Virus record (IMG/VR): IMGVR_UViG_3300030098_005295
Span: 1 to 32,525 of that record
Strand: one strand, 5' to 3'
From: a virus
DNA: 32,525 bases
Positions within the stretch are counted from its first letter, which is position 1. Each line of letters opens with the position of its first letter. The translations under genes were made by a program, and so were the position numbers. Below, in pieces: positions 1 to 32,525 of this stretch. The notes under the pieces were generated by a model. That model searched no databases, had not been told where the DNA came from, and was given only the letters and a program-made list of their open reading frames with translations.

Positions 1-601
1 GTTTGTCGGTCTGTGTTTGGTCTTGTAGGTTAAATGAAACCGAAGCCCTTCTATATCTATTTCTGTTTCTAAAAAAGGTTTGTCTCCCTGCAACCCTTGC
101 CCCCTCGCTTGGGTCAAACATAGTAATATCAAAGCCTTGTCCGATGTTCCTTGTTGGCTCGTAATATGTGCCGGCGGCCATTCTACCCACATCCAAATAT
201 GATGCGGTATTACCCGAATCGGCTAATGTTACACGCCAATATCTATAAGTTTGATCTAAGAAATAAACTATCCTTTGAATAACATTGCTATCCGAATCCG
301 TTGGAATAGTTAATGCCTGAGAAAAAGAAGGCGATCCCCAAGAATCTGAAGCGTTGGCTTGCAGTGTAACGGTAGCCGAAGAAGTTAGATTAAAACTAAA
401 CATAGAAAAAACTTTTATTTGCTTCGCACTTCCTAAATCAAAACGAATCCACTCCGACGCTTTGCCAGTTGTTCGCCAAAGTTTAGCGATGTGGTCGTGC
501 AAAACATTTTCCGCTTGAAGATCTGTAGAGGCTTGACTTGACTCCGTTACACTTGCCCCATCCCAATCATCCATATTATATAATAATCTTACGTTCGCCA
601 T
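1..601 (-). CDS. Tail-tip protein with discoidin-like domain (N-terminal part, cut by window edge)
   Basis: The frame opens with ATG at 601-599, preceded by AAGGAAATATAA, and stays open for 200 codons to the window edge. The protein begins MANVRLLYNMDDWDG. About residues 40-140 carry a pattern like a coagulation factor 5/8 C (galactose-binding) fold: LWRTTGKASEWIRFDLG, then alternating strands and YRYWRVTLADS. Proteins of this shape often follow the tape measure in siphophages and sit at the tail tip, where they may bind glycans. It lies 10 nt after the tape measure gene. The missing C-terminus is probably the 30-codon fragment at the right end of the window, so the physical ends seem to break one gene. 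Confidence 0.72.
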   Translation of the reverse strand, partial: MANVRLLYNMDDWDGASVTESSQASTDLQAENVLHDHIAKLWRTTGKASEWIRFDLGSAKQIKVFSMFSFNLTSSATVTLQANASDSWGSPSFSQALTIPTDSDSNVIQRIVYFLDQTYRYWRVTLADSGNTASYLDVGRMAAGTYYEPTRNIGQGFDITMFDPSEGARVAGRQTFFRNRNRYRRASVSFNLQDQTQTDK

Positions 602-611
602 TTATATTTCC

Positions 612-3449
612 TTAAACGCTTGGGTCGGTTACGACACCGGTATTATAGACGACAGCCCTACCCCGTTGGGACTCTCTTTGCAAGATGTTCAACATAAATT
701 CCTTAGCGTCATTTTCTATAAACTCTTTAACGCCCTTAGCGTCGATAGCTGAAACTTGAAAACTGAAATGATTATTTCCACCACCTCCGCCAACAAAACC
801 GCCGTTCATCCTTGAGCTTGGGGTGATGCTTACATGCTCTGGCCCTGCCTCACCTGCTAAAAACATAGTAGGCTTTCCAACCATCCCATTATATCCACCT
901 GCCGCTAATTTCAAATTTAATGCTTCAGCATCAGCTTCAATAGATTCTTCGTAGTCCTCAACTCTTTGTTCTTCGATTAACTCCCCTGCTTTTCTTCTAA
1001 CGCTTAAATTTCTAAACGCCTGATTAACGAATCGAAGTTCCTTAGCAGGTAGCTTGTGTCCTTTTGCAAGTTTTGGGAGAATATTAAACACAAGTAATTC
1101 AGCATTCCTTGAAGAAAAACCTTCTTTAGTTACAAGCTCTCTAACCATTGCCCAACCAGTTGGGTCGTCTTTTAAGCCCCTTGTGTTGTAGCCCTCAAGA
1201 GCTTGAACGTCTTCAGCTGAGGCAAAGCCAAAATCACCGCCTGTCCTTGCAAAAATATCTTCAAGTTGACCAATATTTGTGTCGGCCCTTGCCATTGCTC
1301 GTTTCGCTTTTGAGCCTTTAGAAAAAATACCAGAAAAAACTTTTGTCAAACCCCCTGCAACAAGCCCACCGATTGGCCCTGCTAACATTGTTCCGATTTG
1401 CGTTGCGGCTTGCCCAATAATGTCTTTAAATGAACCGCCTGACAAACCTGCTTTAAACGCACCGCCCAAAACTCCACCGATACCTTTATTTGAATCGCCA
1501 AAGTTTTTTTCAAATGATCCTAATAAATTTTTTCCAAGTGCTATTTTATCTTCTAAGAATTTTGGTGTAGGTGCATTTTTTTCTATACCTTTTTTAATTC
1601 CCTTACCTAAGTTATCCCCTGCTTTGTCACCAGTGTCTTTTGTCTCTTTTACTATTTCTTTATTAACGCCCTTAAGAGTATCAAGCCCCTTTTTCATGGT
1701 GTCAGACATAACGCTTCCGACAAGCTCGCCTTGGGCCTCTACTGCTACAAACAAATCGTCTGTGTCATCTTTTAATTGCGTCCCCATATCGTTGGCTATT
1801 TTTCCAATATTTGCCAACCCTTGAGAAACTGCGTTTTCACCGTCTTCCCAATGCTCTTTAAAAGTTTTAGCCGGTTCTACGGTAATGGGACTAAAATCTA
1901 TTTTGTCTATTGTTAAGCCAATATGTTGACCAACGGCGTTAAACTCATTAATAATTGAATTGGCTCCGTCAACAACGGCTTTAGAAACAAAATTCATCCC
2001 ATCTATTACCGGTTGTTTTACAAAATCCCAAACGGCAAGGAACGCCTTTTCTAAAGGCACAAACATTATATTCGCTACCTCGTCCCAAATGCCAACCAAG
2101 CCCCCCCGTCCCGTTGGCCCTACTAAAGCGTTCTTCGCTATTGTAATAACCCGACCAAAAATATTAGCCCAATTCGTATAATAATCTTTCGCAAAAGAAA
2201 AATCAGTAAGTACATTTTTAACGAGGTTAAACCAAGTTTCACCGAACCCTTTAACAACATTAAAAAGCCCTTCAAACAAAGCAGGGAAACCGCCTATGCC
2301 AGAAATAAACTCATTGGTTTTGTTTATTACCGGTATAAGAAAATCGTTTAATATACTTGTAGCGGCCGGAAGTAGTTGGTTTCCTACACTAATTTGAAAT
2401 TCCTCAACTGCCGAACTAAGCAGTTTCATTGAACCTTCAAATGTGCCTAACTTCGTTTTCGCCATATCCTCGGCGGTGCCTCCGGCGTTCAACATCGCCG
2501 TGTTCATCTCAGTAAATGCTTCAACCCCTGCACCTCTCAGGATACCGATTGCCCTTGCACCCTCGGAACCAAATAATTCGAATTGATCTTTTACACTTAC
2601 GGCGTTGTCATCTAATTGCGTAAGTATATCCGTCATTGGTAGCATTTTTCCTTCAGCATCAACAAACGTAAGCCCCAATTTCTTGGCGGCTTTTTCTGCC
2701 TCACCAGACGGGGCAACCATCGCCCTAAATGCGGCGTTCAAACTAGTACCACCAACCGAGGCTTGAAGCCCATTGGATGCCAAAATACCGAGCATCGAAG
2801 CGGTATCTTCTAAAGGAACTTTTAGGGCGGCGGCGGTAGGTGCAACGTATTTCATCCCCTCGCCCATTTGCTGAACATCGGTGTTCGATTTTCTTGCGGA
2901 TTGAGCTAAAACGTCAACAACCCTGCCGAGGTCATCGGCCTCTAAACGCATAGCCCCCATAATATTGGTCGAAATATCTGCGGCTTCTCCAAGGGACAAA
3001 CTACCGGCGGAAGCTAATTGCAAGGAAGCCGGCAACGCCGTCATAATTTCATCAGTTCCAAGGCCGGCCATACCTAAAAATTGAATTCCTTCGGCCGCTT
3101 GGGTTGCACTGAAAGAAGTAGTTGCCCCCATCTCTCTGGCTAAATTACTTAAATCATCAAAAGTTTGTCCCGTTGCCCCTGTAATTGCCCCAACGTCGGC
3201 CATACTTTGTTCAAATTGTTTAGCCGAATTAAAACTTGAAGTTAAACCTTTGGCAACAGCACCAAGACCTACCGTTGCAAGCCCAACCATTGCAACGGTC
3301 GATTTTTTTACCCCCGAAAGTAGCGACCCTTTTTTGTTTTCATTATCGGAAAAAGTGATATTGACTTTTTTCTCAATTTCACCCATACCTTTAGAAAACT
3401 GGTCATTAAGTTTTATCGCTACTGTTAGTTGTTGTGTCTGTGGAGCCAT
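612..3449 (-). CDS. Phage tail tape measure protein (TP901 family)
   Basis: This 945-residue protein sets tail length and fills the tail tube. Residues of about 80-320 match the TP901 core type: FEQSMADVGAITGATGQ, then SFSATQAAEGIQFLGMAG and QMGEGMKYVAPTAAAL. Hydrophobic segments lie near residue 50-68 (VAMVGLATVGLG) and in the Gly/Ala-rich stretch around 690-720. At the usual 1.5 angstrom per residue it predicts a tail of about 140 nm. The ATG at 3449 lies inside the -1 frame extension of the preceding chaperone gene, which ends at 3406, so the two genes overlap by 44 nt. This is the expected G/GT/tape-measure arrangement. Confidence 0.95.
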   Translation of the reverse strand: MAPQTQQLTVAIKLNDQFSKGMGEIEKKVNITFSDNENKKGSLLSGVKKSTVAMVGLATVGLGAVAKGLTSSFNSAKQFEQSMADVGAITGATGQTFDDLSNLAREMGATTSFSATQAAEGIQFLGMAGLGTDEIMTALPASLQLASAGSLSLGEAADISTNIMGAMRLEADDLGRVVDVLAQSARKSNTDVQQMGEGMKYVAPTAAALKVPLEDTASMLGILASNGLQASVGGTSLNAAFRAMVAPSGEAEKAAKKLGLTFVDAEGKMLPMTDILTQLDDNAVSVKDQFELFGSEGARAIGILRGAGVEAFTEMNTAMLNAGGTAEDMAKTKLGTFEGSMKLLSSAVEEFQISVGNQLLPAATSILNDFLIPVINKTNEFISGIGGFPALFEGLFNVVKGFGETWFNLVKNVLTDFSFAKDYYTNWANIFGRVITIAKNALVGPTGRGGLVGIWDEVANIMFVPLEKAFLAVWDFVKQPVIDGMNFVSKAVVDGANSIINEFNAVGQHIGLTIDKIDFSPITVEPAKTFKEHWEDGENAVSQGLANIGKIANDMGTQLKDDTDDLFVAVEAQGELVGSVMSDTMKKGLDTLKGVNKEIVKETKDTGDKAGDNLGKGIKKGIEKNAPTPKFLEDKIALGKNLLGSFEKNFGDSNKGIGGVLGGAFKAGLSGGSFKDIIGQAATQIGTMLAGPIGGLVAGGLTKVFSGIFSKGSKAKRAMARADTNIGQLEDIFARTGGDFGFASAEDVQALEGYNTRGLKDDPTGWAMVRELVTKEGFSSRNAELLVFNILPKLAKGHKLPAKELRFVNQAFRNLSVRRKAGELIEEQRVEDYEESIEADAEALNLKLAAGGYNGMVGKPTMFLAGEAGPEHVSITPSSRMNGGFVGGGGGNNHFSFQVSAIDAKGVKEFIENDAKEFMLNILQRESQRGRAVVYNTGVVTDPSV

Positions 3450-4202
3450 TAGTTTCTTTCAAAATTTTAAAGGCTTCGTCTTCTATTAAATCGAAACCTT
3501 GCTTTATTATGCAGGGCAATTCTATCAATTTATTATAATCAATATGCCTTTTATAATATGCCCCTTCAACCGAATGGGCTAAACTGTGAACTTCAAAAAT
3601 TGCACGACTCAGATCCGAAACTTTTAAAGCCGGACATCCGTAAAACGCTTCTTCACCTAAAAGCCCTGCCCTTTTTTCGCCGGCAGGGTGTAAGCAAATA
3701 TCAGGCTTCCGTCTTTGCCTACAATTTAGGCATCCACGCCCTTGGCCGAGGTGGAACCATCTGGTCGTGCCACGTAGTTTTTTAGTTCTTCACCCGTTAG
3801 TTCAGCCGTTTCCCCTAACACATTAATAACTTCCATAATTAACGACGAACTTTGGTCGTCATTTGTAGGGTTGGGAATGTTTAAAAAAACATCAATCGGG
3901 TCAGTTTTTTCAAGCCCGTCAAATAAAAAATTCTTAAAATCTTTTGTATGTGTTGCAAAGCGTTTAATTAATTTTAAAACTTCAAAAGGCATTTGTTTTA
4001 TTTGTTGGCCGTGTTCCTCATCGTCAAGGTATTTTTTCAAATGCACGTCACGCCATTTATTTAAATCTTTTTCATTTTCTTCGTATAGCGTGTCTATTGG
4101 CCGGAGCCTTTTAATTTTTAAACTAAGTTGTTCTTCCTCCGGCAAGTCTCTATTGTTTTTCCATACCGGCGTATAAACAAACCAAGCAATTCCAAGTTCC
4201 AT
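3406..4202 (-). CDS. Tail assembly chaperone, -1 frameshift fusion product (gpGT-like, 265 aa)
   Basis: Reading starts at 4202. At the in-frame heptamer A AAA AAC (3783-3777, codons CTA AAA AAC, residues L140-K141-N142) a -1 slip continues into a frame that is open for 123 more codons to TAA at 3408-3406. The extension has no start codon or ribosome binding site near its beginning, so slippage is the only obvious way to translate it. It contains a Cys-rich patch (GCLNCRQRRKPDIC, then FYGCP) that might bind a metal, then a helical region (IFEVHSLAHSVEGAYYKRH). In lambda and many siphophages such a G-GT pair chaperones the tape measure during tail assembly. The position just before the tape measure fits. 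Confidence 0.85.
3726..4202 (-). CDS. Tail assembly chaperone, zero-frame product (gpG-like, 158 aa)
   Basis: This is the unshifted product, starting MELGIAWFVYTP with AAGGGGAAAGA just upstream. It is acidic and helical and lies between the tail tube gene and the tape measure gene, the standard position for the short tail chaperone. It ends 16 codons after the slippery site. I recognise no sequence family by eye; the call rests on position, size and the frameshift signal. In lambda the short form is made in large excess over the fusion form. Confidence 0.82.
   Translation of the reverse strand: MELGIAWFVYTPVWKNNRDLPEEEQLSLKIKRLRPIDTLYEENEKDLNKWRDVHLKKYLDDEEHGQQIKQMPFEVLKLIKRFATHTKDFKNFLFDGLEKTDPIDVFLNIPNPTNDDQSSSLIMEVINVLGETAELTGEELKNYVARPDGSTSAKGVDA
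3777..3783 (-). promoter_or_regulatory. -1 ribosomal frameshift slippery heptamer A AAA AAC
   Basis: On the minus strand positions 3783-3777 read AAAAAAC, phased as X XXY YYZ in the frame that starts at 4202. The next 50 nt hold short complementary runs (GTGG with CCAC) that might form a stimulatory stem, but I could not fold it. Confidence 0.85.
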
Positions 4203-4255
4203 TCTTTCCCCTTTGCGTCAAGGAATGCGATGCTTTTCTTAAATTTTAAGACGGG

Positions 4256-4294
4256 TGACGCATACCCGACACCGCACCCCAAGGTTATGCGTCA
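4256..4294 (-). promoter_or_regulatory. Stem-loop directly after the tail tube stop codon
   Basis: The arms TGACGCATAACC (4294-4283) and GGGTATGCGTCA (4267-4256) pair over 12 positions with one A-G mismatch and a 15-nt G-rich loop. The stem begins at the base after the tail tube stop codon. No U-tract follows, so it looks like a partial terminator or mRNA-stabilising hairpin that raises tail tube expression relative to the chaperone downstream. Confidence 0.65.
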
Positions 4295-5434
4295 TTAATC
4301 AAACACTATAGAAATTTCGTCATCGCCTGACGAACTTGCCAATGCTACAAAATTAGCAGTATAACGAAGCATATCGCTTTCAGGCGAATCTCTCTGGCTT
4401 GGGTCAAACTCTGTTTTATTGCAATTTATTTTCAACCGTTTGCCGGAATCAGTTCCAAGGGTTATAACTACGTCTTTTTGAACTTTACGCCGAAACTCTG
4501 TAAACAAATTGGCTTCGTCTTTACGTACTAAAAAATCTATTGAACCCGTCACTTCACGATAAGCCGGCACAATTACATCGGTAGCAGAAGAACCGCCGAA
4601 CTCAGTATTTAAAAGATCTATTCCAGTAGAAACCGAAACGCTTCCACCTAAAGAAGTTATTGTTGTTGAACCGTTGTCTAACGAAAGGCTTCCCTGCGTT
4701 CCAAACAATGGGTCACCGGCAAGTGTAGGGCTTGGGAAATATGGTTTAACAACATCGTTGTCAGACCACGACGACGAAGCTATTGTTAGCGTATTAGTTG
4801 AATAATTTACGGCAGTAACTTGAACATCGTCCGTTGACCCGACACTCAAAACCGAGTAAGTAGTGAAAAAATCAGCATCGTCAACAATTAGGGCGGTAGC
4901 ACTTGAACCGGCTCCGTTTGCCAACGTGTTACCGGTTTGAATATAATCCTTGCCGACACCACTGGCCGACCATGTTATATAACTGTCGCCCGTCCAATTA
5001 AAGGCCAGATTTTGAACAACCGCACCGGTTACGCCCTCACCTAAATCAGTGTTTGACCGATACACATCCATTGACAAATCGGTCATGTCTTTTTTTAACG
5101 AATAGGTAACAGATGAACCCCCTGCAACCGTTTCAGTTCCGAAGGCTTGCTTTAAAATTAAATTTATATCCGGAGCAGTTCCGGCAGTGCCGGACGGCCT
5201 TAAAATCCCTTCCGCTGACCAAGGTTGCACCGGCGTTCTTGCTGTAGTTCTTTCAATTCGGCTTCTTGTTTGCCGAACGTCGTTTGGAAACTCACGCCCA
5301 ACGGGTGCCCCGAGGGTTATACTTGAAGCCCTAAAAGCGTCTACTGCGGCCGGCTTTACTGCCGTCCCATATGATGATTCGGCTTTAACGAACCCAATTA
5401 AGTCCGAGCCGTAAGAAAAGTTATCCACACCCAT
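4295..5434 (-). CDS. Major tail tube protein
   Basis: A 379-residue protein beginning MGVDNFSYGSDLIGFVKAE. The start resembles siphophage tail tube proteins, which polymerise as rings around the tape measure. Position (after the tail terminator-like gene, before the chaperone) and the strong hairpin after its stop fit a highly made virion protein. Residues of about 172-234 look like an inserted beta module (TALIVDDADFFTTYSVLSVG, then TNTLTIASSSW). Similar modules appear in the coat and head-tail adaptor proteins. The SD is AAAGGAG, 8 nt before the ATG. Confidence 0.85.
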   Translation of the reverse strand: MGVDNFSYGSDLIGFVKAESSYGTAVKPAAVDAFRASSITLGAPVGREFPNDVRQTRSRIERTTARTPVQPWSAEGILRPSGTAGTAPDINLILKQAFGTETVAGGSSVTYSLKKDMTDLSMDVYRSNTDLGEGVTGAVVQNLAFNWTGDSYITWSASGVGKDYIQTGNTLANGAGSSATALIVDDADFFTTYSVLSVGSTDDVQVTAVNYSTNTLTIASSSWSDNDVVKPYFPSPTLAGDPLFGTQGSLSLDNGSTTITSLGGSVSVSTGIDLLNTEFGGSSATDVIVPAYREVTGSIDFLVRKDEANLFTEFRRKVQKDVVITLGTDSGKRLKINCNKTEFDPSQRDSPESDMLRYTANFVALASSSGDDEISIVFD

Positions 5435-5446
5435 TTTTGTTCTCCT

Positions 5447-5923
5447 TTATGATGTGTAAACCGTTAAATTGATTTCGGCTCGTTGTTCGAATCGTGAACC
5501 GTCCACGCCGATTTCACTTGCGTCTAAGTTGTTTATGTAACACTGGTCTACGTTATTTGACAACGTAGATTTGTTAATACATTCTTGAACCGCTCTACAA
5601 GTACGCCAAAGCCTTATTGTCACCAACTCGGTTCCCGAGTAAGTTGAAGACGATTGGCTCCCCGTTACAATTACTTCAATGCTTATTTGGTGAAGTTGCC
5701 TTTGCTCCGGCGAATTTACTACCTCGCTTGAAATTGGAGCTACTACAATATTAACTTTATTAGGGTAATTTTCTTGCGGTGCCCTCCAATAACTATCAAC
5801 ATTATCAAGCGTAATGCCGTCATCATAAGAAGTATTTAAAGCACTTAGCTTGGCGGTCATACTGCCTGACAAAACCGAAATAATATTATTGGCGGAATCT
5901 TGAGGGTTTATCGTCCCTGCCAT
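5447..5923 (-). CDS. Probable tail terminator / minor tail completion protein
   Basis: A 158-residue protein starting MAGTINPQDSANNIISVL. Its order in the operon (after the virion morphogenesis protein and directly before the tail tube gene) and size match the gpU-like tail terminator that caps the tube. It overlaps the end of the preceding gene by 16 nt. The middle has alternating strands (KVNIVVAPIS, HQISIEVIVTG, INLTVYTS), as expected for that alpha/beta fold. I do not recognise a specific family motif, so the role rests mainly on context. Confidence 0.6.
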   Translation of the reverse strand: MAGTINPQDSANNIISVLSGSMTAKLSALNTSYDDGITLDNVDSYWRAPQENYPNKVNIVVAPISSEVVNSPEQRQLHQISIEVIVTGSQSSSTYSGTELVTIRLWRTCRAVQECINKSTLSNNVDQCYINNLDASEIGVDGSRFEQRAEINLTVYTS

Positions 5924-6408
5924 CGTTTACTTCCCGTCATAGCTACCTCAACATCTTTTCGCATTTCGTTTGCCCAAGCGTCTGCCGTTTTTTGGGTTAT
6001 TTTAACAAAGCGTCTTTTAGGTAAATTCCTTCGCCTTGAACCGTAGTTTTGGGCGTTAGCATAAGGAACCCTTGTTCCTAAAATTAACTTCTTTCCCCCC
6101 CTATTATTAAAAATCATTAACCGGCTATTTGTTTTCGTCAAAGAGGCTTTTAAATTTCCCCTTAAAACTAATAACGGCCGATTTGGAAACCGCTTGCTTT
6201 TCCATGCTTTATAACCAAGTGACAAAGGTTTCCATTTTTCGCCAATAGACCGGCCTTTTGAGTTAAAAGCCTTATTGTTTTCTTTTGCAAAAATTTCTTT
6301 AATGCGTAAAGCCGCTTTCCCCGAAAAAGGTTTCTTTGCCCATAACCCCATCTGTTCATTCGTAATTTGTAACTTGTCAAGACCTTCAATGCTTACGCTT
6401 ATAGCCAT
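5908..6408 (-). CDS. Phage virion morphogenesis / tail completion protein (gpS-like family)
   Basis: A basic 166-residue protein. The order W-PLS...K (EKWKPLSLGYKAWKSKRF), then LVLRGNLKASL, then YANAQNYGSRRRNLPKRRF is typical of the phage virion morphogenesis family (P2 gpS / Mu gpG type), which joins heads and tails. Its ATG overlaps the stop of the preceding gene by one base. It is the usual neighbour of the tail terminator gene. Confidence 0.78.
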   Translation of the reverse strand: MAISVSIEGLDKLQITNEQMGLWAKKPFSGKAALRIKEIFAKENNKAFNSKGRSIGEKWKPLSLGYKAWKSKRFPNRPLLVLRGNLKASLTKTNSRLMIFNNRGGKKLILGTRVPYANAQNYGSRRRNLPKRRFVKITQKTADAWANEMRKDVEVAMTGSKRWQGR

Positions 6409-6653
6409 TATTTTCCCTTAGCTTTTGCCTTGGCTTTTGGCTTGTTAGGCTCGGAAGCCGTTTGTAATTTTTTAACCGCATCGTCTTCGTTTTTTAATTT
6501 TGCACCCAACAAGTCAACATATGTGGCGTCGTTGCTTACATTTACCGCCGTCGCCTCAATAGCTTTTTCAATTTCAGCGATTTGTTCTTTGTTTGGCCTA
6601 ACGCCGTCAGGAAGAATTCTTTGTGCTACGCTTGCAATATCAGCCCGAACCAT
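6408..6653 (-). CDS. Small structural-module protein with Lys/Ala-rich tail
   Basis: An 81-residue protein of unknown function, beginning MVRADIASVAQRILPDGV. The first 65 residues look helical; the C-terminus is a Pro/Lys/Ala repeat ending KPKAKAKAKGK. The 52-residue product of the gene at 7340-7498 ends in a very similar tail. It sits between the head-tail adaptor and the virion morphogenesis gene, so a minor connector role is plausible but unproven. Confidence 0.7.
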   Translation of the reverse strand: MVRADIASVAQRILPDGVRPNKEQIAEIEKAIEATAVNVSNDATYVDLLGAKLKNEDDAVKKLQTASEPNKPKAKAKAKGK

Positions 6654-6658
6654 TTTTT

Positions 6659-7339
6659 TTAGCTCCTTAGTAAATACATCGTTCCGCCACCGGCCACGGA
6701 TTCCACCTCGGCGGACGGTATGTCATAACGCCCGTCTTGTATGTTTTTAATAATTCTGTCACGCTCAACAATAAGCGGATCAGTTAGTTCATCAACGCCT
6801 TGAGCGACCGAACTATATGCGGAATTTTGAACTCTAATTGCTGTCATTAATGCGTTTAAAGTTTTAAATATTTTAGCCCCGTCATTAACCGCCGTATAAG
6901 TTACTTGCGTGTCAGCATTGTTTTCAACCTCTACACCAAGGGATATTTCAACTGTAATTTCACCGTCAGAATTAACAATGTCATCGCTTGTTATCATATA
7001 GCGTTGATTATCCCCTGCTATAATAATGAAATCCCCTCGCCTTACTGAGCCGGTCAAGGAACCCGTATTTGCCTTCAAAGTTAACACGGTATCCATTAAG
7101 TTGGCTTTATTTTTTAAATTTATAGTTCCGCCGGAAGCTAATTGACCCCCTTGTTGTGGAACGGGGGCGGAATAACCGGTTGACCTAAGTATTGCATTTA
7201 TTTCGCCAAAATCTTGTTTAATAAAATTTTCAACTTGGGTGGAACTTGGGTTGCTGTTGGAATCTATAGTATATTGTTGTAGCAACGCTTGAACATCTGC
7301 AAGTTCACAGTACCCGTCAGTTGAAAGAGTTATAGCCAT
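6659..7339 (-). CDS. Head-tail connector / adaptor protein (gp6-like), with inserted beta module
   Basis: A 226-residue protein. The first 60 residues (DVQALLQQYTID, then QVENFIKQDFGEINAILRSTGY) and the last 70 (DGAKIFKTLNALMTAIRVQNS, then ERDRIIKNIQDG) are helical, like gp6-type adaptors that dock under the portal. Between them, residues of about 84-150 form a strand-rich insert (RRGDFIIIAGDNQRYMITSD). A comparable insert occurs in the coat and tail tube proteins. The gene lies between head and tail genes. Confidence 0.68.
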   Translation of the reverse strand: MAITLSTDGYCELADVQALLQQYTIDSNSNPSSTQVENFIKQDFGEINAILRSTGYSAPVPQQGGQLASGGTINLKNKANLMDTVLTLKANTGSLTGSVRRGDFIIIAGDNQRYMITSDDIVNSDGEITVEISLGVEVENNADTQVTYTAVNDGAKIFKTLNALMTAIRVQNSAYSSVAQGVDELTDPLIVERDRIIKNIQDGRYDIPSAEVESVAGGGTMYLLRS

Positions 7340-7498
7340 TTATTTCACGCTTTTCTTTTTTGCTGTAGTTTTTGCCTTGGCTTTAGGCTTTGCACCATCG
7401 CCGTCAAAAAGCGTCATTGTTTCGGGGTCATAATCTGCTTTGTTAATTATAGCAAAGCTATCCCCGTTTTTTACTCTTACTGTTTCTATTTGTGGCAT
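7340..7498 (-). CDS. Small basic protein, 52 aa, Lys/Ala-rich tail
   Basis: I place the start at the ATG at 7498-7496, where GGGGG lies five bases upstream. A longer frame reaching back to 7597 would run through the hairpin after the coat gene and is unlikely. The protein reads MPQIETVRVKNGDSFAIIN, a compact strand-rich head like those of small head-associated phage proteins, then KPKAKAKTTAKKKSVK. Function unknown; perhaps head stabilisation or decoration. It shares its tail type with the 81-residue protein two genes on. Confidence 0.7.
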   Translation of the reverse strand: MPQIETVRVKNGDSFAIINKADYDPETMTLFDGDGAKPKAKAKTTAKKKSVK

Positions 7499-7548
7499 AA
7501 GCCCCCATTTAAGCCGTCTAAAATTTATTTCCGAGTTTATAAAACTGT

Positions 7549-7583
7549 AAAGCGTGGAGAACTTTTTTCGCCCTCCACGCTTT
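7549..7583 (-). terminator. Stem-loop after the coat protein gene (partial terminator)
   Basis: Arms AAAGCGTGGAG (7583-7573) and CTCCACGCTTT (7559-7549) form a perfect 11-bp stem with a 13-nt A-rich loop, starting 6 nt after the coat stop codon. It is followed by a weak U-rich stretch (ACAGTTTTAT). It probably limits read-through or protects the 3' end of the coat mRNA. Confidence 0.65.
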
Positions 7584-7589
7584 TCCAAA

Positions 7590-8711
7590 TTAACCAAGAA
7601 TCCGAACCGCTAACTCTGGCCTTAGAAGTGTAGCACCATAAAGAACATCGTACTCGAATTTCCACTGCTTTTCTTGACGCTGAACTTCAAGCCTCATTGT
7701 TAGGCCCGACTTGTCATCGGTTACCTGACGCATCATATCAGAGTTCATAGAAGCGTCCATAATTGGAGCCATAGCGAACCCGATTGCGTTGCGTTGGAAC
7801 CCAAGATTGTTAACGTGAGAAGCCGCAAAAGTAAGGGCCGTATTGTCTGCAACCGTTGCGGTTAACTCTGGCGTAAACGTAAGGTTCGCACCGGCAAGGC
7901 TTGTCACAACATATTGACCCGAGTTACCGGCCAACGTGAAAAGGTCACCTTCAACGGGGTTATTAGAACCGCCGTCTATCGCTATGGTTGTAGTTCCGGC
8001 CGCATATCCGCTTCCGTTATTTACCAACCAACTTGTCGGGGTGCCGTTGCTATTTGTAAATGTCGGCACGTTTTGGTCAATATGCCAGTTTGCACCCAAT
8101 GCGTATCCTATGTCTCCAAAACGGATACCATCCGAGTCACCACGCCAAGACGAATCCTGTAATGCTCTTTGATTAATTGCATTACCTTCGGCATCGGCAT
8201 CCAAGACAACAAAGCGGTCTTCTAGCGGTGCTTTATTAGTATTAAGTTTTACCCTTGCACCCGTTGTCCAATCGTTTAGGTTGGAAGCAAATGGGGTCGT
8301 CCCTGCGGTTCCAGTTTGCGAATAAACGCCCTTATAAAGACCAAGAATATAGCTGTCTACATTATTAGCCAAAGACCTAACCGCTTCGTCACCCTGTAGC
8401 GTGTTAAAATTGTCAACGTCAATTTGCGTGATCTGTTGATCGGTTAGGAAAAAGCCGGCTTTGTACCATTGGTTTAACGAAATGGTCTTACTGGTTAGCG
8501 TTGAATCACTACCGGCGGCCAATGTGTTTGAAGGGCTAACTGCTCCGGCCGTAATGTCTGCCGAAACTGGGACGGTGATCGTGTCACCTCTTGATGCGGC
8601 TACTCCCGTATAAGTCGAGTTGACCAAACGGGGCATTATAGCATTCTCACGCAAAACTTCCAAACCTCTTGCGATAAGTTTGTCTATTAGTGGGGTTAGT
8701 GTGTTCGCCAT
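7590..8711 (-). CDS. Major capsid protein, P22-coat-like (HK97 fold)
   Basis: A 373-residue protein starting MANTLTPLIDKLIARGLEVLR. The opening, then SRGDTITVPV and ISLNQWYKAGFFLTDQQ, match the P22 coat protein family, whose members build the icosahedral shell on a scaffold. It is somewhat shorter than P22 gp5 (430 residues). Residues of about 236-299 form a strand-rich insert (GDLFTLAGNSGQYVVTS) in the place of the P22 insertion domain. GAAAGGAG precedes the ATG. A 133-nt spacer (8712-8844) separates it from the scaffold gene and holds two short hairpins (GCTC-CGA-GAGC and GGGC-AAA-GCCC) but no gene that I can support. Confidence 0.88.
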   Translation of the reverse strand: MANTLTPLIDKLIARGLEVLRENAIMPRLVNSTYTGVAASRGDTITVPVSADITAGAVSPSNTLAAGSDSTLTSKTISLNQWYKAGFFLTDQQITQIDVDNFNTLQGDEAVRSLANNVDSYILGLYKGVYSQTGTAGTTPFASNLNDWTTGARVKLNTNKAPLEDRFVVLDADAEGNAINQRALQDSSWRGDSDGIRFGDIGYALGANWHIDQNVPTFTNSNGTPTSWLVNNGSGYAAGTTTIAIDGGSNNPVEGDLFTLAGNSGQYVVTSLAGANLTFTPELTATVADNTALTFAASHVNNLGFQRNAIGFAMAPIMDASMNSDMMRQVTDDKSGLTMRLEVQRQEKQWKFEYDVLYGATLLRPELAVRILG

Positions 8712-8844
8712 TTGGCGTTTCTCCTTTCAAAGAGAATAAAATGATGGGCTTTGCCCGTAAGAAAGAAAATGCTCTCGGAGCAATACACCCAATCAAAACG
8801 CTCGGCGATTTTGGGATATGTCGTTACTTCTGCGTCATGCTCCT

Positions 8845-9579
8845 TTATCCGTCAATAATATCTACTTCACCTTTTGAAACCTCAGAAATATATTTGCCGA
8901 TCTCGGAACGGCGTATTTTCTTTTTCGCTGAAACTGCTTGGTCTTGTCCACCTGTAGCACCGGAGCCGGTTGACTCCGCAAACAAAAAACCGTCTGAAAC
9001 TTTTAATTCCTCAACAATTTCGGCAATACCTTGGGGGGTACTCCCGTCATCTGACATTACTACGTTACCATCTGTGTCAACCCTAACGGCATTCGTGCCG
9101 TCACGTTTTAAATTCGGCCTTATCGCTCTAATAATGTGATTAACGGCTCGGTCGTTTTTCGCATTCGCTTTAATGGCTTGTTCTCTAATTTGGTTTTCAA
9201 CGATGTGGATGTCAAGTGTTTTTTCTGCCGTTTCGTAATTTTTTGATAAATTTTCTAACTTTTCTTCGTAACTTTGACGCATTGCCTCGGTTCGTTGCGT
9301 CAATAACTCGTCAATTTTGCCTTCCGAAAGCAATTCTTTTTCATTTTTTTCTGTTACTGTTTTTTCTAATTGCCCTAATTTATTTTCTAATTCCGTTGTC
9401 TTTTTTTTAAATTCCTCATTCTCACGAAATAAAGCCCTATTGTTGTCCCTAAACTCGTTTAGTTTTTCTGTTGTGTCGGTTTCTAAAACATAGCCGTCTT
9501 CTTTTTTAACATAAAAGGCTTTCGTTTCCTCCGCTAATTTCTCAAAACTATCAGCGTCAATAATAGATTTAAGTGTCAT
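8845..9579 (-). CDS. Head scaffolding protein
   Basis: A 244-residue, highly charged protein directly before the coat gene. Residues of about 40-130 are a long coiled coil (EFKKKTTELENKLGQLEKTV), as in gp20-type scaffolds that direct coat assembly and then leave the shell. The middle has a small ordered segment (VRVDTDGNVVMSDDG), and the C-terminus is basic and helical (KKKIRRSEIGKYISEV), like coat-binding ends of scaffolds. Its start overlaps the preceding gene by 11 nt. Confidence 0.82.
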   Translation of the reverse strand: MTLKSIIDADSFEKLAEETKAFYVKKEDGYVLETDTTEKLNEFRDNNRALFRENEEFKKKTTELENKLGQLEKTVTEKNEKELLSEGKIDELLTQRTEAMRQSYEEKLENLSKNYETAEKTLDIHIVENQIREQAIKANAKNDRAVNHIIRAIRPNLKRDGTNAVRVDTDGNVVMSDDGSTPQGIAEIVEELKVSDGFLFAESTGSGATGGQDQAVSAKKKIRRSEIGKYISEVSKGEVDIIDG

Positions 9580-10663
9580 ATCTTTCTCTCAATTCTGCTA
9601 AGGTTAGCGTCCGCCCCTGTTGGTTTACAAGATCAGACAAAGTGATTTTCCCTGCATTATATAATTCTAAACGCCCTTTTCCTAATACTGCTTCTTGTTC
9701 TGCCTTGCTCATACTTTTCAACATTTTTGAAAAACTTGGTGTCGGTGCCGGCTTGCCGTCTATTGGTAAAGATTTATTTCGTTTTAGTATTTCTTTATTT
9801 AGAGCAGGGTCAAGGGTAGCCTGTATATCTTCCAAGGAACCAAAAATGGGGCTTAGTGTGGAACGGCAATTAAAATGCCAAGGCGGTGAACCCATAAACC
9901 TTCGGGGCGTACCGACAAAAGGCCGGTAGCTCGGTAAGTGCCAAGCCCATCCATTTCTTGTCCTACATAAAATTGTTGTCCTACTGTCAAGAATTGCGTT
10001 TACCTGTATACCCTTAACCGTGTCTTTGTTTTTAATGTAAGTGTTCAGACGGGACGCATTTACTACCGTATCGGTTGCCGTTCTTATTAGAGTTTCAGCC
10101 GCCTTCTTATTTTTAAAAATAACCCCGTCTTTAAAGTTAAGACTTTTATTGCCCCTAATAATCCGCAACATATCATCAAGGCTTTGATTATTTTGTATTG
10201 CATAATTTAATCCATCCCTTGTATTTAATTTCAACCCGTCCCGTTGTTTGTTCCAACGGCTCCGAATGGTCATTCCGTCTGCGGTATTTGGGGCAAGCCC
10301 GTCATCTACAATTTTTAACACTACGTTTTCATCTATTAACTTTGGTGCAATGGGGGCACGAAATACCCGTTCCGTTATTTTTGAAACCGCCTTAGATTCT
10401 ATCCTTGCAAGATCCTTAAACTCGTCCACGCTCTTAAATGCAATAGAAGCGTAACTTCTGTCAATGGCCGAATTTACTTGCACTAATAACGCTTCTAACG
10501 TTGTCCGGTTTTTTGGCTCCGCCGTTTTTATAAGCGTAATTAATTCGGCTTGTAGATTATTAATTTCACTAACTACATCTTTTATCTGGCCGTTTGCGTA
10601 CCTGATAAGATCAAGGTCATGTTGGCTTAATACCTCGTCAACCCGTTCGTTTATGGTTGGCAT
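9569..10663 (-). CDS. Phage head morphogenesis protein (SPP1 gp7 / Mu gpF-like)
   Basis: A 364-residue minor head protein. The diagnostic stretch is LDSRTTILCRTRNGWAW (residues 225-241) followed by PPWHFNCRSTLSPI (260-273), typical of the MuF/gp7 family, whose members bind the portal and enter the head. The C-terminal segment, with KGRLELYNAGKITLSDLV and TLAELRERY, is common in this family. It lies 5 nt after the portal gene, in the usual order portal, MuF, scaffold, coat. Confidence 0.88.
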   Translation of the reverse strand: MPTINERVDEVLSQHDLDLIRYANGQIKDVVSEINNLQAELITLIKTAEPKNRTTLEALLVQVNSAIDRSYASIAFKSVDEFKDLARIESKAVSKITERVFRAPIAPKLIDENVVLKIVDDGLAPNTADGMTIRSRWNKQRDGLKLNTRDGLNYAIQNNQSLDDMLRIIRGNKSLNFKDGVIFKNKKAAETLIRTATDTVVNASRLNTYIKNKDTVKGIQVNAILDSRTTILCRTRNGWAWHLPSYRPFVGTPRRFMGSPPWHFNCRSTLSPIFGSLEDIQATLDPALNKEILKRNKSLPIDGKPAPTPSFSKMLKSMSKAEQEAVLGKGRLELYNAGKITLSDLVNQQGRTLTLAELRERYDT

Positions 10664-10668
10664 TCATT

Positions 10669-12045
10669 TTAACCTTCCGCCCTTAACACGGAATCAATGC
10701 TATTTTGTAATTCTAATATTTCTTTTTCCTCCGTTGGGTCTGTGTTTGGCCTCAATAACTCGCCACGGTCATATAAAAACATCAAATTGTCTACCGTCAT
10801 ATATCCGGCTTGAACTATGTGCATAAGTTTTTCGGCTTCTTCTGCTCCCATTTGGTCAGAGAAAAAATCGTTATTTAAAATAATTTCCCCTTCGCTCGTT
10901 GGGTTACCCAACCACACATTTAACAACCCAATCGCTTGGCTTAATCCACGGTCTAAAGTTTCAGTTATACCGGCAAGCGTTGCCTGATCTCCGGCGGTTC
11001 TTAGGCGAATAGCTGATGCGGCTTCTGCTTGCGATTTTTGTTTTTCCAACAACCTACCGCCCAAGGAAGCCATTTTGTGTTCATCTTCTTCAAGGGCTTT
11101 TTGCATTGCCCCCAACCCCTCGCCTTTAAACTCTAAAAAAGACGCTTTTGCATCGGAATCCTCAGACCACCAAGCCGTTCCCGAACCAATTTTATAGCCG
11201 TCGTTTGATTTAGGAAAGCCGGCCGCTATAGCTGTCGGAAGGCCGGTGTAGTGTAGGCCGTGGTTGTAATCGCAACTTAACCGCCAATGATGAATATTTA
11301 CGTCAACCAAATCAAGCAGGGGGGGCTTTTCAACTTCCATGCCTATTAAATTGGTATTTATACAAACAAACGGAATATAATCTAACGAGGAACCGGCAAT
11401 AGTTGGAACAATTTCTTCAACTAAAATATAATCTTCTTTGTTTGCTCCCTCGTTAATTTTTACGTAAACCCTAACAACATAGACCCCTTCCTCTAAACTT
11501 AAAACCCTTATTCGTTGTTGTGGTTTTGTAACATAGGGGTCATCGGGGTCATTAACGTGACCAATTTCTGCAAGACAAACCGTTGTAATAACAGAGCGTC
11601 CAGAAATACGGCTAACCGTCCAATTTATAATATTTTCGGCAATGTATGGAATTAAATAAGGCCGGCCTTCCTCGTCAGAGTAATCGCAAAGCAAACCATA
11701 TCGCCCCGTTATTAATATTTCACGCATCGCCTCTTTCGCTAAACCCTCAAAAGACAAATCGGTTAAAGTTACGTCACCCATTAACGGTTCCGAACTGCCG
11801 GCTACAATAGTAGGCGAACGGCGAAAGCACGAACCCATCATTCCGTGAACTGTTTTAGCAGTGGCGTTAAAATATAACCCCCTGCGAATATAACTGGTGT
11901 ATTCTGCCGAAGATTGGCCGTCTAAAGAAGGCACATAATCGGCACCGTTAGCAATTAACGCATCTTGTCCCGAGTAAGCGTCACGGCATTTTTGCCACTG
12001 GTTTTCTATTTCTTCGTATTGCGAAGCGAACGAGTTTACCGGCAT
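10669..12045 (-). CDS. Portal protein (DUF4055-type)
   Basis: A 458-residue portal protein. I choose the ATG at 12045, 1 nt after the terminase stop and preceded by AGAGGATTATAA. A start 15 codons earlier would lie inside the terminase gene. The N-terminus (MPVNSFASQYEEIENQWQKC) and YTSYIRRGLYFNATAKTVHG are typical of the DUF4055 family of portals. The portal forms the dodecameric vertex through which DNA enters and leaves. The C-terminal part has the usual helical region (LEEDEHKMASLGGRLLE, then EAASAIRLRTAGDQATL). Confidence 0.86.
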   Translation of the reverse strand: MPVNSFASQYEEIENQWQKCRDAYSGQDALIANGADYVPSLDGQSSAEYTSYIRRGLYFNATAKTVHGMMGSCFRRSPTIVAGSSEPLMGDVTLTDLSFEGLAKEAMREILITGRYGLLCDYSDEEGRPYLIPYIAENIINWTVSRISGRSVITTVCLAEIGHVNDPDDPYVTKPQQRIRVLSLEEGVYVVRVYVKINEGANKEDYILVEEIVPTIAGSSLDYIPFVCINTNLIGMEVEKPPLLDLVDVNIHHWRLSCDYNHGLHYTGLPTAIAAGFPKSNDGYKIGSGTAWWSEDSDAKASFLEFKGEGLGAMQKALEEDEHKMASLGGRLLEKQKSQAEAASAIRLRTAGDQATLAGITETLDRGLSQAIGLLNVWLGNPTSEGEIILNNDFFSDQMGAEEAEKLMHIVQAGYMTVDNLMFLYDRGELLRPNTDPTEEKEILELQNSIDSVLRAEG

Positions 12046-12046
12046 T

Positions 12047-13348
12047 TTATAATCCTCTAACTTTTGTGGTTCCGCCCTCATTGCGTCCAATAAATAAATC
12101 CGTTAACCCCCAAACCAGTGCGTCAAGCCGGTCAGGGGATTCCCGTGTTTCGTGCGTGTAGGTGCATAACTGGTCTTCTAATTGTGCAAAATTACCACAA
12201 TGATGAACCCTGCCTTGTTCATATAATGCGGCAATCGGTTCCGCCCTTAATATTTTACCCTTTGAAGCCCTAACTGCTTTGAAAGCTACATTTTTGTCTA
12301 CCGTTCTAATTGTGTGTTCTACCATATCACCGCCTTGATTTACCTCGGCTACAATGCGGTCAGCGTTAAATTTGTAATAAGTTTGTATCGCCTTAATTGC
12401 CCATTCTTGGGGCGAAAATTTACCAGAAACATCATCAATTATATAGCCCCTGTCACCTAACTTACCGCATACAATTATTCCCGTTTCGTCAGCTTCTTCC
12501 CCTGCCGTTATTGCAGGGTCAACCCCAACAACAATTCTTTCAAAATAATCCGGTGCATTTTTTAACCGGTGGTCTTCTATGAACGCCCGTTGCCATAGTG
12601 CCCCGACAATATCATCTAATATTTCAGCGTGTAGTTCTTGCCGGCCTAACCGTGTTCCCTCATAACGTGCGATAATTCTTTGGGCAAAGCTATCGGCAAG
12701 GTTGTGAAGGTTGTCGTATGTTGAGCCTTTTGTCAAATGTGTAGCAGGGTCGTTCACTAAATCCTTTAAAATTTTTATCGGCCTTGGCGTTGTAGTGATT
12801 ACAACTTGTGGGTTTTCCCCTAAACGCAACCCAAGGTCTAAATTCGACCAAGTGTCTTCGGCGTAACGGTATTTCGACAACTCGTCCAACCACGCCCCGT
12901 CATGTTGTGGGCCTCGCAACTGGTCAGGCTCGTCACCACTGTAGCAAACCGCAATCGCTCCGTTTGGCCAAGTTAACCGCCTTTTCGAAGGTTCATATAA
13001 AGGCCGGTTTTTTCTTTGTGCGGTAGCTAAAATTCCCGACTCCCCCTCCACCATTACGTCACGCACATCGGCTTTCGTTTCACCGACCAACGCTATTCGC
13101 ATTTTCCCGTTCTCAATTTGTTCGTGAACCCACTCAGCACCGCACCTTGTTTTCCCATATCCACGCCCTGCCAAGATTAACCATATACGCCAATCCCCTT
13201 CCGGCGTTAACTGCTCCGGCCTTGCCCAAAAAGACCAAGTAGTTAATAATTCGTCTGCCTCGTTGTCTGTTAAGGTTTCTAATACTTTAGTCCTGTCGCT
13301 TTCGCTCAACGATACGAGCGATTGAATTGTTAAGTTTGTCAAGGGCAC
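12047..13348 (-). CDS. terL: Terminase large subunit
   Basis: A 433-residue packaging motor. The N-terminal ATPase has Walker A at residues 61-67 (GRGYGKT) and Walker B with catalytic Glu at 151-156 (GAWLDE). The C-terminal RNase H-like nuclease shows acidic residues D277 (VGVDPAIT), E335 (RIVAEVNQGGD) and D406/D409 (SPDRLDAL). Overall it resembles the terminases of gene transfer agent-like phages. The start codon is uncertain: GTG at 13348 overlaps the small terminase gene by 62 nt and has a weak SD, and no ATG occurs before the Walker A motif. It is followed 1 nt later by the portal gene. Confidence 0.93.
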   Translation of the reverse strand: MPLTNLTIQSLVSLSESDRTKVLETLTDNEADELLTTWSFWARPEQLTPEGDWRIWLILAGRGYGKTRCGAEWVHEQIENGKMRIALVGETKADVRDVMVEGESGILATAQRKNRPLYEPSKRRLTWPNGAIAVCYSGDEPDQLRGPQHDGAWLDELSKYRYAEDTWSNLDLGLRLGENPQVVITTTPRPIKILKDLVNDPATHLTKGSTYDNLHNLADSFAQRIIARYEGTRLGRQELHAEILDDIVGALWQRAFIEDHRLKNAPDYFERIVVGVDPAITAGEEADETGIIVCGKLGDRGYIIDDVSGKFSPQEWAIKAIQTYYKFNADRIVAEVNQGGDMVEHTIRTVDKNVAFKAVRASKGKILRAEPIAALYEQGRVHHCGNFAQLEDQLCTYTHETRESPDRLDALVWGLTDLFIGRNEGGTTKVRGL

Positions 13349-13655
13349 CCGTTGCAGTTATTTCGGTTTCATTTTTTGTTTCTATTCTGTCGGCTTGGCC
13401 TAACCGGTTTTTCCCAAGCCAAATCAACATCGCTGTATTGCCCGAAACCGCCGTGTCAAATTGTGCCCTTTTTAAAGAAACCGCCCCCTCCGACTTGCCT
13501 CGCTCATATGCTTCCCGAATTGTTTTTTCTTTTAATTTTTTGGCAAAAGTTGACCGGCCTATTTTTAGGACGTCAGCAATTTCTTCGTAAGAGCAAGAAA
13601 GCCTTGCCAACGCTCTAACTTGGTCGGGGTCAATATTTATGGACTTTCTTCCCAT
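13287..13655 (-). CDS. Probable terminase small subunit
   Basis: A 122-residue protein directly before the large terminase. Residues of about 18-50 form a helix-turn-helix (SCSYEEIADVLKIGRSTFAKK), which would recognise the packaging site. The middle (AVSLKRAQFDTAVSGNTAMLIWLGKNRLGQ) is the kind of segment seen in small terminases of this class. Overlap with the large subunit gene suggests coupled translation. No clear SD precedes the ATG, where the sequence is TATATATAATAA. Confidence 0.78.
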   Translation of the reverse strand: MGRKSINIDPDQVRALARLSCSYEEIADVLKIGRSTFAKKLKEKTIREAYERGKSEGAVSLKRAQFDTAVSGNTAMLIWLGKNRLGQADRIETKNETEITATGALDKLNNSIARIVERKRQD

Positions 13656-13712
13656 TTATTATATATACACCGTCTATTTATTTTTGCGTCTAAAAAAATT
13701 ATAATCATGTAT

Positions 13713-15053
13713 TTAAGTTTCATCAAGTTTATTTTGTTCTTCCTCGCCGAAATCGCACTCTCCGCAAGCCTCAGACGCTTTTTTGCCGTCACCCTTTACA
13801 AATACTAAGACATTTTGATGCCCTTTGCCTAATTTACGGGTTGAACGAAAATACCGGCCGGCTCTAAACGGTAAACTTCCAATCGGCGTGACCATAATAG
13901 CCTCGTTGTAATAATGCAAACCGGCATCAAGAAAAGCCTGTATTGTATCGCCTACAAAGTTTTGATAATTGCCCTGCTTGTCCCTAAACTCACCAACCAC
14001 AAAACAAGCAAACGAATTTTCCCGTAACAAAGAACAAGTCTTATTAATTATTTCAAAATATGCTTTCCGAAAATCATTGTAAGGCAATACCGATAAATCA
14101 TTAGGGTTGTCGCTGTAAACCTCTAAATCCCCGTAAGGCGGACAACTAAAAATAAAATCGGCTTTTTTTTCTTTTAGGACAACGTCAATTTCCCTTGAGT
14201 CATTACAATGCCAAACGGGGTTTTCGCCCTCTACAGAAACACAAATATTTTCCGCTTGTTCATTATTGGCTTCAACTTGCTCCGCTCTTACGTCCAAACC
14301 GCTGTATTCTAACCCGAGTTTTGACGCAACTATACCACGAACCGAACCACCGGCAAACGGGTCAACAACAACCCCCCCTTTTGGACAGAACCAACGATAC
14401 GCCAACTCAGTAATCACGGGGTCAAAAACGCTACCACTGTCATCGCCTATAGTTTCACCGTTGTTGAAATACTCCAACGCCACTACACTTCCATCGCCCG
14501 ATTTTGTAACATTTTCACGCCCTAATTCGCTTTTTATGCCTAACGATAACCACGCCCTTTTTCTATCTTGCCACCACCCTTCCCGAGCATTTAACACACT
14601 AAAAGGGGGAATACCAAACGCTTCAGACAATTTATTTTTGTGTAATTCTTTTTCTGCTTTAACTTTTTCGTCTGTTAGGCTCGGCAACTCTATGTCATCA
14701 ATAGCTAATATTTCGGCCAACTCGCTATCCATGTTTTTCATTAATTGCTCTAAAACTTCAACGTCCCAATCGGCTAACTCGGCGGTTCTGTTGTCGGCAA
14801 TGCCAAACGCTTGGGCGTGTGCAGGGTCGAGGGCGGTTTCTACAATGTTTATTTCTTTCCACCCTAATTCTGTAGCCGCTTGGAGCGTCCCGTTCCCTGC
14901 AATTACTACACCACGGTCATCAACGACAATGGGTTTTTGTTGCCCGAACACTTCTAACGAATCTTTTATTGCTTTTATATTTTTTATTGAATGGGTTCTG
15001 GCGTTTGCAGGGTCACTTTTTAACTCATTAATATTTTTTTTTATAATGTTCAT
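13713..15053 (-). CDS. ParB-like nuclease domain fused to DNA methyltransferase
   Basis: A 446-residue two-domain protein. Residues of about 1-95 are ParB/Srx-like (SDPANARTHS, then GQQKPIVVDDRGVVIAGNGTL). After a linker, residues of about 205-430 form a Rossmann methylase: motif I is DPFAGGSVRG (231-240) and motif IV is SCPPYGD (303-309). Motif I before motif IV is not the beta-class order. A cysteine stands where DPPY/SPPY enzymes have Asp or Ser. The family modifies adenine-N6 or cytosine-N4 in DNA, here perhaps to guard phage DNA from restriction. Its ATG overlaps the endolysin stop codon (ATGA). Confidence 0.85.
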   Translation of the reverse strand: MNIIKKNINELKSDPANARTHSIKNIKAIKDSLEVFGQQKPIVVDDRGVVIAGNGTLQAATELGWKEINIVETALDPAHAQAFGIADNRTAELADWDVEVLEQLMKNMDSELAEILAIDDIELPSLTDEKVKAEKELHKNKLSEAFGIPPFSVLNAREGWWQDRKRAWLSLGIKSELGRENVTKSGDGSVVALEYFNNGETIGDDSGSVFDPVITELAYRWFCPKGGVVVDPFAGGSVRGIVASKLGLEYSGLDVRAEQVEANNEQAENICVSVEGENPVWHCNDSREIDVVLKEKKADFIFSCPPYGDLEVYSDNPNDLSVLPYNDFRKAYFEIINKTCSLLRENSFACFVVGEFRDKQGNYQNFVGDTIQAFLDAGLHYYNEAIMVTPIGSLPFRAGRYFRSTRKLGKGHQNVLVFVKGDGKKASEACGECDFGEEEQNKLDET

Positions 15054-15439
15054 TTTGTTCTATTGTCCCAACGGGTTGCCTTGTCTCGCATGTCTAAATG
15101 AACAAATACATCATATCTTCCAATGCCGGTAAAACCTAAAATTTCGGCCTTATCCGCTATCATATTAAGGGCTATAGGCAACGAGGGCTTGTCAAGTAGC
15201 TTACTTTTTACGCTTGGGATAATATCTGTGGCGAAAATCATATGTTGCGATTTTTTTGCACCCCCTATCGCCTCGTTGTGTTTTTCCGACCTAAAGCCGG
15301 AAGTTATACGTAACGGGGCTTCCCAATATTCACGCAACTTTTGCAGGGCTACCATATGCGACCAGAACCGTTCGTTTGGTTCAAACCCTGCAAGCACTTC
15401 TTGCCAAGTGAAATTCGGTATATCGTGTCTTAGTATCAT
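15050..15439 (-). CDS. Endolysin-like peptidase, M15 family
   Basis: A 129-residue zinc peptidase that would cut peptide cross-links of peptidoglycan. The M15 signature is visible: ITSGFRSEKHNEAIGGAKKS, then the zinc ligands H66 and D72 (QHMIFATDI) and H114 (VFVHLDMR). No signal peptide is seen, so it would need a holin to reach the wall. The usual Gly after QHM is replaced by IFA. It is the first gene of the leftward late unit, far in the linear map from the membrane lysis genes at 25.7-26.8 kb. SD AAGGA precedes the ATG. Confidence 0.88.
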   Translation of the reverse strand: MILRHDIPNFTWQEVLAGFEPNERFWSHMVALQKLREYWEAPLRITSGFRSEKHNEAIGGAKKSQHMIFATDIIPSVKSKLLDKPSLPIALNMIADKAEILGFTGIGRYDVFVHLDMRDKATRWDNRTK

Positions 15440-15483
15440 ATTGTTCCTTGTGAAACATTTTTATAGTTGCCAAGTAAAAAAAA

Positions 15484-15781
15484 ATACCTTACCAAATACC
15501 TTACACACTGCAAGCGGTTTATTTTCAATAGCTTAACCCTAATTTTAAAAACACAACGGCCTTTAAAAAAATAATACCGGCCTATTTTAAACTCTTTAAA
15601 AACAATTACTTACAAAAAAGTGGTTAGGTATTTCTATTATTTTCACACACGTATGAAAAAAAGTTTTAAAATGTAATATGAAAAAAAAAGTAATTTTTTA
15701 CCGGCCTACCCTACCGGTTGCCCGTAACAATTTATTTATCAACGCTTTAACTACGGCCAGTAAAAACCGGCATACCTTACC
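15484..15781. repeat. Dispersed 10-mer ATACCTTACC repeats
   Basis: ATACCTTACC occurs at 15484-15493 and 15772-15781, and ATACCTTAC at 15496-15504. The first two copies form a 12-bp-period tandem. An inverted near-copy (GGTTAGGTAT, one mismatch) lies at about 15622-15631. They flank the region where the late promoter is expected and may bind a late regulator. Confidence 0.5.
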
Positions 15782-15786
15782 AAAAA

Positions 15787-15826
15787 CCCCCCACAACAAA
15801 CCGAGGACACGAATTGTTGTAGGGGG
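15787..15826 (-). terminator. Rho-independent terminator of the repressor gene
   Basis: Arms 15826-15814 and 15799-15787 pair as seven plus five bases around a 1x1 mismatch, with a 14-nt loop. On the minus strand the stem ends in GGGGGG followed by TTTTT. It would stop the repressor transcript before the endolysin operon. Confidence 0.75.
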
Positions 15827-15873
15827 CGTGAAAGCGGTTAACCAGACCGCCAACCCTTAGGAGGTAATTAATT

Positions 15874-16101
15874 TTAGTCATAATTATTATTTTTGTCAAT
15901 CGTTTTTGTAATTGTTTCAATTTCACAATTTAAATTTTCACAAATTGTTGAAAGTGTTTTTAATGTAGGCGAATGTTTGTTGTTCACTATGTTAGTAACT
16001 TGAGCCTCGGAAATGCCGGTTTTCAAGGCGAACATTTTTTGCGAACTGTAACCGTTGTCAAGCAGTTTTCTTAAAAAGTTTTCTTTGTCAAATATTATCA
16101 T
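15874..16101 (-). CDS. Cro/CI-type HTH repressor, 75 aa
   Basis: A small DNA-binding protein with one XRE-type helix-turn-helix at about residues 18-55 (SSQKMFALKTGISEAQ, then NIVNNKHSPTLKTLS). It has no dimerisation or cleavage domain, so it is Cro-sized. It is divergent from the early genes, where it probably controls the early promoters and perhaps itself. I choose ATG at 16101; a TTG at 16110 lies inside the -10 box of its own promoter. No SD precedes the ATG, and the predicted transcription start is at about 16102, so the mRNA is probably leaderless. Confidence 0.85.
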   Translation of the reverse strand: MIIFDKENFLRKLLDNGYSSQKMFALKTGISEAQVTNIVNNKHSPTLKTLSTICENLNCEIETITKTIDKNNNYD

Positions 16102-16108
16102 ATTAACC

Positions 16109-16136
16109 AATATAATTCAAATTTTTTTTGTGTCAA
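16109..16136 (-). promoter_or_regulatory. Promoter of the HTH repressor gene
   Basis: On the minus strand a perfect TTGACA (16136-16131) is followed after 16 bp by TATATT (16114-16109). The expected start is about 16102, one base before the ATG. Confidence 0.78.
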
Positions 16137-16158
16137 GGTTTTAAGCGTTTTGAAATAC

Positions 16159-16172
16159 TCTATTATAATAGA
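16159..16172. promoter_or_regulatory. Perfect 14-bp palindrome, candidate operator
   Basis: TCTATTATAATAGA is a perfect inverted repeat midway between the repressor promoter and the first early promoter. It is a natural candidate operator for the HTH protein. It also contains TATAAT on both strands but has no -35 at the right distance on either. Confidence 0.5.
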
Positions 16173-16208
16173 ATTAGCATTTATTTTTATAATTCTTTTA
16201 TTTTGCAC

Positions 16209-16236
16209 TTGCGTAAGGATAAAAAACAACTATATT
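16209..16236 (+). promoter_or_regulatory. Early promoter 1
   Basis: TTGCGT (16209-16214), 16 bp, TATATT (16231-16236). The surrounding sequence (TTCTTTTATTTTGCACT upstream; TCAATTATTAAGTT downstream) is shared with similar sites at 18.2 and 24.6 kb. It drives the first early genes. Confidence 0.75.
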
Positions 16237-16282
16237 TCAATTATTAAGTTTATTAATTAATACTAACCCATAGGGGGATATA

Positions 16283-16459
16283 ATGAAAATTGAAATTAAC
16301 ACCGACAACCCACAAATTTTCGAATACTTACAAGAGTTGAAAAAAGAAATAGAAGTGCGGACGCCAAAAGACGAAATTCCCGAAGACGTTAAAGCAAGTA
16401 TGTTGGAATCTTCGCTTGAATATGTTTGGGATCAAGCACAAGAATGGCATAGAGGTTAA
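16283..16459 (+). CDS. Small acidic early protein, 58 aa
   Basis: An ATG at 16283 preceded by AGGGGGATATA opens a 58-codon frame. The protein begins MKIEINTDNPQIFEYLQEL and ends LEYVWDQAQEWHRG. It is acidic and mostly helical, with no membrane segment. It is the first gene after early promoter 1 and is separated from the next gene by 5 nt. Function unknown. First-transcribed small early phage proteins often act on host enzymes, but nothing here proves that. Confidence 0.8.
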   Translation: MKIEINTDNPQIFEYLQELKKEIEVRTPKDEIPEDVKASMLESSLEYVWDQAQEWHRG

Positions 16460-16464
16460 ACAGA

Positions 16465-16692
16465 ATGCTTAAATGGAAACGTATGGAAGAAACTTACGGC
16501 CTTAGAGCCGTTGACGAAAACACTGGAACAACTTACGAGATAATTCGTTTAGAACATGCACTGCTTGACGTGCAAATGAAACACGGATGGGTTGGAAGTA
16601 TGTTAACCGTAAAAGGCGATAGTTTTGATTTTTTTGCAGTTCACCCGACACAAAAAGAGTGCAAACAACAAGCTGAGGGCTTATGCAAGTAA
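16465..16692 (+). CDS. Early protein of the LKW-R family, copy A (75 aa)
   Basis: A 75-residue protein of unknown function. Its N-terminus, LKWKRMEETYGLRAVDENTG then TTYEIIRLEH, resembles that of the 107-residue protein at 18291-18614 (LKWHRIPDQIGLKAYNI, then TTYEVFR). The two are paralogues. The pattern of strands and the KEAKxxA-like helix at the end suggest a small beta-sheet domain with a C-terminal helix. It overlaps the next gene by 10 nt. Confidence 0.8.
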   Translation: MLKWKRMEETYGLRAVDENTGTTYEIIRLEHALLDVQMKHGWVGSMLTVKGDSFDFFAVHPTQKECKQQAEGLCK

Positions 16693-16970
16693 TTGAAAAA
16701 GATGCTCGTAAAATTGACGAACTCGACCGCCAGTTAGACGACATGAAATATGAAGGTGAAATATTAACCTCTCAATTCATAATTGATGAGGCTCGGTATA
16801 CTTTGGGAAAATTTTTTAGCAATGATTGGTATCACTCGCAAGCATTAGCAGGTGATGAAAATGCCTTGGAGTTTATGGGTTGGGATGTTCGTGAAGCTCC
16901 CAAGCAAGTGCGACAGCTAAAGCGGTTCTTGATAAAACATACGGGAAGCGACCACTACACCGAAAGTTAA
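16683..16970 (+). CDS. Early protein, 95 aa, unknown
   Basis: A helical, charged protein starting MQVIEKDARKIDELDRQLDD, with a likely coiled coil in the first 30 residues and a C-terminal part WDVREAPKQVRQLKRFLIKH. The ATG lies inside the end of the preceding gene (10-nt overlap), so translation is likely coupled. No family recognised. The stop codon is followed by the element with the first micropeptide. Confidence 0.75.
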   Translation: MQVIEKDARKIDELDRQLDDMKYEGEILTSQFIIDEARYTLGKFFSNDWYHSQALAGDENALEFMGWDVREAPKQVRQLKRFLIKHTGSDHYTES

Positions 16971-16978
16971 TAATGGTG

Positions 16979-17047
16979 ATGGGTTGCCTTGCTCCGGCAG
17001 GGCAATTAAACCGCAAGCAACGTCCAAAGCCGTTGCATAACTTTTAG
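16979..17047 (+). CDS. Candidate micropeptide A (22 aa) within a duplicated structured element
   Basis: From ATG 16979 (or an in-frame ATG at 16973, 2 nt after the previous stop) a 22-codon frame ends with LNRKQRPKPLH plus two residues. The same 11 residues, with no synonymous change, end the peptide at 18620-18700. The whole element (16975-17037) also folds: stem 16984-16992/16997-17005 with loop TCCG, and stem 17017-17022/17031-17036. It may be a peptide, an RNA element or both. Translation would depend on coupling, since no SD is present. Confidence 0.45.
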   Translation: MGCLAPAGQLNRKQRPKPLHNF

Positions 17048-17059
17048 GGAGATAAAAAA

Positions 17060-17647
17060 ATGAAATCTATTAGTGCAAACATTCCGGTAGATGCTCCACG
17101 CCGGTTAATTTTTGAACATAAAGAAGATGACACGCTACAAACTTGGGAACAGTGTTCTGGAGATTGGGACGAGGCTCGGCAAAGTTGGTTCTTTAACGAT
17201 ATGCGAAATGCTATACCGTTATATCCTAAAGGCGATAAAAGCTATTACGACCCATATTTAATAGTTAAAAATTTTAATATTGAAAAAGTAGGGTGCGAAG
17301 ATTTTGGCGAATATTGGATTTTATATTCGGAAGTAATAGTGATGGAAGCCAACGAGAAAAACCATCATATTATAGTATGGAAAAAAATAGAGGCAGGGGA
17401 ATGCCCTTCGCCGTTTCCCCATAGCCTCGCCGACACTGGTTACAGAAAACTTGACCACAGTATTGCAACGCCCTTGGCCGTTCGTTTTTATATTTATCAG
17501 GATTTCTTAGATTGTGCCGATTACGCTTGTTGGTTATTTGAGCAGTTACAAAAGCCCGACGCTTGGAAATATTATTTTAAAATTATTGAAAATCAGTTAA
17601 TGGACGAAGATGAGTTTGAAAAATATAAAGCCAATATAAGGGCTTAA
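17060..17647 (+). CDS. Early protein, 195 aa, unknown
   Basis: A 195-residue protein without a recognised family. It begins MKSISANIPVDAPRRLIFEH and is rich in aromatic and acidic residues (DWDEARQSWFFNDM, YYDPYLIV, DAWKYYFKIIENQL). No membrane segment or signal peptide is seen. AGGGAG precedes the ATG by 9 nt. It follows the first micropeptide/RNA element by 12 nt, so that element may control its translation. Confidence 0.8.
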   Translation: MKSISANIPVDAPRRLIFEHKEDDTLQTWEQCSGDWDEARQSWFFNDMRNAIPLYPKGDKSYYDPYLIVKNFNIEKVGCEDFGEYWILYSEVIVMEANEKNHHIIVWKKIEAGECPSPFPHSLADTGYRKLDHSIATPLAVRFYIYQDFLDCADYACWLFEQLQKPDAWKYYFKIIENQLMDEDEFEKYKANIRA

Positions 17648-17662
17648 TAAAAAGGGTAAAAA

Positions 17663-18100
17663 ATGCGAAACGCTAAACTTTTAAAGTATTTAGAAAATAA
17701 AAATTGTGGCCTAACTCTACACGATGGGAAAATAGCTGTTTCAAAATTAGCGGTATTAACCAAAGACATGCAAACAGTTATCGACCTACACCGTGAAACA
17801 ATTATAGAGGATTTGAAAGAACAAACAAAAACACAAGAAAATTTATTTAATCAGATTATGTATTGTAAAAATTGGTCGGGGCTTGAACTAATTTTACAAA
17901 GTGCCGAAAAACTTTTTCACCTTGGGGCAATAGGCGAACAACACTTGGCGGAAATATGTTCAAGGGTATGCACAAGGGCAAAAATTATTCCTAATGACGG
18001 CAAAAATAGCAAGGTTGAAACCGCCTTAAAAATAGAGTTAGTAACCAAGGAAATTGACGGCGAAATAGTAAAATTTCCAAAAAGTTGGGATAATTTATAG
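17663..18100 (+). CDS. Early protein with possible TubC_N-like N-terminus, 145 aa
   Basis: The first 50 residues (AKLLKYLENKNCGLTLHDGK, then KLAVLTKDMQTVIDLHRETI) look like the small helix-hairpin-helix TubC N-terminal domain, which is also found in phage replication proteins. The remainder is helical with three Cys residues (YCKNW, EICSRVCTR) and no recognised family. It lies 15 nt after the preceding gene with SD AAAGGG. The next 190 nt hold no gene but carry A/T-rich inverted runs and early promoter 2. Confidence 0.75.
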   Translation: MRNAKLLKYLENKNCGLTLHDGKIAVSKLAVLTKDMQTVIDLHRETIIEDLKEQTKTQENLFNQIMYCKNWSGLELILQSAEKLFHLGAIGEQHLAEICSRVCTRAKIIPNDGKNSKVETALKIELVTKEIDGEIVKFPKSWDNL

Positions 18101-18216
18101 TTTTTTTTAAAAAAAAACAAAAAAAATAAAATACAATTTCACACTACGGACAAAGGGGTTTTTCTTGTTTGCTGTTTAATAAATAAAATTATTTTTAATA
18201 TTTCTTTAGTTTTGCA

Positions 18217-18245
18217 CTTGTGCTAATGAATAAACAACCTATATT
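18217..18245 (+). promoter_or_regulatory. Early promoter 2
   Basis: TTGTGC at 18217-18222 and TATATT at about 18240-18245, with 16-17 bp between. TTTTGCACTTG upstream and TATATTTCAA match early promoter 1. It starts the second early block. Confidence 0.72.
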
Positions 18246-18290
18246 TCAAGTAAGTTAATTAATTAAACACTTTACAAACGAGGACAAAAA

Positions 18291-18614
18291 ATGTTAATAG
18301 AGAAACTAAAGTGGCACCGCATACCCGACCAAATTGGCTTAAAAGCCTACAACATTAAAACGGATACAACTTACGAGGTTTTCCGGTGCTACGATAGCGA
18401 AACGAACGTATTAATTATAAAAAGAAACTATTCTTTGCAAAACGGCGAATTGGACAACGAAGCCCAACACTTTTATTTTCAAAAGGAAGCCAAGCACAAG
18501 GCACAAGAATTAAATGTTCAAAAGCACCTTGAAATGTTTCCGGAAGATTATGGTATTAAAAAAACCGAGGAAGCCGAGGAACCGGAATTTGTTTTTCCGG
18601 AAGAAGTTATATAA
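18291..18614 (+). CDS. Early protein of the LKW-R family, copy B (107 aa)
   Basis: A paralogue of the protein at 16465-16692 over the first 35 residues (LKW-R....GL-A....T-TTYE). It has an extra C-terminal stretch, acidic and ending EEAEEPEFVFPEEVI, which is probably disordered. SD ACGAGGAC, the same as before the gene at 24688. Like copy A it follows an early promoter of the conserved type and precedes a micropeptide/RNA element. Function unknown. Confidence 0.82.
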   Translation: MLIEKLKWHRIPDQIGLKAYNIKTDTTYEVFRCYDSETNVLIIKRNYSLQNGELDNEAQHFYFQKEAKHKAQELNVQKHLEMFPEDYGIKKTEEAEEPEFVFPEEVI

Positions 18615-18619
18615 AGGTG

Positions 18620-18700
18620 ATGGGTGCCGGCACCTTACCCCACGGGGTGCCGGTATTAAACCGCAAGCAACGTCCAAAGCCGTTGCACTTACTAACTTAA
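18620..18700 (+). CDS. Candidate micropeptide B (26 aa) within a duplicated structured element
   Basis: ATG 18620, 5 nt after the preceding stop, opens 26 codons reading MGAGTLPHGVPV then LNRKQRPKPLH and LLT. The last 33 nt of the element (18655-18687) are identical to copy A. The preceding part has a different sequence but again forms a hairpin (18627-18634 with 18646-18653), and the constant hairpin is at 18667-18672/18681-18686. The DUF932 gene starts 18 nt after the stop, with its SD in a small hairpin (ATCCT-TGGG-AGGAT, 18702-18715). Confidence 0.45.
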   Translation: MGAGTLPHGVPVLNRKQRPKPLHLLT

Positions 18701-18718
18701 TATCCTTGGGAGGATAAA

Positions 18719-19834
18719 ATGAAAACTTCTTTAACCGGCGAAGCCCTTTGCCAAAAACTCGACACGCAATTAGCCACAAAGGTAGACTACTTGGCGGATA
18801 CTCAAAAGATAAATTTCCTTAACGATGTTTATGCTTTTGATGGAAATAAAGAAATTGTTAAAAACGACTTTTCGTTAGCTTTTGAAACCTCAGAAGGTAA
18901 CCGAGTTTTTAAGTTAAACGAAATAGCTCACGGCCAAGTTGCTTCCCGTTTGCAAATACCGAAAAAATATTACGACCGGATGCGTACGGACTCGCCTGAT
19001 TTATTGCGTGAAAATGTTTCGCACTGGTTTAATAACGAACCGGAAACCCGAATGGTTAGAACGCTTGGCGGAGATACTGCAAGGGCGTTTTTAAGCGACA
19101 AATATCGCCCTCTCGATAATTGGGATTTAGCCCAAGCCGTTATCCCTACCTTAATAGATCACAAGGCGGAAATCGTTTCGTGCGACATTACCGAAACCCG
19201 TATGTATATAAAGGCCATTAACTACCAATCACAAGGCGAAGTTGAGGTTGGGCAACCGGTAGCCTCGGGCGTTATTGTTTCTAATAGCGAAGTTGGACAA
19301 GGTGCTTTATTCGTTGCCCCTTACTTGGAACGCTTAATTTGCAAGAATGGGATGGTTGTAAACGATTGGGCAAAGCGGAAATATCACGTTGGGGCTAAAA
19401 ACTCGGACGGCCTATCGTTTGACAAGGCTTACCAATTATTCACCGACAGCACCAAAAAGGCAACGGACGAAGCGTTTTGGATGCAGGTGCGTGACCTCGT
19501 AAATGCGGCATTAGATCCCGAGCAGTTGGAAGGGATTTTGGCTCCAATGCGTAACGGCATCCACCGCACGATGAACGGCTCCGCTATTGATGCAATGCCA
19601 ACAATAGAAAAGAATCTTGGCTTGGACGCAAGCGAAAAAAAGGGCATACTTGAAAACTTATTAAAAGGCGATTTAGGAAAATCACAGTGGGGGCTTGCCA
19701 ACGCCATAACCCGACACGCCGAGGACGTGGAATCTTACGATAGGGCTACCGAGTTGGAAGCCATTGGTTACACTGTAGCAACTCAATCAGAACGTGAATT
19801 TTGCAAAACGGTTGGACAAACAATTCAATTATAA
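18719..19834 (+). CDS. DUF932 family protein
   Basis: A 371-residue protein with the features of the DUF932 family common in phages and plasmids: FKLNEIAHGQVASRLQIPKK, then RAFLSDKYRPLDNWDLAQAV, and an SGVIVSNSEVGQGALFVAPY segment. The biochemical role is not established; its place among replication and recombination genes suggests DNA handling. It has a very strong SD (GGGAGG, 5 nt before the ATG) partly paired in a short hairpin, so it is probably highly expressed. Confidence 0.85.
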   Translation: MKTSLTGEALCQKLDTQLATKVDYLADTQKINFLNDVYAFDGNKEIVKNDFSLAFETSEGNRVFKLNEIAHGQVASRLQIPKKYYDRMRTDSPDLLRENVSHWFNNEPETRMVRTLGGDTARAFLSDKYRPLDNWDLAQAVIPTLIDHKAEIVSCDITETRMYIKAINYQSQGEVEVGQPVASGVIVSNSEVGQGALFVAPYLERLICKNGMVVNDWAKRKYHVGAKNSDGLSFDKAYQLFTDSTKKATDEAFWMQVRDLVNAALDPEQLEGILAPMRNGIHRTMNGSAIDAMPTIEKNLGLDASEKKGILENLLKGDLGKSQWGLANAITRHAEDVESYDRATELEAIGYTVATQSEREFCKTVGQTIQL

Positions 19835-19842
19835 TCAAAGAC

Positions 19843-19881
19843 AACCCCCCCGACCACTGGTTACGCCGGTGGAAGGGGGTT
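19843..19881 (+). promoter_or_regulatory. Two-tier stem-loop after the DUF932 gene
   Basis: The outer stem AACCCCC/GGGGGTT (19843-19849, 19875-19881) encloses an inner 7-bp stem CCACTGG/CCGGTGG (19854-19860, 19866-19872) with loop TTACG. No U-tract follows, so it is more likely an mRNA-stabilising or attenuating hairpin than a full terminator. Confidence 0.6.
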
Positions 19882-19898
19882 AAGTTAGGGAAATAAAA

Positions 19899-20126
19899 AT
19901 GTTTATAACTGAAAAAATGATGGTTAGTTTGGGGCGTTTTGTGAACAAAATGGATAAAAAAGAACAAAACTTTTTAAAAAAACATCCAAGCCTTGCTAAA
20001 AAAATAAACCCTTTTTTATCGTTTTTAGCCGGAAGCCTTTTTTGTATAATATTTATCTTTCTTGTTTTTATTTTACCGCAATTAATAGAATTAATAATTT
20101 TTGGAGAAATTACCCCGTATGAATGA
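19899..20126 (+). CDS. Small membrane protein, 75 aa
   Basis: A 75-residue protein with a basic N-terminal half (KMDKKEQNFLKKHPSLAKK) and one strong membrane segment at about residues 38-65 (FLSFLAGSLFCIIFIFLVFI). The lysine-rich side should stay in the cytoplasm. It might be a superinfection-exclusion or host-membrane protein, but no family is recognised. Its end overlaps the next gene by 8 nt. The SD is weak (TTAGGGAAATAAAA). Confidence 0.68.
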   Translation: MFITEKMMVSLGRFVNKMDKKEQNFLKKHPSLAKKINPFLSFLAGSLFCIIFIFLVFILPQLIELIIFGEITPYE

Positions 20127-20493
20127 AATAAAAAAATTAAATAGAGGCCGACCAAGCCTAACAATTAGCCAAGAAGTAAAAGATAAAATTATCGCATTAT
20201 ATAATAAGGGTTGTTTACAAAAACAAATATCCGACCAATTAGCTTTAAGCCCTTACCAAGTTAAAAAAGCCTTTACTGAACTAAACTTGAAAAAGCCTTT
20301 GCGTTATGGTAGAACCCGAAAATTAGTTTTGCAAAAACTGAACGGTAATTGGAAAAACTTTGCTACAGTAGCCCAAGAAGTGGGGTGTTCGCCTCAATTT
20401 GTGGGGCAAGTGTTTCACGATTATATGAAAATAATAAAAGGAGAAAATGGCTTTAAAAGAATAAAAGCCGTGGACATTTACATGTACCCATAG
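20119..20493 (+). CDS. Helix-turn-helix DNA-binding protein, 124 aa
   Basis: I choose ATG 20119, which has GGAG 12 nt upstream, over a TTG six codons earlier. The product begins MNEIKKLNRGRPSLTISQEV, with a resolvase-like or transposase-like helix-turn-helix (KGCLQKQISDQLALSPYQVK). A second, similar motif follows (NFATVAQEVGCSPQFVGQVF), so two HTH units may be present. It is a candidate regulator of the middle or late switch, since no other activator is apparent. No catalytic recombinase residues are seen. Confidence 0.78.
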   Translation: MNEIKKLNRGRPSLTISQEVKDKIIALYNKGCLQKQISDQLALSPYQVKKAFTELNLKKPLRYGRTRKLVLQKLNGNWKNFATVAQEVGCSPQFVGQVFHDYMKIIKGENGFKRIKAVDIYMYP

Positions 20494-20502
20494 CGTTAAA
20501 TA

Positions 20503-20538
20503 AATAAACTTTTTTATCTTACAATAAACTTTTTTATC
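20503..20538. repeat. Tandem direct repeat, 16 bp at 20-bp period
   Basis: AATAAACTTTTTTATC occurs at 20503-20518 and again at 20523-20538, just before the SD of the next gene (TCCTTGGGAGGA). It could be a binding site pair or an AU-rich translation enhancer. Confidence 0.75.
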
Positions 20539-20555
20539 CTTGGGAGGAATAAAAA

Positions 20556-21035
20556 ATGAATATAAGTAAAATGTGGGAATTATTTATAGGTGACAATTTT
20601 GACGAAATTGAAATTGTTTTAACAAAAATTCCAATTACGAAAAAATATTGGCGTAAATTTATTATAGATGTTCAAGGTAGCAGTACAGACGACCAAGTCG
20701 ATGGCCGTTTTAACTATTTTAACACTAAGGCCGAGGCATTAAGTTATTGTTCATATAGCCTTGCACAACATCATCAACCGTATATTCAAAAGCAATATGA
20801 AGCCAAAAACCACGACGTTATATTTTTGAAAGAAAGAAATTACGACACTGAAGAAGGCTTTTCCGAAGATCAAGATAGATGTATGTTAAATATTTCTTAC
20901 CGGCATATTAAACCACTACAAAAAACCACAATAATAACCGAACAACTTAGTGAACTTGGAATGCCAACTGGCGTATTAATAGAAAGCGAAGTGTTTAAAT
21001 TAAAAGCGTGTATTAGCCTAATTCACCACAAATAA
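20556..21035 (+). CDS. Early protein, 159 aa, unknown
   Basis: A 159-residue soluble protein starting MNISKMWELFIGDNFDEIEI. No recognised family. Its middle (DGRFNYFNTKAEALSYCSYS) pairs a strand with a helix in the way of small modification or inhibitor domains, but nothing specific can be said. It has a strong SD (GGGAGG) in the same context as the DUF932 gene (TATCCTTGGGAGGA). It is followed after 5 nt by the structured element at 21041. Confidence 0.75.
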   Translation: MNISKMWELFIGDNFDEIEIVLTKIPITKKYWRKFIIDVQGSSTDDQVDGRFNYFNTKAEALSYCSYSLAQHHQPYIQKQYEAKNHDVIFLKERNYDTEEGFSEDQDRCMLNISYRHIKPLQKTTIITEQLSELGMPTGVLIESEVFKLKACISLIHHK

Positions 21036-21040
21036 AAAAA

Positions 21041-21137
21041 GGGCAGGTGTCACCTTCTTAGGCAACGGATAGTCCGTTAGGGGAAGAAAGAAGGTTAGCT
21101 TGGGGAGCTACTCGGACACTTGCCCAACTTTCCCCAA
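21041..21137 (+). ncRNA. Candidate pseudoknotted structured RNA / 5' leader element
   Basis: P1 is an 11-bp stem, 21041-21051 with 21115-21125 (one G-U). Inside it P2 is 21052-21059/21088-21095 (8 bp, perfect) and contains P3, 21064-21069/21073-21078 (6 bp). P4 is 21096-21100/21106-21110 with loop TGGGG. TTGGGGA (21100-21106) is perfectly complementary to TCCCCAA (21131-21137), which could make a pseudoknot. There is no U-tract or coding frame. An alternative small palindrome, AGGTGTCACCT, competes with P1. It lies in the leader of the ssDNA-binding-like gene. Confidence 0.55.
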
Positions 21138-21192
21138 TTATTATATTTATTAATTAGCGTAAACCAAGAAAGGAAGGCAGACGCTACGTAAC

Positions 21193-21342
21193 ATGATTAA
21201 AAACATCAACTTAAACAGACAACGACAAAAAATGTCAAGGTCAGAAAGAAAAAGAAAATGGGATTTATACCTTTACAAGCAACCCCTCAGTTTTTGCCAA
21301 GAATTGACACCGATTTACGTGCAGGGCGTTGGCATTGCGTAG
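21193..21342 (+). CDS. Possible basic leader peptide ORF, 49 aa
   Basis: ATG 21193 opens a frame beginning MIKNINLNRQRQKMSRSERK; the first 22 residues are strongly basic and precede the start at 21258, and the rest overlaps that gene in another frame. The SD-like AAGGAAGG lies in the loop of a stem TAGCGT/ACGCTA (21155-21160, 21181-21186) but 15 nt or more from the ATG. It might couple translation to the next gene, whose own SD is weak. It could also be chance. Confidence 0.3.
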   Translation: MIKNINLNRQRQKMSRSERKRKWDLYLYKQPLSFCQELTPIYVQGVGIA

Positions 21343-21893
21343 AGAGAACACAAGATCAAAACGGAAACTGGACAAGCGAAAAAGTTGAGGTTGAAAAGCC
21401 TCAATTCTTAGCCGACTTGAATAATTGTGCTATTGGTTGGACGGCTTTTGACCAACAGACTAAACGGCCTGATAGCCTTATGTATCACAATCAAGACGGT
21501 ATGCCTACACGCCCAACCTCGGAACATAAAGAAGGATTCGAAGTTGTTGTTAAAATGTTAGGCGGAGATTTCGACGGTAGTTTACGCAAATTTGGCAAGC
21601 AGGGAATCGCAATAGTTAGGGCATTTAATGAGCTTGTTGACGAGTGGCAAACGCACGAAGAAAGCAAAGACCCCAACCTTTGCCCCGTTGTAAGTGTTAC
21701 CGGTAGCGTTGCAACAAAAGCCGGTAGATCGACAAATTACCCCCCCACTTGGCAGATAGTAAGGTTTGAAGAACGGCCGGTGGAATTTGACGCTCATTTG
21801 CCGGAACGAGCGGAAGAAATTAACAAACGCATCGAAGCCGAGGCCGAGGAACAAGACAAGGAAATGCGGAAGACCGACCTTGAGTTTGTTTAA
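21258..21893 (+). CDS. Probable ssDNA-binding protein (phage SSB-like)
   Basis: A 211-residue protein starting MGFIPLQATPQFLPRIDTDL, with EKPQFLADLNNCAIGWTAFD, LPVVSVTGS-like (LCPVVSVTGSVATKAGRSTN) and WQIVRFEERP segments and a very acidic C-terminus (EAEAEEQDKEMRKTDLEFV). This layout is common in phage proteins encoded beside PrimPol-helicases and RusA. The acidic tail is a usual SSB property. Exact family membership cannot be confirmed by eye. It has no good SD, and the structured leader at 21041-21137 may control it. Confidence 0.65.
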   Translation: MGFIPLQATPQFLPRIDTDLRAGRWHCVERTQDQNGNWTSEKVEVEKPQFLADLNNCAIGWTAFDQQTKRPDSLMYHNQDGMPTRPTSEHKEGFEVVVKMLGGDFDGSLRKFGKQGIAIVRAFNELVDEWQTHEESKDPNLCPVVSVTGSVATKAGRSTNYPPTWQIVRFEERPVEFDAHLPERAEEINKRIEAEAEEQDKEMRKTDLEFV

Positions 21894-21915
21894 TTTTTAG
21901 GTTGGAACTATATTT

Positions 21916-21944
21916 GGCACCTCATCATTTACCGATGGGGTGTC
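21916..21944 (+). promoter_or_regulatory. Stem-loop before the RusA-like gene
   Basis: GGCACCTCATC (21916-21926) pairs with GATGGGGTGTC (21934-21944) over 11 bp with two G-U pairs and loop ATTTACC, ending 11 nt before the RusA ATG. It resembles the variable hairpin of the element at 18627-18653 (GGCACCT...TACC...GGGGTG) and may be a degenerate relative. Confidence 0.6.
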
Positions 21945-21955
21945 AGGTATAAAAA

Positions 21956-22330
21956 ATGAAACCACAAACATTAATATTAGACGGCCAACTCCCTGCAATA
22001 AACGAAATAATAGCAACCACGAAAAGCCATTGGTCAAAATATAGTAGGGTGAAAAAGGCCAACACTAATATCGTAGCATCGCAAGCGTTGGGGCAAAAAT
22101 TACGCCCTATAACTAATAAGGTTGACATTGTTTTTTTTCATTACCGCCCTTCAAAACGGAAAGACCCCGACAATGTTGCAGGGGGTGCGATGAAGGTTAT
22201 TTTGGACGGATTAGTGAAAGCCGGAGTTTTAAAAAACGACACGATGGAATATGTAAATACGCTTTGTCATTGTTTTGAAGTAGATAAAAAAAACCCGAGG
22301 ATTGAGGTCTTAATATATGAAAATTCGTAA
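21956..22330 (+). CDS. rusA: RusA-like Holliday junction resolvase
   Basis: A 124-residue endonuclease of the RusA family that resolves four-way junctions during replication or before packaging. The conserved acidic residues are visible: KRKDPDNV gives D70 and D72, VILDGL gives D84 and VLKNDT gives D95. The N-terminus (LPAINEIIATTKSHWSKY) differs from the usual PSVNHYW start but keeps its position. Its end overlaps the replicase start by 14 nt, so the two are likely translated together. Confidence 0.85.
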   Translation: MKPQTLILDGQLPAINEIIATTKSHWSKYSRVKKANTNIVASQALGQKLRPITNKVDIVFFHYRPSKRKDPDNVAGGAMKVILDGLVKAGVLKNDTMEYVNTLCHCFEVDKKNPRIEVLIYENS

Positions 22331-24587
22331 AAGTTTAAAAAATAATAAAAGATTTTTGTCGGCTTGCAAATACGCCGAACGGGGTTGGTATGTTTTTCCC
22401 GTTCATTTTGTAACGCCCGACAGAAAATGTTCCTGCGGTGACGATAAATGCACTAATATTGGAAAGCACCCCATAACCCATAACGGCCTTAACGAAGCAA
22501 CCGTTGAAAAAGAGCAGATAATAAAATGGTGGATGGAACGCCCTTACGCTAATGTTGCAATTCGCACCGGCGAAATTTCGGGTATAAATGTAATTGACAT
22601 TGACCCGAGGCATGGGGGCGATGACACTTTTGACAGATTGTGTGACGAGTTTGGGAGCATACCCGACACGGTTATGGCTACAACTGGCGGAGGCGGAACC
22701 CATATATTTATTCAACATAACAACGCTTTTCACTCACAAAATAATTTAATGCAGGGCGTAGATATTAAAGGCGATGGGGGTTATGTATTAGCCGAACCGA
22801 GTAACCACGCTTCTGGCGGTTCGTATGAATGGGAATTGGCTTTTCATCCTGACGAAATGGCTCCGGTAAATTTAGAGGAAGCAAACAAAAGGCTTTTTAA
22901 GTATTTATCAGAATTACAAAACCCCGAACACTCTACAGAAAGCGAAGTGCTTAATCCAATAACAAACGAGGGAAACCGAAACGGCACCCTTACAAGTGTG
23001 GCCGGCGGTTTACGGCGTAGAGGCTTGGACGGTGATCAAATTTCGTCTATACTGCATCAATTCAATAACGATTATTGTAGCCCCCCACTTGAGGCGGTAG
23101 AAGTGGAACGAATAGCCCACGGGATGATGAGGTATCAACCGGAGCCGGAACCCCCTTCAACTATTGACCCGTCTGGTGCCGTAAATACGCAAGACCCAAT
23201 CCCTGCAACAACCTTACCCCTAACCGATTCGGGCAACCGTGACCGGCTCGTTAATAGGTATGGAACGCAAATGTTATATATACCAGAACAAGGGTGGAGG
23301 ATTTGGGATAACAATAGATGGTCAATAGATGTCGAAAACCGTATAACCGAAATGGCGTTAAATACTGCAAGGGTAATCAGGGCGGAAGAATTTACCGGAA
23401 TCGTTGACAAAAACGGAGTAGACAAGGCGGAGAAATGGTCTTACACAAGCGAAAGCATTTCACGAATAAAAGCTATGGTTGAACTTGCAAGTTCGCATCC
23501 TCGCATTGTGTGCCCTGTAACCGATCTTGACACACATAAATATTTATTTAACGCCGAAAACACTACAGTTGATTTATTAAACAATGAAAATATTGACCCC
23601 GACCCCGAACACAAGTTAACACAAAAAAGCCGGATGCCTTACGAGCCGGACGCACCGTGTCCCAAATGGGAAAAATTTATGTCGGAAATATTACCCGACC
23701 CCGAAGTTGTTCACCATTTACAAAAAATACTAGGGGTATCGCTTTCGGGGGATATGTCTGGCGAAGGTATGGCCATACTTTACGGTGAAGGGGCTAATGG
23801 GAAATCAATATTACTTGACGTTTTGGCTTGGCTTTACGGTGACTATTTATCTAACGCCCCTGCACATACCTTTTTAAATAGTAGCCGAAACGAAGCTATA
23901 AGAAATGACCTTGCAATGTTACGTTCCGCAAGGCTTGTCACGGTTAGCGAAACAAACAAAGGTTCGCTATTAGACGAAAGCGTAATAAAAAGAACGGTAT
24001 CCGGTGACCAAGAAACCGCACGATTTCTTCACCGTGAGTTTTTCACCTTCAAACCTCAATACAAAATAATTTTAGCCACAAACAACAAGCCGGAAATTAA
24101 AGGCGGTTCGCATGGGACTTGGCGAAGGCTCCACTTAATAGAATTTGGCGTTAAATTTGGAACCGATGGTCATCCCCGAGCAGGTAAAAAAGACGAAATT
24201 ATTGCCGAGCTAAAATCGGAAGCCGGTGGAATATTGAACTGGTTAATTAAGGGGTTTACAAACTTTCGAAAAGAAGGTTTAAAACAACCCCAAGCCGTTG
24301 AACAAGCGACGCAACATTACAGAGAAGACCAAGACCCCCTTATAGAATTTTTAAACTCTAATTGTATAATTGACGAAAACCTTACTACCTCAATAAGTGA
24401 TCTACGGGAAGCGTATAACACATATACCGGCCAAGACGAATCGGCGGTTTGGTTTGGACGAGCTATGGCCGAAAAAGGTTATAGGGCAACAAGACAAGGT
24501 TCCGCAAGGTTACGAGTATATAAAGGAATAACGCTAAACGCCGAAGGGCAAGGTTTGCTTGCAAGGAATACCGGTCAATTTATGTAA
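22317..24587 (+). CDS. Replicative primase-polymerase / SF3 helicase (PrimPol-D5 type)
   Basis: A 756-residue replication protein. Residues of about 15-180 form a PrimPol domain: GWYVFPVH, a small Cys cluster (CSCGDDKC), IRTGEISGINVIDIDP with catalytic D94 and D96, and TTGGGGTHIFI with H129. Residues of about 440-700 form a D5/P4-alpha type SF3 helicase: Walker A GEGANGKS (490-497), Walker B region ARLVTVSETNKG (538-549), motif C KIILATNN (583-590) and an arginine finger near 603-604. It should unwind and prime phage DNA on its own. The start overlaps rusA; an early promoter of the conserved type lies after its stop. Confidence 0.93.
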   Translation: MKIRKSLKNNKRFLSACKYAERGWYVFPVHFVTPDRKCSCGDDKCTNIGKHPITHNGLNEATVEKEQIIKWWMERPYANVAIRTGEISGINVIDIDPRHGGDDTFDRLCDEFGSIPDTVMATTGGGGTHIFIQHNNAFHSQNNLMQGVDIKGDGGYVLAEPSNHASGGSYEWELAFHPDEMAPVNLEEANKRLFKYLSELQNPEHSTESEVLNPITNEGNRNGTLTSVAGGLRRRGLDGDQISSILHQFNNDYCSPPLEAVEVERIAHGMMRYQPEPEPPSTIDPSGAVNTQDPIPATTLPLTDSGNRDRLVNRYGTQMLYIPEQGWRIWDNNRWSIDVENRITEMALNTARVIRAEEFTGIVDKNGVDKAEKWSYTSESISRIKAMVELASSHPRIVCPVTDLDTHKYLFNAENTTVDLLNNENIDPDPEHKLTQKSRMPYEPDAPCPKWEKFMSEILPDPEVVHHLQKILGVSLSGDMSGEGMAILYGEGANGKSILLDVLAWLYGDYLSNAPAHTFLNSSRNEAIRNDLAMLRSARLVTVSETNKGSLLDESVIKRTVSGDQETARFLHREFFTFKPQYKIILATNNKPEIKGGSHGTWRRLHLIEFGVKFGTDGHPRAGKKDEIIAELKSEAGGILNWLIKGFTNFRKEGLKQPQAVEQATQHYREDQDPLIEFLNSNCIIDENLTTSISDLREAYNTYTGQDESAVWFGRAMAEKGYRATRQGSARLRVYKGITLNAEGQGLLARNTGQFM

Positions 24588-24617
24588 AAAAAACTTAATA
24601 ATTCTTTTGTTTTACTA

Positions 24618-24646
24618 TTGTGTTATTAAAAAAAGAACCATATATT
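24618..24646 (+). promoter_or_regulatory. Early promoter 3
   Basis: TTGTGT (24618-24623), 17 bp, TATATT (24641-24646), then TTCAATTATTAAGTT as in promoter 1. It is flanked by a perfect 13-bp inverted repeat (24591-24603 and 24649-24661). Confidence 0.75.
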
Positions 24647-24687
24647 TCAATTATTAAGTTTTTTAACCTATAACGAGGACGTTGAAA

Positions 24688-25632
24688 ATGGCAAAAGTAT
24701 TAAAGCAATTAGAGGAAACCAGAAGAAACCCAAACGATGTTGACCCTCGGGAAATTGCCGAACGAGTAAATATCGGGCCTTTTGAAAAAAGGGCAATTTT
24801 AAAAGAACACGCAATTAGGAACAACGATTGGGAAGTTTGGAACGATTTTAAAAATCATATGTATTTTATTAAAAAATATAACTGGAAGCCCGACCAAGAT
24901 GAACAAATTGTTATGGATAGCAACTTGCACAAAACGGACAAACAAAACACGCTAAACCGGTTGGCCCATATGGGGCGTGGCGATTATAGGTATTACCACG
25001 CCGTTAGGGACGGGAAAAAGTTTAAGAAAAACGCCTTAGAGTTACAAACGGAAAAAAGAGAAAATCACGCTTTATTAATAAAGGTGCTTGAAAAAAATGC
25101 CCCTGCCGTTTTAAGCAATTTGGAAAAAGCCAGTAAAAGCGACAACCGTATTATTAGGGATATTAAAAATAATATTGAGGAAAACCCCCATTGGTTTACC
25201 AAAAAAATTAAAAGCGGTGCCGAGCCTTTAGGACTTAGTGAAAAACAAATTGCTTTTATTAACTCGGTAGCCGAACGCCAACGCACCTATGAAAATAAAA
25301 TTGCCGAGGATAACGCCGGCTTTACGGGAAGCCCTACCGCCGGACGACAATCTATTACGGGCGAAGTTATTAATATAAAAATGAAAGATAGCCAATGGGG
25401 TGAAACTTTAAAGGTATTGTTAAAAGTAAACGGCACAAACGGATATTATAAATTATGGGGAACGCTACCTAAAATTGAAGCCAATGTTGAAAAAGGTGAT
25501 GTGATTGAATTTACCGCAAGGGTTACCGCAAGCGAAACCGATAATAACTTTGGCTTTTTTAGCCGGCCTAGTAAAGGGCTTATAGTAGCCGAAGGACGTC
25601 ACCGGTTAAATAACGGCCAGAAGGTAAATTAA
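24688..25632 (+). CDS. OB-fold-like DNA-binding early protein, 314 aa
   Basis: The start is ATG 24688 with GAGGAC upstream; a TTG two codons earlier is less likely. Residues of about 1-210 are helical and charged. The C-terminal 100 residues (TGEVINIKMKDSQWGETLKV, then GYYKLWGTLP, GDVIEFTARVTASETDN and FGFFSRP) have the five-strand look of an OB fold seen in phage nucleic-acid-binding proteins. It has its own early promoter and ends 26 nt before the terminator. Exact role unknown; probably DNA replication or repair. Confidence 0.75.
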   Translation: MAKVLKQLEETRRNPNDVDPREIAERVNIGPFEKRAILKEHAIRNNDWEVWNDFKNHMYFIKKYNWKPDQDEQIVMDSNLHKTDKQNTLNRLAHMGRGDYRYYHAVRDGKKFKKNALELQTEKRENHALLIKVLEKNAPAVLSNLEKASKSDNRIIRDIKNNIEENPHWFTKKIKSGAEPLGLSEKQIAFINSVAERQRTYENKIAEDNAGFTGSPTAGRQSITGEVINIKMKDSQWGETLKVLLKVNGTNGYYKLWGTLPKIEANVEKGDVIEFTARVTASETDNNFGFFSRPSKGLIVAEGRHRLNNGQKVN

Positions 25633-25658
25633 ACTTTATACAACAAGGGAGTAAAAAC

Positions 25659-25693
25659 GGGGGTAAGGCTTAACGGCCTACCCCCTTTTTTTT
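25659..25693. terminator. Bidirectional rho-independent terminator between convergent units
   Basis: The stem GGGGGTAAGGC/GCCTACCCCC (25659-25669, 25676-25685; one bulged A) is followed by eight T on the plus strand. On the minus strand the same hairpin is followed by GTTTTTA. It ends both the early unit and the late unit; the last late stop codon (25694-25692) lies in the T-tract. Confidence 0.9.
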
Positions 25694-25868
25694 ATTCCCC
25701 CGTTTTGAACATATCTATAAGCCCTTGCATAACAATATAAACGCACACAATAGTTGCCGTTTGCCAAGTTAGGTTCTCAGGAACGGCCCCTACTGCAAGG
25801 GTTCCGGCTATACCTGCACCAAGTTTTCTACTGCCGAGCTTCTCCGTTATTTGTTTCAACAATTCCAT
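25692..25868 (-). CDS. Probable small holin, 58 aa
   Basis: The ATG at 25868 is preceded by AAGGGGAAG, a good SD; two earlier in-frame ATGs lack one. The protein reads MELLKQITEKLGSRKLGAGI and has a weak hydrophobic stretch at 17-30 and a strong membrane segment at 35-52 (WQTATIVCVYIVMQGLID). Size, membrane pattern and position at the end of the late unit fit a small holin that would let the M15 endolysin out. It overlaps the preceding gene by 41 nt. Confidence 0.65.
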   Translation of the reverse strand: MELLKQITEKLGSRKLGAGIAGTLAVGAVPENLTWQTATIVCVYIVMQGLIDMFKTGE

Positions 25869-26028
25869 TTTCTTCCCCTTGTGACCAAAGTATTCCATCA
25901 AGTTGCCCTTGTAATTTTTGCAACCTTGCGTCATTTTGAACCAATGTTTGTAACCTTGCGTTCATCGCCTCCTTTATCGACTCAATAATTTTTTCTACGT
26001 CTTGTTCTTCAACTTTATTTTGCGTCAT
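25828..26028 (-). CDS. Small coiled-coil protein in the lysis cluster, 66 aa
   Basis: A 66-residue acidic protein starting MTQNKVEEQDVEKIIESIKE. It is predicted helical throughout, with a heptad-like stretch (ARLQTLVQNDARLQKLQGQL), and has no membrane segment. SD AGGAAAAAA lies before the ATG. It overlaps the holin gene, so it may regulate or couple holin synthesis. No family recognised. Confidence 0.65.
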   Translation of the reverse strand: MTQNKVEEQDVEKIIESIKEAMNARLQTLVQNDARLQKLQGQLDGILWSQGEENGIVETNNGEARQ

Positions 26029-26049
26029 TTTTTTCCTCGCCTTATTTGT

Positions 26050-26418
26050 TTAAACTTTTAATTGATCCAGTTCACGTTCAATATATAAATCATTTAACTT
26101 AGTATTTGAAACTTTCAATAATGTCCCTGCCTTTACATCTCCGCCTTTAATTTCATACAAAAAAAATGTCGTAGACAATAAACCGCAATTCGTAATCCTT
26201 GCCGGCCGGCGTTTGTCCAAATGGATATAAACACATTCGTTATTTGTGTAACTTGAGCCAAAAAAAATCATTGCCCCCGAAATAATATTACTAATTGATT
26301 CCCTAACAAACAATAAAGCCAAGCCAATTATAAACCAATAACCCCACTGCTCAATCAGCAACCCTAAACCGGATTGCTCTGAAAATTTTTGTAGCCCTTC
26401 AACCGCCTCGGTTTCCAT
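26050..26418 (-). CDS. Minimal MscS-like membrane protein, 122 aa
   Basis: Residues of about 26-53 form a membrane segment that runs into SNIISGAMIFFG, like the pore helix TM3b of MscS (SNLAAGVLLV in E. coli). It is followed by a beta domain in the MscS order: ECVYIHL, then ARITNCGLLSTTFFLYE, then LLKVSNTKLNDLYIE, the last matching the VPN-K-I element. The first two MscS helices and the C-terminal alpha/beta cage are absent. It lies in the lysis cluster and may act as a pore or holin-like protein or protect cells from osmotic loss. It starts 2 nt after the previous stop. Confidence 0.68.
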   Translation of the reverse strand: METEAVEGLQKFSEQSGLGLLIEQWGYWFIIGLALLFVRESISNIISGAMIFFGSSYTNNECVYIHLDKRRPARITNCGLLSTTFFLYEIKGGDVKAGTLLKVSNTKLNDLYIERELDQLKV

Positions 26419-26420
26419 AT

Positions 26421-26843
26421 TTATTCGTGGGCGGCTCTATAAATAAACCCGACGAAACTTGTGCAAACGAACATCACGACCCCATACATTTCTTGGGACA
26501 ACCACCAATCTTCCCATTTGTGTCCGCCTATAAATCCGGTAACTTCCCAAGTTTGATATAAAAGCTCGGTAGCCACTCCACCAATCGCCGCAAACTTAGA
26601 AGCGTTCTGGGCATGTTTGGAAGCTAATTCCTTTTTCGTTAACTGTATCCGAAAACTTTTATTTTTCGCTTTTTCTTTTTTGACTTCTTTCCTCGTTTCA
26701 AGTAGCTCCTGCCGGCTTTCTTTCCCAACGATATTTTCATTTTTTACCGAATCCCGTAAAGCGTGAATTTCTTTTACTGCCTGTATATAAAGTAGCCTTT
26801 GCCTCTCAGCTGAAGGAATTTCTTCTGGCGGCGGATAATTCAT
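26421..26843 (-). CDS. Membrane-anchored coiled-coil protein in the lysis cluster, 140 aa
   Basis: A 140-residue protein with a Pro-rich start (MNYPPPEEIPSAERQRL), a charged coiled coil at about 20-85 (RKEVKKEKAKNKSFRIQLTK) and a hydrophobic C-terminal segment at about 117-136 (EMYGVVMFVCTSFVGFIYRA). A second weakly hydrophobic stretch lies near 85-103. It might be a holin, antiholin or spanin-like protein; orientation cannot be told. The SD is poor (GACGAG). Confidence 0.65.
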   Translation of the reverse strand: MNYPPPEEIPSAERQRLLYIQAVKEIHALRDSVKNENIVGKESRQELLETRKEVKKEKAKNKSFRIQLTKKELASKHAQNASKFAAIGGVATELLYQTWEVTGFIGGHKWEDWWLSQEMYGVVMFVCTSFVGFIYRAAHE

Positions 26844-26882
26844 AATTCAAATACTCGTCAAATAATTTTTTTTGCGTCTATC

Positions 26883-27257
26883 CTATTGTACGAAATCATC
26901 TGACCACCCAAGCGTAACGGCATTATTTGTTTTCTGCTCTTTCTTTTTTTCTTGTAAATCATTTTTCATTTGATCAGATAGCGTAGAATCTCCAATTATT
27001 TCTTCCGCTTTTGTTTTAGCTATATCGGGAACTTTGGTCAAGTCTTCTAAAGGAGTAAAATCAGATTTATTTTTTTCGCTTGGGTCAGTTAACCAAACGA
27101 CTGAATTACGAGACACAAACTCGCCAGTATCGCTATCAGTACAATATAAATTCGCATGAATACCTCTAATATAATTTTCTTGCGTCTCTCCAGATTTCAA
27201 CTGAACGGTTTCAGTTAATAAATGTTTCTTAAATTTGTAACTCATTTCAATAGCCAT
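26883..27257 (-). CDS. Fibre-associated small protein, copy A (124 aa)
   Basis: A 124-residue soluble protein. Its layout (strand-rich N-terminus with a YIRGI segment, then DSDTGEFVS, then KSDFTPLEDLTKVPDI and a terminal helix) parallels the next protein upstream in the operon, so the two are paralogues. They lie directly after the large fibre gene, where tail fibre assembly chaperones or fibre-tip proteins are often found. That role is inference. SD AAGGA, 9 nt before the ATG. Confidence 0.72.
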   Translation of the reverse strand: MAIEMSYKFKKHLLTETVQLKSGETQENYIRGIHANLYCTDSDTGEFVSRNSVVWLTDPSEKNKSDFTPLEDLTKVPDIAKTKAEEIIGDSTLSDQMKNDLQEKKKEQKTNNAVTLGWSDDFVQ

Positions 27258-27269
27258 ATTTTTTATTCC

Positions 27270-27662
27270 TTACCAAGACGGTTCCTCATAAATAATATTC
27301 GTGTATTCTGCGATCACGTTGTTTTTTAAGATCTCACGCATCTTGGCATCGTTAAAAGCTAAAACAATTTTTTCGTATAGAGCAGGGGGACATTCTGTTA
27401 AATCATCAAACTCAACAAAATCTTTTTTTTCTTTATCTTCTGGCTTTGCAACGGACAACGGATTTCCTTCGCTGTCGGTGATTGCCGGCCCTGCGGTTAC
27501 CGACGTGACGGCCGTATGAGTTCCATCAGTGCAATCAACTTGGTAGGTTACAGTGTCAATATATTTTTCTGCATTCTCGCCACCCTTTAAAGTTACGTTT
27601 CGGAACACCGTCATATTAATCGGTTTTTCAGATAGGGTATACGTATAAGTTTTTTCAGCCAT
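27270..27662 (-). CDS. Fibre-associated small protein, copy B (130 aa)
   Basis: A 130-residue protein related to the one at 26883-27257. Matching parts include NAEKYIDTVTYQVDCTDG, DSEGNPLS and KKDFVEFDDLTECPPALYEK. It lies 11 nt after the 526-residue fibre gene with SD AAAGGA. It is a possible fibre assembly chaperone or accessory. No catalytic motif is seen. Confidence 0.74.
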   Translation of the reverse strand: MAEKTYTYTLSEKPINMTVFRNVTLKGGENAEKYIDTVTYQVDCTDGTHTAVTSVTAGPAITDSEGNPLSVAKPEDKEKKDFVEFDDLTECPPALYEKIVLAFNDAKMREILKNNVIAEYTNIIYEEPSW

Positions 27663-27673
27663 AGAAATTCCTT

Positions 27674-29254
27674 TTAGTCCAAATTAAATCGGGTTTGATA
27701 AGCGTTGTAAATTGTATTCCGTTCGCTTGCAGATAGCACCTTATTAAAATATAACACTACATGAAAATCCGCATAGAAACATCCCGTTCCGCTTATAGTA
27801 GAATTATAACCGCTACCAAAATTTTCAGCCGATGTCAACCAGTTGGAATCATCTCGGTTGTTCCATTGTAAGGTATGAGGGGCACCCGACCGATAACTAC
27901 TTTTACCAAATGTAGTCCAATCATAATGTTTTGCCGTTTGCCGTTTGTGGTCATCTTTTTCTGCGTAAGGCCAGTTTGGGTTCAGGTTGTAATCGCTCGC
28001 TATATGCCAATTATAGGTATCATCGGTAGAATCATTTTGGAAATGCACTTGTCCATATGGTGTATTTTCTGAACTTGCGTACGTCCACATCGTCGGCGTA
28101 AGGAAAGCGTTGTTGTCTTGATTACTATAATTGGTCGTGTGGTTGCCCGTTCCTTTGCTTTGTATAAATGCTCCACCATAGGTATAGCACCCGTAACCTT
28201 GATTCCAGACCGACAGATCGTTTCTTCTACGCAATAAGGCCGAAGTATTCGTACTCGTTAACCCGTTTTGATCCCAAGCAGGGGAAGTCCAATAAGTGTT
28301 CTGCGTTCGATCTCTATCTCCGCAAGCCTGATTCCATTGCCCCCCGTAAGTGTTGAAAGTAGAGGTGTCCCAAGAATCTGTATTACCGTGTCGGCTCCCT
28401 GAGATAGCAGGTATTCCTTTGTCGGCCGGTGCCCAACAAAGCGAAGAACCAGACCCCGAATTTGGATTATCTTGAGAGCCAACGCCAAACATTACCGAAG
28501 TTTGTTCGTGTGCAAGTAGAGGGTGACACATCATAAAAACAACCCAACTACCGTCTACTTGCGAATCGTTTTGTCCGCTTGTGCCATAGGTTGAATCATT
28601 GCTTGGGTAGTAAAACGATTGAACCATTCTTGCACCCCCAAGCCCTGCGTAATTCGTGTCAGAGTTATCGGTTCCATTGTAGCCCGTTGCATTTCCTTTC
28701 CAAGGACTCATAATAGCCCCCATCCCGTTACTACCATAATCAGCCGCATTGGCCGTCTGTTTGGTTACCGTTCTGGCGGTGTCATATGGCGAACCAATAC
28801 TTGAAGAAAAACTTGTTGACCTACGAGGCCGAAAGCACATTTCGTTATAACTTGTCGAGTCGTTAATCATATAAGACGGATGCGTTACCCAATACCCCCC
28901 CGTTGCTTCAGAGTTTTGGGGTGAACTACCGTATAGGTTGTCGGCCGCTAAGTTTTTGACGAAACGTAAATTAGAATTTTCGCTTGGTGCCGTTGTTCCA
29001 TCATAACACGCTGTGTTTGAAAAATCCCAAGCCAAACGCAAACCACCAACGGAAGAATCAATGGTTTCAATTTCGGCTTTACTTGGGGGGTCTACTCCAC
29101 ACGCTACCCAACCACTACCCGTCCAGACTTTTAATTGTGCGTCTGTAGTGTTGTAATAACAAGACCCCGAAGCAGGGGTTCCACCTCCGTAACCAGTGGT
29201 TGCCGCCGCATCATTTGCGTAAGAATTAGCAACCCAATTTCCTTTCAAAGCCAT
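27674..29254 (-). CDS. Tail fibre / receptor-binding protein with lectin-like C-terminus, 526 aa
   Basis: A protein very rich in Asn, Ser, Thr, Gly, Tyr and Trp. The first 55 residues (MALKGNWVANSYANDAAAT, then YYNTTDAQLKVWTGSGWV) are a module also found as the separate 50-residue gene just upstream. The main part is low in Lys and strand-rich; the end (GCFYADFHVVLYFNKVLSAS, then ERNTIYNAYQTRF) is typical of concanavalin/LamG-like lectin domains. It probably binds the host surface. Its ATG overlaps the stop of the preceding gene (TAATG). Fast evolution is expected of this gene. Confidence 0.75.
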   Translation of the reverse strand: MALKGNWVANSYANDAAATTGYGGGTPASGSCYYNTTDAQLKVWTGSGWVACGVDPPSKAEIETIDSSVGGLRLAWDFSNTACYDGTTAPSENSNLRFVKNLAADNLYGSSPQNSEATGGYWVTHPSYMINDSTSYNEMCFRPRRSTSFSSSIGSPYDTARTVTKQTANAADYGSNGMGAIMSPWKGNATGYNGTDNSDTNYAGLGGARMVQSFYYPSNDSTYGTSGQNDSQVDGSWVVFMMCHPLLAHEQTSVMFGVGSQDNPNSGSGSSLCWAPADKGIPAISGSRHGNTDSWDTSTFNTYGGQWNQACGDRDRTQNTYWTSPAWDQNGLTSTNTSALLRRRNDLSVWNQGYGCYTYGGAFIQSKGTGNHTTNYSNQDNNAFLTPTMWTYASSENTPYGQVHFQNDSTDDTYNWHIASDYNLNPNWPYAEKDDHKRQTAKHYDWTTFGKSSYRSGAPHTLQWNNRDDSNWLTSAENFGSGYNSTISGTGCFYADFHVVLYFNKVLSASERNTIYNAYQTRFNLD

Positions 29255-29406
29255 TAGTTAAGATCAACCCAAGTACCTGAACCGCTTGCGTTGGTGCATA
29301 GCTTTAATTTATTTTCTGTTGAATGGTAATAAATAGCCCCAACTTCAACCGTTTCAGAATAACTTGTCCCGTCTGCTTTTACTTCAATATTTCCCTTTAA
29401 TGCCAT
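29254..29406 (-). CDS. 50-aa fibre-module protein
   Basis: A 50-codon frame with SD CGGGAG 8 nt before its ATG. MALKGNIEVKADGTSYSE, then GAIYYHSTENKLKLCTNA and GTWVDLN repeat the N-terminal module of the next protein (MALKGN, YYNTTDAQLKV, GSGWV). It may be a small capping or collar piece of the fibre. The stop codon overlaps the start of the fibre gene, so translation is coupled. Confidence 0.75.
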   Translation of the reverse strand: MALKGNIEVKADGTSYSETVEVGAIYYHSTENKLKLCTNASGSGTWVDLN

Positions 29407-29474
29407 TTGACAATCTCCCGTAAATAGTCTAACTCAATAGAATTTCCATTATCATTTTCTATTAAAATTTTCAT
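29397..29474 (-). CDS. Possible 25-aa mini-gene between fibre genes
   Basis: ATG 29474 overlaps the stop of the S74 fibre gene (ATGA), and the frame (MKILIENDNGNSIELDYLRE, then IVKWH) ends inside the start of the next gene. Full packing with overlaps on both sides argues for use, at least as a translational bridge. The peptide itself has no recognised role. Confidence 0.45.
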   Translation of the reverse strand: MKILIENDNGNSIELDYLREIVKWH

Positions 29475-30796
29475 CTTAATTTATTACCTAAACCGGTAAC
29501 AATTAATTTTAATCGGTCTATTTCTTTTTGTTGCTCTTTCATGCCCTCAATTAATAACCCAACTAAATTTCCATAAGCTACGTTTTTTATTTTCTCTTTA
29601 GATTTGTCCGTATAAACAACTTCCGGAATAACTTTTTCAACCTCTTGAGCAATTACCCCAATAGACCGTTTCCCCTCTTTAACAAAACTAACCCCCCTTA
29701 GTTTGTCAATTTTATCGACAGCCTTTTCAATAGTTTTAACATCAGATTTTAATCTAACATCAGACGTTGAGGTTATGTCACCCGTTGCCGTTAATGCCCC
29801 CGTAACTGCTATCGTTGCACCAACTGCCAAGGCCGTTGATTCTTCAAGGTTGTCAATTATTAAAGAATCTGCCGAGGCGTCCCACCATAAATTCGCTCTA
29901 TCAGTAGAGTTTTCAGCAAAAGTTATAATTGCATCGTCTGTTCCTTGCAACTTCATCTTTTTGCCAGTTGCATTCGTGCCGTTTAAGACCAAATTATATT
30001 GACCTGTTCCACCAACAGAAAGTTGATCAAAATCGAAACTTATGCTTTCACCTAAGCCGAACTTAAATCCTTGATACATTAGTTGGAACATAGGAGTTGT
30101 ATAATCACTTCTATTTACAAAAAACTTATAGCCACCTTTTGTTACATCCACCCCAGAACTATCAGTAGCCGATGTATCTGTCCGAAAAATTATTGTCTCT
30201 AATAATTTGGTAGATGTTGCAATAGCTGTTTCCAAGAAAAAGGATTCCGCACTTGACGTCCCTATGGCGAAATGGGCATCACCGTTATTTGCGTCCTTAT
30301 ACATTTCAAGGTCGGTGCCATCAAAAGTTAAGTTAGCCGAAGCACCGAATGAACCCGAATTATTATATTGGATTTCTGTGTTAGAACCGGCAGGGCTTGT
30401 CGTTACTGCGGAGCCGTTGACCGTGAATGCTTTGCTTGCGGCCAAATCAATTCCATCATCGTCAATAGTTGCAATGGTTACTTCGTCAACGGCAAAAACA
30501 AATTTCCCTTTGTCGGCTCCCGAAGCGGCCGTTACTGTTGAGAAATTAACTGCATCAAGTTCCTGACTCCCACTTGCAATATCTGAGGTAATTAATAACC
30601 GGTTTGTTGCACTCGTTCCCAAACTTATGGTCGGGTCGGAGCCATTGGAAGCAACGTAATTCGTTAAATTGCCCGTTGTCGGTAATAGGGCGTCCGTTAT
30701 TGCTTTTAGATAATCATCATTGGCGGAAAGAGTACTTATGTCACTTGCCTTAGTGGGATTTCCAACCGTGACACTAAACCCTGCGGTATAAGCCAT
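29471..30796 (-). CDS. Tail fibre/spike protein with S74 intramolecular chaperone, 441 aa
   Basis: Residues 1-340 are a strand-rich, Ser/Thr/Asp-rich fibre shaft. The last 97 residues are a peptidase S74 (endosialidase-type) chaperone: SDVRLK places the catalytic Ser345 and Lys350 five residues apart, as in the known dyad, and GVIAQEVEKVIPEVV and NVAYGNLVGLLIEGMKEQQK are standard family motifs. The domain drives trimerisation and then cuts itself off just before Ser345. SD AAGGTGG. The gene starts 1 nt after the hub gene ends. Confidence 0.9.
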   Translation of the reverse strand: MAYTAGFSVTVGNPTKASDISTLSANDDYLKAITDALLPTTGNLTNYVASNGSDPTISLGTSATNRLLITSDIASGSQELDAVNFSTVTAASGADKGKFVFAVDEVTIATIDDDGIDLAASKAFTVNGSAVTTSPAGSNTEIQYNNSGSFGASANLTFDGTDLEMYKDANNGDAHFAIGTSSAESFFLETAIATSTKLLETIIFRTDTSATDSSGVDVTKGGYKFFVNRSDYTTPMFQLMYQGFKFGLGESISFDFDQLSVGGTGQYNLVLNGTNATGKKMKLQGTDDAIITFAENSTDRANLWWDASADSLIIDNLEESTALAVGATIAVTGALTATGDITSTSDVRLKSDVKTIEKAVDKIDKLRGVSFVKEGKRSIGVIAQEVEKVIPEVVYTDKSKEKIKNVAYGNLVGLLIEGMKEQQKEIDRLKLIVTGLGNKLR

Positions 30797-30797
30797 T

Positions 30798-32435
30798 TTA
30801 AAACCACCTTGATCTTTTTGAAGTTATGTCTGGGCTTCCGCTTGGGTCGGCGTAGCCGTTTGCATCTGTCCAATACCCTTGGTCTAATCGTTGGGTGTAA
30901 CTTGAACTTGTCCAATTTGGTGCGGTGCTACTCGTATATCTCCCTGATACTAAGGTATTAATGTTCCACGCTCTTATTATACTGTTCATTTTTGCAAAAT
31001 CAACATCTATACTTCGCACTTGAAAAGGGGTGCCAAAACCGTCACCGTCCGCATCGTCAAACTTCCCATATAGTAAACGAAATTGATCCATTGGTTTTTT
31101 CGTTAACGACCTTGGCCCTACACCTACCGTCAACATTTCCAATTCTGTAGAGAAAGCAAGTAGTTCCCTCGTTGCCCTTGTTTGGGCATCGGTATCTAAA
31201 TAAATAAAATTAAAATTCAACCTTCTCCGCCTCGTTGTTTCCAGTATAGAAATTGAAGCCGCATCTTCTTGGTCATATCTTTTTAGAAATTTACTTTGGG
31301 TTGGATCGTATCTATAATTTGCAACCACTTGATTTAATGTAACCCTTTCGGGATCCATTGAAACAGTAAATTTTTTCGAGCCTCCCGACTCATTAGTTAA
31401 ATCGAAATTTCTGTATTGATCTATTCCCGAGGTGCCAAGAATGCGAAAGCGTGGTGTGTACTTACCACCATCAATAATCATATCCGCAAACCCTTCAATT
31501 AACGCTTCAGTGACGAGCGTATTTGACGATACTTCTGCGGATATGTGCCGTCTTGCTTTAATTTCTGGGATATTATCTCCCCACGCCGTAAAGGCCGACG
31601 AATCAATAGCCGACGAAGAAACCGATAAATGCGTTTCCAGTATGTCCTTAGTAATATCAGGGAGCGTTTCAAGCAGGGTGCCCGATGACGCTCCATTGTG
31701 TGTCGCTCCTTTTATGTTGGCCGTTATTACATCAGTTGTCGGGTCATATGCCTGAGAAATGACAAACTCTGCGTTCGTTAAATCTGTTGAACTGGGAGTT
31801 ATTGCCGACCCGTTTTTATATACGGCCTCTATTTGTTTTATTGCATGACTTGCAATCTTAAAAGTTTTTGTAGAAGTATTAATACAATAACAAGGGACTT
31901 TTTCGCCCCCTGCTACACCCGAAGACCAATCACCGTAAATAATAGGAATTGGCAGGTTTTCACTTTTATCTTCTATGTTTGCATAGGTAGATTTAAAAAA
32001 ATTATTAGCCGGTAAAACTTTTTGATCTTTCATTCGATCATCGTCACAATCAATATTAACCACGGTGTCGTCCATTGTTATACCGGCAGGGAAAACAACC
32101 GACCCGACAAAAATAGTTTCATAATCGCTTGCCGTTGTTCCTTGCCCTATTTTTACGGTCACGGCCCTATTTGCCCAAGTGTAATCATCTAATAAAGTTT
32201 CTATTGCTCCATCGGCATTATCTAAACTAATTGATAAACTTGGCAACGTGAACCTTGGGTCTAATAATTGGCCCGTAGTTAGGGTCATTGATGAAATACC
32301 AACGAGCCTTCCATCGTATGCCGTTCCATCTGTTAGAGTAACGGGGTCACGGCTATACCTAACAGTTTTTCCCGTCAAACTTATTTCAATAAGTTGTCGC
32401 CAATCTTGAATTGATGCACTTGAGTTAAACGCCAT
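30798..32435 (-). CDS. Tail hub / baseplate protein, 545 aa
   Basis: A large tail protein located between the tail-tip gene and the fibres. It opens with SASIQDWRQLIEISLTGKTV and has LPSLSISLDNADGAIETLLD and RAVTVKIGQG, a pattern common in siphophage central tail proteins. The middle is mixed alpha/beta (KDILETHLSVSSSAIDSSAF) and the end is Ser/Tyr-rich. The exact family cannot be fixed by eye. It probably forms the ring that joins tube and fibres. Its ATG overlaps the stop of the gene that begins at 601 or its right-end fragment (TAATG). Confidence 0.68.
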   Translation of the reverse strand: MAFNSSASIQDWRQLIEISLTGKTVRYSRDPVTLTDGTAYDGRLVGISSMTLTTGQLLDPRFTLPSLSISLDNADGAIETLLDDYTWANRAVTVKIGQGTTASDYETIFVGSVVFPAGITMDDTVVNIDCDDDRMKDQKVLPANNFFKSTYANIEDKSENLPIPIIYGDWSSGVAGGEKVPCYCINTSTKTFKIASHAIKQIEAVYKNGSAITPSSTDLTNAEFVISQAYDPTTDVITANIKGATHNGASSGTLLETLPDITKDILETHLSVSSSAIDSSAFTAWGDNIPEIKARRHISAEVSSNTLVTEALIEGFADMIIDGGKYTPRFRILGTSGIDQYRNFDLTNESGGSKKFTVSMDPERVTLNQVVANYRYDPTQSKFLKRYDQEDAASISILETTRRRRLNFNFIYLDTDAQTRATRELLAFSTELEMLTVGVGPRSLTKKPMDQFRLLYGKFDDADGDGFGTPFQVRSIDVDFAKMNSIIRAWNINTLVSGRYTSSTAPNWTSSSYTQRLDQGYWTDANGYADPSGSPDITSKRSRWF

Positions 32436-32525
32436 TATTCGGTCTTTTCTTCAAAGACGAGGGTTGCCGTATTATAATTACTTATAAATTGATGCGATTG
32501 GCTTAATGGGGTTTCAAGGTAGCAG
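32435..32525 (-). CDS. C-terminal fragment of the tail-tip gene (cut by window edge)
   Basis: From the right edge a minus-strand frame stays open for 29 codons (CYLETPLSQSHQFISNY, then TATLVFEEKTE) and stops with TAA that overlaps the hub ATG. The strand-rich ending fits the missing C-terminus of the discoidin-like tail protein at 1-601. Joining the two ends directly puts them out of frame; a gap of 1, 4, 7... bases would restore it. Confidence 0.6.
   Translation of the reverse strand, partial: CYLETPLSQSHQFISNYNTATLVFEEKTE

Follow-up and report, generated by a model that had tools for sequence, protein, structure and literature searches.

Phage T7 has RNase III sites between its early genes. 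In prophages, one gene or a small group of genes can be bracketed by hammerhead ribozymes, which were proposed to cut long phage RNAs to mRNAs of operon or gene length; three such clusters were shown to cleave in vitro, and the single one examined in E. coli cleaved in vivo as well (Perreault et al., 2011, PMC3088659). In bacteria, both hammerhead and twister ribozymes show enrichment around Mu-like phage genes and around other self-cleaving ribozymes, for a biological reason given as unknown (PMC10085705). The twister, whose type-P5 architecture and U-A cleavage site have been described, is among the commonest self-cleaving ribozymes, and its biological role was regarded as largely speculative in a 2016 review (PMC5408937). 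Modes of RNA cleavage have also been discussed (PMC6993053).

The window, meaning the whole stretch of viral DNA analysed here (32,525 nt), contains a repeated element which a preliminary description had read as a micropeptide, a structured RNA, or both. The repeat was recovered as described: the 33-nt block ATTAAACCGCAAGCAACGTCCAAAGCCGTTGCA is 100% identical at 17005-17037 and 18655-18687, GGTGATGGG opens both copies (16975 and 18616), and minimum-energy folds give a first hairpin with differing arms and a second, identical one. Even with 3 mismatches allowed, a 32-nt core of the block occurred only twice in the window, and it occurred 0 times in 100 shuffles. The whole window was searched against all 4227 Rfam families and yielded two matches above cut-off, both to RF02684 (Twister-P5, clan CL00120, curated gathering cut-off 37.6 bits); a permissive Rfam scan of the window added nothing beyond noise and no other RNA family. 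Both copies are type-P5 twister self-cleaving ribozymes, a known kind of element:

16975-17036, + strand: type-P5 twister ribozyme, copy 1 (RF02684 match 16975-17034, 41.7 bits, E 1.4e-5; P4 closes at 17036)
18616-18686, + strand: type-P5 twister ribozyme, copy 2 (RF02684 match 18616-18684, 44.8 bits, E 2.3e-6)

The covariance-model search that the preliminary description had suggested thereby settled the structured-RNA reading, with RF02684 above its curated cut-off for both copies, and the statement that no named element matches was wrong, as the type-P5 twister fits. Using the RF02684 alignment and the predicted folds the parts of the two ribozymes were assigned as follows:

16978-16982, + strand: loop L1, copy 1, with putative catalytic G16978, A16979 and the T1 strand U16980 G16981 G16982 (RF02684 alignment)
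18619-18623, + strand: loop L1, copy 2, with putative catalytic G18619, A18620 and the T1 strand U18621 G18622 G18623 (RF02684 alignment)
16983-17006, + strand: stem-loop P1, copy 1, 10 bp (arms 16983-16992/16997-17006; fold -16.2 kcal/mol)
18624-18656, + strand: stem-loop P1, copy 2, 13 bp (arms 18624-18636/18644-18656; fold -21.4 kcal/mol)
17007-17008, + strand: predicted cleavage site, copy 1, U17007^A17008 (RF02684 alignment position; twister U-A site, PMC5408937)
18657-18658, + strand: predicted cleavage site, copy 2, U18657^A18658 (RF02684 alignment position; twister U-A site, PMC5408937)
17005-17037, + strand: identical 33-nt block, copy 1, comprising the cleavage site, the P2 3' strand, L2 GC, P4 and L4
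18655-18687, + strand: identical 33-nt block, copy 2, comprising the same parts

In copy 1, the RF02684 alignment pairs GGU 16975-16977 with ACC 17010-17012 as P2, L2 supplies GC at 17013-17014, and P4 (17017-17021/17032-17036, plus a G17022-C17031 pair) is capped by L4, which reads U17023 C C A A A17028 G17029 C17030. L1 and L4 are joined in pseudoknot T1 by three Watson-Crick pairs (U16980-A17026, G16981-C17025 and G16982-C17024 in copy 1, and again U-A, G-C and G-C in copy 2), and the GC of L2 pairs with the GC of L4 in pseudoknot T2 (G17013-C17030 and C17014-G17029 in copy 1; 18663-18664 with 18679-18680 in copy 2). The triplet UAA stands next to P1 at 17007-17009 and 18657-18659, P1 folds as a closed hairpin with the termini on the P5 side in both copies, and the minimum-energy folds return P1, P2 and P4 of both. 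Each L1 carries a G-A after P2, a pair of residues whose catalytic role is taken from the literature; for its G (G16978 and G18619) this role is presumed by position, from the twister crystal structures.

The first hairpin of the preliminary description is P1, the sequence-free stem, and the identical block is the catalytic 3' half, in which the majority of the residues that serve catalysis and the pseudoknots lie. Features shared with the type-P5 twister of RF02684 are the UAA site, the L1 G-A, the L2 GC, the L4 sequence GUC(N)NAAGCC, the stems P1, P2 and P4 with no P3, both pseudoknots, and the order of the segments. The window copies differ in the third T1 pair, which is U-A and in RF02684 usually G-C, and in P2, which has 3 bp as against 4 bp in RF02684; both deviations are also present in other phage twisters found here.

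Those twisters were collected with ribozyme-only patterns, which ignored gene context, followed by Rfam scans of the IMG/VR records matched. The analysed set held 130 twisters from 37 phage records, the window included; record G001 came via a DUF932 search instead. Three pairs of records are near-duplicates (G054/G058, G063/G064 and G066/G077) and two further records are related (G070/G074), which leaves fewer than 37 independent lineages. The viral contigs gave no match to the 31-nt core in an exact search and none to the strict element pattern, neither the window nor two array contigs matched anything in the phage collection at the nucleotide level, and no close relatives of the window phage with the early region were found. 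Eight bacterial contigs that fitted a relaxed pattern had no Rfam match and were taken as chance. The 47 records of terminase relatives, mostly short fragments, contained no twister, so the element does not evidently characterise that lineage.

Pairing was retained throughout the phage twisters. T1 was complete in 128/129 parsed sequences, and after reduction to a single sequence for each variant in each record it was paired in 59 of 60, as against a mean of 18 and a maximum of 31 in shuffles. The T1 triplets include UGA/UCA, GUA/UAC, GUG/CAC, AGG/CCU, GCA/UGC, GGA/UCC, CGG/CCG and GCG/CGC, as well as GGG/CCC and UGG/CCA, the last two being types that the search patterns selected, which they did not do for the remaining types. 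T2 was complete in 116/129 (types include GC/GC, AC/GU, GG/CC and CC/GG), and of the 101 parsed homologues 99 had UAA and 2 had CAA as the triplet at the cleavage site. Compared across these sequences, the U-A pair in the window's T1, in place of the G-C of the family, is a compensatory variant common to other phages. This covariation would be left unexplained if the hairpins were transcription terminators or attenuators, a reading we consider very improbable: the P4 hairpin of copy 1 (17017-17036) was flagged as terminator-like by a weak match in that copy only, the same hairpin in copy 2 has no T tract, and the stem is weak (-6.5 kcal/mol).

The same set bears on whether a micropeptide, alone or together with an RNA structure, is encoded in the conserved block. 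In both window copies the common frame ends in LNRKQRPKPLH, as the preliminary description had noted, the ORFs being 24 and 26 codons long; its coding nature did not hold. Across the 130 homologues the distance from L1 to L4 modulo 3 was uniform (47/44/39), no ATG was present in L1 in 105, and of the 25 with an ATG 10 stop before L4 and the other 15 stay open through L4 with differing peptides. The micropeptide was rejected as a conserved feature, no frame being kept across the 130 twisters, and we give this reading practically no credence. The identity of eleven codons without one synonymous difference, which had been called odd for a coding sequence, was indeed observed, and is accounted for instead by catalytic and pseudoknot constraint together with recent intragenomic copying. 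Catalysis, T1 and T2 restrict a large part of the block; P4, P2 and the linkers are free to vary and yet are identical, so that recent copying or gene conversion between the two copies is likely. Two small genes of an unknown family, 18291-18614 before ribozyme 2 and 16465-16692 shortly before ribozyme 1, are paralogues (BLASTP 32% identity, E 8e-9), and an AT-rich repeat precedes both gene clusters (16172-16243 vs 18181-18252, 71%); the twister-bearing module as a whole was therefore probably duplicated. An AT-rich direct repeat, about 70-75% alike, lies at 16172-16243, 18181-18252 and 24595-24634 ahead of three early gene clusters, and these repeats are perhaps phage early promoters.

Identical 3' halves with different P1 were also found within other records (1/1 pairs in G006, 6/15 in G075, 9/91 in G074 and 1/55 in G070). 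This recurrence is what would be expected if the ribozyme were a passenger, carried to new gene boundaries by recombination together with its flanks and harmless because an intercistronic cut leaves both frames intact, as is the sharing, by many copies in G070 and G074, of the 3' flank as far as the SD, as if copied as a cassette. We nevertheless hold this explanation to be unlikely, given that compensatory changes in T1 and P1 show activity kept under selection, that the ribozymes always lie on the sense strand at junctions and occur in independent phage lineages, and that analogous hammerhead arrays exist.

Both window ribozymes are situated between genes of the same strand, where the preliminary description had correctly placed the downstream genes according to the ORF list:

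16683-16970, + strand: gene upstream of ribozyme 1 (ORF list; stop ends 4 nt before P2)
17060-17647, + strand: gene downstream of ribozyme 1 (SD AGGGAG, ATG 17060)
18291-18614, + strand: gene upstream of ribozyme 2 (ORF list; paralogue of 16465-16692)
18719-19834, + strand: DUF932-like gene downstream of ribozyme 2 (SD GGGAGGA, ATG 18719)

From the upstream stop codons (ends at 16970 and 18614) to the ribozyme start there are 4 nt in copy 1 and 1 nt in copy 2. In both copies the SD and the ATG lie 3' of P4, with post-cleavage leaders of 52 and 61 nt, and predicted cleavage would therefore leave both genes translatable. The product of 17060-17647 had no Pfam and no PHROG match, and that of 18719-19834 matched phrog_1362 (E 3.5e-49) and Pfam DUF932 at 22.0 bits, slightly below the 23-bit cut-off.

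The positions of the other twisters were compared with random same-strand positions in two sets, the first of 97 non-identical twisters, counting the stop of any ORF of at least 35 codons; the figures are descriptive, copies within one genome not being independent. In the first set an upstream stop lay within 20 nt of P2 in 85/97 (random, 17%), a strict SD and start within 60 nt downstream were found in 89/97 (19%), and both in 78/97 (3.3%). The second set had the stop within 20 nt in 26/28 (21%) and the strict SD in 11/28, this low count being due to AAAGGGG-type sites before the start in many of those phages; under a broader definition of the SD a start followed within 75 nt in 96/102 and 25/28, respectively, compared with about 39% of random positions. 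The placement of the twisters is that of intercistronic punctuation, and the tight spacing of stops and starts is partly to be expected in compact phage genomes.

Counted from the first nucleotide of P2, the stop codon most often ended at an offset of 0 to +2 nt. P2 often contained or abutted the upstream stop, as in the loci L193 (G055), L194 (G056), L195 (G057) and L182 (G074). With a stop overlapping P2, termination by the ribosome could be coupled to folding of the ribozyme. The active twisters would then act as a switch, in which cleavage is gated by upstream translation, a ribosome at the stop (0-4 nt before P2) covering P2 and L1 and delaying folding, or by a ligand or protein bound at P1. 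The frequent abutment or overlap of stop and P2 suits such gating, as does the free variation of the P1 loops, which could hold sensors, and an engineered twister has served in E. coli as a switch controlled by a ligand (PMC5052635). P1, however, is mostly a short plain hairpin with no conserved aptamer-like loop, and compactness alone could explain the tight spacing; we judge a switch to be improbable.

The number of twisters per record ranged from 1 to 14, with all copies of a record on one strand; most related records hold 2-14, and many consecutive copies are separated by one gene. The densest was G074, with 14 twisters within 5.8 kb, followed by G070 with 11. These lie in single phage operons (L182, G074:22500-30688; L183, G070:22500-31500), mostly one gene apart, and share a common 3' flank (...CACTCACTCACAAGGAGCA...) that reaches the start codon. 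In 20 array regions, whose records had been picked via the P5 pattern although their other junctions had not, Twister-P5 alone reached the Rfam cut-off and no other ribozyme class did so. The window shows the same arrangement, same-strand ribozymes on either side of one gene or a few genes, with its two copies around three genes; this pair is modest, and the dense arrays are the more interesting observation.

Pfam DUF932 was present in 12/37 twister records and in 1/48 twister-free comparison records (Fisher p 1e-4), a comparison set unmatched for lineage or completeness, and the association is considered a lead. A twister directly adjoins the DUF932 gene in the window and in G055, G060, G069, G076, G006, G094, G103 and G116, upstream, downstream or on both sides of it in diverse phages, and in G056 and G080 a twister adjoins genes that resemble the DUF932 gene of G055 without a Pfam match. 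In G001, G063 and G064 the DUF932 gene has no directly adjacent twister. Among three DUF932 relatives only G001 contained a twister, and that lies over 4 kb away from the DUF932 gene of this record. This twister (L003 1724-1793, corresponding to G001:21766-21835) scored 39 bits in the profile search and was absent from the cmscan listing of L003, apparently a filter effect; it fits the motif by sequence and was kept with little weight. The dense arrays and the DUF932 association may be new; no claim to a first description is made for the arrays.

We consider it fairly probable, judging from sequence and gene order, that the twisters cut polycistronic early phage mRNA into gene-sized units independently of nucleases. 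Each copy would be transcribed within the polycistronic early mRNA, where P1, P2 and P4 would fold and be locked by the two pseudoknots, and self-cleavage, a property of the family, would fall between the U and the A at the foot of P1. The upstream product would carry the full CDS with its stop, a 3'-terminal P1 hairpin and a 2',3'-cyclic phosphate, being complete and P1-ended since P1 is a closed hairpin in the P5 permutation. The downstream product would have a 5'-OH and the P4 hairpin at its head, with the ribosome-binding site and the start codon intact behind them. With closed hairpins on both products, as the P5 form suggests, the ends would resist exonucleases and 5'-end-sensing decay, and the genes of one operon would then be expressed and decay independently. 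Both the cleavage activity of the window copies and its effect on stability and expression are predictions. In the engineered RiboJ part a hairpin near the ribozyme-made 5' end is reported to have a stabilising role (PMC6993053); cleavage by an engineered twister in a 5'-UTR in E. coli seemed to be without effect on mRNA stability (PMC5052635), which counts against stabilisation.

The proposed processing resembles that of the prophage hammerhead clusters in that several small self-cleaving ribozymes share a strand and sit at gene boundaries within a phage operon, and differs in the ribozyme class and fold and in that cleavage was demonstrated there and is predicted here (PMC3088659). The T7 RNase III sites are likewise intercistronic hairpins at which early polycistronic mRNA is cut and which can leave a stabilising 3' hairpin. 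In T7 the cut is made by a host protein nuclease, whereas in the window the RNA would cut itself, leaving a 2',3'-cyclic phosphate and a 5'-OH.

More tentatively, and with doubt outweighing confidence, diverse phages may follow an operon grammar of stop, twister, SD and start at up to 14 successive junctions, by which mRNAs would be cut autonomously into mostly single-gene units whose ends are protected, perhaps under gating by the ribosome at the stop that overlaps P2, the P5 form being favoured for its closed hairpins on both products. For a ribozyme family so common, phage operons with twisters at successive junctions offer a specific and easily tested hypothesis, that of a self-processing mRNA, for which the window is a modest two-copy example and the 11- and 14-copy arrays would be the better model systems.
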